Positions 1 to 64,000 of a DNA stretch of 64,000 nucleotides are shown piece after piece (the stretch's first letter is position 1; each line of letters begins with the position of its first letter). The stretch spans positions 372,001 to 436,000 of the forward strand of contig JACRPF010000005.1 of assembly GCA_016214035.1 (NCBI GenBank), read 5' to 3'. A program made the translations under genes and the position numbers. This DNA comes from Spirochaetota bacterium (lineage in GTDB: Bacteria; Spirochaetota; Brachyspiria; Brachyspirales; JACRPF01). The notes under the pieces are model-generated. The model saw only the letters and a program-made list of their open reading frames with translations. It made no database searches and was not told where the DNA came from.

Positions 1-879
1 GATGGCGATGTCGTCGAGCATGGCCTTGCGGCGGTCGCCGAAGCCAGGGGCTTTCACCGCGCAGACTTTCAGTACGCCGCGCATCTTGTTGAGTACGAGG
101 GTGGCGAGTGCTTCGCCTTCCACTTCTTCTGCGATGAGCACGAAGGGTTTGCCCGTCTGCGCGATCTTTTCGAGGAGCGGCAGGAGGTCCTTCATATTCG
201 ATATTTTCTTGTCATGGATGATGACGTAGGCGTCATCGAGTTCGCAGACCATATTGTCCGCATTGGTGACGAAATACGCCGAAGTGAAACCGCGGTCGAA
301 CTGCATGCCTTCGACAACGTCGAGGTGCGTTTCAATCGTTTTGGCTTCTTCAACGGTGATGACGCCGTCTTTGCCCACTTTTTCCATCGCGTTTGCGATG
401 AGGTCGCCGATGCTCCGGTCATTATTCGCGGAGATGGTCGCAACCTGTGCGATCTCTTCTTTGCCTTTGATCTGTTTTGCTTCGCTCTTGATGTACGCCA
501 CGACTTCGTCGACCGCTTTCTCGATGCCGCGTTTAATCGCCATCGGGTTTGCGCCGCTCGTAACGTTCTTGATGCCTTCGCGGATAATAAGCTGCGCGAG
601 CACCGTTGCCGTGGTGGTTCCGTCACCGGCCACGTCGTTCGTCTTGCTTGCCACTTCTTTCACGAGCTGTGCGCCCATGTTCTCGAAGTGATCTTCAAGC
701 TCGATTTCCTTGGCGATAGTCACCCCGTCATTGATGACGGTCGGTGCGCCGTACTTTTTCTCGATAACCACGTTTCTGCCGCGGGGACCGAGGGTGGTCT
801 TGACGGCATTCGCCAGAGCGTCAACGCCCCGAACGAGTGCCCGCCGTGCCTCTTCGTTGAAAAGAAGTTGCTTGGCCAT
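1..879 (-). CDS. groEL: Chaperonin GroEL (60 kDa), N-terminal part; 3' end lies outside the window
   Basis: ATP-dependent cytoplasmic protein-folding chaperonin that acts as a double seven-membered ring with GroES. The 293 visible residues begin [15 protein letters not shown] and contain the nucleotide-binding motif [13 protein letters not shown] and the invariant [11 protein letters not shown] stretch near residue 85, then the ANNDRSIG and TVEEAKT segments of the equatorial/intermediate domains and the start of the apical domain. The start is fixed by a strong ribosome-binding site AGGAGG at 887-892, 7 nt before the ATG. About half of the usual 540-residue protein is visible. No groES lies immediately upstream, so groEL here is either alone or followed by other genes beyond the left edge. 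I found no CIRCE element (TTAGCACTC-N9-GAGTGCTAA) in the leader; only a small CAGAC-N6-GTCTG inverted repeat at 925-940. Identification is firm. Confidence 0.97.
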
Positions 880-1116
880 TGCGAATCCTCCTCTTGGATC
901 TTGTGTAGTTTTTATTATTTACCGCAGACAAAATAGTCTGACGATAGACAACTAAATCGCCATAAATAGTGCAAAGTCCATGCCAATTTGATATTTTCCC
1001 GATAATCAGGAATAAACGAAAAGGCCGTAATATTCATGAAAAAGAAGGCATTGTCATATTTTCAGCTGGGTATGACGGGCGATTGCATCAAGCGTTTCTT
1101 TTTTCTAAAATCGCCG

Positions 1117-1170
1117 ATGTATCAAATTGATACATTTTGACATGATGATACATCATGCAGTAAAAGATTT
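1117..1170 (+). promoter_or_regulatory. Orphan promoter-like site between two perfect palindromes
   Basis: This lies in the 384-bp gap between groEL and the next gene. It holds a 19-bp palindrome (1117-1135, ATGTATCAA-A-TTGATACAT) and a 17-bp palindrome (1141-1157, CATGATG-ATA-CATCATG). A TTGACA hexamer at 1137-1142 sits between them, followed 18 bp later by TAAAAG as a weak -10. If used, it would transcribe rightwards into a region with no gene on the plus strand before 1964, antisense to the lipoprotein gene at 1264-1866. The palindromes look like regulator-binding sites. The rest of the gap is AT-rich with no ORF that I can support. A TATAATGTG...CACATTATA inverted repeat (1247-1281) spans the stop codon of the lipoprotein gene. 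Confidence 0.35.
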
Positions 1171-1263
1171 CAACAAAAACACGGCAAAGGCGGATATTTC
1201 AATCAGTTGAGATTTCAAATACTGCTTAAAGCAAGGAACATACCCGTATAATGTGTTGTAGCA

Positions 1264-1866
1264 TCACCTGGGCACATTATAATTTGAAAAACAATTGATA
1301 GCCGAATAGCCCGACGGACTGCCGCTTTTATTTGATGCAAGGACAACATACACCATGACTTCTTCGTAATTTGAAAAAGCGGGCACGGTGTTTGACAGCG
1401 GAGTATCATACGACAGTCGTTTTGAGGCGTCGTTCAGCCAGGCATTGGTGAGAACGAGATAATTCGACCAGCTGTTCGGGTCACGGCAGACGAGTGCAAC
1501 AAAAAACGCAGGACCGAACAGATGTGTGACGACGATCTTTGACTCCGGGAACAATGTGCTTATTCGGTTGTTATTATCCCAATTATTGCTGGATATTCTC
1601 GCGTTATAACAGTCGATATCGCCGTTGGTAAGATATCCCACTCTGCCCTGTGAATTTTTATCATAATTTTCAAGCGATTTTGAGTAACTGTAATATCTGA
1701 GTTCCGTAGAAGATTCAATAGTATTGTTCGGTTCATACACATCAAGATTACTGGTCGATGCTTCAAAGAGTGTCATATTGCTGCACGATACGGTAAGTAT
1801 CATTGTCAGGGTCGACAGCGCCACCGCAACGATATTCAACACGGCTTTTTTGTCCCATACGGTCAT
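1264..1866 (-). CDS. Secreted lipoprotein of unknown function
   Basis: A 200-residue protein with an N-terminal hydrophobic segment (about residues 8-26) ending in a lipobox-like TVSC, so Cys28 is the probable lipidated residue after signal peptidase II cleavage. The mature part is rich in Asn, Ser, Tyr and Asp, with no motif I recognise; two later cysteines (in DIDCYN and ALVCRD) could pair. Asn-rich composition and low similarity to catalytic families suggest a surface or periplasmic structural lipoprotein. It is monocistronic, pointing toward groEL. There is no Shine-Dalgarno before the ATG; instead a near-perfect sigma-70 promoter ends 6 nt before the start codon (see 1873-1901), predicting a leaderless mRNA. 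Function unknown. Confidence 0.75.
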   Translation of the reverse strand: MTVWDKKAVLNIVAVALSTLTMILTVSCSNMTLFEASTSNLDVYEPNNTIESSTELRYYSYSKSLENYDKNSQGRVGYLTNGDIDCYNARISSNNWDNNNRISTLFPESKIVVTHLFGPAFFVALVCRDPNSWSNYLVLTNAWLNDASKRLSYDTPLSNTVPAFSNYEEVMVYVVLASNKSGSPSGYSAINCFSNYNVPR

Positions 1867-1872
1867 CAGTAG

Positions 1873-1901
1873 ATTATAATCGACGTATCTGTTTTAGTCA
1901 A
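1873..1901 (-). promoter_or_regulatory. Sigma-70 promoter placed to give a leaderless mRNA
   Basis: Read on the minus strand: TTGACT (1896-1901), a 17-bp spacer, then TATAAT (1873-1878), then CTACTG and the ATG of the lipoprotein gene. With the usual 6-nt discriminator, transcription would begin at or next to the A of the start codon. The match is 5/6 for the -35 and 6/6 for the -10 at optimal spacing, so the promoter itself is well supported. Confidence 0.7.
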
Positions 1902-1963
1902 ATACTTGCTAAAAAACCGGAACATATATATCGTTACGATATTATAAGAACACGAGGGAACAT

Positions 1964-2995
1964 ATGCTCTTTCAGGGAAAACAATACAGCCGCAGCGATA
2001 TCCTCCGCAGGGTGGGGGATATCGCCCAGATAGCCTGTGTGACAGCATGTGAGCTTCGCGACGGTCCGGAAAAAGGTGTTGCCGCGCTTGATGTACGTGC
2101 GGGATCGCTCCGATTCACCGTGCTGCCCGACCGCGGCATGGACATCGGTTACGCGGACTACAACGGTATCCCGCTTGCCTGTATTTTGCCGGCCGGATTT
2201 TCGCATCCCGCGTATTATGAGCCTGAAGGACTGGGATGGCTTCGCGGCTTTTACGCGGGCCTGCTTACCACCTGCGGACTTGCCACTGCGGGCGCGCCCT
2301 CTTCGGACAACGGCGTTGCGCTCGGTCTGCACGGCAGATTGTCCGTTACACCGGCACGGAACGTCTCCTACGGCGGCGAATGGGACGGCGATGAATACCG
2401 GCTGTTCGTCCAGGGAACGATGCGCGAAACACGTCTGTTCGGTGAGAACATCGCGCTGACGCGGAGAATATCGATTACCGCCGGTTCAACGCATCTGACG
2501 ATTCACGATACCGTTGAAAATCTCGGATACGGACCGACCGAGCACATGATGCTGTATCACATCAACATCGGTTTTCCGGTGGTCGATGCGGCGACGAAGC
2601 TTGCCGGTCCTGTCATCCGCACTACGCCGCGTGATGCTGCTGCACAGGCAGGCGAGAAGGAATGGAACAGTTTTACCGCACCTGTGAAAGGGTATAAGGA
2701 ACAGTGTTTCTATCATACGATGAAACCATCGGATGACGGTATAGCAACGATGATGCTGCATAATAAAGAACTCAACGGCGGCATGGGCGTGTATGTCTCA
2801 TACGATACGAAGGAACTTCCGGAATTCACCGAATGGAAGATGACCGGCGAGGGCGCGTATGTGGTGGGGCTTGAGCCGGGGAACTGCCGCGTTGAAGGCC
2901 GGGCGAAGGAACGTGAACGCGGCACGCTGACGATACTCGGTCCCGGGGAGCGTCGTTCATACACGCTTGAACTCGGTGTGCGCATCGGCTCATGA
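1964..2995 (+). CDS. DUF4432-family aldose 1-epimerase-like protein
   Basis: A 343-residue cytoplasmic protein of the galactose-mutarotase superfamily, DUF4432 branch. Family features visible are the N-terminal LRFTVLPDRGMDIG segment (about residues 47-60), a HGRLSVTPARN stretch near residue 125, the HMMLYHINIGFP segment near 195 and a C-terminal ELPEFTEWKM...VVGLEPGN region. Family members are thought to bind and interconvert anomers or related forms of free sugars released by glycoside hydrolases; the exact substrate cannot be read here. GAGGGA at 1954-1959 precedes the ATG by 4 nt. The gene overlaps the following AraC regulator by ATGA, so the two are translationally coupled and probably form one sugar-utilisation operon. 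Confidence 0.85.
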   Translation: MLFQGKQYSRSDILRRVGDIAQIACVTACELRDGPEKGVAALDVRAGSLRFTVLPDRGMDIGYADYNGIPLACILPAGFSHPAYYEPEGLGWLRGFYAGLLTTCGLATAGAPSSDNGVALGLHGRLSVTPARNVSYGGEWDGDEYRLFVQGTMRETRLFGENIALTRRISITAGSTHLTIHDTVENLGYGPTEHMMLYHINIGFPVVDAATKLAGPVIRTTPRDAAAQAGEKEWNSFTAPVKGYKEQCFYHTMKPSDDGIATMMLHNKELNGGMGVYVSYDTKELPEFTEWKMTGEGAYVVGLEPGNCRVEGRAKERERGTLTILGPGERRSYTLELGVRIGS

Positions 2996-3951
2996 AAGCC
3001 GGAACAAAAAATAAAAACATCCATGCGGTAAGCCCCCGCATCTTTTCGCCCGGGGCACACGAACTTGCGCCGTTCCCGCATCTGTTCATGTTCGGCATGC
3101 ATAAACGTTCTGCGGCGACGCGCGGCCTGCAGGCGCATTATAATCCCGGCATCGAGATATGTTATGTGCTCGAGGGTGAATTCGAATGGACCGTGGAAGG
3201 CCGCCATGTACGTATCCGTCCGGGAGAGGCCTCGCTCACCTTGCCGTGGCAGCTTCATGGCGGCAGGGAAAACGTCATCGGCAGGGGACACCTGGCCTGG
3301 GTCATCATTAAACCCAAGCGATTTATAAAAAACGGTACGCTCACACTCGGCGGCTGGAGCGGCATCGACAGAGAAACGGCGAAGGAACTCGGCATGATAT
3401 TCACGCGGATGCCGTCGGCGCATATCGGCAGAGTCGAACGGATGGATGCCGTCTTTCTCGATATGTACCGGGAGCTCAGCGCGCCGATGATAGGTTCCGC
3501 GGCGCGTGTGAATGCGCTTATCGATGAACTTCTGCTCATATGTGCACGTCAAGTCTCCTGCAGTAAAACAGATGCTGCATCATTCACTCAGGCGCATGAG
3601 GTGCCGCCGCAGATTGACGCGATACTGCGGGTTATGCGTGAAGAGCCCGGGAAGGACTGGGCGCTCACAGCGCTCGCGCATGACGCGGGGCTGAAGACGA
3701 CGGCGTTTTCTGCATGGGTAAAACGCGTCACCGGTTTTTCTCCGATGGAATATGTCATCAGGGCACGCATCGAAAAAGCGAAAACGCTGCTCGCCGACCG
3801 GCGTATACCGATAACCGATATATCGTTTGATCTGGGATTCTCGTCATCGCAGCATTTTACGAATGTGTTTAAGAAAAATACGGGAACAACTCCCACCGGA
3901 TACCGTAACGCGCATGCATCGCCGGCGACGCATGCGGATGACCGGCGATAA
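2992..3951 (+). CDS. AraC-family transcriptional regulator with N-terminal cupin
   Basis: 319 residues. The N-terminal half is a cupin-like sensor (HYNPGIEICYVLEGEFEWTV, then LTLPWQLHGG around residues 45-90). The C-terminal about 100 residues contain two helix-turn-helices typical of AraC: WALTALAHDAGLKTTAFSAW and PITDISFDLGFSSSQHFTNV, ending FKKNTGTTPTGYR. Such proteins usually bind a sugar or glycoside in the cupin and activate nearby catabolic genes. Its start ATG overlaps the stop of the DUF4432 gene (ATGA), which suggests that the regulator is made with the enzyme. Likely targets are its own operon and possibly the neighbouring sulfatase. It ends 11 bp from the convergent IclR-like gene. 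Confidence 0.9.
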   Translation: MKAGTKNKNIHAVSPRIFSPGAHELAPFPHLFMFGMHKRSAATRGLQAHYNPGIEICYVLEGEFEWTVEGRHVRIRPGEASLTLPWQLHGGRENVIGRGHLAWVIIKPKRFIKNGTLTLGGWSGIDRETAKELGMIFTRMPSAHIGRVERMDAVFLDMYRELSAPMIGSAARVNALIDELLLICARQVSCSKTDAASFTQAHEVPPQIDAILRVMREEPGKDWALTALAHDAGLKTTAFSAWVKRVTGFSPMEYVIRARIEKAKTLLADRRIPITDISFDLGFSSSQHFTNVFKKNTGTTPTGYRNAHASPATHADDRR

Positions 3952-3962
3952 ACAGCACTGTC

Positions 3963-4739
3963 TCAGCCGGCCTCGAGTTTTTCTTTTGCTTGTATCAGAA
4001 GCGCACGATATGCGGCAACCTTTTTTTCCTCATCGCGCTGCAGTGTGGCGGGCTCGGCAATAGCTAGAATGAAACAGGCATCGCTTCCTTTGGGGGTGAT
4101 GCGGACGGCGAACCGGCGAACACCGTTCTTATTGCCCTCGTTGTCATAGGTAACGGTATCTGCCGCAGTGATGAGCGCCTTTGCTTCATTCCAGGACACG
4201 TTTTTATTGTCGCCGGTTCGGTAAAACTTCGATGTATCAAAACGCGCTGCGATGTCGTCAACCGTAAAACTGTTCAGATACGTGCGTGACGGGGCGTCGA
4301 GTTCATACAATGAACGGCGGAATCCTTTCTTCGCCATGATGCGTATCGGCAGGTCGGGGTATTCATATTTCTCCTGCCAGAAGAGTTCAGTGCCGCGAAC
4401 GGCAAGAAGTTCAACCGACTGACGTGTCTGTGCGAGCAGCTCCTGCATGACCGATTCGGCCCTGCTGAAAAAATCGGATAATCCGGTCCCGCGCATGAGC
4501 AGACTGAATGTGCCGGTATATGACTTGCCGCTTCTGCTTACATAGCCGCGACGTATCAGCGTTCCAAGTATACGCATGAGCGTTGCTTTGGGGATGTGCG
4601 TCTGCAGATGGATGTCATTCAGTCCGTACGAACCCGCAGTCCGCGCCGCGAAATATTCGATGACGGTGAGAATCTTTTCAGCGGGCTCCGATGTCACGGG
4701 ATGTACGTTCGGTGGTGTGCTGTGTACTTTTTTTTTCAT
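3963..4739 (-). CDS. IclR-type transcriptional regulator
   Basis: 258 residues. Residues about 20-75 form an IclR winged helix (AEKILTVIEYFAARTAGSYG, HIPKATLMRILGTLIRRGYV). The rest is an IclR-like effector domain, with a C-terminal ARFDTSKFYRTGDNKNVSW region that aligns loosely with the family. Regulators of this type respond to small metabolites and control catabolic genes. It is divergent from the sulfatase gene, with 181 bp between their starts; that interval contains a clear promoter and a large dyad (4876-4904), so the sulfatase is its most obvious target. The coding sequence begins ATG followed by nine A; GGAAAGCG upstream is a weak ribosome-binding site. Confidence 0.85.
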   Translation of the reverse strand: MKKKVHSTPPNVHPVTSEPAEKILTVIEYFAARTAGSYGLNDIHLQTHIPKATLMRILGTLIRRGYVSRSGKSYTGTFSLLMRGTGLSDFFSRAESVMQELLAQTRQSVELLAVRGTELFWQEKYEYPDLPIRIMAKKGFRRSLYELDAPSRTYLNSFTVDDIAARFDTSKFYRTGDNKNVSWNEAKALITAADTVTYDNEGNKNGVRRFAVRITPKGSDACFILAIAEPATLQRDEEKKVAAYRALLIQAKEKLEAG

Positions 4740-4847
4740 ATCGGCGCTTTCCGTGAAGTGATATTCATACAGTCGTTATCCTCGGGACGCATGCAATCAC
4801 TATATGACATCCATTGTTTTTTTACAAGAATAGTGCGGCAATTCTGC

Positions 4848-4904
4848 TTGACAATTATCGAAATACAATTATATTATATATGGAATATTTAATATGCCAT
4901 ATAT
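4848..4904 (+). promoter_or_regulatory. Promoter and overlapping dyad operator of the sulfatase gene
   Basis: TTGACA at 4848-4853, an 18-bp spacer and TATTAT at 4872-4877 form a good sigma-70 promoter. A 29-bp dyad covers 4876-4904: outer arms ATATATGG / CCATATAT are perfect, inner arms ATAT / ATAT around a TTA centre match, with one mismatched pair. The TGGAAT...ATGCCA core resembles known IclR operators. It overlaps the end of the -10 and the predicted transcription start (about 4884), so binding would repress. The divergent IclR-type gene is the natural candidate regulator; an AraC protein encoded next to it is the alternative. Confidence 0.6.
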
Positions 4905-4920
4905 GAAACAAGGAGATCGT

Positions 4921-6414
4921 ATGCGCATCGTCTATATTGACATCGACACGCTGAGGCCGGATCATCTCGGATGCTACGGGTATCACCGCACTACATCACC
5001 GAATATCGACAGCATCGCGGACGACGCGGTTCGTTTCAATGCATGTTTCGTCCCGGATGCGCCCTGTCTGCCGTCACGTTCGGCGCTGCACCATGGGCGG
5101 TTCGGCGTGCATAATGGTGCGCTCTGTCACGGCGGCACCTATGCGGACCCGTATCCGGAAGGACCGGGCAGGAGCTTCAGCAACACATATCCGTATAAGA
5201 AATTCGTACAGGTGCTCAGGGCGGCGGGCATGCATAACTGCCTTGTAAGCTCATTCGCCGGGCGTCATGATTCCTGGTGGTTTTACGCCGGCTTTCATGA
5301 TATTTACGACTGCGGCAAAGGCGGCATGGAGATACAGAGCGAGGTGACGGGAAAAGCACTCGATAAACTCGATGCTCTTAATGGAAGAGATAATTGGTAT
5401 CTGCATTTTAATATCTGGGATCCGCATTCGCCGTACCGCACACCGGCGGAGTACGGCAACCCGTTCGAGAAGGATGCTCCGCCGTCGTGGATGACGCAGG
5501 CGATAATCGATGAACACAATAATACGTACGGCCAGCATTGTGCGGCGAACAATCTGCGCGAGAGCCATAAATTTTCAGACCGCGAACCGAATGAGATAAA
5601 AACGCTTGCCGATTTTAAGAAGCATATCGACGGTTATGACGTGGGCGTCCGCTTTGCGGATGATGCCGTCGGAAAGATCATCGCGAAACTCAAGGCGCAG
5701 GGAATCTATGACGATACCGCCATCATCATCTCATCGGACCACGGCGAGAACCAGGGCGAACTGAACGTGTACGGCGATCATCAGACAGCGGATCTCATCA
5801 CCAATCGCGTACCGATGATAGTCAAGTGGCCGGGCATCACGCCGCGCGTGTATGAGGGGCTTCACTATCAGTTCGATATCGCCGCCACCGTTGTTGAACT
5901 GCTCGGTCAGAAAGTTCCCGGCAAATGGGACGCCGTGAGCTTTAAAGATGCGTTTACCGGCGGAACGGAAGCGGGACGCGACCATCTTGTCGTCAGTAAC
6001 GCGGCATGGAGCGCCATGCGTGCCGTTATATTCAAGGAGCATATCCTCATCAAGACGTATCGTGATCCGGTGCGTGAATATCCTGAGCTCATGCTGTTCA
6101 ACCGGTTCAAAGACCCGCATGAGACAAAAAATCTCGCCGATGCGAAACCGGAAACGGTGAACGAGGGACTCGCCATACTGCAATGCTGGATTGATGAGCA
6201 GATGGAGTGCGCCGACCGTAAAGAAGACCCGTTCATGAAGGTCATCGCGGAGGGCGGACCGTATCACCTGCGCGGAAGGCTTGACGGGGCTATTGCGCAC
6301 TATGAGAAAATCGGGCGTAAGGACCTCGCGGATAAAATGAGAGCCAAGTATAAGCCGGGGTCGGGGCAGTATGCGGCGGATTGGCATAAGGACGGGTTTT
6401 TAAATAGACCGTGA
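4921..6414 (+). CDS. Type I sulfatase (Cys-type formylglycine sulfatase)
   Basis: 497 residues of the alkaline-phosphatase superfamily, hydrolysing sulfate esters. Metal and active-site features: IDIDTLRPDHLGCYG (metal Asp residues 7 and 9) and the sulfatase signature C-L-P-S-R at residues 49-53, where Cys49 would be oxidised to formylglycine. Further metal ligands are in the SSDHGE motif near residue 277. No signal peptide is visible, so the enzyme appears cytoplasmic and would act on imported sulfated oligosaccharides. The start at 4921 is chosen because AAGGAG (4910-4915) lies 5 nt upstream; an in-frame ATG at 4894 sits inside the operator. No formylglycine-generating enzyme or anSME is in the window, so activation must come from elsewhere in the genome. 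Confidence 0.93.
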   Translation: MRIVYIDIDTLRPDHLGCYGYHRTTSPNIDSIADDAVRFNACFVPDAPCLPSRSALHHGRFGVHNGALCHGGTYADPYPEGPGRSFSNTYPYKKFVQVLRAAGMHNCLVSSFAGRHDSWWFYAGFHDIYDCGKGGMEIQSEVTGKALDKLDALNGRDNWYLHFNIWDPHSPYRTPAEYGNPFEKDAPPSWMTQAIIDEHNNTYGQHCAANNLRESHKFSDREPNEIKTLADFKKHIDGYDVGVRFADDAVGKIIAKLKAQGIYDDTAIIISSDHGENQGELNVYGDHQTADLITNRVPMIVKWPGITPRVYEGLHYQFDIAATVVELLGQKVPGKWDAVSFKDAFTGGTEAGRDHLVVSNAAWSAMRAVIFKEHILIKTYRDPVREYPELMLFNRFKDPHETKNLADAKPETVNEGLAILQCWIDEQMECADRKEDPFMKVIAEGGPYHLRGRLDGAIAHYEKIGRKDLADKMRAKYKPGSGQYAADWHKDGFLNRP

Positions 6415-6440
6415 GCTTTAAGGAATAATTGACAATAAAT

Positions 6441-6472
6441 AAAAAGAGGATGCCTTTCGGCATCCTCTTTTT
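6441..6472. terminator. Bidirectional intrinsic terminator
   Basis: A 14-bp perfect stem (AAAAAGAGGATGCC / GGCATCCTCTTTTT) closes a TTTC loop. The A-tract on one side and T-tract on the other give a U-run in both directions. It sits between the convergent sulfatase (ends 6414) and flaB (ends 6495) and would terminate both. Confidence 0.93.
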
Positions 6473-6494
6473 TGCATCCGGTACGAGACCGTTT

Positions 6495-7367
6495 CTACTG
6501 GAGCAGTCTGAGCACGTTCTGCGAGAGCGTGTTCGCCTGCGCGAGCATAGCGGTGTTCGCCTGATTCAGGATCTGGTTACGCGTGAAGTCGGCCATTATT
6601 TCGGCCATATCAGTGTCGCGTATGCGGCTTTCCGCAGCCTGCAGGTTCTCATACCCGATCATCAAGCCCTGCGCGGTGAACTCAAGGCGGTTCTGATACG
6701 CCCCGAGGTCTGCGCGCTGCTTCAACACTTTTTTCAACGCTTCATCCACCATGCCGATTACCATATTGGATTTCTGCGGGGTTGACACGCTGATGAACGT
6801 TGCCGTCTCGGCATTGTTCGTCGTGTTCTTGAGGCCTAAGCCCTGCGAATTCATCGTTCCGATGTACACGCGCACACGCTGCTCCATGTTCGCTCCGATG
6901 TGGAGCCACATAGACGCGGTGGGGGTGTTCTGGCCGGTGAATACCGCAAAACGGCCCGTGAGCATGTTCATCTTGTTGAACTCGGCGTGTGAAGCGACCC
7001 GGTCGAGTTCATCGACGAGCTGCGACACTTCCACCTGTATCTGCATGCGATCTTCATCGCTGTAGATACCGTTTGCCGACTGCACCGCAAGTTCACGGAT
7101 ACGGTTGAGCACTCCGGATATCGTATCGAGATATCCTTCAGTGGTCTGGATGAACGAGATACCGTCTTCGGTGTTCCGTTCAGCCTGCCTGAGTCCGCGG
7201 ATCTGCGAGCGCATCTTTTCAGATACGGCGAGTCCCGATGAGTCGTCCCCCGCACGATTGATCCGTTGGCCCGAGGAGAGTTTCTCCACGTCCTTCTGAA
7301 GATCGACCTGGCGGAATTTGAGCGAGCGATTAGCATTAATCGCGCTCATGTTGTGGTTGATGATCAT
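6495..7367 (-). CDS. flaB: Flagellin FlaB, periplasmic flagellar filament core protein
   Basis: 290 residues, the typical spirochaete FlaB length. The N-terminus MIINHNMSA and the motifs [27 protein letters not shown] and [10 protein letters not shown] are the conserved D0/D1 helices. The C-terminus ([18 protein letters not shown], ending NVLRLLQ) is the matching coiled D0 helix. The short middle, without a large D2/D3 domain, fits filaments housed in the periplasm. The start is placed at 7367, behind AAGGAGG with 5-nt spacing, not at an in-frame ATG six codons upstream. It is monocistronic, ending at a bidirectional terminator. The leader carries two CsrA consensus sites and a sigma-28-like upstream element, described separately. 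Confidence 0.97.
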
Positions 7368-7371
7368 AGCA

Positions 7372-7414
7372 TCCTCCTTGATCATGCATTCACGTTTTCA
7401 TCCATGAAAACGTG
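7372..7414 (-). promoter_or_regulatory. flaB leader: two consensus CsrA-binding sites
   Basis: Site 1 is a perfect 11-bp inverted repeat (7391-7414, CACGTTTTCAT / ATGAAAACGTG). On the flaB mRNA its apex reads UCAUGGAUGA (7407-7398), so GGA is exposed in the loop of an 8-bp stem. Site 2 reads UCAAGGAGGA (7381-7372) and coincides with the Shine-Dalgarno. Both fit the published CsrA/RsmE consensus A/U-CA-N-GGA-N-G-U/A at every fixed position. The GGA cores are 26 nt apart, a spacing that one CsrA dimer can bridge. The arrangement matches the known flagellin leader of Bacillus subtilis hag; CsrA is also a reported repressor of Borrelia flaB. Confidence 0.65.
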
Positions 7415-7424
7415 CGTACGCCAT

Positions 7425-7506
7425 TGACGTCACCATGTGAGTGGCGTCACGGATGATGTCAAAGAACGTACTGCTTCTATTGTCGAGCATCTGTGATTTT
7501 ACTTGA
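7425..7506 (-). promoter_or_regulatory. Candidate sigma-28-like promoter and second leader hairpin of flaB
   Basis: On the minus strand TCAAGTAA (7499-7506), an 11-bp gap and CTCGACAA (7480-7487) match the flagellar sigma-28 consensus TAAAGTTT-N11-GCCGATAA at 5 of 8 positions in each box with exact spacing. Downstream, TGACGTCAC / GTGGCGTCA (7425-7449) forms a 9-bp inverted repeat with one mismatch, in the predicted leader between the promoter and the CsrA sites. The promoter match is only partial, so this is a suggestion. Confidence 0.35.
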
Positions 7507-7541
7507 TTACTTTTTTCGGATGTGAACGAAGACGGCGATGG

Positions 7542-8804
7542 TTACTTGAGCTGGTAGATCCGGAGGAATTCCTCGGCCATCGCATATTGCAGCAGTATCT
7601 TTTTGTTGAGTGTGATCTCGCGCTGTACTTCGATGCCGAACGCATCAAGCCCCCGCTTGCATGCATAATAGGTGAGGGTGTCAGGCATGGGCTTATAGAG
7701 CGGCAGCATGCGGAAATCCTTCACTTCGATGCGTTTGTTGATATTATCGATGGCGCGTTTGGCGGTTGCATCGAATTTCTTGTCGTCATACACCACGGTC
7801 TGGCCGAGGTCTTCCTTGTCGCGCTCGCTCACATGCCAGCCGAGTCCTTCGTGCATGTTGAGCACGAGGTGGATGTTATATTCCTTGAGCATCTGCTTGT
7901 ACCGGACTGCGATCTGCTCAATCTCGTTCGGCTTGTCCGGCATTTTTTCCTTGAACGCGCGGTTCATATCGAAGATGTGAAGGCGTTCGAGCATGGCGGC
8001 GGCCGGTTTCACCGGATAGGGTATTATGGTGATGCTGCCGTTGTTGATGACGGCATCCTTGAACCGTTCGGCGACGATGGCCGCGGACTGTTCGTCGGCA
8101 TGGGGCGCGAATATGAAAACGTTCGTCCCCGGTTTGCGGTGGACTACGCGGAATACCGTTGTCTCGTACTGTGTTTTCTTGAATACCTGAAATGAATACC
8201 GCCGTATGTCCCTGGCGATCGATGCGTTCACTTTCGCGTCGATGATTCCGTCGAGATTGGCGACCGTCTTCAGCGTGGCGGCACTCGCTTCCTCGGGGGC
8301 GGACAGACCGTCGGAAAGACTCGACTGCTGATACGTTTCGAGCATATAATCAAGATCAAGGTCGCCGCTTACGTGTATTATGGCGCCGTTTTTCACCGTC
8401 GCGATCATCGTCCGGTTGCTTTTGATAATGGTGAAACCGCGCCCCGATATCGTGTACAGCTCCCGGTCGACGACGCATTTGAACTCGGTGTTGGTCGGTG
8501 TGGACGAGCGTACATGCACTGTCCCTTTATCAATCCTGAACATGCGGTCGTGGTGCGCGAGCTCGGTGTTCTCGCCGATGACGATATATGCAGAATCAGA
8601 TTTCAGTACGAGATGCGAGTTCGCGGTAGTCTTGATGGTAAACGTGGTGTACGGAAGACCCTCTTTCATGTCGAAATTCGACTCTTCGTTGAGCGTGACG
8701 GACACTTTGCCGTTCTGACCGATAAGCTCAAAAAGGTCGTGCGCGCTTACTGAATAAAATAATATGAAGAAAACAAATATAATTCGCAGATAACCGGTTA
8801 TCAT
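7542..8804 (-). CDS. Secreted FecR-like / M14 carboxypeptidase-like fusion protein
   Basis: 420 residues. An N-terminal signal peptide (about 1-21, ending SVSA) is followed by a beta-rich FecR-like domain (about 25-145; GENTELAHHDRMFRIDKG, then YTISGRGFTIIKS). The C-terminal domain (about 225-415) has the residues of zinc carboxypeptidases of family M14 / AstE: H235-x-x-E238 in APHADEQ, N281-R282 in FDMNRAF, a third metal His at 318 in NMHEG, and a late Glu at 392 in IEVQRE. It is therefore predicted to be a periplasmic metallohydrolase with a sensory or binding module. It lies 94 bp downstream of btuB, on the same strand, behind a large palindrome, so it may be co-transcribed with the B12 receptor. 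There is no clear ribosome-binding site at the ATG. The substrate is unknown. Confidence 0.7.
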   Translation of the reverse strand: MITGYLRIIFVFFILFYSVSAHDLFELIGQNGKVSVTLNEESNFDMKEGLPYTTFTIKTTANSHLVLKSDSAYIVIGENTELAHHDRMFRIDKGTVHVRSSTPTNTEFKCVVDRELYTISGRGFTIIKSNRTMIATVKNGAIIHVSGDLDLDYMLETYQQSSLSDGLSAPEEASAATLKTVANLDGIIDAKVNASIARDIRRYSFQVFKKTQYETTVFRVVHRKPGTNVFIFAPHADEQSAAIVAERFKDAVINNGSITIIPYPVKPAAAMLERLHIFDMNRAFKEKMPDKPNEIEQIAVRYKQMLKEYNIHLVLNMHEGLGWHVSERDKEDLGQTVVYDDKKFDATAKRAIDNINKRIEVKDFRMLPLYKPMPDTLTYYACKRGLDAFGIEVQREITLNKKILLQYAMAEEFLRIYQLK

Positions 8805-8845
8805 GCTTTGATTTTCGACAAACGATATGATTCCTTGAGCGATAT

Positions 8846-8887
8846 CCGCTTCGAAGGCGCGAATATATATTCGCGCCTTCGAAGCGG
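8846..8887. repeat. 42-bp perfect palindrome between btuB and the FecR/M14 gene
   Basis: Each 21-bp half begins CCGCTTCGAAGGCGCG and the two halves are exact reverse complements around an ATATAT centre. It starts 12 bp after the btuB stop codon. No T-run follows on either strand, so it is not a standard intrinsic terminator. In RNA it would be a very stable 3'-end or intercistronic hairpin. It shares the core CGAAGGCGC / GCGCCTTCG with another hairpin at 12363-12400. Confidence 0.85.
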
Positions 8888-8898
8888 CATTGAGTCTG

Positions 8899-10968
8899 CT
8901 AGAGCTTCACTTTAACACCGCCGTATACCGAAACACCGGGTGTAGCGTAACCGGTTACTTCCATATACTGCTGATTCAGGAGGTTTTCTCCGCGCAGATT
9001 GAATTCCCAGCGCTCTATCGTGTACGTGACCGATGCGTCAAGCTTGAAATAGTGCCTGAGCATCTGAGTGGCGCCGGCGTCGGGGCGTTCGCTTACATAA
9101 GTGAGCGTTAATCCGCCGAAGCCGATATTCGTGAGAGTTCCGACTGCACTGATGGACGCTTTGTGCGGCGGAATGCGGTCGGACCTTTTGCCGGTGATAG
9201 TGTCAAAGGAATCGGTGTACGCATAGGAACCTGTGAATGCGAGTTCATCAATCGGGGAAACGGTGAACGATGCCTCTGCGCCGCGGCTTATTTTGGAGGC
9301 TATATTGTTGAATGCACCCGCATAGGTCATAAAGTTGGTCGTTTCCCAGGCAATCTGATTGCTGCTTGCGGTATAGAAATAGGTCGCTTCGCATGTGAAA
9401 TATTTTCCGATCTCCTCGCGTAGGCCCGCGTCAACGCTCCAGAGTGCTTCCGGTTTCAGGTTGTTATTGCCGCCCATTGAGGTGTAATACAACTGATACG
9501 CCGTCGGGGCTTTGAATCCCGTGCCGTAATTACCTTTGACCGTAAGGCCGATATTTGAAATCGTCAGTGCAAACGATGTCTTCCAGGTAAGCGCTCCGCC
9601 AAAATTCGTGCTGTAGTCGTATCTGACGCCGGTTGTATTGTTGAGCATGCCCCAGAGCGAGAAATGATTCTGAGCATAACCGCCTGCAGTAAGCTGGTAA
9701 CGGATCGGGAATATGCTTTCCTGATATTCAACGAGAAATGTATTCCAATTCATGTCATATGCTTTTGATGCCGAATATGAGGTGTCAAGAACCCCGTTGA
9801 TTCCGAGCGTTACGGTATCCAGATCGCCAATGGTGATGTTGTTCTGCCAGTCCGCCCGAACAGTATTTCCAAGGTAGACGTACCATGAGCTTGTATTCTC
9901 GTTGGTATCAGCACTGTCGATCGCTTCGTTCCGGTTGAACACATACCCGGCCGTCAGCGAATAATTCCAGAGGTCGTTGCACCGCTGTGCAATACCGAGA
10001 GACGCCGCCGCCCGTTCGTCGAAATTGTAATAGTTCGGGTCATCCTTGAACGAGTTGTCGTCAATTGCAGTCTTCGCATGTGTATAGTGGAGCGAGCCGA
10101 AGAGCCGCATGCTGTCAAACGGTTTGTATTCAACGCGCGAGACTACCGTCGTCAGGTGATACGGATCGTTCTCGGCGGCAGTTCCGTTGGTGACGAGTGC
10201 CTTCGATATACCTTCGGAGCGAAGGTGTGATCCTCCGAGCGATAACGATACATCGTTTATTTTTCCCGCGTAATCAAACGCGCCGCGTAATGTCGCATAG
10301 CTTCCGCCTTCCAGTGATACGGTTGCCTGCGGCGCCCCTTTCCCCTTTTTCGTGATGATATTGATGACGCCCGCCATCGCATCAGAACCGTAGAGCGTGC
10401 TCTGCGGTCCGCGGATAACCTCGATGCGTTCGACGTCATCTGCCGGGAGGTTCGCGAAATTGAACGAGTGACTGAAGTCGGCTGAGCTGTTGACAGCAAC
10501 ACCGTTGATCATGACGAGTGTGCGCTCGGAGCCGAGCCCGCGCATGAATACCGATGCGATTCCGCCGAACGCGCCGCTCTGTGCCGCAGTGATGCCGCTC
10601 ACCGTGCGAAGCGCATCGCTCACATCCCGTGCGCCGGTCTTTTTTATCGTATCCGCGGTGATCACGGTGACGCTCGCGCCAATCTGCGACTGCGGTGTCT
10701 CAAGCCGTGTTGCGGTGACAACAACATCGCGCGCTTCTGCTGTCGTTTCAGCGGCCGTGTTTTTTACCGCCGGTGCTGCTGCATTCGACACCGTGGTATT
10801 CGTGCTTGCGGTGCTGTTCGATATCGCCGACGCAGCGGTATTCGATATGTTGTTTGATGCGGTCGTAGTGATAGCGGTTTTTACGACTGCCGGTTTCACC
10901 GCCTGACCTGCCGCCGGTAATGCCAGCAGTGATGCTATCGTTATTCCGAAAATGATCTGTGCTTTCAT
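8899..10968 (-). CDS. btuB: TonB-dependent outer-membrane cobalamin receptor, BtuB-like
   Basis: 689 residues. A signal peptide (about 1-22, ending LPAAGQA) is followed by an unusual Ala/Thr/Asn/Ser-rich linker (about 25-78) and a TonB box DVVVTATR (81-88). The plug domain follows (ADTIKKTGARDVSDAL, MRGLGSERTLVMINGV, VERIEVIRGPQSTLYGSDAM), then a 22-strand-type barrel. The last residue pattern, GVKVKL, has fewer aromatics than usual at the C-terminus. It imports corrinoids across the outer membrane using TonB energy. B12 specificity is supported by the cobalamin riboswitch upstream and the btuFCD-cobT genes before it. GGAG lies 6 nt before the ATG. Presence of this receptor argues for an LPS-type or TonB-competent outer membrane. 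Confidence 0.92.
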   Translation of the reverse strand: MKAQIIFGITIASLLALPAAGQAVKPAVVKTAITTTASNNISNTAASAISNSTASTNTTVSNAAAPAVKNTAAETTAEARDVVVTATRLETPQSQIGASVTVITADTIKKTGARDVSDALRTVSGITAAQSGAFGGIASVFMRGLGSERTLVMINGVAVNSSADFSHSFNFANLPADDVERIEVIRGPQSTLYGSDAMAGVINIITKKGKGAPQATVSLEGGSYATLRGAFDYAGKINDVSLSLGGSHLRSEGISKALVTNGTAAENDPYHLTTVVSRVEYKPFDSMRLFGSLHYTHAKTAIDDNSFKDDPNYYNFDERAAASLGIAQRCNDLWNYSLTAGYVFNRNEAIDSADTNENTSSWYVYLGNTVRADWQNNITIGDLDTVTLGINGVLDTSYSASKAYDMNWNTFLVEYQESIFPIRYQLTAGGYAQNHFSLWGMLNNTTGVRYDYSTNFGGALTWKTSFALTISNIGLTVKGNYGTGFKAPTAYQLYYTSMGGNNNLKPEALWSVDAGLREEIGKYFTCEATYFYTASSNQIAWETTNFMTYAGAFNNIASKISRGAEASFTVSPIDELAFTGSYAYTDSFDTITGKRSDRIPPHKASISAVGTLTNIGFGGLTLTYVSERPDAGATQMLRHYFKLDASVTYTIERWEFNLRGENLLNQQYMEVTGYATPGVSVYGGVKVKL

Positions 10969-11052
10969 TCATGACTCCATAAATTTTTGTGTTGCTCAAT
11001 GTTTTACGGATAAGGGCTCATGAGTCCTTGTCCGTTGCGCTCTGATGGATTA

Positions 11053-11079
11053 TCAACTGCTTGTGATTACGATCGTCAT
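11053..11079 (-). CDS. Possible 8-residue leader peptide between riboswitch and btuB
   Basis: An ATG at 11079 opens an 8-codon reading frame (MTIVITSS, stop 11053-11055). It is preceded by AAGGAG 8 nt upstream, a better ribosome-binding site than many in this window. It starts about 40 nt after the riboswitch P1 and ends about 85 nt before btuB. A hairpin (11007-11034, CGGATAAGG / CCTTGTCCG, one mismatch) follows it. It could be a regulatory mini-ORF, or the purine tract could serve as the riboswitch expression platform. No direct proof. Confidence 0.3.
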   Translation of the reverse strand: MTIVITSS

Positions 11080-11119
11080 TGGTACATCTCCTTCTACCTT
11101 CGAAAGGTGTGTTGTATAT

Positions 11120-11263
11120 CCGCACGGTGAGGTCTTCTGGCTTGCCGCCTGCGTTCTGCCGCCTTCTCATCCGTTGCCGGACAATGGCATGTGGCAGAAG
11201 CTTCATCGGCTTACAGCTGCGGGTCAGCGCCCGATTCGCACGGGCTTCCCTCGCTTTGTGCGG
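11120..11263 (-). promoter_or_regulatory. Cobalamin riboswitch controlling btuB
   Basis: Minus-strand RNA with all hallmarks of the adenosylcobalamin (Cbl) aptamer: P1 arms CCGCAC / GTGCGG; the core CGCTGACCCGCAGCTGTAA (J3/4-P4 region); GCCACATGCCATTG for P6/L5 in place of the usual GCCACTG; and the B12 box AGCCAGAAGACC. It begins 6 bp after a T10 run that follows the cobT stop codon, so it is an internal switch dividing btuFCD-cobT from btuB. No terminator hairpin with a U-run is seen between the aptamer and btuB, so control is probably at translation or RNA stability. Confidence 0.93.
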
Positions 11264-11278
11264 TCGCGAAAAAAAAAA

Positions 11279-12334
11279 CTACTCCTTGTTCGTGACTCCT
11301 GCGGATTCGAACGACGCCATCTCGCGCATTATCCTGCACGCGCCGTCAACGATGCCGATGGCTATTGCCGCGCCGGTGCCTTCGCCCAGACGCATGCCGA
11401 GGTCGAGAATCGGCGTGAGGTTCATATGTGCAAGCGCTTTCGCCTGTCCCTGCTCGACGGAGCGGTGAGCGCAGAAAAGATAATCGCCGACGGCCGGATT
11501 GAGCGTATACGCGATGAGTCCGCCCGCGGTTGATATAATGCCGTCAAGCATCACCGGAACGCGATGTGCCGCCGCGGCGAGGACGCATCCGGCGATACCG
11601 GCAATCTCAAAACCGCCGACCTTTTTGAGTATATCGATGCCGTCGCCTGATTTCGGTGAACGTACTTTCAGCGCTGCGGCGAGCACACTTATTTTATTGG
11701 CAAGACCTTTATCGTCAAGGCCGGTACCGCGACCCGAGACATCCGCGGCCGATGCGCCGGTAACCGCGGCAATGATGGCGGAAGCCGATGTGGTATTACC
11801 GATGCCCATGTCGCCGACACCCACGATATCAAATCGCTGCTTCGTGTATGCGTCCGTGAAAACGGCGATGCCGGCCTCAAGCGCGGCTAGAGCCTCGGTT
11901 TCGCTCATGGCGTCCTCTTTCAGGAAGTTCTTGGTGCCCGGTGCGATTTTTTTATCAATGAGGCCTTTCGCGTTTTTAAAATCGAAATTGACGCCCATGT
12001 CGACGATGCCGATTTCGATGCCGCCGTGCCGGCAGAGTACGTTGATGGCGGCCCCGCCGGAGAGAAAGTTCAGCACCATCTGCGGTGTGACCTCGGCGGG
12101 AAACGCGGATACGCCCTCGGCGGTGATGCCGTGATCGCCCGCAAAGACGAAAAGCCGCTTGCCGATGATTGCAGGGTCGAGTGTTTCCTGTACCAGTGAC
12201 ATCTTATGCGCGATCGCTTCGAGCGCGCCGAGCGATCCGACCGGTTTTGTCTTGAAATCGATCTTGTGCTGAATCTTCAGTGCGATGCTCTTATCCGACG
12301 GCTTTATCGCCGCGAGGCATTCCTTGAGTGTCAT
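11279..12334 (-). CDS. cobT: Nicotinate-nucleotide:dimethylbenzimidazole phosphoribosyltransferase
   Basis: 351 residues, full family length. CobT makes alpha-ribazole phosphate, the activated lower ligand of cobalamin, from nicotinate mononucleotide and 5,6-dimethylbenzimidazole. Visible family motifs are KIDFKTKPVGSLG (about 25-37), FAGDHGITAEGVSAFP (about 64-79), VGVGDMGIGNTTSASA (about 170-185), GRGTGL and the catalytic-base segment MRLGEGTGA near residue 316. The ATG overlaps the btuD stop (ATGA) and has AGGAG 6 nt upstream. It is thus the last gene of the btuFCD-cobT operon, suggesting that imported incomplete corrinoids are remodelled with a new lower ligand. A run of ten T follows the stop codon before the next riboswitch. 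Confidence 0.96.
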   Translation of the reverse strand: MTLKECLAAIKPSDKSIALKIQHKIDFKTKPVGSLGALEAIAHKMSLVQETLDPAIIGKRLFVFAGDHGITAEGVSAFPAEVTPQMVLNFLSGGAAINVLCRHGGIEIGIVDMGVNFDFKNAKGLIDKKIAPGTKNFLKEDAMSETEALAALEAGIAVFTDAYTKQRFDIVGVGDMGIGNTTSASAIIAAVTGASAADVSGRGTGLDDKGLANKISVLAAALKVRSPKSGDGIDILKKVGGFEIAGIAGCVLAAAAHRVPVMLDGIISTAGGLIAYTLNPAVGDYLFCAHRSVEQGQAKALAHMNLTPILDLGMRLGEGTGAAIAIGIVDGACRIMREMASFESAGVTNKE

Positions 12335-13221
12335 TTTTTTCTCCTGTGATATTTTTTGGAATGGTCCGAAGGCGCTGTCACGTGACCGCGCCTTCGGACC
12401 GAGACTGATGCATGTTTTGATATTTCCGTATCCTGTATGCTGTCTCCCGATACGGCGAATACATAAGGTTTTTTCGACAGCGGGTTTTCCTTTACGATGA
12501 CGACGGTATCATACACCGCTTCCACAGTCTGATACGTGAGCACCTCTTCCGGGGTACCTTCCGCGTGTACTCGTCCATGCTTCATGAGCACGAGCATATC
12601 GCAGTATTCCGATGCGAGGTTCAGATCATGAATCGTCATTACAATGGTGAGCTTGAGCTCGCGTTTCAGCCGGCGGATGAGATCGAGCAGCCGTACCTGA
12701 TGCGTGATATCGAGATGCGACGTTGGCTCATCGAGGAGGAGGAGCGGCGTTTCCTGTGCCAGCGCCCGCGCGATATACGCAAGCTGACGTTCACCGCCGC
12801 TCATGGCGGAAAGAAGTTTGTCGGCGTGTACGTCGACGCCGGTAAGCTTCATGTAGCGTGATGCTATCTCATAATCGCGCGGTGATTCGAAGAACTGCAT
12901 GGGCGCGAAGTGCGGCATACGGCCGAGGAGGACGAAATCGCGCACGGTGATCATCTCGGCGGCGACATCCTGCGATACCACGGATACGGTGCGCGCGAGT
13001 GTTTTTGCATCCATTCGTGCAAGCTGTTTTCCGCCGATGGCGATAAAGCCTGTGCGTGCAGGCAGTACGCGACTTATAGCCCGAAGCAGCGTTGTCTTTC
13101 CCGAACCGTTGGGTCCGATGATGCCGATGATGCTTTCGCCCGGGAGCGCGGTGTTCAGCGAGACGGTAAAATCACCGTCATATCCTGCGGTAAGATTGTC
13201 AATCGTTACGAACGGTTTCAT
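12331..13221 (-). CDS. btuD: ABC transporter ATPase, vitamin B12 import
   Basis: 296 residues. Walker A GPNGSGKTT (about 37-45), Q-loop in VSVVSQD, signature MSGGERQLAYIARAL (about 141-155), Walker B LLLLDEPTSHLDI and a switch His in MTIHDLN. It powers the BtuC2D2 inner-membrane importer fed by BtuF. The ATPase core ends near residue 245; the last about 45 residues are an Arg/Lys/His-rich extension partly encoded by a near-perfect 38-bp palindrome (12363-12400), so the tail may be a late addition. Stop and start codons overlap the neighbours on both sides (ATGA), giving tight coupling with btuC and cobT. Confidence 0.93.
   Translation of the reverse strand: MKPFVTIDNLTAGYDGDFTVSLNTALPGESIIGIIGPNGSGKTTLLRAISRVLPARTGFIAIGGKQLARMDAKTLARTVSVVSQDVAAEMITVRDFVLLGRMPHFAPMQFFESPRDYEIASRYMKLTGVDVHADKLLSAMSGGERQLAYIARALAQETPLLLLDEPTSHLDITHQVRLLDLIRRLKRELKLTIVMTIHDLNLASEYCDMLVLMKHGRVHAEGTPEEVLTYQTVEAVYDTVVIVKENPLSKKPYVFAVSGDSIQDTEISKHASVSVRRRGHVTAPSDHSKKYHRRKK
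12363..12400. repeat. 38-bp near-perfect palindrome in the 3' end of btuD
   Basis: Outer arms GGTCCGAAGGCGC / GCGCCTTCGGACC (13 bp, perfect) enclose the palindrome GTCACGTGAC with only one unpaired position on each side. It lies in the btuD coding sequence, about 30 bp before the cobT start, and would place a strong hairpin just ahead of the coupled start. The CGAAGGCGC core also occurs in the palindrome at 8846-8887. Confidence 0.8.
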
Positions 13222-14216
13222 GCTGCACGCTTCCGTGACAGCAGAATGATGAACAGTATGCCGCCGGCGATACCGGTGATGACGCCGACGGGAAGTTCCA
13301 GCGGTGCGATGATCATCCGTGCAACGGTGTCGGATAGTATCAGGAATGCGGCCCCCGCAAGGAACGATGCGATGATGAGCACGCGGTGATCGCTTCCCGT
13401 GATGCGGCGCATGATATGCGGCACGAGAAGACCCACGAAACCGATAACGCCGCCCACGGCTACGGCGACGCCGGTGAGCACCGAGGCGATGATGAAGAGC
13501 GCCCGTTTGACGAACTCTATGTTAACGCCCAGATGCATTGCATCCTCTTCACCAACCATGAGCGCGTTCAGGTCGCGCGAGAAAACGAGTGCTCCGCCAA
13601 GACCGGCGATGGACGTTACGAATGCGATAATCATGAGTACGGTGTCGGAGCGATCGAGCGAGCCCATGGTCCAGAATACGATACCCTGCAGGTCGTCGGT
13701 CTTTGCGACGGCCATGAAGAGCATGATGAGCGAGGAGACGACGAAGCTTATCATGACGCCGGTGAGAAGGAGATGCTGGATGCGCACAGCGCGGCGGCGC
13801 ATACTGAGCGTATAGAGGAGAATAACGACGAGCAGTGCTCCGGCGAAACCCGCCACGGGAAGCGCGTACGTTCCGAGCACGCGGGAAAATCCGAACACGA
13901 TGCCGATGCATACGGCAAGCGCCGCGCCGCCGGATATGCCGAGTGTGTACGGCTCGACGAGGGGGTTTCTGAACATGCCCTGCAGAATGACGCCCGCAAC
14001 AGAAAGACTGCCGCCCACGGCGAATCCGAGCACGATGCGCGGCAGGCGTATTCTGAGCAGGATATTGCGTTCAACGGAATCCGCACCCGCCAGGACCGAC
14101 GGCAGCGACCAGAGCGGGATGGATACCGCGCCGACTGCCAGCGACACGATTGCCGCAGCGGCAAGAACCGCGCCGAGCACAACGATGACCAGCGTCCAGT
14201 AACCGGTTTTTCGCAT
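13218..14216 (-). CDS. btuC: ABC transporter permease, vitamin B12 import
   Basis: 332 residues of the FecCD/BtuC family with about ten hydrophobic helices. Landmark motifs are LLRIRLPRIVLGFAVGGSLS with GMFRNPLVEPYTLGISGGAA (about 50-95) and FVGLLVPHIMRRITGSDHR (about 270-288), the L-loop that contacts the ATPase. It forms the membrane channel of the B12 importer. The start follows the btuF stop by 3 nt and the gene overlaps btuD by ATGA. Assignment as cobalamin rather than siderophore permease rests on the riboswitch and cobT in the same operon. Confidence 0.93.
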   Translation of the reverse strand: MRKTGYWTLVIVVLGAVLAAAAIVSLAVGAVSIPLWSLPSVLAGADSVERNILLRIRLPRIVLGFAVGGSLSVAGVILQGMFRNPLVEPYTLGISGGAALAVCIGIVFGFSRVLGTYALPVAGFAGALLVVILLYTLSMRRRAVRIQHLLLTGVMISFVVSSLIMLFMAVAKTDDLQGIVFWTMGSLDRSDTVLMIIAFVTSIAGLGGALVFSRDLNALMVGEEDAMHLGVNIEFVKRALFIIASVLTGVAVAVGGVIGFVGLLVPHIMRRITGSDHRVLIIASFLAGAAFLILSDTVARMIIAPLELPVGVITGIAGGILFIILLSRKRAA

Positions 14217-14219
14217 GTA

Positions 14220-15038
14220 CTACTTTGCTCCATTATTGATAAGCGCTGCGAGCGATGCCGTTACCGACGGGAATGACGCCACCGTGGTACTGCAGATGCC
14301 GTACGGTTCGATGCAGTACACGGCATTCTTTTTCACGGCGGTAAGCGTGGTGTGCTTTTTCCATTGGCGTATTTCATCGTCGCCTGCAACACCCATGGTG
14401 GCGATGATAATGACATCGGGGTTGAGCGCGATGACGGCTTCGCGGTTTATCATGCCGATGCCGAAATGCGATGCGATGTTCGAACCGCCGGCATAACGGA
14501 TGATGTCGTTGATGTATGAATTCGTCGTAACAGCGAAGAGCGGCGCGATGCCTATTTCTAGAAAGACACCGCGTTGTGCGCGCAGTTTCGTCTGTGCGTA
14601 TATATCGTTCACACGTTTTTTCGATGCGGCAACAACGCGCTTTGCTTCGGCGGAATGTCCGCTTATCGTTCCCAGTTCAAGAAGCTGTTCGCACATGGCA
14701 TTAAATGTAGCGGCCTGCGGGAAATGCACGACGTTAAAGCCGAGTTCCCTGAGCTTCTGTACACGCGTGGGATGCGTGAGCCCCGTGGCGATGATGACAT
14801 CGGGCTTGAGGCTTACAATCTTCTCGGTATTCATCGTGAGCGTATCGCCTATCTTTTCTTTTTTCTTTGCCGCTTCGGGGTGGATGCAGTATGTCGTCAC
14901 GCCGACGATCTCGTCACCAGCGCCGATGCTGAAAAGTTCATCGGTGATGACCGGGCCGAGCGAGATGATGCGCTTGGAAGCTGCGGACAGGCATGCGCAT
15001 GCGGTAAATAAAAGGATAAGCGATGAAAAACGGAACAT
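14220..15038 (-). CDS. btuF: Periplasmic B12-binding protein of the ABC importer
   Basis: 272 residues. A signal peptide (MFRFSSLILLFTACACLSAA) precedes a class III binding protein: RIISLGPVITDELFSIGAGD (about 22-41), VGVTTYC, KIVSLKPDVIIATG, and C-terminal ALNPDVIIIATMG. Cysteines near the signal-peptide end (ACAC) make a lipoprotein anchor possible, though cleavage at SAA-S is equally plausible. The start at 15038 is preferred over an in-frame upstream ATG because GGAG stands 7 nt before it. It is the first gene of the operon and directly downstream of a cobalamin riboswitch. Confidence 0.93.
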   Translation of the reverse strand: MFRFSSLILLFTACACLSAASKRIISLGPVITDELFSIGAGDEIVGVTTYCIHPEAAKKKEKIGDTLTMNTEKIVSLKPDVIIATGLTHPTRVQKLRELGFNVVHFPQAATFNAMCEQLLELGTISGHSAEAKRVVAASKKRVNDIYAQTKLRAQRGVFLEIGIAPLFAVTTNSYINDIIRYAGGSNIASHFGIGMINREAVIALNPDVIIIATMGVAGDDEIRQWKKHTTLTAVKKNAVYCIEPYGICSTTVASFPSVTASLAALINNGAK

Positions 15039-15138
15039 AGGTCTTCTCCGGCAATAATATGCCATGAAAAGTCCGTTTTTACTTTACATGTGTATGTGCG
15101 ATCCGGTGCGTATTCCATATTCCTCGGGAACACGTTTC

Positions 15139-15295
15139 CGATCGATACTGGCGGCAGGTCTTCTGGCTTCCGGGTCATTCTACGTCCGCGTCTTCCCGGG
15201 TCTCCCCAGTGACATCATGCGGATTTCGTTACCGGTTACAGCGGCGGGACCGCGACGGAGTTAAACCGTCTTCCCTGATGCGTTCCAATGGATCG
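15139..15295 (-). promoter_or_regulatory. Cobalamin riboswitch controlling btuFCD-cobT
   Basis: Minus-strand Cbl aptamer with P1 arms CGATCCATTGG / CCAGTATCGATCG, a GGGAAGACGG strand, CCGCCGCTGTAACCGG for the core, the canonical GTCACTGGGG element and a perfect B12 box AGCCAGAAGACCTGCC. It follows closely after a promoter at 15317-15345. About 100 nt separate P1 from the btuF start. Confidence 0.95.
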
Positions 15296-15316
15296 CATGC
15301 GACCGTCAGTGGCTAT

Positions 15317-15345
15317 AATATACACAGGGTAATTGATAAAGTCAA
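15317..15345 (-). promoter_or_regulatory. Promoter of the btuFCD-cobT operon
   Basis: Minus strand: TTGACT (15340-15345), 17-bp spacer, TATATT (15317-15322). Transcription would start about 15310, just upstream of the riboswitch. Its -35 is 6 bp from the divergent -35 of the fucosidase promoter, and together they form the palindrome GTCAAAT-AC-ATTTGAC (15341-15356). Confidence 0.75.
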
Positions 15346-15351
15346 ATACAT

Positions 15352-15379
15352 TTGACAAAACAGCGTCGCTTTCTATAAT
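15352..15379 (+). promoter_or_regulatory. Promoter of the GH95 fucosidase gene
   Basis: TTGACA (15352-15357), 16-bp spacer, TATAAT (15374-15379): both hexamers are perfect. It is divergent from the btu promoter with the two -35 boxes back to back, so the two RNA polymerases would compete for the same face. Transcription would start about 15386, 30 nt before the ATG. Confidence 0.85.
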
Positions 15380-15415
15380 AATGATGCATAATCCGAAATA
15401 CATCGGGAGCATGAC

Positions 15416-17773
15416 ATGAAAAATCTGAAACTTACGTACGCCGGCGAAGCGCGGAATTGGAACGAGGCATTGCCGCTCGGAAACGGCCGGTTCGGCGCCA
15501 TGGTGTTCGGAACAGCGGCCGAAGACCGCATTCAGTTCAACGACGATACGCTCTGGTCCGGCAAACCGCGCGAGTGGAACAATCCCGAGGCGCTGAAAGC
15601 GCTGCCCGATGTGCGCGCCGCAGTATTCTCGGGCGATTATGCCCGCGCAACGGAACTCTGCAAAAAGATGCAGGGTCCGTGGACGCAGGCGTTCGAGCCG
15701 ATGGGCGATATGTACATGACCACCGGCCATGGACAGCCGCTGGAATATGCACGCGAGCTCAGTCTTTCGGATGCGGTTTCAACGGTGTCATACATCCATA
15801 GCGGTGTACGTTATCTGCGCGAGTCGTTCGTCTCCAGCCCGCGCGATGCGTTCGTCATGCGTGTGAGCGCTGCGGTTCCCGGTTCGGTATCCATGCGCAT
15901 ACGTCTTACCAGTAAACTGCAGTTCTCCTCCGACATAGAAAACGGCATGCTGATACTGAGCGGGAAAGCGCCGGTGCAGTCAGACCCGCATTATCTGAAA
16001 ACTGGAACGCCGGTCATCTACGACGACAATGACGGCATGTCGTTCACGCTCGTCTGTTCGGTGCGCACGAAAGGCGGGAAGGTCTCCGTGGCGAACGGCG
16101 GACTGCTGATTACCGCCGCCGATGAGGCCGAGCTGTTCGTCACCGGCGCCACCAGCTTCAACGGATTTCAGAAGTCGCCGGCAACGCAGGGAAGGAATCA
16201 CCGTTCCATCGCGGTAACGAATCTCAAACATGCGATGCGCGGCAGATATGATGACATGAAACGGGAGCATATAAAGGATCATCGCTCATTGTTCGATCGC
16301 GTGTCTCTCGATCTGAACACCGGCGAGAACAGCAAGCCCACTGATGTGCGTCTGCGTTCATATGACGGCAGTGACAAAGGACTTATCGAGCTCTTGTTCC
16401 AGTACGGACGGTATTTGATGATAGCGGCGTCGCGTCCCGGAACGCAGGCGATGAACCTGCAGGGTATCTGGAACGACGAGCTTACGCCGCCGTGGAGTTC
16501 CAACTATACAACGAACATTAACACACAGATGAACTACTGGCCTGCAGAAACGGCGAATCTCGCCGATTGCCACGAGCCGTTGTTCGATCTTATAAGCGAC
16601 ATCAGCATCACCGGCGAGAAAACAGCGCGTATCAATTACGGCGCACGCGGATTCTGCGCGCATCATAACGTGGACCTCTGGCGCCAGACGGCGCCGGCGG
16701 GGAATTTCGGTGCCGGCCAGCCGCAGTGGTCGAACTGGCCGATGTCCGGCGCCTGGCTCTGCCGCCATCTCTGGGATCATTATCTGTTTTCAATGGACAA
16801 ACGTTTTCTGAAGCAGGCATATCCTATCATGAAAAAAGCGCTGCTGTTTCTGCTTGACTGGCTGGTGGAACAAAACGGCCGTCTGGTCACCTGTCCCGCA
16901 ACATCGCCGGAGAACCGGTTTTCATACAATGGTATTGTCGCGCAGGTGGGCATGGCCACCACGATGGATATGGCGATAACCCGCGAGCTTTTCACATCGG
17001 TCATCACCGCCTCAGAACAACTCGGATGCGATGAAGCGCTGCGGAAGGAGCTTGCGGAAAAACGCGAGAAGCTTTTTCCGTACCGCATCGGCAGCAAAGG
17101 ACAGCTCCTCGAATGGCACGAAGAGTTCGACGACGTTGAGGTGCATCACCGTCACATATCGCATCTGTACGGACTCTATCCGGGTGATGAGATTACGCCG
17201 CGAAAAACGCCGGAGCTTGCGAACGCGGTGAAACAGTCGCTCATCATACGCGGCGATGAATCCACCGGCTGGTCGATGGCCTGGAAGGTGAACTGCTGGG
17301 CGCGCCTTCGCGACGGTGATCACGCGCTGGCGATGCTCCGATATATGCTCCGTCTCGTTGAGCCGGACGCCGCAATGAATTACGGTAAACACGGCGGTGT
17401 GTACGCAAACCTGTTCGACGCACATCCTCCGTTTCAGATTGACGGAAACTTCGGCGTCACCGCCGGTATCGCCGAAATGCTGCTTCAGAGCCACGACGGC
17501 GCCATCGATATACTCCCGGCGCTTCCCGCGGTGTGGGACAGCGGCAGCGTGTCGGGACTTCGCGCACGCGGTGGTTACACGGTTGGCATCACCTGGGCCG
17601 ACAGCAGGGCTTCTGCGATATCACTGCAATCATCGTGCATCGGCGAATGCCGTATACGCGGGATGAAGGTAACCGGCGTTACCGAAGGCGGAAAACCGCT
17701 GCAATTCCGGAATGATAATGGAGATATCATCTTCTCTGCAAAGGCCGGAAAGGTTTATACGCTTACCGCATAG
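15416..17773 (+). CDS. Glycoside hydrolase family 95, alpha-L-fucosidase type
   Basis: 785 residues, normal GH95 length. It hydrolyses terminal alpha-L-fucose (some members: alpha-L-galactose) by inversion. The N-terminal beta-sandwich begins [20 protein letters not shown]; the (alpha/alpha)6 barrel carries the catalytic set NINTQMNYW (N367 and N369), TSPEN (general acid E499) and QIDGNFG (D676), all matching the Bifidobacterium AfcA site. No signal peptide is visible, so it probably acts in the cytoplasm on imported oligosaccharides. GGGAG precedes the ATG. It is monocistronic from a perfect-consensus promoter and ends near the convergent small gene at 17818. A more diverged GH95-type paralogue is at 49012. 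Confidence 0.95.
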
Positions 17774-17817
17774 CGAAGGCGGTGAGACACAGCGGTAGCG
17801 GCTGTGAAATACATTAA

Positions 17818-18015
17818 TCACCGCGTATTCTTTTGCAGCGGTTTCGGTTTACAGAGATTATTTCTGTTTTTCGCCACACGTCCGCACGTTGCACAGAGAT
17901 AGCGGCCGTCGGAAACAAGCGATGCGAAGTGCTGATAATCATGTTCAAGTGAGCCGATGTTGCGCAGATGGCATAGGTGCGCAGTGTGGTTTTTATGCGG
18001 CATTTTTTCGCTCAT
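17818..18015 (-). CDS. Small cysteine-rich protein, possible zinc ribbon
   Basis: 65 residues. Cys/His pattern: HLCHLRN near residue 15, YLCATCGRVA near 40 and NLCKPKPL near the end. The CxxC plus a late Cys and His-rich N-terminus suggest a single metal site. The Shine-Dalgarno AGGAG lies 7 nt before the ATG, which supports a real gene despite the size. It is convergent with the fucosidase gene and divergent from DUF1295. Function unknown; small proteins ending in a similar LCKP motif occur as unannotated genes in other bacteria (from memory, unchecked). Confidence 0.6.
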   Translation of the reverse strand: MSEKMPHKNHTAHLCHLRNIGSLEHDYQHFASLVSDGRYLCATCGRVAKNRNNLCKPKPLQKNTR

Positions 18016-18109
18016 ATGCTGACTCCTGTACGCTGTAGCGGTTTGTCGATACGTATAGTAATAGAATACGATTCAATCTGCGGGAGTCAAGATGCGGGGT
18101 ATATATTTG

Positions 18110-18137
18110 TTGTTTTTTATCTGAAATTGCATATACT
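18110..18137 (+). promoter_or_regulatory. Promoter giving a predicted leaderless mRNA for the DUF1295 gene
   Basis: TTGTTT (18110-18115), 16-bp spacer, TATACT (18132-18137), then GCGCCG and the ATG at 18144. As at 1873-1901, exactly 6 nt separate the -10 from the start codon and no Shine-Dalgarno is present. The -35 is weak (3/6). Confidence 0.5.
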
Positions 18138-18143
18138 GCGCCG

Positions 18144-19007
18144 ATGTCAACAACACTGTCTATTACGATAACCATTTGCGGATGCGCCATACTTCTTTCT
18201 TTTATTACCGGTCTATTGACGCGTAATTGTTCCACCGTCGACCGTCTATGGTCAATACTGCCTCCGGCCTATGTGCTCGTCTGGATGAAGGACTTTTATC
18301 ACAATCCGCGCTTCGTCATTGCGGCGGCGCTTGTAATCGCCTGGGGGATAAGGCTCAGTTGGAATTTCGGCCGGCGCGGCGGATATGCGTTTTCCATCAA
18401 ACGCGGATTCATCGGCGAGGACTATCGATGGGAGCATCTGCGCAAGCGCATTCCGAACCGTATCGCATTCGAGCTGTTCAATCTGTTCTTTATTTCAATC
18501 TATCAGCTGAGTCTTATTTTTTTCTTCACACTGCCGCTGTATATTGTCGGAATAAACGATCGTCCGCTCGGACATCTCGATATCATTCTGTTCGCCGCAC
18601 AGGCCTCGTTTCTTGCGCTTGAGACAGTTGCCGACAACCAGCTCTTCAGTTTTCATCGCGCCAGAAAAAAACCGATGCATGCCGGAGTGAAACGCTATCA
18701 GGCGGGATTCAATACGTTCGGGTTATGGCGATATTCGAGACATCCGAATTATGTCTGTGAAATGGCGCAGTGGGTCGTCGTGTATGCATATGCGGTGAGC
18801 GCATCCGGCACATTGCATTGGAGCGGCGTCGGCTGCCTTGTACTCATACTGCTGTTCATCGGAAGTACCGTGATGACCGAGTCCATAACCGCCTCAAAAT
18901 ATCCGCTGTACCGCATGTGGCAGAAGGCCTGTTCTCCCTGGCTGCCGTTCGTCGATATGATATTCCGGCGGAATGCGCGCAGGAAATTCTGGAAAGCATT
19001 AGACTGA
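18144..19007 (+). CDS. DUF1295 membrane protein (steroid 5-alpha-reductase/ICMT-like)
   Basis: 287 residues with about six or seven membrane helices. The signature of DUF1295/steroid 5-alpha-reductase-like proteins is clear: VDRLWSILPP (about 31-40), IRLSWNFGRRGGY, EDYRW, TVADNQLFSFHR, and the C-terminal GLWRYSRHPNYVCEMAQW (about 193-210), which binds NADPH or S-adenosylmethionine in related enzymes. It is an integral-membrane oxidoreductase or methyltransferase acting on a lipid-like substrate; which reaction cannot be told from sequence alone. It is flanked by genes not obviously related. A second DUF1295-type protein is at 45782. No Shine-Dalgarno; see the promoter at 18110. Confidence 0.85.
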   Translation: MSTTLSITITICGCAILLSFITGLLTRNCSTVDRLWSILPPAYVLVWMKDFYHNPRFVIAAALVIAWGIRLSWNFGRRGGYAFSIKRGFIGEDYRWEHLRKRIPNRIAFELFNLFFISIYQLSLIFFFTLPLYIVGINDRPLGHLDIILFAAQASFLALETVADNQLFSFHRARKKPMHAGVKRYQAGFNTFGLWRYSRHPNYVCEMAQWVVVYAYAVSASGTLHWSGVGCLVLILLFIGSTVMTESITASKYPLYRMWQKACSPWLPFVDMIFRRNARRKFWKALD

Positions 19008-19144
19008 AACCGCCGCAGTAATTCCGCATAGGTATGAAGTGCCGGCGGATGTAACGTCCGTATGACATATTGCAGTGCAGGTAAGGTTAGTTCCCAAATC
19101 ACTAGCATTCTTGTTATATTAAGAGGACGACAAGGAGCACATCT

Positions 19145-19444
19145 ATGAGCTACATGAATTGCTGGGAATTCAAGAAATGCGGCAGAGAGCCGGGCGGTGT
19201 AAAAGCTGCCGAGCTGGGCATATGCCCCGCAGCATCAGAACAACGTACGAACGGAATAAACCGCGGCGTTAACGGCGGACGCGCCTGTTGGGCGATAGCA
19301 GGTACATTATGCGGCGGGAAGGTGCAGGGCGCGTTTGCGGCGAAGATAGGGAATTGCCTTACCTGCGAATTCTACCAGCGGGTCGGTATGGAAGAGGGCG
19401 TGAATCACCAGAGCTCAAAGGATATCCTGGCAAAGCTTCAATAA
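19145..19444 (+). CDS. Two-CW domain protein
   Basis: 99 residues. Two Cys-Trp motifs, NCWEFKKCGREPGG at the N-terminus and RACWAIAGTLCGG in the middle, plus the later NCLTCEFYQRV, match the two-CW family. The eight or so conserved cysteines suggest a metal or redox site. Family members often stand alone or are fused to signalling domains such as methyl-accepting or histidine kinase modules; here it is a stand-alone cytoplasmic protein. AAGGAG lies 7 nt before the ATG. No partner gene is apparent. Confidence 0.85.
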   Translation: MSYMNCWEFKKCGREPGGVKAAELGICPAASEQRTNGINRGVNGGRACWAIAGTLCGGKVQGAFAAKIGNCLTCEFYQRVGMEEGVNHQSSKDILAKLQ

Positions 19445-19541
19445 GTCTGCGGCTTCCGTGTGAACAATGCTCGATAAATCTATTGATAAAAACCGCCGGG
19501 CGTTATAGTATACCTGAGAACGATCAAACAGCGGAACACAC

Positions 19542-20132
19542 GTGGAAAAAGCACTTAAAAAGCCGAAGATACGGAGCGAGATACCCAAGCGCAATGCGTC
19601 GGTATTCGTAGCTATCGATTTTGAGACCGCCGATTACGGCCAGGACAGCGCCTGCGCGGTAGGTTTGGTGCGTGTTGAGCGTGGTGTCATAACCGCACGT
19701 GAATACCGGATGATACGCCCGCCGCGGGATTCATTCGTCTTCACCTATATCCACGGCATCACCTGGGCCGATGTCGCCAACGAGCCTGAGTTCGGCGAGG
19801 TGTGGCAGGCCTGCGCATCGATATTTGACGGCGCGGGATTCATCGCCGCCCACAATGCTTCGTTCGACGCCAATGTGCTTGCCGCGTGCTGCGACAGGGC
19901 GGGGCTGCCGCGGACAAAGCTTCCGTTTGTCTGCACCGTGAAACTTGCGCGCATTCAATGGAAGATATTTCCAACAAAACTGCCCGACGTCTGCCGTAAA
20001 CTCAATATTTCGCTCAATCATCATGAAGCGTTATCGGATGCGGAGGCGTGCGCGCGTATCGTCATCGCCGCGATGAACGATACGGTGCTGCCGTCCGAAC
20101 AGAATACCCCGGTGTCGCCGCCCGTGCCATGA
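19542..20132 (+). CDS. DnaQ-like 3'-5' exonuclease (DEDDh)
   Basis: 196 residues with a GTG start behind a weak CGGA. The three exonuclease motifs are present: Exo I DFETADYG (about 27-34), Exo II AHNASFDANV (about 104-113), Exo III HHEALSDAEACA (about 158-169), with the His of the DEDDh class. It would trim single-stranded DNA or RNA 3' ends, as the polymerase III epsilon subunit, RNase T or related repair nucleases do. A promoter TTGATA-N15-TATAGT lies near 19483-19509. Its stop overlaps the following membrane glycosyltransferase start (ATGA), an unexpected pairing. Confidence 0.88.
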   Translation: MEKALKKPKIRSEIPKRNASVFVAIDFETADYGQDSACAVGLVRVERGVITAREYRMIRPPRDSFVFTYIHGITWADVANEPEFGEVWQACASIFDGAGFIAAHNASFDANVLAACCDRAGLPRTKLPFVCTVKLARIQWKIFPTKLPDVCRKLNISLNHHEALSDAEACARIVIAAMNDTVLPSEQNTPVSPPVP

Positions 20133-21667
20133 GTTTCATGCAGCGCACCGGATTACACGATGCCGCGTGGCGGACATTCTTTCTCACATGGTTAGCTGTC
20201 GCAGCGGTGTGTGTCGTACTCGCCTGCGTCTTCAGTCAGGAGGCGCATCATCCCGACGAACATTTTCAGACAATAGCGTTTGCGCAGTATAAACTCGGCG
20301 AACTTCCGGCTGAGGCCATGCCGTGGGAGATTGCCGCACATTCACGCCAGTGGATACAGCCGTTTATTTACTACCATTTCATACGCGCGGGAAGAATTCT
20401 CGGCATGACGGATTCGTATCAGCTGCTCACCGCTATGCGGCTTCTCGGCGGGCTTATGACTATTATCGCTGTCGCACTGCTCATGCTGTCGACGTACCGC
20501 AGCATCGCCGATGAAAAGCTCCGGCGTTTCACCGTCAGGGTGATGGCGCTCATCTGGTATATCCCGTATATCGCAGCACGAACTTCATCTGAAGCGTTCT
20601 CGATGATATTTCTCACCGCCGCGTTCGCCGTGTTTCTCGTCATGAATGATGATGTACCGCAGACGATTTCCGCCGCGAGCGCAAGCATCATCGGCATACT
20701 GCTCGGATTCGCATTTATTTTCAGGTATCAGACGGCCTTCGCTATCGTACCGTTCGTACTTTACGTCCTCATCGCTCCGCGAAGTAGTACCCGCCGCCGC
20801 ATCGTCCCCGCCGCGCTGATAGCCGGAGGTATAATTTGTATAACCGGCCTCGGGTCGCTCATAGACTGGTGGGGGTATGGACATTTCTATTTCATCCCGT
20901 GGGAATATTTCAATCAGCAGATACTGCATAATGTGGTCAACAATTTCCGTACCTATCCGTTCTACGCATACTTCTATCTGCTCAGCGCGCATCCTGTTTT
21001 CCCGGTGTCACTGCTCCTCACGGTGTTTGCCGTTGCCGCATGGCTGCGACATCCGATGCATCTGTTCACCTGGATAACGCTCGGTTTTTTTATCGGGCAC
21101 AGTATGGTGGGGCACAAGGAACTGCGTTTCTTTTTTCCCGTCGCGCTCGTCGCGATATATGCGATACCGCTGGCGCTGTCGGCAAAGAACGGGCGCATAC
21201 CGCGCTTTTTCGCGGCGCTTTGGAATGCGCGTAATCGTGTGCCGATGCGCATAGTATACGCGGTGAACATAGTGGCGCTTATTGTTGTTTCATTCATGAT
21301 ACTCAAACCCGAGTTCGTTGTCATGCGTCTGCTGTACCGTCCGCTTGCGAATGGTGAACGGGTGTATTATTCGTCATCGTCGCCGTATGAAGGCCCGGGG
21401 AATCTTTCGTATCAGTTCTATCAACCCGGCAATGCGTCATTCATCAGCATCAAACCGGATGCGCTGCGGTCGGTGCTGTCGACGAACGGCACCGGCTTTT
21501 TATATCTTACAACCGGTACGCAATTATCCGCAGCAGAAACTGCCGCTTTTCCCGTTGCGCAATTGATTCATCGCTCGTTTCCGTTATGGGTTGACAGGTT
21601 CAATTTTTTCAACTGGATGTCGCGCACGCGGATGTGGCTGCTGTATAGAATCCCGCCCAAAAGCTGA
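20129..21667 (+). CDS. GT-C membrane glycosyltransferase, GT22 (ALG9/PIG-B)-like
   Basis: 512 residues with about ten membrane helices. Soon after the first helix comes HHPDEHFQTIAFAQYKLG, the HPDE motif that marks the GT22/ALG9 mannosyltransferase-like GT-C fold and its catalytic acid. A later HKELRFFFP is also typical of the family. It would transfer a sugar from a polyprenyl-phosphate donor on the outer face of the inner membrane, probably in envelope glycan assembly. The start is set at the ATG overlapping the exonuclease stop (ATGA); there is no Shine-Dalgarno, so translation is coupled. The C-terminal 100 residues are a soluble extracytoplasmic part. Confidence 0.85.
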   Translation: MSFMQRTGLHDAAWRTFFLTWLAVAAVCVVLACVFSQEAHHPDEHFQTIAFAQYKLGELPAEAMPWEIAAHSRQWIQPFIYYHFIRAGRILGMTDSYQLLTAMRLLGGLMTIIAVALLMLSTYRSIADEKLRRFTVRVMALIWYIPYIAARTSSEAFSMIFLTAAFAVFLVMNDDVPQTISAASASIIGILLGFAFIFRYQTAFAIVPFVLYVLIAPRSSTRRRIVPAALIAGGIICITGLGSLIDWWGYGHFYFIPWEYFNQQILHNVVNNFRTYPFYAYFYLLSAHPVFPVSLLLTVFAVAAWLRHPMHLFTWITLGFFIGHSMVGHKELRFFFPVALVAIYAIPLALSAKNGRIPRFFAALWNARNRVPMRIVYAVNIVALIVVSFMILKPEFVVMRLLYRPLANGERVYYSSSSPYEGPGNLSYQFYQPGNASFISIKPDALRSVLSTNGTGFLYLTTGTQLSAAETAAFPVAQLIHRSFPLWVDRFNFFNWMSRTRMWLLYRIPPKS

Positions 21668-21760
21668 TAAATCCCGCTATAGCTTTCACCATGAAAATCA
21701 GAGTCCGGTACATACCCCGGAAACGATTCGTTCGTATTATATAATCACAAGGAGTTCATT

Positions 21761-22768
21761 ATGACAACGAAAAAAATTATATTTGCGGCACCGTGGAAAG
21801 TCGAAGTCAGAGAAGAACCGTATGTGAAAGAAACGCTCGGCGATAAATGCGTACTGGTGAAAAAGCGTTATACACTCATAAGCCCGGGGACCGAGCTTGC
21901 CTGTCTTTCCGGCGGCGAATCGTGGTTCAAGCTTCCGGGCACGCACGGCTACACCGCAGTTAGCGAAGTCATTGAGACGGGACCGAATACCACCGCGTTC
22001 AAGATTGGCGATATGGTTTTCCATTACGGCAATCACACGATGTATCAGGTGATACAGCCGTACGATATCGCGATAAAAATTCACGACAACATCCGGCCCG
22101 AATATGTGCCCTTCACGCGTATGGCGACGATAGCAATGACGGCGATTCGCGTTTCCGAAATTGAGCTCGGCGACCATGTCGCAGTGACAGGGCAGGGACT
22201 TGTGGGGATATTTGCGGCGCAGCTTGCGAAGCGCTCCGGCGCCACGGTCATCGGCATCGATACCTCGGCAGAGCGGCTTACGTTGTCAAAAGCGTGCGGC
22301 ATCGATTACACGATAAATCCGGCGAAGGAAAATGTAAAAGAAACCGTTATGAAGATTACCGATAATGCCGGAGTTGCGGCGCTTATCGAGGCGAGCGGCG
22401 TACCGAGCGTATTCACCGGGAATCTGCAGCTTGTGGGAAAACTCGGCGAGGCGATACTGCTCGGCAGTCCGCGCGGCGAACACATGACGAATGTCACCGA
22501 TATGCTCAATATGTCGCATCTGTGGGGCAACGGCTGCATCACCGTCAAGGGTGCGCATGAATGGCGCTATCCGGTGCAGCATGATCAATTCGTAAAACAT
22601 TCACTCGAGCGTAATTCAAAAATAGTCATGCGTATGATAGCCTCGGGCGATCTTGCGATTAAGCCGCTCCATACGCATACGGCGAAACCCGAGGACGCTC
22701 CGGCCATGTACGAAGGCCTTCGCAATGATAAAGAAAAGTTCATCGGCGTGGTGTTCGACTGGCAGTAG
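21761..22768 (+). CDS. Zinc-type medium-chain dehydrogenase (MDR family)
   Basis: 335 residues. The N-terminal GroES-like domain has ISPGTELACLSG; the Rossmann domain has VAVTGQGLVGIFAAQLAKRS (about 146-165) with an acidic residue at the end of beta-2 (IGID), favouring NAD. The usual structural-zinc cysteines are absent and the catalytic zinc ligands are not evident, as in the bchC/sorbitol-like offshoot of the family. It likely oxidises a polyol or sugar derivative. AAGGAG precedes the ATG by 7 nt. It ends 3 bp from the convergent AraC regulator, which may control it. Confidence 0.85.
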   Translation: MTTKKIIFAAPWKVEVREEPYVKETLGDKCVLVKKRYTLISPGTELACLSGGESWFKLPGTHGYTAVSEVIETGPNTTAFKIGDMVFHYGNHTMYQVIQPYDIAIKIHDNIRPEYVPFTRMATIAMTAIRVSEIELGDHVAVTGQGLVGIFAAQLAKRSGATVIGIDTSAERLTLSKACGIDYTINPAKENVKETVMKITDNAGVAALIEASGVPSVFTGNLQLVGKLGEAILLGSPRGEHMTNVTDMLNMSHLWGNGCITVKGAHEWRYPVQHDQFVKHSLERNSKIVMRMIASGDLAIKPLHTHTAKPEDAPAMYEGLRNDKEKFIGVVFDWQ

Positions 22769-22770
22769 TG

Positions 22771-23640
22771 CTACATCGACGCGTCGTGCTGTCGGCGGAA
22801 GTCGGACGGCGAGATGCCGTATTTTTCCTTGAACGCGCGGCTTAAGTGGAACTGATCGGAGAACCCCGTCCGCTGGGCGATATCGGCAAGCGTGTCGCGT
22901 TCGGCGACGATGCGGTAGCGCGCCTCCGAGAGCCTCACGTCGCGCACATGGTCCATCGGCGTGACACCGAGATGCTTTTTGAACAGCGCATGCAGGTGCG
23001 ATACCGAGAGTCCCGCGGCATCGGCGATGTCCTTTGCCTCGAAATGCGTGCCCATCTTTGTTTTAACGAACGCGAGCGCAGGGCCCAGATGCCGCGCATG
23101 CCGCAGAAAGCCGGCGCGTTCACTGCGAAACGGTGCCGCCTGTGTTATAAGATCCAGCAGCCGGAATGCGCGCGCTTTTTTCCGTGCTATGCGGGGGAAC
23201 GGTGATGCCGTATCGGTGTACGGGTCGGAGAGCATTTCGATGATGATGGCTCCCGCCGCAGTCCCGATTGATGCGTTTACGGTGAGCGGCAGATCGAAGA
23301 ACGACAGGTAATCAAAACTGCCGAAGACTGAAAAGTGAATATGCACCCACCGTCCTTTCATGATGCCGCCTTTAGCAGCGGCGTGATGCACGATGGTCAT
23401 CCATGTGTTCGCGCCCACGATGAACGCACCGCCTTCTTCAGTGCGCGTCATGGTGCGGCCATCCGGCTGAATGCCGTACCTGCCGTCGTAAGCCTGGGCG
23501 ATGACCGTCCACGGCAGCACCTTGCGATGGGTGAGCCCGTCGACGAAACGTTTATTCTCTCCCGGATCGATAAGATCTGCCGACAGCGATTCTTCCACGA
23601 GTGCGAGGAATGTTTGCGGTATGCGTTTTATCTGCGCCAT
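22771..23640 (-). CDS. AraC-family transcriptional regulator
   Basis: 289 residues. The N-terminal part is a cupin-like sensor without clear motifs; the C-terminal about 100 residues carry the paired helix-turn-helix of AraC (FEAKDIADAAGLSVSHLHAL, DTLADIAQRTGFSDQFHLSR) and end SPSDFRRQ. It lies 46 bp downstream of the LacI gene on the same strand, so it could be the third gene of the UroD-like/LacI operon. It also has its own extended -10 (TGATATAGT, 23647-23655) exactly 6 nt before the ATG and no Shine-Dalgarno, predicting a leaderless transcript. Confidence 0.9.
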   Translation of the reverse strand: MAQIKRIPQTFLALVEESLSADLIDPGENKRFVDGLTHRKVLPWTVIAQAYDGRYGIQPDGRTMTRTEEGGAFIVGANTWMTIVHHAAAKGGIMKGRWVHIHFSVFGSFDYLSFFDLPLTVNASIGTAAGAIIIEMLSDPYTDTASPFPRIARKKARAFRLLDLITQAAPFRSERAGFLRHARHLGPALAFVKTKMGTHFEAKDIADAAGLSVSHLHALFKKHLGVTPMDHVRDVRLSEARYRIVAERDTLADIAQRTGFSDQFHLSRAFKEKYGISPSDFRRQHDASM

Positions 23641-23646
23641 ACCGTT

Positions 23647-23655
23647 ACTATATCA
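23647..23655 (-). promoter_or_regulatory. Extended -10 promoter for a leaderless AraC mRNA
   Basis: Minus strand: TG-A-TATAGT (23655-23647), then AACGGT and the ATG at 23640. An extended -10 can work with a weak -35; the hexamer 17 bp upstream is TTCCCT. The 6-nt gap to the ATG is the same as at 1873 and 18132. Confidence 0.45.
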
Positions 23656-23686
23656 TACCATTCGTCCGGAGGGAAGTGGCGGCGAA

Positions 23687-24691
23687 TTAGACGGCTTTGT
23701 TCCTGCGTGCAGTTGATTCCCGCTCGATGAGTGATACGGGGATGCGGACAGTGAGCGGTGTATATGACCTCCCGCCGAGGAATCCGTGCACATCGTCGAT
23801 GATGCGTTCGGCGAATACCCGTTCGTTGAGATCCATCGTGGTGAGCGAGGGATTGAAAAAACGGCTCCAGTACAGGTTGTCCGTTCCGATAACGCCGGCG
23901 TCTTTCGGTACCGCAACGCCGCGGCGCAGAAGGCTTCGCATGCCGGCCAGTGCACAGGCGTCACTGAAGAAATACCATGAATCACATGTCAGCGGAACGG
24001 TCATCATGAACGTTTCAACGGCGGCGTGGCTGTAATCGGCCAGCTCATGGAGTTTGCAGGCGGAGTCCGCGGTTTTGAATGCGGCGGTAAAACCTTCGTA
24101 ACGGTCTTCCGCACAGCGGGGAGTTATTTTCGGGAACACGATGCCGGCTTTGCGGTATCCCTGCGCGAGCAGATGTTTCGCCGCATACTCGCCCACCATG
24201 TAGTCGTCGACGATATAGTTCACCGCACCGTCAGGATCGTCCTGTCCCTGCAATGTGAACAGAGGGATTTTTACCTGCTGTGTCTTCAAAAACGCGGAGA
24301 AAGCGCCCGTGTATGAGACGAACGCCGCGGGAGACGCCGCAAGCATGGCGTTGAATCTGAGCAGCGAGTCATCATCCTGGAACTCCGTTTCGATTATGTG
24401 CATGCCGTATTTCGCGGCGGCGGTGCGCATCTCCGACGCCACCATGGAGAAGAACGAGGTGCCGATATTGCTGCTGTGGATATTCCCGTGCACGAACATA
24501 ATCGTCCGTGCGTTGCCTGTGTTTTTCGGTTTAACGATATACCCGAGCGAACCGGCAGCCGCAAGCACCGCATCACGCGTTGTGGCGGGGATACGCGCAT
24601 CGCTGCGGTTGTTGAGGATAAGCGAAACGCTCGTGGGCGAGACTTTCGCTTTCTTGGCGATGTCGTTTATGGTGACTTTTTTTTTATACAA
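23687..24691 (-). CDS. LacI-family transcriptional repressor
   Basis: 334 residues. The N-terminal helix-turn-helix and hinge are textbook LacI (VTINDIAKKAKVSPTSVSLI, then NNRSDARIPATTRDAV); the remainder is a periplasmic-binding-protein-like effector domain (GIVFPKITPRCAEDRYEGF, GVIGTDNLYWSRFFNPSLTT). The reading frame opens at a TTG with AAAAGG 8 nt before it; there is no better ATG. It starts 18 bp after the UroD-like gene and so is probably made with it. A dyad at 25820-25846 on that promoter is the likely operator, giving autoregulation. The effector is probably a sugar. Confidence 0.92.
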   Translation of the reverse strand: MYKKKVTINDIAKKAKVSPTSVSLILNNRSDARIPATTRDAVLAAAGSLGYIVKPKNTGNARTIMFVHGNIHSSNIGTSFFSMVASEMRTAAAKYGMHIIETEFQDDDSLLRFNAMLAASPAAFVSYTGAFSAFLKTQQVKIPLFTLQGQDDPDGAVNYIVDDYMVGEYAAKHLLAQGYRKAGIVFPKITPRCAEDRYEGFTAAFKTADSACKLHELADYSHAAVETFMMTVPLTCDSWYFFSDACALAGMRSLLRRGVAVPKDAGVIGTDNLYWSRFFNPSLTTMDLNERVFAERIIDDVHGFLGGRSYTPLTVRIPVSLIERESTARRNKAV

Positions 24692-24709
24692 AGCGAGGGG
24701 CCTTTTGCA

Positions 24710-25795
24710 TTAATACTTACAGTTTTTCCAGAAAAGGTCAAGCGCATATTCATACGTGCTGCGGTTGACATCATATGATATTGAGTGGTCGGAATGGAAA
24801 ATATACGGTATTCTGTTTTCGCGGACGCCTTTCAGTTTCGGGAGTATCTCCTCGTCCACTTTTTTACGGTCGTTCGTCTCAAGCGCCATGATGTTGATGT
24901 TTCCCATGAACGCGAGCTTTCCGGCGTACTGCTTGCCGAGTTCCACCACGTTCATGCCGGTTTTCGCCTCCATCGGCTGCAGACAGTCCACACCCGATTC
25001 TATGATTGCCGGGATATGCTTGGTTACATTGCCGCAGGTATGCATGATTATCGGGAGTTTATGGTCTTTGAGGAAGCCGAAGAATTTTTTGTGATGGGGG
25101 AGGATGAGCTCGCGGTGCATCGCCGGCGAGAAAAAGACGTCTTTCGTATAGCCGAGGTCCTCATAGATGAACATGCCGTCGGGTTTGCCCACCTCGCGAA
25201 AGAGATAATCACAGTGCATTATCATGAAATCGGTCATGACGCTGCAGTAGTCTGTGATCCAGTCCGGATCGAGCGCGGCCGCCTCGGACATGACCACGTC
25301 GCCCATGCTCGCACGCATCATCTCGAATATGAACAGATTGGCGAAGACCGTGAACGTATCCTCGTTCATGTATTTTTTATAATTGGCTTTCATCGCGGCA
25401 AGATCGCCGAAACGTTTCACGTCGAGTGACAGGAGGTTTTCGCGATATTTTTTATTCCACACTTCCCTTGAATTCATCGTAAAACCGATATGCTCCGGCG
25501 TGCCGCTTTTTTTCTTCCAATAACGAAGCTCGGCTCCCCATCCGTTGCGCACCACTTTCGTGTCGTCATCCTCATGGATTATTTCTTCGCCTTTTACTTC
25601 ACCGTGAGAGTTGAACCATCCGCCGATATTCCGCAGGTCGAAGTTGTAGTGCGCTACGGGATCTTTGCCTTCGGGATAGCCCTGTTTATTCCAGGTATTC
25701 GGGAACAGGAACGGCCAGAAGTGTTCATATAATCCCATCCGTTCCGGTACTTTCTTGTCCCTGATAAGCGTAGTCATTATTTCACGGCGTTTCAT
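24710..25795 (-). CDS. Uroporphyrinogen-decarboxylase-like protein (MtaA/CmuA methyltransferase type)
   Basis: 361 residues of the UroD/MtaA superfamily. The N-terminal Arg-rich haem-type motif of true HemE is missing; instead there is a His-x-Cys zinc site (IIMHTCGNV, about residues 255-263) and a downstream MGNINIMAL segment, as in cobalamin-dependent methyltransferases. It may transfer methyl groups between a substrate and a corrinoid protein, or be one of the UroD-like proteins common in glycan-utilisation loci. AAGGAG lies 6 nt before the chosen ATG (25795); an upstream in-frame start lacks one. It is followed by the LacI gene and driven by the promoter at 25827-25855. The exact substrate is unknown. 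Confidence 0.8.
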   Translation of the reverse strand: MKRREIMTTLIRDKKVPERMGLYEHFWPFLFPNTWNKQGYPEGKDPVAHYNFDLRNIGGWFNSHGEVKGEEIIHEDDDTKVVRNGWGAELRYWKKKSGTPEHIGFTMNSREVWNKKYRENLLSLDVKRFGDLAAMKANYKKYMNEDTFTVFANLFIFEMMRASMGDVVMSEAAALDPDWITDYCSVMTDFMIMHCDYLFREVGKPDGMFIYEDLGYTKDVFFSPAMHRELILPHHKKFFGFLKDHKLPIIMHTCGNVTKHIPAIIESGVDCLQPMEAKTGMNVVELGKQYAGKLAFMGNINIMALETNDRKKVDEEILPKLKGVRENRIPYIFHSDHSISYDVNRSTYEYALDLFWKNCKY

Positions 25796-25819
25796 GCGGT
25801 GCTCCTTGATCTCGAAATA

Positions 25820-25855
25820 TGCTAACAATTTAATAAATATTTAGCAATAAGTCAA
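25820..25855 (-). promoter_or_regulatory. Promoter and LacI-type operator of the UroD-like/LacI operon
   Basis: Minus strand: TTGACT (25850-25855), 17-bp spacer, TAAATT (25827-25832). The inverted repeat TGCTAA (25820-25825) / TTAGCA (25841-25846) brackets the -10 in AT-rich sequence. The operator position would block RNA polymerase; the LacI protein encoded second in the operon is the obvious ligand. Confidence 0.55.
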
Positions 25856-25886
25856 GCGTTCATGGAATCTTTAGGCCGTTTTTGCC

Positions 25887-25915
25887 TTGACAATCAAGTT
25901 AACATATCATAGAAT
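25887..25915 (+). promoter_or_regulatory. Promoter of the SpiroCoCo gene
   Basis: TTGACA (25887-25892), 17-bp spacer, TAGAAT (25910-25915): 6/6 and 5/6 matches at optimal spacing. Transcription would start about 25922, leaving a leader of about 50 nt before the ATG at 25974. Confidence 0.75.
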
Positions 25916-25973
25916 GAAGATAATACGGCAAACCTGCACCACGCCGATTTTCTCTTTTGGGAGGGAGAAAACT

Positions 25974-28900
25974 ATGGAAGCGATCACGCTTTCTCTATCC
26001 GTCATCAGTCCGGTAGTCGTTTATTTTGTTTTCCGCCAGTTCGACAAAGGCGGCAGAACACTCGACAAGATAAATAAATGGTTCAAAGCACGCGCCGATG
26101 AGTTTGATCATCTTTTTCAGCAGAAAGTTGAGCAGTTTCACGACAACAGCATTGAACTCGACATTGCCGTAAAAAAAGCGGATCACCTGAGCCGTGTACT
26201 TGAAGGCGAACTCGGGCGCATATCGAACCGCTATGAGTCGTACAAGGATTATGAGGCGGGGATAGAAAAATATTCCACGCAGATACAGGATATCGAACGC
26301 GCATATCTGAATGTCCTTGAAAAAATAGATATCGTTCTTTCGGAACGCGGCAAGATTGACAAGACATACCGACGCATCAACGATATCAAGCGCAACGTGC
26401 TCGATCTTGAGAAGAACATGGGGTCGCTGCAGAAGCATCTTATCACCTCGTATAACAACAAATTCGCCGAATTCGAAAAGGAGCTCTATAAGCGATTCGA
26501 ACTGCTTGCCGATAATCTCATGAAAAAAGACGCGGCATATAACGACATGGTGGAGCAGGAAAAACGCCGCATCGAGAATACGGTTTCGTCATTCGTCACC
26601 ACGGTGGCCGAACGCGAAAAGACGTTCAGCGAGGAGATGCATGCGCTCAACGAACGCATCGCCGGCGAGAATTTCGAGCGTATACGCGGCATTTTCGACC
26701 GCGCCAAATTGGAACTCTCTGAGAAATATAATGAACTTACCGCTGGTATACAGGAAAAATCCGTAAGCATCGAGCAGCGGTATGCGCTTCTCGACGAGTC
26801 GCAGGCCCGCATTCAGCGCGATATAGAGGCGCTTGCTGTGGGTTTGAGCACCAGACTCACCGAGATTACGAGCGATACCGAACGGCGTTTCAACGAAGAC
26901 ATAGCCCAGGTGAAAGACCGCATCATCGCGACGATCAACGATTCGCTCAACGACGCGAAAGTGGAACGCGACGGCATGCTTTCCGCATTCAAGGAACAGG
27001 CGCACACCCTCGCGTCCGCGCTGGATGAAAAAGCTGCGTATATCGCCGATGACATAGCGTCGGAACGTGAAAAGGCGCTTACGCTCATCAGTGAGACCTA
27101 TGATACATTCGAGAACAGCATCAAACGCTCTCTCGCCGCGATTGATGATTCATCCGTTGAGGCTCGTGACGCGATCTCGCAGGAAAAGGAAGCTGTCGTC
27201 GTCAGCATGCGAACGCTGCTTGAACAGGTGGAGACACGCGTTGAAGCTGTCATGAATGAATATGCGAAACGCGAGGAAAGCATACACGAACAGCGTGTGG
27301 TATTTGAGAACGAGGTCCGGGCGAAAAGCGAAGCGGTACTCGAGATGGTCGGCGAAACGGTGCGCGGCCATCTGGGCTGTTTCGATGCCCGGGTTGACGA
27401 GCGTGTAAACGGTATCGAAGAACGTTTCGGGCGTACCCACGAGCAGTATAAAAAGGAATATGACGATAAAGTTGCCGTGATCGTGAACGCGTCACGCATG
27501 GTGGCGGAAGAACATTCACACATCACCGAGATGGTCAATAATAAGTATAACGAACATGCACTGCGCATGCGCGAAGCGTCGGAAGGTCTGGCGCAGGACC
27601 TCAGTGAGATTAATGCGCTCATCGACGGTGAAGAATCCGCGGTGTCCGCTCCCGCGGCCGGCATTCATTTCACCGATTATATAAAACAGGCGAAAACGAA
27701 AACGGCCGGATATCTGAAATCAATCGCGCGCCGGCTTGAGGATAAGGTGGGCAAACGCCTCGCGCTTATGGATGAGGAACGCGCCATCATGAACGAGCGG
27801 GTAAACGCGGTTTTCTCCGAGATTAAGCAGCTCGTGAACGAGAATCTTAAAACCGTCGATACGATGAAAGAGACATTCGCCGCACGCATCGATGCGTCCA
27901 TCAGTGAAGGGGAGGCGCGCATCACGTCACGCCTCAACGGCATCGACAGCACGCTGGCTGCAGCGCGCGCGTCGCTGGAATCGGAATATGAAGCCGCGGT
28001 ATCGCGCCGCAAGGACTTTGAAGAGCGCGTTGCGACGATGGACACCATTATTGATGAACACCGCGACGTATTCGACAGTGAGCATTTCAAAGGTCTTGAA
28101 GCCGGGGTCAGGGGACTTCAGGAAGAGATTGTCAAAGCGCAGACATCGTTCAGTGCATCATTCGCTGAAAAGGAACATGAATTCGAGGAACGCATACAGA
28201 TGCTCGAGGGCGAACTCAAGATGATTGCAACAGACGCAAAATCATCGGCCGAGGCGCAGTCGCGCGAGGCGCTGTCACGCATTGACGCGATTACCGGCGA
28301 TATTGGCGTGCGCATCGAGAAGGAAATGCATACGCTCCGGCCGCATATCGAGAAAACGCTCGAATCCGTGCTTAAGGAACGCAGCGATATCAGGTCCGGC
28401 CTCGAGGGTGCGGACAAATATATTCGCAAGACCGAACGCGCCATCAGCGAGCGGCTGAACGTGATAATCAACAACGCATCAGTTATGGTGCAGAAAGAGA
28501 TTGATACACTCGATGAGCGCATGGCGGGCCGCGGCGAGGAACTGGTGAAGGAATTCTCGGTACTCGTTGAACGGGAATATGCGAAACGCCGCACGGAGAT
28601 AGAGGCCGAACGCGACAGGCAGATTGCCGAGATGGAACGTGTGGTGAGAGCTGCAGCCGAGCGGCAGGGCAGCGATATCGCCGCCGTCGAACGCGCGGTT
28701 ATGCTTGCGAAGGAAACGGTGGCGTCGCTTGCGGCATCGGCATCGGATGCGCTCACGAAAGTCGCCGAGGACAAGGATTCGCTCCTTGCCGATATACGAT
28801 CGACCATTGACCCCGCGGTCAAAGCGCTCGATGAACGGTTCAGCGTCCGCATCGCCGAAATGGATGAACGTTTCGCTGAGAGCGCGCGAGCAGCCCAGGA

Positions 28901-31682
28901 ACGTTATAAGGAAGAACTTACCGCGGTACGTAATGATATCGCCGCGGCCCAGGATGAGGTGGCGGCGCTCAGCGAAAATGTCAGGACCGATATCGCCGCA
29001 ACGAAAGACGATGTTGCCGCCCTTGCTGGCGATGTCCGCAGCGATATTGCCGCGGCCAGGGGCGACATCGACACGATGCTCGCGGATATGCGATCGGTCA
29101 TTGATCCGGCGGCCAGGGAGCTCGATGAACGGTTCAGCGCCCGTGTTGCCGAAATGGATGAACGCTTCGCGGAAAATGCCCGCGCGGCCGAGGAACGCTA
29201 TCGGGAAGAACTATCTGCGGTGCGTCATGAAATAGCATCGACTAAAGACGAGGTTTCAGTGCTTTCGGGTAATGTCCGCGCCGATATCGATGCGGCACAG
29301 AACGAAATTGCCGCGCTGCTGGCAAAGGCAAACGAAGAGGTCGACAATATCCGTACTTCGAAGACGACACTGTTCGCCGCGGTACGTTCGGACAGCAACG
29401 CGCAGCTCGCATCGGTCTCACAGGAGATCGAGCATCTGAAAGGCGAGATAGCGCCGGTTGTCGCGCGGCTTGAAGAGCGTTTCAATGAGAGCATCACCGG
29501 CATGAACGTGCGCATCGCCGAAGCGGCGAAACAGCTGCAGGCGCGGTACGGCGGCGATCTGTCACGTATCGACAAAGACATATCCGCTATGAAAAAGAAA
29601 GTAACCCAGGTCGCAAGTGAAGCGAAAGACGAGATAGAACGCACGCTTTCGATTAAGGATTCATTCACCGTTGCGGTGAAGGATAATGAAAAGCATCTTG
29701 CAGAACTGGAACGGACGATTAAAGCGCTCAAGGATAATCTTGAGCCCACCGTCGTGCGTCTGCACAAAAGCTTTGATGAAAGCATCGAACAGCTTAACGA
29801 GCGGCTCACCGAGACCTCGTCGCGCATGCTCTCGCGGGAGACTGAGTTCAAGGAGCGTTTCGACGGCACGCTTATCTCGCTTGCCGCCGCGTACGACGCG
29901 AAAACCGCGGAACTCGCGCATGTCATCGGCGACATTAAGGCCCAGGGCGAACGCGAGGTGTCGGCGTTCGTGGAAAAGATAGCCGAGCAGCACGCATCGG
30001 TCACCGAGCGGAGCGACACAATGCTCGCCTCGATAGAGGAACGTTTGAACGCCATCGCGCTTGCGAAGGAAGAACGATATACGGCGCTGGAAAGACGCTA
30101 TCGCGAACTGTCGGGCATGGTGTCCGGCATGAAGGATATGCTCGCTGCCGAGATTGAGCAGCATACCGCCGCCGGTACGCGCACTATCAACGAGCGGATG
30201 GAAGCAATGACTTCCGCCATCGACGGAAAGGAAGCGGCCATCATCGCCGCGGTGAACGAACGTCTCAACACCACCGTTGCGCATCTTATGGAACAGACCG
30301 GCGCAGAAATGGAAACCGTACGGCTCCGTCTCGCTGCTGAATATGAAAACGAGTCGAAACATATCGGCGGCAGCATCAACGGTCTGCGTGCATCTATCAG
30401 TGAAGTAGAGAAGGTCATCGCCGCAACCGCGGAAGAGGCGCGCGCACAGGGCGCCGAATACATGAAGACCATAGACCAGAAGATGAAAGATCGCCTCGAA
30501 CTGTTCGACGGCGATGTTGAGGCGCGTACGCACCGCATGCTCGCGGAATTCGATGAGCGCGCCGGCAAATTCATCAAGGATATTTCGCGGCTTTCGAAGG
30601 ATATGGAGACGTTCAAGCAGGCGAAGGACGAGGACCTTGCCGGTCATTATGCGATGCTCAAGGAGCGTTTTGCGAAGATAGACGAACAGGTGAACGCGTT
30701 TATGGAAGAGGCGAAGCTCCTGGACCGCGCGGAAGGTCTGCGCACGCACCTCAAGAAAGACCTCGACGGATTCGCGAAACTCATCAAGACCACTGCAAAG
30801 GAAAAGGACGAACTCGTCAAGACCATGTCCGAGTTCAACGAACTCAAACGCATGCACGACGAAGTGAAGGGATATTCGGTGCAGCTCCAGAAGGAAAAGA
30901 CCTCGCTGGTAGAAACGGAAGAGAAGGTGAAGCTGCTCGTACGCATGGCGGGCGATATCGAATCGCAGATAGGGCGCATCGAGGACGGGAACAAGAATGT
31001 GCCGCGCATCGAAGCGGAGATACAGCGGGTGCTTGCGCTCGCCGAGGACATCCAGGTCAAGTACGACACCATACAGCAGAAAAAGCAGGATATCGACGCC
31101 GCGGTTGCCACCGTATACGAGACCGAGGAACGCGCGCGGGAGATAGCCGGACAGGTGGACGCGATCAAGATAACGCTCACCGACATACACGACAAGAAGG
31201 AACGGCTCACGGCAAAGATACGCGAGATAGAAAAAGATACCGGCGTACTCACCAAGAATGAGGATAAGGTTAAGCTCCTAATCAGCCGTTTCGAACAGGT
31301 TGAACAGATGCTCGAGTTCATGAACGAACAGAGCGAGAAGTTTCAGCGCATCCGCGATTACTACGGCAAACAGGACGAGCATATCGAGGATACGCTCAAA
31401 CGCGCCGACAAGATGGCCAAGACACTTGAAGGGCTTCTGCGTGAAGCTGAATCGCTCATCCTCGAGGCATATCAGGGCGCCGAGAAAGTCACCGCGGAGA
31501 GCAGTGAACGTGCGGTTGCCGTACGGCCGTCACGGACGATCGACGCGAAAAAAGAGAAGCTAGTCATCGATCTCTACCGCAACGGATGGGAGTACGCGGA
31601 TATAGTCCGCAACACGAACCTTTCCATAGCCGAGGTGGAGATGATAATAACGCAGTGGAAGGAAAAGGGGAAACAGGCCTAG
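25974..31682 (+). CDS. Giant coiled-coil protein of the SpiroCoCo family
   Basis: 1,902 residues. Residues about 3-20 (AITLSLSVISPVVVYFVFRQ) form one membrane anchor; nearly all the rest is heptad-repeat coiled coil rich in Glu, Ala, Arg and Lys, predicted as a filament many tens of nanometres long. The C-terminus is a small helix-turn-helix: KLVIDLYRNGWEYADIVRNT, then SIAEVEMIITQWKEKG. This architecture is characteristic of spirochaetes; candidate roles are cytoskeletal filament, cell-shape or polar scaffold, possibly linking membrane to DNA. Residues about 940-1037 are repeated at 1038-1115 or so. The start is set by GGGAGGGAG before ATG 25974; an upstream in-frame TTG at 25887 is part of the promoter. 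The gene stands alone. Confidence 0.88.
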   Translation: MEAITLSLSVISPVVVYFVFRQFDKGGRTLDKINKWFKARADEFDHLFQQKVEQFHDNSIELDIAVKKADHLSRVLEGELGRISNRYESYKDYEAGIEKYSTQIQDIERAYLNVLEKIDIVLSERGKIDKTYRRINDIKRNVLDLEKNMGSLQKHLITSYNNKFAEFEKELYKRFELLADNLMKKDAAYNDMVEQEKRRIENTVSSFVTTVAEREKTFSEEMHALNERIAGENFERIRGIFDRAKLELSEKYNELTAGIQEKSVSIEQRYALLDESQARIQRDIEALAVGLSTRLTEITSDTERRFNEDIAQVKDRIIATINDSLNDAKVERDGMLSAFKEQAHTLASALDEKAAYIADDIASEREKALTLISETYDTFENSIKRSLAAIDDSSVEARDAISQEKEAVVVSMRTLLEQVETRVEAVMNEYAKREESIHEQRVVFENEVRAKSEAVLEMVGETVRGHLGCFDARVDERVNGIEERFGRTHEQYKKEYDDKVAVIVNASRMVAEEHSHITEMVNNKYNEHALRMREASEGLAQDLSEINALIDGEESAVSAPAAGIHFTDYIKQAKTKTAGYLKSIARRLEDKVGKRLALMDEERAIMNERVNAVFSEIKQLVNENLKTVDTMKETFAARIDASISEGEARITSRLNGIDSTLAAARASLESEYEAAVSRRKDFEERVATMDTIIDEHRDVFDSEHFKGLEAGVRGLQEEIVKAQTSFSASFAEKEHEFEERIQMLEGELKMIATDAKSSAEAQSREALSRIDAITGDIGVRIEKEMHTLRPHIEKTLESVLKERSDIRSGLEGADKYIRKTERAISERLNVIINNASVMVQKEIDTLDERMAGRGEELVKEFSVLVEREYAKRRTEIEAERDRQIAEMERVVRAAAERQGSDIAAVERAVMLAKETVASLAASASDALTKVAEDKDSLLADIRSTIDPAVKALDERFSVRIAEMDERFAESARAAQERYKEELTAVRNDIAAAQDEVAALSENVRTDIAATKDDVAALAGDVRSDIAAARGDIDTMLADMRSVIDPAARELDERFSARVAEMDERFAENARAAEERYREELSAVRHEIASTKDEVSVLSGNVRADIDAAQNEIAALLAKANEEVDNIRTSKTTLFAAVRSDSNAQLASVSQEIEHLKGEIAPVVARLEERFNESITGMNVRIAEAAKQLQARYGGDLSRIDKDISAMKKKVTQVASEAKDEIERTLSIKDSFTVAVKDNEKHLAELERTIKALKDNLEPTVVRLHKSFDESIEQLNERLTETSSRMLSRETEFKERFDGTLISLAAAYDAKTAELAHVIGDIKAQGEREVSAFVEKIAEQHASVTERSDTMLASIEERLNAIALAKEERYTALERRYRELSGMVSGMKDMLAAEIEQHTAAGTRTINERMEAMTSAIDGKEAAIIAAVNERLNTTVAHLMEQTGAEMETVRLRLAAEYENESKHIGGSINGLRASISEVEKVIAATAEEARAQGAEYMKTIDQKMKDRLELFDGDVEARTHRMLAEFDERAGKFIKDISRLSKDMETFKQAKDEDLAGHYAMLKERFAKIDEQVNAFMEEAKLLDRAEGLRTHLKKDLDGFAKLIKTTAKEKDELVKTMSEFNELKRMHDEVKGYSVQLQKEKTSLVETEEKVKLLVRMAGDIESQIGRIEDGNKNVPRIEAEIQRVLALAEDIQVKYDTIQQKKQDIDAAVATVYETEERAREIAGQVDAIKITLTDIHDKKERLTAKIREIEKDTGVLTKNEDKVKLLISRFEQVEQMLEFMNEQSEKFQRIRDYYGKQDEHIEDTLKRADKMAKTLEGLLREAESLILEAYQGAEKVTAESSERAVAVRPSRTIDAKKEKLVIDLYRNGWEYADIVRNTNLSIAEVEMIITQWKEKGKQA
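28791..29310 (+). repeat. In-frame tandem duplication of 294 bp in the coiled-coil gene
   Basis: Copies begin at 28791 and 29085 (offset 294 bp, 98 codons, exactly 14 heptads). Both encode a near-identical block with ALDERFS / ELDERFS, EMDERFAE, ARAA.ERY and EEL.AVR motifs. The second copy diverges toward its end, about 29310. Preservation of heptad phase would keep the coiled coil continuous. Confidence 0.85.
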
Positions 31683-31769
31683 CGCGGGATCATTCCATCG
31701 ACCCAATACCGCGAAATGGCTTATATCTACGCGAGGCACGCACATGGATGTGCGAAAGAAGATTTAACT

Positions 31770-31872
31770 CCCGCGCTACGCCGAGCGCCAGCCGTGGGGC
31801 TGGATGCCCCGAGGCGAGCGGTGCCATGGATGGCACTTAGCGAGCAATGCACGATGCATTGCAGAAGCGACA
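31770..31872 (+). repeat. Triple-hairpin element (copy A of a dispersed palindromic repeat)
   Basis: Three perfect hairpins in about 100 bp: CCAGCC-GTGG-GGCTGG (31788-31803), GTGCCAT-GG-ATGGCAC (31821-31836) and GCAATGCA-CGA-TGCATTGC (31844-31862), separated by linkers containing GAGCG or GCGAG. The ends CCCGCGCTACGCCGAGCG and AGAAGCGACA recur, inverted, in copy B at 40837-40887. It fills the gap between SpiroCoCo and DUF362. An open frame across it is not a credible gene. Confidence 0.65.
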
Positions 31873-31894
31873 AACGTAGTTGATTGAGCGATAT

Positions 31895-33097
31895 ATGAGC
31901 ATACTGCATAAAAAGACATCTATTCCCGCAAAGCAAACCGCCGTCGTCGCACTCGTCCGCTGCGAAACCTACGACTACCCCGACGTCAAGCGTGCCGTCG
32001 ATAAAGGTCTGGCGCTTCTCGGCGGTATGCAGACATTCGTGAAACCCGGTGAACGCATCGTTCTGAAGCCCAATCTCCTTGCCGCCGATGACCCCGCGCG
32101 CGCCGTCACCACGCATCCGTCAGTAGTGCGCGCGGTCGCCGAAGCGGTTCGCGATGTGACCGGCGTGCAGGTTTCAGCCGGTGACTCGCCCGGATTCGGA
32201 TCAACCGATGCCGTCATCGGCCGTACCGGGATAGCGGCTGCCATGCGCGAGGCGGATATTGCGGGTGCGGATTTCTCTACGGCGGTTGATGTCGCTTTTG
32301 AAGGCATTCAGGCACGGAGGTTATCGATCGCCCGCGGAGTGACTGAACATGACGGGCTCATCAGCCTGCCGAAAATGAAAACACACGGCTTTCAGCGATT
32401 CTCGGGAGCCGTTAAGAACCAATTCGGCTGCCTGCCGGGACTCATCAAAAGCGAACTGCATGTGAAGATACCCGGCGCGCTCGAGTTCGCCGAATTCATT
32501 CTCGACCTCAACGCATGTGTCAATCCGCGTCTGTACATCATGGACGGCATCGTCGCGATGGAGGGAAATGGTCCGCGCGGCGGTAATCCGAAACCGATGC
32601 ATGCGCTTTTGTTTTCCAACGATCCGATAGCCATAGATTCGATAGCCTGCATGCTCATCTGTCTTGATCCCGAAGTGGTGCCGACGAATTCGCTCGGTGC
32701 GAAACACGGGTTCGGTGTAAGCGCCATTGCATCGATTGCCGTACGCGGTGAACGACTTGACGACATGCGCGACCGTTCATTCAAAGTTGAGCATCGTCCG
32801 CTGCATCCGTTCCTCTCGAACGGTGTTACAGGGACGCTCACGCGGCTTGCCGTTCCGAAACCGTATATCCGTTCCCGGGGCTGCACAAAATGCGGGACAT
32901 GCGTCGCCATGTGTCCCACAAAGCCGAAAGCGCTCTCATGGCCCGCCGGAGTGAAGCGCGGCATTCCCCGCTACGATTATGAAAAATGCATACGATGCTA
33001 CTGCTGTCAGGAGATATGCCCCGAGCATACCATATATCTGACGCGGCCGATACTCCGCTGGTTTGTTGATCTTGTTGACAGAATATTTTTCCGGTAG
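31895..33097 (+). CDS. DUF362 protein with two [4Fe-4S] ferredoxin motifs
   Basis: 400 residues. The DUF362 domain (about 20-300) shows VKPGERIVLKPNLLAADDPA, TTHPSVVRAVAE, GDSPGFGS, LISLPKMKTHGF, SGAVKNQFGC and PIAIDSIACMLI. A C-terminal ferredoxin pair follows: C-x2-C-x2-C-x3-CP (CTKCGTCVAMCP) and CIRCYCCQEICP. Such proteins are cytoplasmic iron-sulfur proteins of unsettled function, often near redox or radical enzymes. The ATG at 31895 is chosen; a TTG at 31880 is an alternative and neither has a strong ribosome-binding site. It is followed 9 bp later by a FliK-like gene, so they form a two-gene unit. Confidence 0.88.
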   Translation: MSILHKKTSIPAKQTAVVALVRCETYDYPDVKRAVDKGLALLGGMQTFVKPGERIVLKPNLLAADDPARAVTTHPSVVRAVAEAVRDVTGVQVSAGDSPGFGSTDAVIGRTGIAAAMREADIAGADFSTAVDVAFEGIQARRLSIARGVTEHDGLISLPKMKTHGFQRFSGAVKNQFGCLPGLIKSELHVKIPGALEFAEFILDLNACVNPRLYIMDGIVAMEGNGPRGGNPKPMHALLFSNDPIAIDSIACMLICLDPEVVPTNSLGAKHGFGVSAIASIAVRGERLDDMRDRSFKVEHRPLHPFLSNGVTGTLTRLAVPKPYIRSRGCTKCGTCVAMCPTKPKALSWPAGVKRGIPRYDYEKCIRCYCCQEICPEHTIYLTRPILRWFVDLVDRIFFR

Positions 33098-33106
33098 GGA
33101 GCTCAG

Positions 33107-34150
33107 GTGAGTGTCATCTACTTCGACTCCGGTGTAGTGCATGACAATACGGTGCGCGCGAAAGCGGTACCCGGATCAACGGTTGCCTACACGCTCATCA
33201 GAAGGCTTTCGCCGGATAAGGCGATAATTCATGTGTTCGGTAAAAACGTGCTCGCGGATATTCCGGCCGACTATCCCGATCGCGGACGGGCGCGGGTGAG
33301 TACCGTAGGCAGCAGAATAGAACTCACTCTTTTAAAAGAACAGAAAAGTGCCCCTGCCGCAGCAACAGCATCCGGAGCGACAGCAGCATTTCCCGATGAA
33401 CGCGCCATACTGCTTGCGAATGGAGTAAAAGCCGACACGGCGAACGCGGAGTATCTTGCGACGATTACGAAACATCTTCCGGCGATGAGCATGGCGGAAA
33501 AGGCGCTCCTCATGTCGCTGATAGCGCGCGGCATATACCCTTCAGCGGAACGGCTGGAGCTATTTTTCTCACACGCAGTCCCGCTCCGTCTGCGCGATAC
33601 GCTTCTCAGGATGAAAGGGCAGACCGGAAAAGATATCAAAGCTGATGCGTTGAAAAAACTCTATGCTGAAGCGTCGATAATTCCGCTCGACCGGAGCGCA
33701 CCTGAAAAGATGGCTGCATATGTCGGGAACAACGGCTATTTCGCGCTGCTGGCTTTTCTGCTCGGTCTTATCCAGGACGAAAATGCGCATGATATGGCCG
33801 ATACGCTCAGTTATAACAAACCGTCACCGAAAGACGGTCAGATAATGCTGCCGTTCTTCATCGAATATAACGGAGACATTCATTTTGTGGAGTTTCATTA
33901 CGCGAAGGAACGCGGCGGCAAAAAAGAGACACTGCGTTTTTCAGCGTATGAAGATGACGAACACGCTGTGGACATATCGTTCACACGGGAGAACGGCGGT
34001 TATGCGATTCTGCTGGCATTCCTTAACCGCGGACTGTACGAACTCGCTGAGCCTAGGCTTGCAGTACTTTCACGAAGACTCTCTGAAAGCGGCTTCGGAA
34101 AGGTCTACCGCTTCCGGCTCGAGGCGCGTTTTGCCCCGCGCGAGGTTTGA
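33107..34150 (+). CDS. Putative FliK-like (flagellar hook-length-control type) protein
   Basis: 347 residues, no signal peptide. Three parts are visible: an N-terminal beta domain (about 20-75; KAIIHVFGKNVLADIP, then RARVSTVGSRIELTL) like the first domain of many FliK-like proteins, a helical middle with SLIARGIYPSAERLELF, and a C-terminal domain (about 245-335; IMLPFFIEYNGDIHFVEFHY then LLAFLNRGLYELAEPRLAVL) that follows the Flg_hook pattern. I infer a FliK relative; the resemblance is of pattern, not strong identity, so other functions are possible. The GTG start has AGGGAG 5 nt upstream. The gene overlaps the convergent oxidoreductase by 46 bp. Confidence 0.45.
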   Translation: MSVIYFDSGVVHDNTVRAKAVPGSTVAYTLIRRLSPDKAIIHVFGKNVLADIPADYPDRGRARVSTVGSRIELTLLKEQKSAPAAATASGATAAFPDERAILLANGVKADTANAEYLATITKHLPAMSMAEKALLMSLIARGIYPSAERLELFFSHAVPLRLRDTLLRMKGQTGKDIKADALKKLYAEASIIPLDRSAPEKMAAYVGNNGYFALLAFLLGLIQDENAHDMADTLSYNKPSPKDGQIMLPFFIEYNGDIHFVEFHYAKERGGKKETLRFSAYEDDEHAVDISFTRENGGYAILLAFLNRGLYELAEPRLAVLSRRLSESGFGKVYRFRLEARFAPREV

Positions 34151-35301
34151 CGTTGAACCGGTTTTTTCTTTAATGCCGTTTTGCTTTTTTTAGCTGCTGC
34201 CGTTTTTTTCGGTGTGAGCGGGAGCTCGGGCTGCTTGTATCCGGAAATGGGAAACTCGGTGCGTTTTCCGGTAGCAGTGGCGTGGTAGAGGCCCAATACT
34301 ATCTCATTGGCGATGGACATGCTTTCGATCTCATACCGGGCGCGCCTGCCCTCGATGACGGCGTTGATGAAATCCATGAACTGAAGATCATGGAATGAAC
34401 CGTACTCCTGTTTGCCCGGAGCCGACGTGAAGAGCGCCTTTTCCTCAAGCTCGGCTTTATCGAGTTCGGGACGGAACGATGCGTCCTTCGTGGTGAGCGA
34501 CAGTACGCGATGGCTTGCGGCTGCCGCGAAGGTGAGCGACCCTCCGGTTCCGTCGATGCGTACCGTGGGATCCCATTTTTCCTCGGTGATATTCTCCGCA
34601 AGGAGTTTCACTTTCACGCCGTTCTGATATTCAACGACGCCTTCCGCAAAATCCTCGACCTCGATGGTATCCATATGACGGCGCTCTACATGACCGCTTA
34701 CCGCAACCGGTTTTCCGAAAAAGAGCGTAAGCGCGTCGATAGTGTGTATCGCCTGATTGATGAGAAGACCGCCGCCCTCGAATTTCCATTTGCCGCGCCA
34801 CGGATCTGATGCGTAGTATTCCTTGGCACGCCGGCACTGAAACGTCAGTGAGCCGCCGGTGATCTTTCCGAGTGCGCCGGCGCTGAGGTGTTTCATGATA
34901 ACCGAGGTTATCGGTGAGAACCGGTGCTGAAAAACACCGGTGGTGACCAACGGTGACTTTTTTGCAGCGTCAATCATGGCGTAGATATTATCCGGCGTTG
35001 TTGAGAGCGGCTTTTCACAGATCACGTGTTTTCCGGCCTTGATGGCGTCAAGAAAGATGTGGGTATGTTCGCAATGCGGTGTACCGATGGCTATCGCGTC
35101 AATGGACGGGTCCGCGAGCACACGGCGGTAATCCGTTTCCGCTCTGCAGTTGTACTTTTTCGCGAACGCCTCGGCGCGTGACGGCTGGATGTCGCAGGTG
35201 CAGACGAGTTTCGCTTTGCCGCTTTTCACTACCGCCCATGCGTGTACTTCACCGATGATACCGCAGCCGATGACAGCCATGTTGATCGTACGTTCGCTCA
35301 T
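34105..35301 (-). CDS. Gfo/Idh/MocA-family oxidoreductase with basic C-terminal tail
   Basis: 398 residues. The N-terminal Rossmann motif is INMAVIGCGIIGEVHAW (G-x-G-x-x-G, about 6-20), followed by AIGTPHCEHTHIFLDAIKAG and CEKPLSTT (Lys of the EKP motif); the C-terminal domain has GGGLLINQAIHTIDAL, whose His is the usual catalytic residue. It would oxidise or reduce a sugar or inositol derivative with NAD(P). The catalytic fold ends near residue 360; the last about 36 residues are a Lys/Arg/Ala-rich tail (KKTAAAKKSKTALKKK) uncommon in the family and partly antisense to the end of the FliK-like gene. AAGGAC lies 7 nt before the ATG. Confidence 0.92.
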   Translation of the reverse strand: MSERTINMAVIGCGIIGEVHAWAVVKSGKAKLVCTCDIQPSRAEAFAKKYNCRAETDYRRVLADPSIDAIAIGTPHCEHTHIFLDAIKAGKHVICEKPLSTTPDNIYAMIDAAKKSPLVTTGVFQHRFSPITSVIMKHLSAGALGKITGGSLTFQCRRAKEYYASDPWRGKWKFEGGGLLINQAIHTIDALTLFFGKPVAVSGHVERRHMDTIEVEDFAEGVVEYQNGVKVKLLAENITEEKWDPTVRIDGTGGSLTFAAAASHRVLSLTTKDASFRPELDKAELEEKALFTSAPGKQEYGSFHDLQFMDFINAVIEGRRARYEIESMSIANEIVLGLYHATATGKRTEFPISGYKQPELPLTPKKTAAAKKSKTALKKKPVQRQTSRGAKRASSRKR

Positions 35302-35434
35302 TGAGTATGTCCTTCGTATGGTTTGCCGTTTCCGGCTTGCTTATGAATTTATGCGCCGGCGGCGGTATCACCCATAGACGAAAGCTAAAAAAGCATGGAT
35401 AAAAGCGGTACCGGCAACGCGGCGGGGACCAACA

Positions 35435-36520
35435 TTACGGCACAAATAACGGCCAGTATGCCGCCGCATATCCTATCTGAATATGGTTTGCGTAATCGAA
35501 ACCGGCAAACCACATGCGTACGATGCCGTTCTCGATGAGTACCGAGGGAGCGACGATGGTTTTTGCGTCAAAACAGCCGGGTGACGAAGTGAGTATAGGT
35601 TCCGGGTTGATGTCCCACGGACCGAACGGATTATGACTACGCATGATGCCGATAGCCATGGTGTCATTGGAAGTGACACCGGAAACGAACAGATAGAACC
35701 ATCCGTCGGGGCCTTTGATGAGCTCCGGCTCAGCGGGAGCTTTCGCCATCCAGGGATATCGGCTGTCGGGCGACAATACCGCGACGGGGTGTTTATTCCA
35801 ATTGCTGCCGTCGGTTGATACGGCACCCGCAAGCACGGCACCCGATGCATTTGATCCGTAATAATTATATGCCGTATATATCATATAGTAACTGCCGCCG
35901 TGTTCGACGATGGTGGGACTTACGATGCCGTCGTGGTCGAACCCGTCGGGCGTGTTCGTCATCGCAGGCCCCGCATGTTTGGTGAACGTTATGCCGTCGA
36001 TTGAACGCGCAAGACCGAGCGATACCGGAAATGACCGGGCAAAACCGCCGCGCTCAACATATCCCGAATAGTACAATCGATACTCATTTCCCGCTCTCAT
36101 CATGAAGCAGGTTTCGTGTGTTTCATCCCAGGTGCCGGCATCGGTGGGCAGTATCTTTCCCTCGACTTCATGATCGAGCGCTGTGAAAACGCGTTTCCAG
36201 TGTAAGCCGTCGGTAGATACCGCTTCGCAGAGCACCGGCCCCGCATGTATGGCGCCTTTGACGGGATCGTACCCGGTGAAGAGCATTCTGTAAATCGATC
36301 CGTCTTTGATCACACAAGGATCACCGTCGATCATGTATTGGCCCGAATAGACGGGGGTCGGGAGTTTCGACCAAGTCGCCCATCCTTTTGTCGACGGTGC
36401 AGCCGGATTGCCGGTGCAGCCCGTGATCAGAGCTGCGGCAGCAACGGCGAGCAGATGGCTCATGTGAGACGAGCGGTGATGCTGATGAATACCGATGCGG
36501 TTGGCTGATGTAGTGTTCAT
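35435..36520 (-). CDS. Secreted lipoprotein with five-bladed beta-propeller (GH43/GH130-like)
   Basis: 361 residues. A long signal peptide ends at the lipobox ITGC (Cys35), followed by TGNPAAPS, the NPxxP motif shared by four lipoproteins of this cluster. The rest shows the repeated blade pattern of GH43/32/130-like propellers: VYSGQYMIDGDPCVIKDG, YRMLFTGYD, AVSTDGLHWKR, YRLYYSGY, DHDGIVSPTIVEHGGSYYMI, GPDGWFYLFVSG. Acidic residues at blade starts could be catalytic, but I cannot assign a family. It is the last gene of a five-gene operon; AGGAA lies 10 nt before the ATG. A glycan-binding or hydrolytic surface protein. Confidence 0.72.
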   Translation of the reverse strand: MNTTSANRIGIHQHHRSSHMSHLLAVAAAALITGCTGNPAAPSTKGWATWSKLPTPVYSGQYMIDGDPCVIKDGSIYRMLFTGYDPVKGAIHAGPVLCEAVSTDGLHWKRVFTALDHEVEGKILPTDAGTWDETHETCFMMRAGNEYRLYYSGYVERGGFARSFPVSLGLARSIDGITFTKHAGPAMTNTPDGFDHDGIVSPTIVEHGGSYYMIYTAYNYYGSNASGAVLAGAVSTDGSNWNKHPVAVLSPDSRYPWMAKAPAEPELIKGPDGWFYLFVSGVTSNDTMAIGIMRSHNPFGPWDINPEPILTSSPGCFDAKTIVAPSVLIENGIVRMWFAGFDYANHIQIGYAAAYWPLFVP

Positions 36521-36547
36521 GATACAATTTCCTGTTCTCTGAGCGGG

Positions 36548-37930
36548 TTACTGTGTCAGGAGCGAGGTTATTCCCGCCTCGATATTTGTTGATGTGTAAT
36601 TCGATCCCCAGACGGCATTCACCGAACGCGCAAGTGCATCGGCGCCGGTGCAGAGTTCCGGTGGGTCGATGGCGATGTTGTAGAGATACAATCGGCTGTC
36701 ACAGAACTCTTTCAGCCGCGGCAGCGCGAACGACACATCGCGTGATGCGGACTTCGCCGCGCGCAATGCGGTGAGATTGCTGTCGAACGCCGGCTTGCTG
36801 TAGAGCTCCATGATAACGGGCAGATCCGGCGGTGCGAGCCTGCGATGCAGATACGTGCATCCGATAAGATATGCCGATGAAACGACTGGCTCTTCCAGCA
36901 TGGGGCCGTGCGTATATGCGGCAGTATCGGGTGCGGCAGATCGATACCAATAGTATGCGTTTCTGCTCACCGAAGTCATGAAATCCTTTGTCTGCGTCAC
37001 CGGGACAAGATTGTCGAGTTCGTCGTGCATGACGAGTGTATCGGCCGGAAGTGCGGTGAGGTCGATATGACGCATGCCGGTAAAGCTGCCGAGGCCCGGG
37101 ATGCCGCCGCTTGCAGCGAGGATGCGCCGGCGGTACGGTTCGAGAAACGTGCGCGCGTCGCCGGTGCGCGTGACAATGTGGTTGTACATCGCTGTAAAAT
37201 CGGACGGCGGGGCGATTGCCGCAACGGCAAGAGGCCTGGCGCGTGTGTCGGCAAACGCTCCGGCATAGAGCGCTTCGAATCCGCCCCACGATGTGCCGAA
37301 TACGCCGATGCGTGTCCGGTCGGCGTCAGGTATCTCCGCAAGATGCCACATGCCCGCTTTCATATCCTCGATATCGTCACGGACACTGCCGCCCGCATAG
37401 AAACGGCCGTAGATGAGGAGCACGTTGAACCGGTTGATGATATGCGGTCTGACCTCGTCGATAATCTGCGACAGTACATATCTCTGATAGACGACAGAAC
37501 CGGTGCCGTCGTACGCGGGACCGTCGACATCGGCATGCTGACCGGAGGCGTCGAGCGTGTAGCCCGCCCATCGTGTATCGACTTCCTCGCCGCTCCAGTC
37601 GATGCCTTTATACGGCATGGTCATGACGACTACCGGACGAGCCGTGCTGCTGTTGGACGATATGAACTGCGCATAGGTTTTTCCGCCGTCGGGCCGGTAT
37701 ATGCGTACGCGCCGTTCGATGAGATCGCGTCCGTCATCGTTATACACGGATGATGCGATCGCCTCGCAACGGTAAGCTGCAGCCGGTGCATCTTTCGGGA
37801 GCGCCGGTGCGGCAGGATTTTGATGCGATGCGCATGACAATGCACAGAACGTCAGTGCCAGAACAGCTATGTAGTATGCAACGATATCACCGCAGCATCG
37901 TATTGATTCATCTTTTCCAGTCACGACCAC
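36548..37930 (-). CDS. Secreted lipoprotein, alpha/beta hydrolase (S9/acetyl-xylan-esterase-like)
   Basis: About 460 residues. The signal peptide ends at the lipobox LSC (Cys33), then ASHQNPAAP. The hydrolase domain has a nucleophile elbow GTSWGG (Ser214), an acidic residue in MHDELDNLVP (D303 or D306) and His341 in THGP, a complete catalytic triad in the expected order. It may be an esterase or peptidase acting on a glycan or peptide outside the cell. Start: the frame opens with GTG at 37930; a GTG two codons later (37924) has GGAG at better spacing. It lies in the middle of the five-gene operon, 37 bp after the previous gene. Confidence 0.75.
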   Translation of the reverse strand: MVVTGKDESIRCCGDIVAYYIAVLALTFCALSCASHQNPAAPALPKDAPAAAYRCEAIASSVYNDDGRDLIERRVRIYRPDGGKTYAQFISSNSSTARPVVVMTMPYKGIDWSGEEVDTRWAGYTLDASGQHADVDGPAYDGTGSVVYQRYVLSQIIDEVRPHIINRFNVLLIYGRFYAGGSVRDDIEDMKAGMWHLAEIPDADRTRIGVFGTSWGGFEALYAGAFADTRARPLAVAAIAPPSDFTAMYNHIVTRTGDARTFLEPYRRRILAASGGIPGLGSFTGMRHIDLTALPADTLVMHDELDNLVPVTQTKDFMTSVSRNAYYWYRSAAPDTAAYTHGPMLEEPVVSSAYLIGCTYLHRRLAPPDLPVIMELYSKPAFDSNLTALRAAKSASRDVSFALPRLKEFCDSRLYLYNIAIDPPELCTGADALARSVNAVWGSNYTSTNIEAGITSLLTQ

Positions 37931-37967
37931 ACTCCATTGTTCGTATCATCCGATGCGCGACGAAATA

Positions 37968-39080
37968 TCATCGGCTTTTCGGCAGCCGGTACCACTCATC
38001 CCAGACGGTGAGCGAAGGACGTGCGGTGCCGGTGCCGTCCAGAAGACCGGTGTCGCGCCAGTAGTCGTACGCCGGTATCCCCATGGATGCCAGCTGCTTC
38101 GACCCTTTATCATAATCCTGCGGTACGAACCAGACGGCGAATACCGCGTTTAAATCGGTCAGCTCACGGTACAGCAGGTTGATATAATCCGCCTGCCACT
38201 TGCTGTTCGCCGGGATCATCAGCCCGAGCGAATCGTATGTCTCGGCGATAAATCCGGTCTCGGCTATGGCGAACGGTTTTGCGGGTGCAAGTGCGGCGAT
38301 CTCTTTGAGCCAGCCGGATTTTATGCGGGCAGTGTCGGCGATCTGCGGCGCATTGTCCGGATCAAAATAAGGATAGGTGCTTACGGCTACGAAATCAGAG
38401 AATTGCAGGAGTTTTTCATCGAGCGGTTTGAGCTCCTCGAATCCGTCATTGAAGTCTGCTGCGACGATGGTGAGCATCACCGGCAGCGCCGGGTATGCGG
38501 ATTTCAGCGTGGTGTACACATTCGACGCGAGTACGAGGTAATTGGTGAACAGTGCATCGTTCGTATTCGAGAAACCGACATTCGCCTCGATGGTGTACGC
38601 CATATAGTCCGGCTGAAAACGGTCGATCATTTTTCTGCAGTAGTTGATGTACGCGGTTATGACGTTGGAGTCGCTGAAACTCCGGCTTTTCCACAGTCCG
38701 GCGAGCGGCATCTGCGTGGCGGTATTCCAGTATCCGGCGAGATTGCGCCGATCGAGCTCGAGCGGATTGAGCGACAGGAATATTTTCTGTCCGCTGCGCT
38801 TGCGGGATAATCTGTCGGCGATCTCTTTTTCCACCGGGGCGGGAAACGCACCGTTGGTGAGCATCTCATCCCAGGGAACGCCATTGTCCAGGTGATGCGA
38901 GATGATGTCCCCGTGCGCCGCGATGAAGCTGTACGTCCGCTCCACGGCGACGGCGGTGAACTCATACGGCCAGGGCGTAAATCCCATGCGGAACGGACGG
39001 GCTCCGGGCATGGCGGGGTTCTGCGCGCATGACAGGGCCCATGCGGCAACGCAGATGATGATAAGCAGCGTGCGATTCAT
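37968..39080 (-). CDS. Lipoprotein with clan GH-A type TIM-barrel (paralogue 1)
   Basis: 370 residues. Lipobox ALSC (Cys18), then AQNPAMP. The barrel begins GFTPWPYEFTAVAV and has SHHLDNGVPWDEML (about 61-74). Two candidate catalytic acids sit where clan GH-A enzymes place them: E165 in IEANVGF (acid/base) and E274 in AIAETGF (nucleophile). It is clearly related to the protein at 39573-40751, which shares GFTPxPY, HLDNxVPWxE, AFP and the two Glu motifs, so a duplication within one operon. Predicted role: surface-exposed retaining glycosidase; no named family can be assigned by eye. Confidence 0.72.
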   Translation of the reverse strand: MNRTLLIIICVAAWALSCAQNPAMPGARPFRMGFTPWPYEFTAVAVERTYSFIAAHGDIISHHLDNGVPWDEMLTNGAFPAPVEKEIADRLSRKRSGQKIFLSLNPLELDRRNLAGYWNTATQMPLAGLWKSRSFSDSNVITAYINYCRKMIDRFQPDYMAYTIEANVGFSNTNDALFTNYLVLASNVYTTLKSAYPALPVMLTIVAADFNDGFEELKPLDEKLLQFSDFVAVSTYPYFDPDNAPQIADTARIKSGWLKEIAALAPAKPFAIAETGFIAETYDSLGLMIPANSKWQADYINLLYRELTDLNAVFAVWFVPQDYDKGSKQLASMGIPAYDYWRDTGLLDGTGTARPSLTVWDEWYRLPKSR

Positions 39081-39088
39081 GTAGATGC

Positions 39089-39547
39089 CTATTTATTGGT
39101 GACGGATGTATGCCGATCGTCGAAATAGTAGTGGACGCTGACACCGCTTCTGAGCTTCATCTGAAAATAGCCGACAACAAAGAACGCGGGATTCGCATAG
39201 GCGCTGATGCTTACGTTCTCCGCCTTCGGTATGAAGAACTCCACACCGAGCGGCATTGAAAGGCCGATGAGATAATTCTCCATGAAAATACCGGCGCCGA
39301 TGAAGAATTTCATCATGCGGTTGTTCACCGGACGGAAAACGAAGTCGATCTCCGGCGTTGCGGTCAGGAGCACCGCAGGTCCTACGGCGATGATATCGTA
39401 CCCGAGCTTGAAATCCCAATAGCAGAAATCGTCCGCGCTTGTGCGAAGACTCAGGCTGTTCTCGAGCGGTGCGAATCCGAGGCCCGCGCCGAACGACATT
39501 GCCGTGATAGTCAGAAAAAGTACCACGGTGCGAAAAACATGCTTCAT
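39089..39547 (-). CDS. Small outer-membrane-barrel-like exported protein
   Basis: 152 residues. Signal peptide MKHVFRTVVLFLTITAMSFG, then alternating hydrophobic/polar beta strands (FCYWDFKLGYDIIAVGPAVL, FFIGAGIFMENYLIG), as in small 6-8-stranded barrels. The start at 39547 is preferred because GGAG lies 6 nt upstream. It sits 25 bp after the first GH-A lipoprotein and 8 bp before the second, in one operon. It could be a pore or anchor for the lipoproteins; function not identifiable. Confidence 0.6.
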   Translation of the reverse strand: MKHVFRTVVLFLTITAMSFGAGLGFAPLENSLSLRTSADDFCYWDFKLGYDIIAVGPAVLLTATPEIDFVFRPVNNRMMKFFIGAGIFMENYLIGLSMPLGVEFFIPKAENVSISAYANPAFFVVGYFQMKLRSGVSVHYYFDDRHTSVTNK

Positions 39548-39572
39548 ATAAAACTCCAATGTTATTTATTGA

Positions 39573-40751
39573 TCAGTTCGTTTTGAAATGTGCGGTAAAA
39601 TTCGTCACCGTTGACCATGCAGGTTTCGGTGTCATGTTCGAATCAAAGACGCCGACGTTCTGCCATGTCAGGCTGAAGTCGTTCGCGGGTATGTTAAGCC
39701 GGTCATAGTCGGCGGCCTCAAAATTGATGATGAATTTATACCCGTCACGTATGGCTATAGCAAACAGGTCGTGCAGATAATCCCGCTGCAGCTGCCCGTT
39801 CCCGCTGAAATTGAACGCATAGCCGCTGCCGCTCACGCTGACGTTTTTCGTCGTGTAGCCGGTTTCGCATATGGCGACGGGACGTGTTGTAAAGGTGCGA
39901 AGCCACGCGAGCGGGTTCAGCCATTGCCCGGGCGGCGGACCCAGCGGCGGCGATCCGTAGTGCTCGCCGTACGATGACGCATAGGGATAAAAACTTATGC
40001 CGAGATAATCGCTCATCTCAACGAGCGGTTTCACCTGAGCGGCCACCCGGGCGTTCATCAGGTCCTGAAGTCCGCATGAGAAACCTATCTGAAGCTGCGG
40101 GAACAGCGCCTTCAGGTTGGTGTAGGTGTAGATATACAGGTCGGCGAAATTCGTCCATTCGTTGGAATGGGTGAGCGACAGCAGGGACATCTCGATGCCG
40201 AGATTCAGATACCGCGGTCCGAAATGATTCACGGCGCGCACCGCATACTGCAGATATGCCCATTTGACATAGGGGTTGTTCAGATTTGTCTCCGGTCCCG
40301 CGAACTCGGGCGGATAGACTCCCGGTGTAGACGCATCCGGGCCGACGGGATACGCGATGGTGCGGCGGTCGGTCTTCGCGGGAATGAGCGCGAGGTAGAC
40401 ATCGCGCCCCGCCGGCACGCTGCTTTTCATGGTGTTCCATTCGTTCTGCTTCCACGCCGGGAACGCCGTGCCCCGATAACATTCCTCCCACGGCACCGGG
40501 TTATCGAGATGGAATGCGTATATCGTTGTGCTGTTGCTCATGACATACTGCACGTTGCTGACAGCCTCGGCCGTGTATGCATAGGGGAACGGTGTGAAAC
40601 CGAATGCCACCGCATGGTCGGGAAATGAGACCGATTCATCCGTCAGGGATGGGCTGATCGGGTTGACGCCCCCGGAGCATGATATACAGAGCGATAATGC
40701 CGCGGTTACGGCTGTAATGACGGCGCAGGCGTGTTTTTTATGTGTACGCAT
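39573..40751 (-). CDS. Lipoprotein with clan GH-A type TIM-barrel (paralogue 2), first gene of operon
   Basis: 392 residues. Lipobox CISC (Cys25), then SGGVNPISP. The barrel motifs are GFTPFPYAYTAEAV, HLDNPVPWEECY, and the putative catalytic pair E187 in LGIEMSLL and E296 in AICETGY. It is a paralogue of 37968-39080 with an insertion near residue 265 (SPPLGPPPGQWLNP). It starts the five-gene operon that runs to 35435. GGAG lies 7 nt before the ATG, and the motif GGTGTTACA is 27 nt upstream. Substrate unknown; the glycan-degradation context suggests a polysaccharide. Confidence 0.72.
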   Translation of the reverse strand: MRTHKKHACAVITAVTAALSLCISCSGGVNPISPSLTDESVSFPDHAVAFGFTPFPYAYTAEAVSNVQYVMSNSTTIYAFHLDNPVPWEECYRGTAFPAWKQNEWNTMKSSVPAGRDVYLALIPAKTDRRTIAYPVGPDASTPGVYPPEFAGPETNLNNPYVKWAYLQYAVRAVNHFGPRYLNLGIEMSLLSLTHSNEWTNFADLYIYTYTNLKALFPQLQIGFSCGLQDLMNARVAAQVKPLVEMSDYLGISFYPYASSYGEHYGSPPLGPPPGQWLNPLAWLRTFTTRPVAICETGYTTKNVSVSGSGYAFNFSGNGQLQRDYLHDLFAIAIRDGYKFIINFEAADYDRLNIPANDFSLTWQNVGVFDSNMTPKPAWSTVTNFTAHFKTN

Positions 40752-40778
40752 TGGCGTTCTCCAATTGAGTTGTATAAA

Positions 40779-40787
40779 TGTAACACC
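40779..40787 (-). promoter_or_regulatory. GGTGTTACA motif upstream of the lipoprotein operon
   Basis: On the minus strand GGTGTTACATTTATACAAC begins at 40787; 27 nt separate the 9-mer from the ATG at 40751. The same 9-mer (one R position) stands 25 and 27 nt before the first genes of the two neighbouring transcription units (42472-42480 and 45700-45708). Confidence 0.5.
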
Positions 40788-40836
40788 ACTCTGGTCATAT
40801 TTTGCACATTCGCGTACTATATTATCACTGCATTAA

Positions 40837-40887
40837 TGTCGCTCTCGCGATGCGTCCAGCATCGCTTGCGCTCGGCGGCAGCGCGGG
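40837..40887 (-). repeat. Hairpin element (copy B of the dispersed palindromic repeat)
   Basis: Read on the minus strand it starts CCCGCGCTGCCGCCGAGCG, holds one hairpin GCGATGC-N5-GCATCGC (40847-40865) and ends AGAGCGACA. Both ends match copy A at 31770-31872; copy A has three hairpins where B has one. It lies in the 255-bp gap 40752-41006. Confidence 0.6.
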
Positions 40888-40958
40888 CGTCTATCAATGT
40901 TCGGCACATCCGTGTGCGTGATTTTCATGCAATACTATTTCCTATAAATGCTTGGGCT

Positions 40959-41003
40959 GCGGGATATGTCCCGCGCTATGTGATGCACCGGGTTGGGTGT
41001 ATG
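40959..41003 (+). repeat. Degenerate third copy of the hairpin repeat
   Basis: Hairpin GCGGGA-TATG-TCCCGC (40959-40974) overlaps the octamer CCCGCGCT (40970-40977) that begins copies A and B; an imperfect ATGCACC / GGTGTAT hairpin follows. The far end is not conserved, so this may be a decayed copy or chance. Confidence 0.3.
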
Positions 41004-41006
41004 CGG

Positions 41007-41879
41007 TCAGAACAGCGTTGCATCGCACGCTATCACGGCATTTCCCGAACGTGCGAACGGCTGACGTTCGATACGTATGAGCGATTCGTCACGTTCCAGA
41101 TACCAGAGTCCCTGCGTATAATTACTGACACGTATCACCGGAAGTACAATGGGCTGCGCGCCGACCGATGTCTGCGTTTCAAGATCGCTGACAATCACCG
41201 GCAGGTCAACGCCGTTGCTGATGATGCCGGCCTCGATATCGTCGAAATACACTGCCGGTGCTCCGGATTCCTTCGCCATGTCCCTGCCGCGCATCGCGTG
41301 TACATAATACGTCATCGTGCGTTTGTCGAACGGCATGTAATTGGGATAATCGAGCATATTCGTGCTGAGGTCCACCGTCTGGTTCAGTCCGTCGCCGGAT
41401 ATCATGAACTCCGTGAACGTGCGCTGACCGAAATCGACGACCGTGCGTATCCTGTACCATGTCTCCGGTTTGAGCGGTGCATTCAGCGTCTGTATTTTCC
41501 AGGAGCGGCTGATGCTCGGTTTTCCCGATGATGTCTCTGCGGTACCGGCTGCCACCCACAGCGCACCCGTACGCTGCAGCCCTATGAATCCCATCCAGTC
41601 TCCGCCTGATATGTATTTCGGGTTATCAACGCCATCGAGCAGTTCCTGATCGGTGCCGAATATGACATCCGGCGGCAGATCATCTTTGAATCGTACATAT
41701 GCCTGTATATACGATAGTCCCGGATTTTGCAGCCATGCATTCATGGTTGCTCCTGAATATGCAAGCGTCACCGCCGAACTCAATCGCGATGAACGTCCCT
41801 GACCGATGAACGCGGTGAAATTCGCGCTGCAGGATACGAGTGTGATTACCGTAAATGACAGTGCCGCGATGTGTTTCAT
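41007..41879 (-). CDS. Secreted lipoprotein, LamG/jelly-roll-like
   Basis: 290 residues. The signal peptide ends at TLVSC (about Cys17), without the NPxxP motif seen in neighbouring lipoproteins. The body has strand patterns and phrases typical of concanavalin-like folds: AYVRFKDDLPPDVIFG, GALWVAAGTAE, PETWYRIRTVVDFGQRTFTE and YFDDIEAGI. These are usually glycan- or ligand-binding. It begins 1 nt after the upstream barrel gene stop; GGGAG lies 7 nt before the ATG. Function beyond binding cannot be read. Confidence 0.65.
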   Translation of the reverse strand: MKHIAALSFTVITLVSCSANFTAFIGQGRSSRLSSAVTLAYSGATMNAWLQNPGLSYIQAYVRFKDDLPPDVIFGTDQELLDGVDNPKYISGGDWMGFIGLQRTGALWVAAGTAETSSGKPSISRSWKIQTLNAPLKPETWYRIRTVVDFGQRTFTEFMISGDGLNQTVDLSTNMLDYPNYMPFDKRTMTYYVHAMRGRDMAKESGAPAVYFDDIEAGIISNGVDLPVIVSDLETQTSVGAQPIVLPVIRVSNYTQGLWYLERDESLIRIERQPFARSGNAVIACDATLF

Positions 41880-41880
41880 A

Positions 41881-42444
41881 TTATTGCTCCCGCCGTGCAT
41901 CGGCTGCCGGTGTTGTACCGAAAAGAATGCCGGCACGGAATGTTATCTCCTGTGCATATGTTCCGCTCGGCGCTATCATGTCGAATATAGCGGTGTAGGA
42001 AGGTATACAGACGATGTCGAGGTTTCCGAGCGATACGGCGATTTCGATGAACGGCTCGACGATGGGGACAAGTCCGAGCGATGTGCCGCCGTCCGCAAAG
42101 AACAGATACGAAACATATGCTCCGGCACCCGCGCCGATACGTATCTTGAGCGGAGCGCTGAACGGCTGCACGGCGAGGTTGACGGTGACCGGCGCCGCGA
42201 TGAGCAGATTGCTTACCGTCGTCTGTGCCGATGGGCCGTACAGTCGGGCTCCCGCGTTACAGCCGACATAAAGCGGACCGTCACCGAGCGGTGAACGCCA
42301 GATAAAATCAGCGCCTAATCCGGCTGAGGAATTCGACGTTCCGCCCGACAGTGATGACAGGCTGATTGAAAATCCCGTTTCTCCGGAAAGCGATGCGGCA
42401 ACGAGTATCGTAAAAAGAAGCGCATTGATTTTACTTTTTCTCAT
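41881..42444 (-). CDS. Exported beta-barrel-like protein
   Basis: 187 residues. Signal peptide (about 1-21, ending LSGE or SLSG), then Gly/Ser/Ala-rich amphipathic strands (FSISLSSLSGGTSNSSAGLG, LKIRIGAGAGAYVSYLF) consistent with a small outer-membrane barrel. It is the first gene of a two-gene operon with the LamG-like lipoprotein. GGAG lies 5 nt before the ATG, and GGTGTTGCA is 27 nt upstream within an inverted repeat. No family recognised. Confidence 0.6.
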   Translation of the reverse strand: MRKSKINALLFTILVAASLSGETGFSISLSSLSGGTSNSSAGLGADFIWRSPLGDGPLYVGCNAGARLYGPSAQTTVSNLLIAAPVTVNLAVQPFSAPLKIRIGAGAGAYVSYLFFADGGTSLGLVPIVEPFIEIAVSLGNLDIVCIPSYTAIFDMIAPSGTYAQEITFRAGILFGTTPAADARREQ

Positions 42445-42459
42445 GAAATCTCCATGCAG

Positions 42460-42480
42460 TGTTGTTATATATGCAACACC
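42460..42480 (-). promoter_or_regulatory. GGTGTTGCA motif and inverted repeat before the barrel/lipoprotein pair
   Basis: Minus strand: GGTGTTGCATATATAACAAC begins at 42480. GTGTTG and CAACAC are perfect inverted arms separated by 9 bp. The sequence matches the element at 40779 over nearly 20 positions. It stands 27 nt before the ATG at 42444. Confidence 0.55.
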
Positions 42481-42506
42481 GGTCTATGCTGAGATTGCAC
42501 CGGTTG

Positions 42507-44405
42507 TCAGAACTGCATGCCGATGACGAATCCGGGGATATGGCGGACTGAAGCCGTGTCGTTGAAATCATACGGCAGCGAATGCGAGGCTAGATCCCAG
42601 TTGGTACCGCCCAGAAAGCGGTAGGTGAAACCGGCAAATATGCCGAGATGCTCATAGAACTTCATGCCGGCGATGAGCCGTACGTGAAAGCCGGATGCGG
42701 TAAAACGGTCGCTGTGCTCGCCGCTTGCGTCGGTGTATGTACGGACTTTCGTTCCGAAAATGTATTCAACACTCGCGTCCAATCCCAGGTAAAACGGATC
42801 CGCCGGCAGTTCAACGCCGATGCCCAATGCCTGCGTGACCTTGTCGTGCGCAAATCCGATGAGCGTGAACGTGAAAACGTATCTGCTGCCGCTTTTGAAT
42901 GCGAACGATGCTATATTGAACTCGTCAAACCACATTGCGCCGTGCATCTGCCCGTTGGATATGATATTCACGAGTCCCAGCGGTACGGCAGCGTCGTCGG
43001 CGATATTGATGAGCGCGAATTGTATGCCGTTCACCGTTCTTGCTTTGTTGAAAAGAAATGCCGACTGTGCGCCGTATACATCGACGGCGGAATTGAAAGC
43101 CCACGCGCACTGAAGTCCCCGCAGCGTCCCCGCCGCATTGAAACCGAGGGTGAGCTGCACGCCGTTCGCTTCTTCGTACGCGAGGTTCATCACTGGGGCT
43201 ATCGCCGCGCCGGTAAGAACGTCACAGTCGCTGCCGATAAGCCCCACGGCCAGATTGTTGGCGGTACGGATGTAATCCCTGCCGGCCCGGAATGACGGGA
43301 TAAGCGATGCATTGAACGGTATCGCTGCAGGCGGCGTCCGCGTGCCGCGCACCGCAGTTTCTTCAAGCACCACCGGCTTGAGGTCGCTCATGGTCACCGT
43401 CCGCCGGTCGGCCTTTGCAATGATGAATGATGATTCCGCCGCGGTACGTCCGTTACGAACGCGTATCGTATATGAACCGCGTTCCAGTCCCATCTCAAGC
43501 GGCTTTCCCGTGCTCTTCACGGTCTCGGCGATGACGGCGCCGTCGGCACCCTGCACCGCCACCCGTCCGGAAATATCGCCCGCGATGATGAGCGTTCCGT
43601 CGGTGCGCGCAAGCTCGGTGAGCGCAACTTCTCCGGAACCGGTAAGCTGTATGTCGTAAAACGGATGCTGCGGTCCCGCCTCCGTGCGTGATGTTTTTGC
43701 GAGTGTCTCGCGGAACGTATACTGATACGCCTCGTTGAGCGACACACTGCGGTCGCCGTTGATATCCGCCGCGCCGCGCAATGCCGCGATGAGGTGATGC
43801 GTGAAATACGAGCCGCCGATGATGTCGGATTCCTGCGATACTTCATCGGCGGAACTCGAGGTCAGTACCGCATATCCGGTGATGCCCGGTGTCTTCTCGA
43901 TTATCAGCGGCTGCTGTTTCATGCCGCCTTTATACCGGGTGAACGCGCCGGATTCGCATGAGTCGAGGATGACGATGCGTATATCGGCGCCGATTGAGCT
44001 GACGGCACGCTTGAGATCGCGATAGGCGTATTTCTCTCTGCCGAGTATGAGACCTTCGCTGTCGGAATGTCCCGAATAATAAAAGACGAACTCCGTCCGC
44101 TGTACACGCGATTTCACCGCTCCCACGGCACGGGACATCTCTGCGAACGCATTCGATATGGTGAGCGTATCCGGCTCGATGATAAGTACGCGATCATCCG
44201 ACGCCATGCCGCCCATCGCGGAAAATACTTTCGCTAGAGACTGCGCGTCACTCGCCGCATACCGGAGCATCTCGCGGTTCGCGCCGCCGTTGGTCGCTCC
44301 GGCAAAAACACCGAAACGCCGTGTTCCGGCCCGTTCATCGGTCCCGTTGCGTGCGGCGGATAGTGCGGCGATACCGATGATGAAGCCGATTAACAGCGTA
44401 CGCAT
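42507..44405 (-). CDS. Exported caspase-like (C14) protein fused to LA_2272-like surface repeats
   Basis: 632 residues. Signal peptide (about 1-19). The caspase-like domain (about 30-250) has the His-Cys dyad: H113 in YYSGHSD and C150 in LDSCESG. An EF-hand/dockerin-like loop (DINGDRSVSLNEAY) follows near residue 215, so Ca2+ may be needed. A PEGA-like segment (about 265-340) leads to a C-terminal part with repeats such as GVQLTLGFN, GLQCAWAFN and GIQFALINI, like the LA_2272 surface repeat of Leptospira, and barrel-type strands ending VIGMQF. It may be an envelope protease anchored in the outer membrane. It overlaps the anti-sigma stop by one nt (TGATG), the last gene of the ECF operon. Confidence 0.8.
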   Translation of the reverse strand: MRTLLIGFIIGIAALSAARNGTDERAGTRRFGVFAGATNGGANREMLRYAASDAQSLAKVFSAMGGMASDDRVLIIEPDTLTISNAFAEMSRAVGAVKSRVQRTEFVFYYSGHSDSEGLILGREKYAYRDLKRAVSSIGADIRIVILDSCESGAFTRYKGGMKQQPLIIEKTPGITGYAVLTSSSADEVSQESDIIGGSYFTHHLIAALRGAADINGDRSVSLNEAYQYTFRETLAKTSRTEAGPQHPFYDIQLTGSGEVALTELARTDGTLIIAGDISGRVAVQGADGAVIAETVKSTGKPLEMGLERGSYTIRVRNGRTAAESSFIIAKADRRTVTMSDLKPVVLEETAVRGTRTPPAAIPFNASLIPSFRAGRDYIRTANNLAVGLIGSDCDVLTGAAIAPVMNLAYEEANGVQLTLGFNAAGTLRGLQCAWAFNSAVDVYGAQSAFLFNKARTVNGIQFALINIADDAAVPLGLVNIISNGQMHGAMWFDEFNIASFAFKSGSRYVFTFTLIGFAHDKVTQALGIGVELPADPFYLGLDASVEYIFGTKVRTYTDASGEHSDRFTASGFHVRLIAGMKFYEHLGIFAGFTYRFLGGTNWDLASHSLPYDFNDTASVRHIPGFVIGMQF

Positions 44406-45190
44406 CAACGATGTCCCGCCGGCGACTCGGTTTTTTGTATACGGATCGTATGTACGGCATAGCCTTTGAAGACTGCGTCGCCGCCTTTCGCCATCATTGC
44501 CGCGATACGCATCACCGACTGGTCATCGATGGGCTCGCGCGATGTTATGAAATAAAAAGTCTCGTGTTCGGGCGCGTCATCAAGTTTATATGATTCATTG
44601 AGGAATATTGTTTTACCCGGCGTCAGCGTCGCGCCATGATTGCCTGAAAGATGCGGCGTGAGCATTCCTCTGCCGTCGATGGAAAAAATCATCCCATAAC
44701 GCGCGCTTCCGGCGTTGTAGCCGATTTGAACAACCGTACCCGCGGCAAACCGTTCATCTTTTATAAGCGGCGTAACACCGTTCACACGTTTGATGTAGAG
44801 TACGAGTTCGGGAGAGCCTTTTATCCTGTTCGCAGCAACAGTATCCGAAGCCGTATGGTTCGTCTGCAGTATGTATTTCATTGATACCGGCACCGCGATG
44901 AACAGCACCAGTGCGGCAGCGGCAAGCGGGAGTATCATCGATCGTATATGCGGCGCCGGACGCATACGAGGCAGTGATAGTGTTTTTCGCGAACGTATCT
45001 TTTTCGTCATCTGCGCTGTCGGATAGTGCTTCAGCACGTTGTCGTCTGATATTTTTAAGCTATCGACTCGTTGTCGGAATGCAACGTCCTGTTTCATCCG
45101 CACTGTAATGCGCCTGCGTTCGTCAGTACTGACCTCGCCAAGTATATAACGCTCGATGAGTATGTCGGGTATGCGGTCACGCTTTTTCAT
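44405..45190 (-). CDS. Membrane anti-sigma factor with DUF4384-like extracytoplasmic domain
   Basis: 261 residues. The N-terminal cytoplasmic segment (about 1-60; PDILIERYILGEVSTDERRR) is of the zinc-less anti-sigma type. One transmembrane helix lies at about 88-107 (MILPLAAAALVLFIAVPVSM). The outer domain (about 120-240) shows ELVLYIKR, AAGTVVQIGY, GMIFSIDGRGMLTPHL and TFYFITSREPID, as in DUF4384 proteins found beside ECF sigma factors and caspase-like genes. It probably holds the sigma factor at the membrane until an envelope signal arrives. The chosen ATG overlaps the sigma gene by 14 bp and has AAGGGGG upstream. Confidence 0.82.
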   Translation of the reverse strand: MKKRDRIPDILIERYILGEVSTDERRRITVRMKQDVAFRQRVDSLKISDDNVLKHYPTAQMTKKIRSRKTLSLPRMRPAPHIRSMILPLAAAALVLFIAVPVSMKYILQTNHTASDTVAANRIKGSPELVLYIKRVNGVTPLIKDERFAAGTVVQIGYNAGSARYGMIFSIDGRGMLTPHLSGNHGATLTPGKTIFLNESYKLDDAPEHETFYFITSREPIDDQSVMRIAAMMAKGGDAVFKGYAVHTIRIQKTESPAGHR

Positions 45191-45674
45191 TGCCGGCCCC
45201 CTTCGCGACAGCCCGTGCGCGCTTACCAAGATCGAGCAGCCGCTTTCGTACGCCCGATATCGACAATCCCGTTTCGCGGCCTATTTCCTTGTAGGTCATT
45301 CCGTCGACGTAGTACATGACGGCCATCGTGCGTGTCATCTCCTGCTCATCGGCGAAGATGCGCGCGAGCATGTCGCCGGCTTCAACCGCGCCGGAAACAT
45401 CGTCTGCAGCGGCGATGGCGTTTATCGCGTCATTGTCAAACACCGACGGATGTCTGCGCCTGTGGCGGAGTATATTCAGGCAGATATTGGTTGCAATGGT
45501 AAAGAGGAGGCTTGACGGATACTTCCCGGTGAGCCGTTCGCGATTATCGAGGACTTTCATGAACACCTCCTGCATCGCGTCGGCGGCTTCATCCTCATTG
45601 CCGAGCAGGTACCGGCAGCGGCGGAGCACCATGGGGGCATAGCGTTCATACCACGCGGCAAGATCGAAGTCCAT
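45177..45674 (-). CDS. ECF (sigma-70 family, group IV) RNA polymerase sigma factor
   Basis: 165 residues from MDFDLAAWY. Region 2: RYAPMVLRRCRYLLGNEDEA, DAMQEVFMKVLDNRE and LLFTIATNICLNILR; region 4: MAVMYYVDGMTYKEIGRETG followed by LSISGVRKRLLDLGKR. Regions 1 and 3 are missing, as in ECF factors. It would direct a small envelope regulon under control of the anti-sigma factor encoded next. The frame extends 18 codons upstream to an ATG at 45728, but that start lacks a ribosome-binding site; 45674 is preferred with AAGGA 12 nt before it. GGTGTTACA is 25 nt upstream, suggesting autoregulation. Confidence 0.9.
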   Translation of the reverse strand: MDFDLAAWYERYAPMVLRRCRYLLGNEDEAADAMQEVFMKVLDNRERLTGKYPSSLLFTIATNICLNILRHRRRHPSVFDNDAINAIAAADDVSGAVEAGDMLARIFADEQEMTRTMAVMYYVDGMTYKEIGRETGLSISGVRKRLLDLGKRARAVAKGAGNEKA

Positions 45675-45699
45675 AGCGACACGTTTTCCTTCATGAAAG

Positions 45700-45708
45700 T
45701 GTAACACC
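45700..45708 (-). promoter_or_regulatory. GGTGTTACA motif upstream of the ECF operon
   Basis: Minus strand GGTGTTACA (45708-45700), 25 nt before the ATG at 45674. Further upstream, a TATAAT (about 45744-45749) could be a housekeeping -10. The 9-mer is shared with 40779-40787 and, with one change, 42472-42480. Confidence 0.5.
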
Positions 45709-45781
45709 GGAAGCGGCTGTTTTTGCATTCCGCTGTACCGGTTTGATTATATCATGTCGATGCGGGTACGTACAGGCCGTA

Positions 45782-46624
45782 TCAGCCGAGATACACCTTG
45801 AGCTTTTTCAGGCTGAACAACGGCACAATCGGCAGTACGATGGGAACGCGTTTGCAGTATGCCTGATATTCCTTATTGCTCCCGTAGCGCTTGTCCTGCG
45901 ACAGCTCAAGCCGGCGTGTTGAACCGAGCATGATGAGGACGATGCACACATATCCGGTGAGCGCTATGATGAAGCGAAGCGGCGTGGTGTAAAACCCGAT
46001 GCCGGCGATGAAGTTTCCGGTCCATACAATCATTTCACCCAGATAGTTCGGGCAGCGCACGATGCTGTAAAGCCCTTTGTCGCAGAAACGCTTCGGTTCG
46101 CTTTTTTTGAATATGCTCTTCTGCATATCGGCGATTCCTTCAAGGAGAAGCCCGCCGATCATCACCGCACAGCCGATGATCTGAAGCAGCAGTGTCGATG
46201 AAGCGGAAAACGCAAGCTGTTTCTGCCAGGCGAAAAGGTTCGGCGATACCATGAGCACATAGAGAAGCGCCACGGTAATCCAGATGAGTATCTTGATGAC
46301 GGCATTCGGCTCGCGGGAGCTGTAGGGGCTTGCTTCCATGTATTTGCGGAAGCCGGCATTGAACTCGCGCACCATGAGATAGGTGCCGAGGCGTGCGCCG
46401 TAGATGAACAGGAGTACCGCCTGCAGCAGCGTGAGCCAGCTGTGATTGGCATGAAACAGAATGACATTGGCGACCGCCATCCCGGCGATGGAAAGCCCGT
46501 AACCGATGCTGATGAAATAAACCGTGCGGTAGAAACCGCCGGCGGAAAGTACGAGACACAAGCCGAGCAGTATCACCGCCGCAAACGGTATCGATGCGAT
46601 CTGCTGTGAAAGCCATTCATGCAT
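45782..46624 (-). CDS. DUF1295 membrane protein (second copy)
   Basis: 280 residues with six to seven membrane helices. Family motifs: YGARLGTYLMVRE (about 76-88), EGIADMQKSIFK, CDKGLYSIVRCPNYLGEMIVW (about 183-203, the RxPNY signature) and C-terminal KEYQAYCKRVP. As for 18144-19007, it is a lipid-modifying reductase or isoprenylcysteine-methyltransferase-like enzyme of unknown substrate. The two proteins are divergent from each other. AAGGAA lies 6 nt before the ATG. Confidence 0.83.
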   Translation of the reverse strand: MHEWLSQQIASIPFAAVILLGLCLVLSAGGFYRTVYFISIGYGLSIAGMAVANVILFHANHSWLTLLQAVLLFIYGARLGTYLMVREFNAGFRKYMEASPYSSREPNAVIKILIWITVALLYVLMVSPNLFAWQKQLAFSASSTLLLQIIGCAVMIGGLLLEGIADMQKSIFKKSEPKRFCDKGLYSIVRCPNYLGEMIVWTGNFIAGIGFYTTPLRFIIALTGYVCIVLIMLGSTRRLELSQDKRYGSNKEYQAYCKRVPIVLPIVPLFSLKKLKVYLG

Positions 46625-46785
46625 ATGAGATTCCTTCTTCGTGATTACCCGGTGCGAATAACATCGTCAACGGAATTGTATCTATACTATAATTTTATAA
46701 AAAATCGTCAACAGCAGCACGGATGTGGAAATAATACGTGATATGCTGTATAAGATATCATTCGCTGAATTGCAAGGAGATTGTC

Positions 46786-47754
46786 ATGATGCATCGGATA
46801 CTGATTCTCTGCGTATCAATAATTTATTCGGTTTTTTGTCAGACAAATGACATACTCACCTTTGTGGTCGCCGGTGACAGCCGCGGAAGCGATAACGGCA
46901 TCAACCGCATGGTTTTATCCGAGCTTCGTGATGCCGTGCTCAAAGAAAAAGCCGAACTCGTCATCTTTCCCGGTGATCTGGTGACAGGGCCGAAAGACTA
47001 TGCGACAATGATGGCGTATTTCAGCAATTGGGCATCGGAATTCATGCTGCCGCTCAAAAATGCCGGTATTCCGGTATATGCGGTCAGGGGAAACCACGAT
47101 CTCGTATCATCGGGCAGCAACGCTGCGGCGTGGAATGACACCTTTTCGGGGGATTTTGCTATGCCGCAGAACGGTCCTGAAAAAGAAAGGAACCTTACCT
47201 ATGCGGTGAGCCGGAAGAATGCGCTCTTCATCGGTCTTGACGTGTACATAACCGGCCGTACCGGTATCGCCGATGTCGCGTGGATGCAGTCCGTTCTCGC
47301 GACGAATACGCTGCCGCATGTATTCGCCTTTACGCATGTGCCGCTGTACCCGCTTTCGGGAAAAGGCGCGCATGCCGACGGATATGCGTACAGCAAGGAT
47401 ATCAAGGGTGCCCGTGTCCCCGAACGAGATGCGTTCGTGTATGCGCTTTCCGCCGCCGGTTCGTATGCCTATTTCTGCGGGCATGACCACTGGTTCGATG
47501 CGGGCTCGATAACGCTTACCAACGGGCGGGAATTCTATCAGATGCTTTCCGGCGGTGCCGGCGCGCCGATACGCAAATGGGAAGGCTCGAATTATGCTGA
47601 GCCCGCGATGAAGAACATAACGCACTTTGACGATTTCGGTTATCTTGTCGTAGTCATCACCGGTGACGATGTGGCGATGACGGCGAAGAGACGCTCTGCC
47701 GCGAACACCTTTGACGAGATTGCCACGGTGCGGTATACGGCAGCAAAGAAATAG
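46786..47754 (+). CDS. Exported calcineurin-like metallophosphoesterase
   Basis: 322 residues. Signal peptide MMHRILILCVSIIYSVFC-Q; the Cys at position 18 might instead be a lipidation site. The dimetal site motifs are complete: VVAGDSRG (about 28-35), FPGDLV, RGNHDL, AFTHVPLY and CGHDHW. It hydrolyses phosphomono- or diesters in the periplasm. AAGGAG lies 6 nt before the chosen ATG; an upstream in-frame start at 46738 has none. It is followed 37 bp later by the argD-like gene, but function does not link them. Confidence 0.9.
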   Translation: MMHRILILCVSIIYSVFCQTNDILTFVVAGDSRGSDNGINRMVLSELRDAVLKEKAELVIFPGDLVTGPKDYATMMAYFSNWASEFMLPLKNAGIPVYAVRGNHDLVSSGSNAAAWNDTFSGDFAMPQNGPEKERNLTYAVSRKNALFIGLDVYITGRTGIADVAWMQSVLATNTLPHVFAFTHVPLYPLSGKGAHADGYAYSKDIKGARVPERDAFVYALSAAGSYAYFCGHDHWFDAGSITLTNGREFYQMLSGGAGAPIRKWEGSNYAEPAMKNITHFDDFGYLVVVITGDDVAMTAKRRSAANTFDEIATVRYTAAKK

Positions 47755-47791
47755 CGCCGCAGCGGCGAACGGTATTGCAGCAAGGATACAC

Positions 47792-48991
47792 ATGATGAAC
47801 GATGAAGCTTTGGTTCAAGCGAAAAAACATATTCTCTCGGTCAGCGTAAAGCCCGATACGGTGATGACGCGCGGCAAAGGCGACTGGCTTTGGGACACCA
47901 ACGGCCGCCGGTATCTCGACTTCATCGCCGGATGGGCGGTGAACGCGCTCGGACACTCCCCGCGTGTGCTCAAACGCGCACTCGCGCGGCAGGCGGGACG
48001 GCTTGTCAACGCGAGTCCCACGTTCTATAATGACGTTCAGGCGGAGTTTGCAGAGCTGCTCGCGAAGCACTCGGGATTTGACCGGGTGTTTTTCTGCTCA
48101 ACGGGTGCGGAAGCGAATGAAAGCGCGGTGAAGCTCGCCCGGAAATACGGCGCACTGCACAGGAATGGCGCCTACGGCATCGTTACGCTTACGGGAAGTT
48201 TTCACGGCCGCACACTTGCGACGATGTCAGCGAGCGGAAAGGCGGCATTCAAACCGCTCTTCGAACCGAAGGTAAGCGGATTCACGCATGTCCCTATCAA
48301 CGATATAGCCGCACTCGATGCCGCTGTCGATGATTCCGTATGCGCCGTTATGCTTGAGCCTGTGCAGGGAGAAGGCGGTGTATATCCGGCGGATGCGGCA
48401 TATCTTGAAGCGGCCCGGCGTATTACCCGGGAACGGAATGTGCTCCTGATATTTGACGAAGTACAGACCGGTCTCGGTCGCACCGGCAGACTGTTCGCGT
48501 TTCAGCGGCATGGTATCATCCCCGACATCCTTACGCTCGGCAAAGGCATCGGCGGAGGATTTCCGCTTGCGGCCATGCTCTGCCCCGAAGCGCTCAATAT
48601 TTTCACTCCCGGAGAACAGGGCGGCACCTACACCGGCCAGCCGCTTGCGATGGCGGCGGGACTTGCCGTTGTCGGCGAGATCATAAAACGTGATTTATCT
48701 GGACGAGCCGAAACGATGGGCGCACTGATACAAAAACGGCTGCACGGACTTGCCGCCCGCTTTCCGATATGCAATATCCGCGGTGAGGGGCTTCTCATCG
48801 CGTTCGATATGCCGGGGATAGATACAGCGAAACTGCGCGATGCGTGTTTTGCCGACGGTCTCATCATCAATGCGCCGCAGCCGAACACGATACGGTTCAT
48901 GCCCGCGCTGACGGTCGCCGAAAAAAGCATTTTGCATATGTTTCGCATTCTTGAACGTGTACTTGAACGTACGATACATACTTCGAGCTGA
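47792..48991 (+). CDS. argD: Class III aminotransferase, acetylornithine aminotransferase-like
   Basis: 399 residues. PLP-fold motifs: [34 protein letters not shown] (about 100-118), [41 protein letters not shown] and the PLP lysine K251 in [24 protein letters not shown] is also ArgD-like. It would make N-acetylornithine or, in some organisms, succinyl-diaminopimelate. No other arginine genes are nearby, so the substrate is inferred from family resemblance. AAGGA is 5 nt before the ATG; a second in-frame ATG is 3 nt later. Confidence 0.85.
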
Positions 48992-49011
48992 GAGTTCAGT
49001 TGCAGGTGCCA

Positions 49012-51312
49012 TTATCGCTTTTTTGATGCGGTAAGTTCTATCGTTTCGTTCAATTTCAAACTGATCGATAATGGGAAACGCACCGCCGACGATTTCTTCC
49101 CGTTATTCAGCAGCATCGCCGGTGTATTTTCAGCCGCAAGCATTATCGTTCCGCCGTTAAGGCTTTTCACGCGTATCGATGCAAGCGAACCGTTCTTCTG
49201 CAACGCGCTCACAAGAAATCCGCCTTCCACACGCACATCGGTGAATGAGACATCCTTCCACCGTGTCGGCACGGCGGGGAATATGTATATCACGCCGTTC
49301 CTCGCATGCACGAGCATCTCGATGAGCGCCGACGCGGCCCCCATCATGCCGTCAAGCTGCATGATCTCGCACTCGCCGAGTGTTTTTCCGTTGACCGCCA
49401 TATTGCCCTGATGCGGGTTCATGCGCAGCCCGTCCGGATACATACGCCGCCGCACATGCACGGTGAAGCCCCACGAGCGCGGTATGTACACCGAGGTGCG
49501 CCCTTCGTTTACAAAGAGTTCACGCCAGAGTTTGAGATACTGATACGGCGCCTCGGTGAATCCGGTGCGCGCGAGTATTATCGCCGCCCACGGAAGCCCC
49601 CATTCGCTCGCGTCCCCAAGACCCATATTGATCCAATGATCGATTGAATTATCGATGACGGTCTTTTTCTCTGGAGTGATCCCGCCGATGGTGTCGAACG
49701 GGTATATCGCTGCCAGATGCGAGTGATGCCGGTGCGGTATGGCGAGGTCCTGACCGTCCCATATGCCGATGCGTCTGTTGTCCGGCCCGCCCACAAGTGT
49801 ATACGGCGGTACCTTTTGTTTCATCTCAAGCCAGACCGGCTTCGGTTCTTCGCCGAGAATCTTCGCTGAAGCGATGAGCGCGTCGGCAAGAAGATGTATG
49901 CATGAAAGCTGGAACGATGCGTTCTTCCCGTTGCGGATGAGGCGTTCATAAAAATTGCTGTCATCAGACGGCTGCGGCTGCCCGTATTCCGGCGATACCG
50001 ACAGCGTGAGCGACAAGCCGTCGCCGTCGGGCTCAAGCATCGCTTCATAGCAGCGCATGGCGCCTTTCATGAACGGATATGCGCGTGTGCGGAGAAATTC
50101 TATGTCGCCGGAATATTTGTAGCGAAGCCAGTAGAGACCCGCAATCCATCCGGTGCAGCCCTGATCGAGCGCGCCCATGGTGCATAAGCCGCCCATAAGT
50201 ACGGCGCCGTGGTCGTCAACCGAATGCGTGAGCGTGAGTCCGTTCTCGATGCCGAAGAGTATCCTAGCATTCTCCCGCATGCGTTCTGATATACTATCGA
50301 GCCAGTCGAAGAGCGGGTTGAGGTGCTCGTAGCGTCCGATTGGAAATGCAAGCGTGTATATCTGCTGAATATTCTCGTTAACTGTGTAATCACCGGCCCA
50401 GGGCGGGAACTGATATTCCTCCACCCACGGTCCCTGCAGCGCGCACGGAAGTACGGCGGAAGGATTTGTTGCGCAGGCGAAACGATAGACGGCATAATCG
50501 AAAAACGATGAAAAATAGTCCGACGGGATTTTAATGGACGGCAAACCTTTCCAGTAGGCATGCCACCAGGACTTCACCTCGCGCATGAACGTTTCTTTAT
50601 TTGTGATGGATTGGATCGCAGTTCGTGCGGCGGTTTCGGCTTCCGGCGCATGTTTACCGCAATTCATAGCGATAATAATAGAGCTTCCGCTCCGTTCAGC
50701 GATTGCAGCCATGGCCGGGTCATCGGGACATTCCTGTATCCAGCCGTTCACGTTCTTTCCGGTGATAACCGTCGGCGGACTGAATCGGTATTTTGTCATC
50801 TCGTCTTTCAGCCATTCCCACGACGGACGAACGGCGATTTTAGCGACAAGTTTCGCGGTATCATCGATGATCAGTACCGGTTTCTGCGGATGAAGCGCAC
50901 AGACAATCTTTCCACGTTTGCCGTTCTTTGCAACGATGATGGTCAGTACACCGTCGCCTGCGTTGAGGATGCCGGTCACGGGTATAAAACCTTTCGTTAG
51001 AACAAGTTCGAAACGGCCCATCGGCAGACGGCTCGGATAGCGGACACCTTCCGGGAGTTTCTGCCGCCGCTCCTTGAAAACGGACTGTACTTTCCCCGGA
51101 TCGGCGGGGTCGTAGGCCGCTTTCATGTTTTCATACGTCATCCCTTCGGTGATGAACTCGGCGCCGCGGTGATCCCAGAAATCCGCACGGTTGACGGTGA
51201 TGTTGATGCGGTCAGTTCCCCAGACAAGCGCGCCGAACGTACCGTTGCCGAGCGCGATGCCGGCGTGCGTTCGGGGAAGCGGGAAATCGAACGAGACGAT
51301 GCGCTTTTGCAT
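49012..51312 (-). CDS. Diverged GH95-type glycoside hydrolase
   Basis: 766 residues with the GH95 layout: an N-terminal ALGNGTFGALVWG segment (cf. the GLGNGR start of GH95), an (alpha/alpha)6 barrel and a beta end domain. The catalytic set is conserved: N312 and N314 in TVNENIQ, E442 in SVSPEYG and D654 in QLDGMMG, although NFG has become MMG. No signal peptide. Overall divergence from the fucosidase at 15416 suggests a different terminal sugar, for example L-galactose. GGGAG lies 8 nt before the ATG (51312). It is convergent with argD and follows nth by 18 bp. Confidence 0.85.
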   Translation of the reverse strand: MQKRIVSFDFPLPRTHAGIALGNGTFGALVWGTDRINITVNRADFWDHRGAEFITEGMTYENMKAAYDPADPGKVQSVFKERRQKLPEGVRYPSRLPMGRFELVLTKGFIPVTGILNAGDGVLTIIVAKNGKRGKIVCALHPQKPVLIIDDTAKLVAKIAVRPSWEWLKDEMTKYRFSPPTVITGKNVNGWIQECPDDPAMAAIAERSGSSIIIAMNCGKHAPEAETAARTAIQSITNKETFMREVKSWWHAYWKGLPSIKIPSDYFSSFFDYAVYRFACATNPSAVLPCALQGPWVEEYQFPPWAGDYTVNENIQQIYTLAFPIGRYEHLNPLFDWLDSISERMRENARILFGIENGLTLTHSVDDHGAVLMGGLCTMGALDQGCTGWIAGLYWLRYKYSGDIEFLRTRAYPFMKGAMRCYEAMLEPDGDGLSLTLSVSPEYGQPQPSDDSNFYERLIRNGKNASFQLSCIHLLADALIASAKILGEEPKPVWLEMKQKVPPYTLVGGPDNRRIGIWDGQDLAIPHRHHSHLAAIYPFDTIGGITPEKKTVIDNSIDHWINMGLGDASEWGLPWAAIILARTGFTEAPYQYLKLWRELFVNEGRTSVYIPRSWGFTVHVRRRMYPDGLRMNPHQGNMAVNGKTLGECEIMQLDGMMGAASALIEMLVHARNGVIYIFPAVPTRWKDVSFTDVRVEGGFLVSALQKNGSLASIRVKSLNGGTIMLAAENTPAMLLNNGKKSSAVRFPLSISLKLNETIELTASKKR

Positions 51313-51330
51313 TGACAGCACTCCCGAAGT

Positions 51331-51984
51331 TTATTTCAATTTTTTGTAATATTCGCACCACTGCGTCACCGGGCAGATGCCGCATTTCGGCGATACGGGC
51401 CGGCACAGGTTCTGGCCGTAGGTGACGAGCGTATCGTTGTAGCTCCGCCAGTATTTTTTCGGCAGTTTCTCACGGAGCGCCATTTCGGTGTCGTACGGCG
51501 TCTTTGTCTTCACATACCCGAGCCGGTTTGATATGCGGTGCACATGCGTATCCACGCAAATGCCGTCCTTGTCATACGCCTCGCTTACCACGAGGTTTGC
51601 GGTTTTTCTGCCCACACCTTTCAGCGTCAGGAGTTCATCTATGGTGTCGGGCACTTTCCCGCCGAACTTTTCTAATATGATGCGTGATGTCTCGATAATA
51701 TGAACCGCTTTGTTGTGATAAAAGCCCACCGGGAATATGAGTTTTTCTATTTCCGCCTTTGACAGTGTGAGCATTTTATCCGGCGTGTCGGCTCGTGCGA
51801 AGAGGCGTATTGACGCGTCGCGCGTGGTCGTGTCCTTCGTCCGCAGCGACAGCATCGTCGATATGAGGATGTGATACGGTGTGCCGTTGTTCATGCGTAT
51901 CTCCGTGACGATAGGCAGCGGCATTTTTTTTACTTCCCGCAGGAGCAGCGGCATAATCTTTTCGAGCGTGCTGTTTGTGATCAT
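51331..51984 (-). CDS. nth: Endonuclease III, DNA glycosylase/AP lyase
   Basis: 217 residues, full length. It removes oxidised pyrimidines and cuts the abasic site. The helix-hairpin-helix is LKGVGRKTANLVV with catalytic Lys127; the catalytic Asp145 is in VDTHVHR. The C-terminal [4Fe-4S] loop C-x6-C-x2-C-x5-C (CRPVSPKCGICPVTQWC) is intact. The substitution LSLRTKD for the usual LSQxTxD helix is seen in some Nth relatives. A terminator separates it from the upstream CsgG-like gene. Confidence 0.95.
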   Translation of the reverse strand: MITNSTLEKIMPLLLREVKKMPLPIVTEIRMNNGTPYHILISTMLSLRTKDTTTRDASIRLFARADTPDKMLTLSKAEIEKLIFPVGFYHNKAVHIIETSRIILEKFGGKVPDTIDELLTLKGVGRKTANLVVSEAYDKDGICVDTHVHRISNRLGYVKTKTPYDTEMALREKLPKKYWRSYNDTLVTYGQNLCRPVSPKCGICPVTQWCEYYKKLK

Positions 51985-52017
51985 TGTTTTTCCATTTTTC
52001 CGGCTTTAACTGGATAC

Positions 52018-52051
52018 AAAAAAGGCGCCGTGATTGCTCACGACGCCTTTT
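52018..52051 (-). terminator. Intrinsic terminator after the CsgG-barrel gene
   Basis: Minus-strand stem AAAAGGCG-T-CGTGA / TCACG-G-CGCC with a 4-nt loop (one mismatched pair) followed by TTTTTT. It ends the transcript of the gene at 52072-53583; the A-tract on the other side may also serve the opposite direction. Confidence 0.85.
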
Positions 52052-52071
52052 GTAATTTACCGGTCAATGAT

Positions 52072-53583
52072 TTAGAAATAACCCTCAAGCGCGAACTGAA
52101 ACGAGACACCTGACAGATTCGCCGTCGGAAGTTTTGAATCTGCTGGAAATTTACCCAAATCGACTGATTCGCCGTCACTGTTCTCGGACATCGCGAACCA
52201 ACTGTTGAAAGTATCTTGCGTGATGGGTAGATAATACTTGTATCCTGCGCCTAACGAAACACCGAAATAATCGCTGAATGTCACACGTATCTGAGCGGAA
52301 ATACCCGCGCCGAGCGTATAACCCGCAAGCCAGATTGGCTTTCCATTTGGAATATATTTAATACCGTCAGAGTTCAGATAAAACATCCCGAGAGGAGCCT
52401 CTACCTTTCCCAGAGAAGCATAGCATCCCGCCACTCCGACGAACGGTTCTATGCTGAATTGAATTACTTCACCGAGGATATCGAAATTAAATCCGGGAAC
52501 AAACCGGAATTCCGCAGCTATCATTGAAAAGTTTCCCGGAAGGATACCGATGTCAAATCCCGGCTGAAAAATGCCCGTTCCCGTATAATAGCCGCGGAGA
52601 AATATTCCAGGCGTGTATTCGTTACTCGTCACCTGAAGTGTAAGCGGATAATCAGTTGTGTTATATCGGTAATAAAAATTAGAAGATTGATTGGGCGTTA
52701 CTTTGAACTGATCGAACGTTATCATAAGGCCGAGTTTCACGCCGCTCATGACGAGTTCTTCAGCAATGTCGCCTTTCTTCACGTCACCGCCGCGAACCAC
52801 GTTCGCGAGTGCATATGATTTGCCGATTTTGTCGATCTTCACGGTCGCTTTCTGATTCTGTATCTTTTCAAGCACCTTGCCGTCCGGATCCACGATGCTT
52901 TCGCCTTCGCCGAGAATTTTGAACTTCCAGTTCTGCTGAACACCGGTCTCTGAACCCACGAGGAGCTGGACTTTACCGGCTTTCACGTTGTTCACTTTGA
53001 CCTTGATCTTGAACTGATTGCGCATCTGCATGACGAGTTCATTGGCGAACTTACGGTATGCTTCCTTTAACGCAGCGTCTTTTGCCGCTTCGTTGCCGCC
53101 TTTCTTGATCTCTGCGCTGCCTTCACCCTCGATCTCTTTTGAGAAGAAGACTTCCGTGGTCTCGATCTGTATACCCTTCACGAGTATGCGGACGACCGCC
53201 TTCATGGTCGGGGTTTTGCCTTCATCGTCGCGCATGGTCTTTATTTCAAGGATGCTGCCGGTGATGGCCTTGTTGTAACCCTGTACTTTTCCCATCTGTA
53301 CTATCTGCTGCTCGGTGATGCCGGTGAGCTGCAGTTCCATCTCTTTGAGCGCCTTATCAAGATTCTGCCGGTCGACGATCTTGAAGCGTTTCATATTGAT
53401 AAGAATACTTTCGACAATTTCGGTGATCTTGTTGCCCTCGTCCTTCCAGCGATTTGAATCGTCGCGGAACGGGTATAACGCCATCGCTTCCTTTTTGTAT
53501 GTTTCCGTTACTTCCTCTTCCTGTGCGATGACCGGAAGAATAAGAGCGGAAAGCAGTACGAAAACCGAGAGAAATTTCTTCAT
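52072..53583 (-). CDS. CsgG-like domain fused to an outer-membrane beta-barrel
   Basis: 503 residues. Signal peptide MKKFLSVFVLLSALILPVIAQ. Residues about 30-130 follow the CsgG/curli-assembly pattern (MALYPFRDDSNRWKDEGNKI, ILINMKRFKIVDRQNLDKAL, AITGSILEIKTM); a FlgT-like middle (about 150-290) follows. The C-terminal about 200 residues are amphipathic strands (PGIFLRGYYTGTGIFQPGFD, SLGAGYKYYLPIT, ending FALEGYF), resembling a barrel with a terminal aromatic. The start is set by AGGAG 7 nt before ATG 53583. Possibly an outer-membrane assembly or secretion component; monocistronic. Confidence 0.7.
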   Translation of the reverse strand: MKKFLSVFVLLSALILPVIAQEEEVTETYKKEAMALYPFRDDSNRWKDEGNKITEIVESILINMKRFKIVDRQNLDKALKEMELQLTGITEQQIVQMGKVQGYNKAITGSILEIKTMRDDEGKTPTMKAVVRILVKGIQIETTEVFFSKEIEGEGSAEIKKGGNEAAKDAALKEAYRKFANELVMQMRNQFKIKVKVNNVKAGKVQLLVGSETGVQQNWKFKILGEGESIVDPDGKVLEKIQNQKATVKIDKIGKSYALANVVRGGDVKKGDIAEELVMSGVKLGLMITFDQFKVTPNQSSNFYYRYNTTDYPLTLQVTSNEYTPGIFLRGYYTGTGIFQPGFDIGILPGNFSMIAAEFRFVPGFNFDILGEVIQFSIEPFVGVAGCYASLGKVEAPLGMFYLNSDGIKYIPNGKPIWLAGYTLGAGISAQIRVTFSDYFGVSLGAGYKYYLPITQDTFNSWFAMSENSDGESVDLGKFPADSKLPTANLSGVSFQFALEGYF

Positions 53584-53678
53584 GTGAGCACTCCTGTCGT
53601 AAAAGATGTCAACGTTAGTCATTGTCCGTCAATATAAAAAAATGTCAATAGTTTATCGGATTGATACGCCGGCTGCCG

Positions 53679-53707
53679 TTGCAAAATGGAGTTGCACACG
53701 GTATAAT
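53679..53707 (+). promoter_or_regulatory. Promoter giving a very short leader for the DUF58 gene
   Basis: TTGCAA (53679-53684), 17-bp spacer, TATAAT (53702-53707). Transcription would start about 53714, only about 5 nt before the ATG at 53719, with no room for a Shine-Dalgarno. Confidence 0.65.
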
Positions 53708-53718
53708 CATGAACGATT

Positions 53719-54600
53719 ATGGCGGATCATAAAGAAATAATCAAAAATATCCGGCGCCTGGAGATTAAAACCTCGCGTGTTGTGGATGAATTCCTTTCCG
53801 GTCAGTATCACTCCGTGTTCAAAGGCCGCGGCATGGAGTTCGACGAGGTGCGCGAATACGTCCCCGGTGACGACGTACGCGACATGGACTGGAACGTCAC
53901 CGCGCGCTATGGGATTCCGTTCATCAAACGCTTCCGCGAGGAACGTGAACTAACCGTCATGCTCGTGGTCGACACCTCGGCGTCCACGGCATTCGGCAGC
54001 AGCGGTCGCGCGAAAAGCGATCTCGTGAGCGAAATAGCCGCAACGCTTGCATTCTCGGCAATCAAGAATAATGACAAGGTCGGACTCATCCTCTTTTCCT
54101 CGGTTGTAGAGAAATACCTTGCGCCGAAGAAAGGCAAAAACCATATTCTCAATATCATTCGCGAGATTGTCTATCATAAACCTGCGCATAAGGGGACATC
54201 GCTCAGCGCGGCACTTGAATACGTGAACCGGGTGCAGAAACGAAAAGCAGTTGTGTTTCTTATCTCGGATTTTTTCGATGCGGAACCGTCGCGCGAGATA
54301 CGGATGACCAACCGCCGGCACGACCTTATCGCCATTCCCGTTGATGATCCGCGGGAACGCGAACTCCCCGCCGCCGGCATTGTTGAGCTTGCCGACGCCG
54401 AGACCGGCGAGACGATGACCATCGACACCTTCGACCGCGAGACACGCATGCAGTATACGATGTACAATGAGCGGCGCATCGCCAAGCGAACCGAGTTTCT
54501 CAAGCGCAGTTCCGTGGATGCCATGCCGCTCTCCACCGACCGCGATTATGTCCATGACCTGGTGCGTTTCTTTAAAATGCGCGCGCGCCGGGCCCGTTGA
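53719..54600 (+). CDS. DUF58 protein with von Willebrand A-like fold
   Basis: 293 residues. The DUF58 signature GRGMEFDEVREYVPGDDVRD (about 36-55) is followed by DWNVTARYGIPFIKRFREER and a MIDAS-like VVDTSAS (about 79-85). Such proteins usually work with a MoxR AAA ATPase and BatA/B membrane proteins in stress tolerance, motility or protein maturation; none of those genes is in the window, so this copy stands alone. No Shine-Dalgarno; see the promoter at 53679. Confidence 0.88.
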   Translation: MADHKEIIKNIRRLEIKTSRVVDEFLSGQYHSVFKGRGMEFDEVREYVPGDDVRDMDWNVTARYGIPFIKRFREERELTVMLVVDTSASTAFGSSGRAKSDLVSEIAATLAFSAIKNNDKVGLILFSSVVEKYLAPKKGKNHILNIIREIVYHKPAHKGTSLSAALEYVNRVQKRKAVVFLISDFFDAEPSREIRMTNRRHDLIAIPVDDPRERELPAAGIVELADAETGETMTIDTFDRETRMQYTMYNERRIAKRTEFLKRSSVDAMPLSTDRDYVHDLVRFFKMRARRAR

Positions 54601-54602
54601 GT

Positions 54603-54929
54603 TTACGCGAATTTCTTTTTCACCGCCAATAATCGCACCAGCCGTTTCAGCTCATACGATGAATAATAGTCTTTCACGAGCGTTACTCCGCGCCGGTTGA
54701 AGAACGTGAAATAGCGGTGATGCTCAAGCACGTCCATGAGCGTGAGGAAGTGACGTTCGTCGAGGCGGAATGCGGCGGCGACTTCGGCAAGCGGGTAGAT
54801 GCGATCCACGGCGAAATGCGCGCGATGGAATTTGTCTGCGCGTAGTATGCTGATGAGGCGGCGGACGGCGATAGTCAGCATGGCCGCGGTAAATACGGCG
54901 GCGGCACAGATCGCGGCGATTTCGTTCAT
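54603..54929 (-). CDS. Small membrane-anchored protein with possible winged helix
   Basis: 108 residues. An N-terminal membrane helix (about 3-20, IAAICAAAVFTAAMLTIAV) is followed by a soluble helical part (YPLAEVAAAFRLDERHFLTL, then VLEHHRYFTFFNRRGVTLV) whose helix-helix-wing pattern resembles a winged helix, without proof. The start overlaps the coaBC stop (ATGA), so it is translationally coupled to it. It ends 3 bp from the convergent DUF58 gene. Unknown function. Confidence 0.55.
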   Translation of the reverse strand: MNEIAAICAAAVFTAAMLTIAVRRLISILRADKFHRAHFAVDRIYPLAEVAAAFRLDERHFLTLMDVLEHHRYFTFFNRRGVTLVKDYYSSYELKRLVRLLAVKKKFA

Positions 54930-56071
54930 GAGAGGAGCGCTTTCGCCTCGTTGACGATTACTTTCGCGCATGATGTTTTCGTCATGCGTTCATGCTCGGT
55001 GATGTCGCCGTTTTCGCGGATCACCGTTATCACGTTATCATCCGTTCCGAAACCGTCGGCTATGGTGTTCGCTATCATGAGATTCGCGCCTTTTGCCGAA
55101 AGCTTCGCGCGCGCATTATCAACGAGTTTTTCCGTTTCCGCGGCGAATGCAACCACTTTTATTTTTGTATCGCGTTCGCGCACCCGTTTGAGTATGTCGT
55201 CGTTCTCGGTGAGCGCTATCGATGTCACGCCGGCCTTCTTGAGCTTCTGCGTGTGGCGCGTTGCCGGCCTGAAATCGAGCGGGGCCGCCGCCATGATGAG
55301 GCAGTCCGCATTCCCGATACGTTCAAGAATGGCGTTCATCAGGTCTTCGGTGGTGTCTACTGTCACAGCGCCGCGAACCGGGTGTGTCACCTGTCCTTCA
55401 ATATATGTGACCGTTGCGCCGCGGTGGCGGAGTTCCTCGTATATCGCTTTTCCCATTTTGCCGCTTGAACGGTTGGTAATATAGCGTATCGGATCTATCC
55501 ATTCCCGCGTAGCGCCCGAGGTGACGATGAAGCGTTTGCCGCGGAGATCCTCACCGTGCGCGAGAACCGTATCGACGATGGTGTCAAGCGATGCGAGCCG
55601 TCCCACGTCGTGTACGCCGCAGGCAAGATCGCCCGCCTCGGGATCGATGACCGTCCAGCCCGCGTTGCGAAGCGTCTGCATGTTCCGTGTTACCGCGTCC
55701 GAGCGCCACATCTCGCTGTTCATGGCCGGTGCGATGAAGCGCTGTCCCGTATATGCGAGTGAAATGGTGGTGAGCGGATCATCGGCGATGCCGTTCGCGA
55801 GCTTCCCGATGATATTGCCGCTTGCCGGAGCAATGAGGAGTGCGTCGGCCGCTCGCGACAGATTGATATGGGTGAGCGGGTCTTTCTGCCGGAACAGGTT
55901 CATGATAACGCGGTTGCCGCTGACGGTCTCAAGCGCCTTGATACCGACGAGATGACGGGCGTTGCGTGTCACCACGCAGAACATATCAGAGCCGCGCTTG
56001 CTGAAACGGCGTACCAGATCGGGTGTTTTATAGGCTGAGATGGAACTGCTGATGCCGAGTATGATTCTCAT
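54926..56071 (-). CDS. coaBC: Bifunctional phosphopantothenoylcysteine synthetase/decarboxylase
   Basis: 381 residues. CoaBC carries out two successive steps of coenzyme A synthesis: ligation of cysteine to 4'-phosphopantothenate and decarboxylation to 4'-phosphopantetheine. The CoaC half (about 1-180) has the FMN-binding ISSSISAYKTPDLVR, APASGNIIGKLANGIADD, the PAMNSEMW motif and an active-site Cys in LACGVHDVGRL. The CoaB half has TSGATREWIDPIRYITNRSS, AAAPLDFRP (family consensus AAVADFRP) and NDILKRV. GGAG lies 6 nt before the ATG. It is followed by the coupled 108-residue gene. Confidence 0.95.
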   Translation of the reverse strand: MRIILGISSSISAYKTPDLVRRFSKRGSDMFCVVTRNARHLVGIKALETVSGNRVIMNLFRQKDPLTHINLSRAADALLIAPASGNIIGKLANGIADDPLTTISLAYTGQRFIAPAMNSEMWRSDAVTRNMQTLRNAGWTVIDPEAGDLACGVHDVGRLASLDTIVDTVLAHGEDLRGKRFIVTSGATREWIDPIRYITNRSSGKMGKAIYEELRHRGATVTYIEGQVTHPVRGAVTVDTTEDLMNAILERIGNADCLIMAAAPLDFRPATRHTQKLKKAGVTSIALTENDDILKRVRERDTKIKVVAFAAETEKLVDNARAKLSAKGANLMIANTIADGFGTDDNVITVIRENGDITEHERMTKTSCAKVIVNEAKALLS

Positions 56072-56083
56072 ATCGTGCTCCGG

Positions 56084-56482
56084 TCACGTCACTTTGTTGC
56101 CGATGAATATCAGCGCTATTTTCAGTACTAAAAACACGATAAGCGTTATGACTACATTTCTAAAGGTCGATTTGTCAATGTCTTCTTTGTTGATGACCGT
56201 CAGGAGCAGCAGTCCTGCGATGATTGCGGCCAGATAGCTTACAATCAAATCGGCGAACAAAGAGAGCAGAAAAACCGAACTTTCAAAAAGGACACTGCTT
56301 TGCGCAATCCCCGACAGCTTATACATTGCATGAAAGATAAGCGGCTGTGACAGCAAAATACCCAGGCCCATCATTCCCCAAAAACCGCTTGCAGCCGAGG
56401 ACATGCCGAATGCGGCTATGACCACAATAACGATGCTCGGCAGGGTGCCGATAGCCAATGAGACGATAACTCTGTTTTTCAT
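56084..56482 (-). CDS. Four-helix membrane protein of unknown function
   Basis: 132 residues, about four hydrophobic segments (about 7-27, 34-52, 64-97 and 110-128) and almost no loops. No motif recognised. It ends 12 bp before coaBC on the same strand and may be co-transcribed with it. No ribosome-binding site is evident; TAAAAC sits 7 nt before the ATG, another possible but weak leaderless arrangement. A 177-bp gap to the divergent M48 gene contains nothing further that I recognise. Confidence 0.5.
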   Translation of the reverse strand: MKNRVIVSLAIGTLPSIVIVVIAAFGMSSAASGFWGMMGLGILLSQPLIFHAMYKLSGIAQSSVLFESSVFLLSLFADLIVSYLAAIIAGLLLLTVINKEDIDKSTFRNVVITLIVFLVLKIALIFIGNKVT

Positions 56483-56659
56483 GTAGCTTGTTTTAGTCCC
56501 TATGTGTCGTATCTACGGTACTCATGTGTGTATTGTACAGTTTGCGGAAAATAAAACAATATTGAAGCGACACTGCGCTTGTATCAGTCGTTGAATTATA
56601 GTTATTCAATGATAATATGATATTCAAGCGATTTTGAAATCTATAACGAGGGTGCGGCC

Positions 56660-57436
56660 ATGAAAAAGTACAAAGTTCACATGATGGAAAGAATCGGACT
56701 GCTGTTGAAAATCCTGGCGAGTGCATTGTGTCTGCTCGCAGTGTTCGCGTTGTCATCCGTGATGTCAAAATCAGGCGGGGCCATGGGCGGTGCGGGGACC
56801 ATGCAGATGGTGCTCATCATGTTCATATACGTTGGGTTTATCGTGCTCTTTTTTGTTTTCAGAAAGATATTCATGATAGGGTTTATTCGGGGGAACGGCA
56901 TACGGATAACTGAAAAGCAGTTTCCCGATGTGTTCAAAGCGGCACAGCAGATGCTGCAGGATCTTGCCATGAGGAAAATGCCCAACATCTATGTAATGCA
57001 GTCTGACGGCGTTCTGAACGCATATGCCACCCGTTTCAAACTGAAGAATTATATCGTCATCTATTCCTCAATTTTCGAAATGGCGATGAAGGATAAGGAT
57101 ATCCTTCATTTCATCATGGCGCATGAGCTCGGGCATGTGAAGCGCAATCATGCATCGAAGAATTTCTGGCTTTGCCTGTCGTCGATTGTTCCGTTTCTGC
57201 AGTCGTTCTATTCCCGGGGATGTGAATATACGTGTGACAACATCGGGAAGATGCTATCGCCCAACGGTGCGGAGAACGGGCTTGTGCTTCTGGTTGCCGG
57301 CAAAGAATTGTATGAGAAGGTTGATGTCGCCGAGTACATGGCGACGACGCATGAGGATAATACGTTCATCACCAAATTCGTGGAACTGTTTCAAACGCAT
57401 CCGCATATGCCCAAGCGGATACGAAACATCAAATAA
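56660..57436 (+). CDS. M48-family membrane metalloprotease
   Basis: 258 residues. Two N-terminal membrane segments (about 11-35 and 48-75) precede a cytoplasmic or periplasmic protease domain. The zinc site is complete: H155-E-L-G-H159 within HFIMAHELGHVKRNH and E189 in CEYTCDNIG. The length is close to HtpX but lacks the two C-terminal HtpX helices. It probably degrades misfolded membrane proteins. GAGGGTG precedes the ATG. The next gene, a lipoprotein, starts 12 bp after its stop, so they are likely one operon. Confidence 0.85.
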   Translation: MKKYKVHMMERIGLLLKILASALCLLAVFALSSVMSKSGGAMGGAGTMQMVLIMFIYVGFIVLFFVFRKIFMIGFIRGNGIRITEKQFPDVFKAAQQMLQDLAMRKMPNIYVMQSDGVLNAYATRFKLKNYIVIYSSIFEMAMKDKDILHFIMAHELGHVKRNHASKNFWLCLSSIVPFLQSFYSRGCEYTCDNIGKMLSPNGAENGLVLLVAGKELYEKVDVAEYMATTHEDNTFITKFVELFQTHPHMPKRIRNIK

Positions 57437-57448
57437 CGGCAGTGGTAT

Positions 57449-58144
57449 ATGCCGATGCGCGCACATCATTCCCGGGAAGTATTTGCGCTCGTGGCGGTTG
57501 TTGTTCTGCTGTCAGCTGCATGCGGCAGACGGAATGACGCTCATGTAAATGACGTCTCCGACACCGAGGTCAGGGAAGCGGTGCGGGCGCACTATAACAG
57601 GTTCAGCGCATTTCGGGATATAGAAAAAGCCTATCGGGACCTTATTGATATACGGTTCTCGATGCAGACGAATACAGCGTTGAAAGAAACTTATTTTTCC
57701 ACGAAATATTACTTTATCATGGACTGGGTGCTGCTCGATGCTTTGACCGGATATACCAATCGCTATTTCGCTCAGTGTCTCGGTATTGCCGCAGGTCTGA
57801 ATCAATACGGCAATTATGTATTGCAGCATCAGATTACCGAGTTTCTCAATGTCATGTTCTACCATGATATGCGGCGGTATCTGCTAAGCGTGGTGAGACG
57901 TGACGGTGTGACCAACTATTTCCGCGAACCATTCAATGAAGCAATGCTGCGGTCTTTATCGAAAATCGAGATAGTCCCCATCGAATTTATCAGAAAGGGC
58001 AGGGGCGCTTATAAAGACGAAGTTCTGGTAAAATCGAATGAATTGTATGAGATTGATCAGCAGACCCGGGATCCGGACGTACATGCGCTTATTCAGGCGA
58101 TACATATGAATAACCGGGGGAATTATCTGTACTCGAAAAAGTAA
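57449..58144 (+). CDS. Secreted lipoprotein of unknown function
   Basis: 231 residues. The hydrophobic segment FALVAVVVLLSAAC ends in a lipobox (Cys25). The mature part is mostly helical with many Tyr, Arg and Asn (KETYFSTKYYFIMDWVLLDA, FYHDMRRYLLSV) and no recognisable motif. It begins 12 bp after the M48 protease gene, so it may be its cofactor or substrate. The stop codon TAA forms the first bases of the following hairpin. Confidence 0.6.
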   Translation: MPMRAHHSREVFALVAVVVLLSAACGRRNDAHVNDVSDTEVREAVRAHYNRFSAFRDIEKAYRDLIDIRFSMQTNTALKETYFSTKYYFIMDWVLLDALTGYTNRYFAQCLGIAAGLNQYGNYVLQHQITEFLNVMFYHDMRRYLLSVVRRDGVTNYFREPFNEAMLRSLSKIEIVPIEFIRKGRGAYKDEVLVKSNELYEIDQQTRDPDVHALIQAIHMNNRGNYLYSKK

Positions 58145-58177
58145 GCCCCTCGATTCCATGTGGAAAAGAGGGGCTTA
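58142..58177 (+). terminator. Stem-loop at the end of the lipoprotein gene
   Basis: TAAGCCCCTC / GAGGGGCTTA (10 bp, perfect) with an inner TTCCA-TG-TGGAA stem. Only a weak T-tract follows (TTATCGTT), so termination strength is uncertain; it also separates the gene from the convergent tRNA. Confidence 0.55.
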
Positions 58178-58183
58178 TCGTTC

Positions 58184-58268
58184 TGCCGAAGACAGGAGTT
58201 GAACCTGCATGAGCATTACACTCAACAGACCCTGAATCTGCCGCGTCTGCCAGTTCCGCCACTTCGGC
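58184..58268 (-). tRNA. tRNA-Leu (anticodon CAG)
   Basis: 85 nt, class II. Acceptor GCCGAAG / CTTCGGC with discriminator A; the D arm contains GGCAGACGC; anticodon stem GCAGA / TCTGT with loop TTCAGGG, anticodon CAG (codon CUG). Variable arm TGAGTGTAATGCTCA and T arm GCAGG-TTCAACT-CCTGT complete the cloverleaf. The 3' CCA is not encoded. Confidence 0.96.
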
Positions 58269-58350
58269 CTTTCGTGTATCGTTTACACAATGGGCGCATT
58301 ATAGCAAAAGATTGAAAAAACGCAATAAACGATACGCGATTATCCTTCTG

Positions 58351-61254
58351 CTATTTGCGCAGATACACCGTGATATTGCGCACCCAATAGGTGAACTTTT
58401 CCTGTTTCGGGTTCATGCCGATGCGTATCACTTTGGTGTCCGCGGGTTTGAATTCCTTCGATGCGTCGGCGCCGAAATTGATGTTGACTGTTTTCCATTC
58501 CTTCGTCGGCGGCGGATATGCGAGATTGAACGACCGTCCCGTCTCCTTGACGCCTTCAACGACCAGCATGACATAGTTGTAGGCGAACCCTTTCGGGCTG
58601 ATGTCGCCGCATTTAATATCGAATGACATGCCTACGGCGTTCGAGAGGCTTTCGTTTGGCAGCGACAGCATGAACTCGGGATACACCCAGAAGTCGGTGT
58701 TCGGTTTGAACTGCACGTCAAAGCGCACCGCATTTTCAGATGCGTCACGTTCGATTTTCAGCTCTCCCGATGCATTGATGCGCCAGCGCGAAGGTTCATC
58801 TGCGGGCAGCGTTCGCGCTATGAACGCCGGATTTCCCGCAAGCACGGTGAACACGGGGATAACTATTGGCGCCACGGTTTTAGCGCCGACAGCACCGCCG
58901 ATAGATACTGCCGTTGCCTCGGACGTTGCCGTATGAATCGAAAGCGGCACGGAGATGAACGACTGCGGCGGAACACTCACCGCAGCGGGGAGCCCATCGA
59001 TGCTGCAGGTGGCGTCATTGAGGTTCTTCAGCGCAACTGTTTTCGGTGAGGACCCGAAATTGAAAACATCAAGCGACAGTTTTCCGCCGTCAGCCTCGAT
59101 GCGTGCGGTCGTTTTCGAGTGTATTGAAAAGCCGTCCGACAGCGTTGCGCGCAAAACGATATCGAGTTCCGCGGATGTTTTTTTCTGTGCGGGGAATGAC
59201 GGCGGGAGTGAGGATGGTTTTATCCCGCGGCATCCGTCGGCGTACTGAATGTACCGCTGTGCGGTAAATGATGCCCGGTCTTTTTCAGAAGCGGCAGTAT
59301 CATTTTTGCCCATGATGTCGTAGATGCTGATGCTTGCGGAGCCTGTTGACACACTGAACTGACGGTTGTCGTTCGAGTCGCTCCAGAACACAAGCGTCTG
59401 CCGGGTATCGGGTTGTTCATACAGATACGCGGAGACACCGTCGCCTGCGTTGACGCGCCCTTTATACACCGCGTTGGCAAGCCGTGCGGTGAGATTGGCG
59501 AAGGCCGCATACGCCGGTTTCGCGGTGAAGTCCCAGCGGAAGAGGCCCCACACTTTGCCGCCGTCCTTCTCGTTATACGGCGGGAATACGAAAAAGAAAT
59601 CCCTCGCGACACCGAGCGACTGCAATATGACCATTGATTTGGTGAGGTGTTCGGCATGCAGGCGTTCCTGGTCGTCGTCATATTCGGCCGCGCTGCTGTT
59701 CGATATGAGCGGTCTGCGTTTACCGAATCCTTCATGCCCGATGCCGTTCTCGGTCACCCACATGGGCTTGCCGGGGATGCCGTGACGCATGAGGAAATTG
59801 GTGACCGTTTCCACCGCGGGTGCTATTTCATGGAGCTTCTTGTAGATGTGGTAATTCATGATGTCGAAGTAGTCGCGCGTGCCGTTTTCGAGCGCGAGGT
59901 CGAAGAAGCGCGGGAGCGGCACTTCGGCTGACGAAGCGATGAGCATCGATGCGTCCGGATTTCCCGCCTTGATGCCGAGATACGCCGCTTTCTGCGCCGC
60001 GGCAAAATCCCACGCGGGGTCTTTACAGAAACTGATGTCGGGTTCGTTCCAGAACTCCCACGCGTTTATCGTACCGCGGTAGCGTGCGGCGGATTCCCTG
60101 CAGAACCGGTAGAGTGCGAAGAGGTCGTACGGCATGCTCGTGAGCTTTCCCTTCGTCCATTGCGGCGCATCGTGAAATACGGTGTCCACTTCAATGCCTC
60201 GTGCCTTGAGCAATGCGGCGTTGCTGGAGTAGACATTATCCCATTTATATTCGTTCGACGACGGGTTGAGCTGATTGAAGCTGTAGCGGTCGCGTATTGT
60301 GTCTATTCCCGCAAGTTTAACAAGGTCACTCGTCACCACGAAGGTGTCGGGCGGGAACAGCGGATGTCTTCCCGGTGATACGAGCCAGCTCTGCGCGGTG
60401 TCGACACAGAAAAAGCCTGCGGTATTTCTTTTTCGTTTCGACGGGGAAATGACTCTGACGAACGGTATCGGTTCGGAGAATTCAGCCGCGTTTTCGTCTT
60501 TGTAGTGAAAGCGATAGTAGCCGCAGGGAAGATCGGGCAGCGTGAGTGCATCGGACATGAGCCAGTCGCCCTGTGCCGTTTCAGTGCCGTAAAAATCCGT
60601 CACACGCCAGAGCGCTTTCCGTTCCGGGCCCCTGGTCTTTGTTCTGAATGTAAGCGGCTCATCCTCGGTATACACATTGCCCGCACGTCCGGTGATGACG
60701 GTGAGCGGCCCTGATGCCTTGCTGAATGGATCGCGAAGGAATGCGATAGCATCGATGCGGTATGCGGTGTTGTTGTCCATCGGACGTTTATCCTCTACTT
60801 TGAAGGCAAGCGTGTGGCTGCCTTCGGAGAGGTCGGCGAGTGCGAGGAGTGTCCATTTTACCGCTTTTGCCGCGCCCCATGAAACGGACGATGACGGTGC
60901 TTTTGTTGCGTCCACCCAGACGCCGTCGATTGCATATGACACGGGCGATGTCCACCCCGCACCGATCTGCTGTCCGGCGACACTGACAAGATACCGGCCT
61001 TTTTTTACAACGGAGAATTCGTACTGCACCGAGCCCTTTTTATCCGGACCGTAGATGTTCCAGCATTTACCGCCGTAACAGTCCCCGTCGGAAGCGCGTT
61101 CGCCGCCGGCTTGCTCGGAGAATGATTCACCTTCGATCCAGATGTCGAATTGCGGTTTCGCCGGCGGCTTGGTTTCCCACGGCGTCAGGTCGGTTATGGT
61201 CTCTGCAAACATGATTGCTGCAAGCGTCGTGAGCAGTGCAATACATTTCATCAT
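58351..61254 (-). CDS. Large secreted glycoside hydrolase, clan GH-A (GH39/GH5-like), multi-domain
   Basis: 967 residues. Signal peptide (about 1-18, ending IMFA). Residues about 35-175 are a CBM35/CBM6-like beta sandwich (IWIEGESFSEQAGG). The TIM barrel (about 275-640) has the acid/base E404 in EFWNEPD and the nucleophile E502 in WVTENGIGHEG, as in retaining GH39-type enzymes. Two beta domains follow, the last (about 835-967) jelly-roll-like with DFWVYPEFMLSL and WVRNITVYLRK. AGGAGA is 5 nt before the ATG. It heads toward tRNA-Leu and lies 12 bp after the GH71/99-like gene, so the two and the GH78 gene probably form one operon. Confidence 0.85.
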   Translation of the reverse strand: MMKCIALLTTLAAIMFAETITDLTPWETKPPAKPQFDIWIEGESFSEQAGGERASDGDCYGGKCWNIYGPDKKGSVQYEFSVVKKGRYLVSVAGQQIGAGWTSPVSYAIDGVWVDATKAPSSSVSWGAAKAVKWTLLALADLSEGSHTLAFKVEDKRPMDNNTAYRIDAIAFLRDPFSKASGPLTVITGRAGNVYTEDEPLTFRTKTRGPERKALWRVTDFYGTETAQGDWLMSDALTLPDLPCGYYRFHYKDENAAEFSEPIPFVRVISPSKRKRNTAGFFCVDTAQSWLVSPGRHPLFPPDTFVVTSDLVKLAGIDTIRDRYSFNQLNPSSNEYKWDNVYSSNAALLKARGIEVDTVFHDAPQWTKGKLTSMPYDLFALYRFCRESAARYRGTINAWEFWNEPDISFCKDPAWDFAAAQKAAYLGIKAGNPDASMLIASSAEVPLPRFFDLALENGTRDYFDIMNYHIYKKLHEIAPAVETVTNFLMRHGIPGKPMWVTENGIGHEGFGKRRPLISNSSAAEYDDDQERLHAEHLTKSMVILQSLGVARDFFFVFPPYNEKDGGKVWGLFRWDFTAKPAYAAFANLTARLANAVYKGRVNAGDGVSAYLYEQPDTRQTLVFWSDSNDNRQFSVSTGSASISIYDIMGKNDTAASEKDRASFTAQRYIQYADGCRGIKPSSLPPSFPAQKKTSAELDIVLRATLSDGFSIHSKTTARIEADGGKLSLDVFNFGSSPKTVALKNLNDATCSIDGLPAAVSVPPQSFISVPLSIHTATSEATAVSIGGAVGAKTVAPIVIPVFTVLAGNPAFIARTLPADEPSRWRINASGELKIERDASENAVRFDVQFKPNTDFWVYPEFMLSLPNESLSNAVGMSFDIKCGDISPKGFAYNYVMLVVEGVKETGRSFNLAYPPPTKEWKTVNINFGADASKEFKPADTKVIRIGMNPKQEKFTYWVRNITVYLRK

Positions 61255-61266
61255 ACGAGTCTCCTG

Positions 61267-63387
61267 TTATTTTGTTTCAATCGTAATGTCATCTATATAG
61301 ATATCCGACGTGCGTTTGCCGTCGCCCACATCGGCACTCGACAGGGTGAAGACGGAGATGCCGCCGCCGAGCGCCGCACGCATCGGCGCGTTCGATAGTA
61401 CTGCTGTTCCGTCATGGGATACGGTCACACGTCCGTCCTTCGTCCAGCCGCCGCTCACCGTATGCCATGTACCGGAAAGTGCACCGAGATTGGTGACAGC
61501 GTATCCGCCGAACGGCTCGCGGTTTCCCGACGCCGCGGTGATGCGGTTCAGATATTCATAGAAATCGCCGTGGAAGAGCGCCCCGCTTTTGTTGCCGAAC
61601 GACCATGTCGCATAACCGTAAGGCGGACCGCTTTTCGAACGGCATGGCGAAAATACTTTGAAACTGAACGAGCCTTCCGTCATTCCCTTCATGTTGATAC
61701 TGAACTTCCCCAGAGGCGTATTCGCTGCCGAGGTGATGTGGAGACAGCGCTCACTGCCGTTCACATTGTCTTTGAGCGGATTATCGCCGATCGCAAACTC
61801 GTTTTCACCGGACAGTATATAGCCGCCGTAATTCGTATTCTTCCATGCGGTGCTGTCGGCAAATGATTCAAAATGTTCAGATACGGCGGTGAATAGTTTC
61901 GGTTTTATTTTTTTTACCGCTATCGGCAGCGGTTTTTTCAGGTCGACATACCGGAAGTCGAGATTCTCATCGCCCTCGTCGGCATCTACCGCCGGCAGGG
62001 TCAGCGTTGTCCCGTTCAGTACCGCCGTCATCGTCCCTGCTTTTACGCCGGTGAACGAACCGAACGAAACGCCGGGTGTAAGTTCCGCCGTGCCGATGCC
62101 TTCGACAGTGAGCGTCTGCTTCGAAGATACGTTCGCCCAGTAAAATACTTTCGGTTCATACGGCGGTGAGCTCCACGAGCCGTCGAGTTTTTCATGCGCA
62201 TTTCGCTTGCCCCATACAGGCGATTTTGTTTTTACCTGTGCTGAAATACGGAACGGATAAGCCAGTACAACGCTTTCCGGTGCGGCAGAAGGTTTCATTC
62301 CGGTTTTGAACCAGCGATTATAGAACGCGACAACATCGAGCAGATATGAGCCCTTGTGCGGTGACGGCGCAATGTCGGTGCGCTCCTCAAAATCATTCCA
62401 GGTTAGAAAATAGATTCGTTCGGCGCCGCTCTGCATGGCCGCTCGATACGTCGCATCGATGCGTGCAAAATCGGGCTCGGTATACGACAGCCCCGGACGA
62501 TAATACCCGGGGCTCACGGTCCACACGAACGGAATCGACAGCGCTTTGGAGATATCGCGCTGATAGTCAGCAAGGAATGCCATTGGTGCCGCGGGGGCGA
62601 ACATATGAAGCCCGTCGGAGATATCGCCCCAGCGGAGTATGTAATCGTGCGGTCTGGCGTCGGCGATGAAGAAGAGCGATGAACCCTTCGTGCGGAGTCC
62701 TGAAAGCACGTCGCGCCAGCCGCCGTCAGGTTTTATGTCAGCCGACACCGGTGCCGGTCCGCCGTAGACGATGTCGCTGCCGAAATGGATGACGACCGGT
62801 TTCCCGTCGATGCGCCAGAGCGGGCGTTTGTCCTGTATCGCAGTGAGCGCGCCGCCGAGTACGTTTATCCACTCATCTCTATTCAGCTTTCTTCCCTCGG
62901 GATAATCGCTCGATTTGTTCATAATGTCCGGCATAAGTCCCACACGCATACCCGTATCTTCGGCGGCACGTATCCACTCAAGATATGTCCTGAAATGTGC
63001 GAAGGGGATATTGGTATCCGACAACGGCTGTGACGGATCGTATTTCGGCATGGGCAGCATATCGAACGTGACAATATCGAAACCGGCGTTTTTCATGACA
63101 TGCTGTGTCGCACGCGCCGATTCGAACAACAGGCGATAGAACTCATCGCTGCCGATGTCGGGGGCGCGGGTCGGCAATGCGGTCTGCGGCAGCGGATAAT
63201 TCCAATCGTTCTCGGATGCTTCCTGATACCGGTATCCGCCGGGCCGCCATGCACGGCTTCCGGTAAAACCGCCGATCTCATTGAACCAGGAAAGATAACA
63301 CACCACGCTCTCGCGCTTCTGATCGGCCGGTAAGGAGACAGCCAGTGAAAGCATCAGCATCGCAAGTGATTGCGGAGTCACCTTCAT
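61267..63387 (-). CDS. Secreted glycoside hydrolase, GH71/GH99-like
   Basis: 706 residues. A signal peptide (about 1-20, MKVTPQSLAMLMLSLAVSLP) is followed by a barrel (about 27-350) with ESVVCYLSWFNEIGG, AGFDIVTFDMLPMP, DGKPVVIHFGSD, IPFVWTVSPGYYRPG and YFLTWNDFEE, a pattern seen in alpha-1,3-glucanases (GH71) and endo-alpha-mannosidases (GH99). A C-terminal LamG/CBM-like domain (about 500-706) ends DIYIDDITIETK. GAGGAAC precedes the ATG. It ends 12 bp before the GH39-like gene and starts 22 bp after the GH78 gene stop. Substrate unproven. Confidence 0.78.
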   Translation of the reverse strand: MKVTPQSLAMLMLSLAVSLPADQKRESVVCYLSWFNEIGGFTGSRAWRPGGYRYQEASENDWNYPLPQTALPTRAPDIGSDEFYRLLFESARATQHVMKNAGFDIVTFDMLPMPKYDPSQPLSDTNIPFAHFRTYLEWIRAAEDTGMRVGLMPDIMNKSSDYPEGRKLNRDEWINVLGGALTAIQDKRPLWRIDGKPVVIHFGSDIVYGGPAPVSADIKPDGGWRDVLSGLRTKGSSLFFIADARPHDYILRWGDISDGLHMFAPAAPMAFLADYQRDISKALSIPFVWTVSPGYYRPGLSYTEPDFARIDATYRAAMQSGAERIYFLTWNDFEERTDIAPSPHKGSYLLDVVAFYNRWFKTGMKPSAAPESVVLAYPFRISAQVKTKSPVWGKRNAHEKLDGSWSSPPYEPKVFYWANVSSKQTLTVEGIGTAELTPGVSFGSFTGVKAGTMTAVLNGTTLTLPAVDADEGDENLDFRYVDLKKPLPIAVKKIKPKLFTAVSEHFESFADSTAWKNTNYGGYILSGENEFAIGDNPLKDNVNGSERCLHITSAANTPLGKFSINMKGMTEGSFSFKVFSPCRSKSGPPYGYATWSFGNKSGALFHGDFYEYLNRITAASGNREPFGGYAVTNLGALSGTWHTVSGGWTKDGRVTVSHDGTAVLSNAPMRAALGGGISVFTLSSADVGDGKRTSDIYIDDITIETK

Positions 63388-63409
63388 ATTGTTCCTCGTG
63401 TATGTATGT

Positions 63410-64000
63410 TCATCGGCGGTATCGTTCTTCCGGTTCGATGGTAAGCGTCATACGTTCACCGGCGGGGATTATCGCCGATGTGCTGCCGTCTTCAAACTCG
63501 ATGCCGTTCGTGATAAGCGTGACCGGAGCGTGTCCCGCCCGCACCGTGATGCTGAAGTCATCGCTGGTGCGTTCAACAACGATAACGGCTGACGGCACAT
63601 TGAGCGAGAGCCTGAAATCGGGCGGATTCTCCGGCAGATGCGGTGAAAATAATACCGTCGTCCATCCCGGGGCTGCCGGTGAGAGACCGATGATGTCCTC
63701 GATGAGCAATGGAATCGGCGATGACGCCCATGGATGACAGAGGCTTGTGTTCCATTTCTGATCCTTGCCCCACGCTTCGAAACATGCCGTTGCATTTTCG
63801 GCAAGCATCGTGCCCCATGAATGTTCGTCGTTGCCCGTCAGGAGATCGTATATGAGCTCGTATTCACCGTATCTTGCGAGGCCTTTCAGTACGAAGTATG
63901 ACATATATACGCCGCAGGAAAAACGCTTTGTGCGGACAAGTTTTATCACACTCTCGACAGCCTCCGCGGGGACGAGGCCGATGAACAGTGCGAGCGCGTT
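63410..64000 (-). CDS. Alpha-L-rhamnosidase (GH78), C-terminal part; 5' end lies outside the window
   Basis: 196 residues are visible, open at the right edge. They correspond to the last helices of the (alpha/alpha)6 barrel (FSCGVYMSYFVLKGLARYG, GTMLAENATACFEAWG, NTSLCHPWASSPIPLL) and the C-terminal beta sandwich. The SLCHPWASSP motif is typical of GH78. GH78 enzymes remove terminal alpha-L-rhamnose. It lies 22 bp upstream of the GH71/99-like gene on the same strand, so a three-hydrolase operon is likely. Whether a signal peptide exists cannot be seen. Confidence 0.85.
   Translation of the reverse strand, partial: NALALFIGLVPAEAVESVIKLVRTKRFSCGVYMSYFVLKGLARYGEYELIYDLLTGNDEHSWGTMLAENATACFEAWGKDQKWNTSLCHPWASSPIPLLIEDIIGLSPAAPGWTTVLFSPHLPENPPDFRLSLNVPSAVIVVERTSDDFSITVRAGHAPVTLITNGIEFEDGSTSAIIPAGERMTLTIEPEERYRR

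Follow-up and report, generated by a model that had tools for sequence, protein, structure and literature searches.

CsrA forms a dimer that offers two faces to RNA, and it is best known for its broad regulons in Gammaproteobacteria. Flagellin leaders with two CsrA sites have already been published for Bacillus hag, Borrelia flaB, Clostridioides difficile fliC and Campylobacter flaA. The hag leader of B. subtilis carries one of its sites over the Shine-Dalgarno (PMC7652899) and has FliW as an antagonist, the two sites being BS1 (A51-A55) and BS2 (C75-G82) (PMC8523840). The flaA leader of Campylobacter jejuni contains two ANGGA sites, one in the upstream stem-loop SL1 and the other in SL2 on the ribosome-binding site; compensatory changes in SL1/SL2 are found among Campylobacter species, and when either GGA site is mutated, CsrA binds less well and FlaA increases 2-3 fold (PMC4894983). 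In C. difficile fliC, CBS1 and CBS2 lie at -45 to -34 and -20 to -9, with two predicted hairpins, but only the Shine-Dalgarno site is needed in a reporter, i.e. CsrA regulation stays intact when the upstream site is deleted (PMC11898703). The upstream hairpin may not have the same role in every system.

In spirochaetes, the flaB leader of Borrelia reportedly has two CsrA sites, one of them on the Shine-Dalgarno, as Sze et al. are said to have described in 2011, so the novelty that a sequence-only reading of the present locus saw in a dual layout in a spirochaete FlaB was overstated. That reading also cited a repression of Borrelia flaB by CsrA, which agrees with what is published for B. burgdorferi and its CsrA-Bb (PMC3757020, PMC8668096). 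A GGA hexaloop in Leptospira flaB3/flaB4 is bound by CsrA in gel shifts (PMC8668096), although here a single site is described, near the start codon; single CsrA sites are what has been published for the flaB genes of Leptospira and T. denticola (PMC8668096, PMC9481697). Overexpression of csrA raises the flaB mRNAs of L. interrogans (PMC8668096), so the direction in which CsrA acts on flaB may not be the same in all spirochaetes.

The flaB leader of the window

The window, i.e. the whole 64-kb stretch of DNA that was analysed, holds on its minus strand a coding sequence of 290 aa (6498..7367; start codon 7367-7365, stop 6497-6495). The product matches Pfam Flagellin_N (E 4.8e-42) and Flagellin_C (E 1.8e-24), which identifies the gene, flaB, as a flagellin. 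The start codon at 7367 is fixed by the alignment of the relatives, and the longer frame from an alternative in-frame ATG at 7385 shows no conservation in them. This other ATG (7383-7385) is situated 18 nt 5' of the conserved start, and the Shine-Dalgarno lies between both. A probable intrinsic terminator of flaB with a 14-bp stem, a GAAA loop and a U-rich tail is found at 6441..6472 on the minus strand. Two long palindromes without spacer are present elsewhere in the window, at 8846-8887 (21-nt arms, perfect) and 12363-12400 (19-nt arms, 95%), and have the core CGAAGGCGC in common.

The leader has the order CACGUUUUC-AUGGAU-GAAAACGUG-AAUGCAUGA-UCAAGGAGGA-UGCU-AUG. Its first part, CACGUUUUC-AUGGAU-GAAAACGUG (7391-7414, minus strand), is a hairpin with a 9-bp stem, a C-G closing pair and a GGA (7403-7401) in the hexaloop; RNA folding gives -22.6 kcal/mol, with z = -3.25. 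The CsrA-type site UCAUGGAUGA (7407-7398, minus strand) sits at the apex, and a second one, UCAAGGAGGA (7381-7372, minus strand; GGA core 7377-7375), covers the Shine-Dalgarno. Both match WCANGGANGW in full, their GGA cores are 26 nt apart, and the inverted repeat 7391-7401/7404-7414 is perfect, with 11-nt arms and 2 nt between them. The sequence-only reading had claimed two full-consensus sites at these coordinates, one presented by a hairpin and one on the Shine-Dalgarno, together with the core distance and the perfect repeat, and all of this was confirmed.

The locus shares its general plan with the systems described above, and there are a few differences. The B. subtilis group also presents the upstream GGA in a hairpin loop (L143), but it belongs to another phylum, its stem is different and its loop has 8 nt (AAAGGAAG), as opposed to the canonical hexaloop AUGGAU of the window. 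Borrelia has an A-U loop closure and a longer spacer, whereas the hairpin of the window is longer and closed by C-G. In C. jejuni flaA both sites are in stem-loops, while the Shine-Dalgarno site of the window forms a weak fold, whose pairs do not recur in the nearest relative. The geometry of C. difficile fliC is nearly equal to that of the window, even though the sequence is otherwise unrelated. Rfam gave no relevant match in the flaB leader of the window or in ten other flagellin loci from both phyla.

Could the two consensus matches and the inverted repeat have come together by chance? Single matches are certainly common, as WCANGGANGW occurs 15 times in the window against 6.4 expected, and one match on its own is ordinary. 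The combination is not: when both strands of 464 kb of this genome were scanned, the flaB leader was the sole place where a GGA hexaloop on a stem of 5 bp or more precedes CANGGAGG. The same conclusion was reached with R1, a covariance model that spans the hairpin, the spacer and the Shine-Dalgarno site and was made from 41 spirochaete leaders. Of the alignments, A2 was ungapped and A3, on which R1 is based, was made without family f1, so every member of the family to which the window belongs was left out of the training. Nevertheless, R1 finds the whole dual element of the window (7368..7414, minus strand, 31.1 bits), and in the whole 5.2-Mb genome it has just two good matches, both of them flagellin leaders (G000:C7, E 2.7e-5; window flaB, E 1.0e-3; next match E ~4.7; the E-values are rough, as calibration was short). 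Together with the covariation described below, this leaves a practically negligible probability for chance, which is refuted by the conservation tests. A third flagellin of the genome (L034, upstream of G000:C18:241656) has a variant with the GGA in a 5-nt loop, CCGGGU-GGGAU-ACCCGG.

Conservation and covariation of the element

About 60 spirochaete genomes supplied 130 flagellin leaders. Of these, 93 have a hairpin with a GGA hexaloop and 4 bp or more, as opposed to a mean of 5.0 and a maximum of 9 in dinucleotide-shuffled leaders; with 5 bp or more there were 71 (shuffled mean 1.8). No other trinucleotide at loop positions 3-5 exceeded 18 of the 130 leaders at 5 bp, and other loop registers were near background, except where these same stems were read in a nested way, with 4-nt or 8-nt loops. 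Most loops read ANGGAN, with C-G closure in 76/100. The upstream GGA lies mostly 31-41 nt 5' of the start codon and the GGA-to-GGA spacing is mostly 22-28 nt, a range that includes the 26 nt of the window.

When the choice of the GGA rested solely on how far it lies from the start codon, and not on the stem, the flanks paired in 80% over seven positions, as compared to 46% (maximum 53%) with re-dealt partners. In 73 sequences with the GGA picked by position, stem pairing was 73.5% against 45.0 +/- 1.6% in shuffled ones. The covariation in this set was 0.721, a value that the shuffled sequences (0.208 +/- 0.018) reached in 0/500 shuffles and that slid controls (at most 0.283) did not approach, and two-sided changes are present at all nine stem positions. 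The search for compensatory stem changes in related genomes that had been proposed along with the first reading thus turned out in its favour: stem and GGA positions are kept. In the orthologue of the closest relative (L004, sister genus) the loop is 8 nt long, AACGGAAG, and lacks the full consensus.

These data also bear on the idea that a transcription factor uses the palindrome as its operator on the DNA, the central GGA being incidental. A perfect 24-bp inverted repeat 5' of a highly regulated gene would suit such a role, and no match to a sigma-70 promoter pattern was found near the flaB leader; a strict sigma-28 pattern is absent in the window and precedes just 13/130 of the flagellin leaders. 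However, the stem arms are wholly different between relatives with the pairing, G-U pairs included, kept, which a protein that reads a fixed DNA sequence would forbid. Moreover, the centre is fixed as GGA when read in the sense of the mRNA, and the start codon follows at a narrowly constrained distance. We therefore regard an operator as extremely unlikely.

It is somewhat less far-fetched, but still very improbable, that the hairpin is a mere stabiliser of the 5' end of the mRNA and CANGGAGG a plain strong Shine-Dalgarno. An mRNA can be protected by a hairpin at its 5' end, and a strong Shine-Dalgarno would befit a protein as abundant as flagellin. This explanation has no place for the invariant ANGGAN register, for the preference for C-G closure, or for the CA before the Shine-Dalgarno GGA. 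The latter, i.e. CANGGAGG, is present in 111/119 flagellin leaders with GGAGG but CA is found in just 3/31 GGAGG-ATG ORFs in sampled sequence of this genome, where random genome sequence was taken as the background, a flagellar-locus background being biased. The presence of csrA and fliW in the genome (see below) speaks against a mere stabiliser as well, and CsrA binding sites remain the preferred reading of both GGA motifs.

The same layout is found in Bacillota, as the first reading had supposed from its likeness to Bacillus hag, and the reading of a dual CsrA site shared with hag is well supported. Among the hag loci gathered with the B. subtilis Hag sequence as query, 56/77 leaders have the hairpin with a GGA hexaloop and 4 bp or more (against a mean of 1.9 and a maximum of 5 after shuffling) and 72/77 have CANGGA close to the start codon. 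R1, trained on spirochaetes only, matches most of these loci in the final 50-odd bases before hag. Its best match was directly 5' of a flagellin in 10/10 whole Bacillota genomes, and in a set of 120 whole genomes drawn from one Bacillota phylum, 57/63 matches end 8-17 nt before a Flagellin_N match, while none was found in the 20 genomes of the set that have no flagellin. In Borrelia-like genomes R1 is weak (~16-17 bits), but the same hairpin can be seen by eye, as in AGACAA-AUGGAU-UUGUCU and GGCAA-AAGGAU-UUGCC.

Trans factors and the proposed circuit

A search for csrA and fliW had been suggested as a check, and both genes were found intact and in a single copy each, adjoining each other on a contig (G000:C11) other than that of the window. 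The csrA gene encodes 98 aa (PF02599, E 9e-24) and keeps L4 and R44, which we take to be the RNA-contact residues; fliW encodes 145 aa (PF02623, E 1e-36). The long C-terminal tail of this CsrA is of the type bound by FliW in other bacteria (PMC7652899). Among the genomes of the relatives, csrA matches are present in 59/61 and flagellins in 61/61. Eleven genomes without a csrA match were checked for flagellin; 8 of them have none and are therefore uninformative on the hairpin, and in the other three, all drafts (G169, G089 and G144), flagellins and hairpin matches are present. Perhaps these three have assembly gaps, or perhaps their hairpins have outlived csrA.

The flaB leader is very probably the cis half of a CsrA-FliW-flagellin feedback circuit, a circuit that has been published for B. 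subtilis (PMC7652899) and C. jejuni (PMC4894983). By analogy with these and other relatives that have been studied, CsrA binding and repression, as well as the switch by FliW, would operate in this organism as follows. One face of the CsrA dimer would dock on the GGA in the hexaloop and the other on the Shine-Dalgarno GGA 26 nt downstream, and the docked protein would keep the 30S subunit from initiating flaB translation. FliW, encoded beside csrA, would strip CsrA off the leader, and unexported FlaB would titrate FliW, so that flagellin would be synthesized only during export.

Age of the element and other genes that carry it

What is new and useful here is a covarying element that extends across Spirochaetota and Bacillota and has no Rfam family. 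Our literature search found no report of a cross-phylum covariation of flagellin leaders, or of the element as one covarying structure. We consider it an even question whether hairpin and Shine-Dalgarno form one ancient, uncatalogued cis-regulatory RNA family that predates the Spirochaetota/Bacillota split, in which the stems turn over freely and nothing is invariant but the ANGGAN hexaloop, its distance from the start codon, and CANGGAGG. The first reading had proposed that the ancestral circuit is shared between phyla; the layout is indeed present in both, but the element need not be of shared ancestry, because stems turn over completely even within family f1.

The alternative is that the dual element is functional but arose anew several times, with CsrA as the selecting agent, and was not inherited from a common ancestor of Spirochaetota and Bacillota. 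We find this quite conceivable, with a probability that falls a little below even. The two members of family f1 (L003 and L004) have unrelated stems, and since CsrA binds by preference to hairpins with GGA in a hexaloop (PMC8668096 quotes the consensus RUACARGGAUGU), convergence would be easy. On the other hand, position, spacing and order are identical in both phyla, and a model trained on one phylum recognises the other.

If the ancient family is real, CsrA-FliW flagellin homeostasis could be read from genome sequence alone, and the covariance model provides a direct test for the circuit in any flagellated genome. Matches to the full element are confined to flagellin leaders in the genome of the window and almost confined to them in the relatives and in Bacillota. 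This fits the view that flagellin control is an old and central job of CsrA outside Gammaproteobacteria.

In the 61 genomes of the relatives nearly all R1 matches end directly 5' of a flagellin. Among the few exceptions, five turned out to belong to additional flagellin genes, while one precedes FlaG and two precede FlgN, and the model suggests flaG and a flgN-led operon ending in csrA as further targets in some spirochaetes. In the former case (L227, G059:C1:1746358-1746402) the element precedes a flaG gene directly downstream of a flagellin; flaG of C. jejuni is likewise affected by CsrA (PMC4894983). In the latter (L226, G054:C1:1340112-1340151, minus strand; L229, G043:C1:79765-79800, plus strand) the element precedes FlgN (PF05130), the first gene of an operon, and csrA lies ~4 kb downstream on the same strand, so CsrA may control its own flgN-led operon in this family. 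In addition, R1-type elements were observed in the same two genomes (L225, G054:C1:307854-307894; L230, G043:C2:35472-35513) before the gene of a conserved protein of 97 aa that has no match in Pfam, a possible candidate for a new CsrA target.
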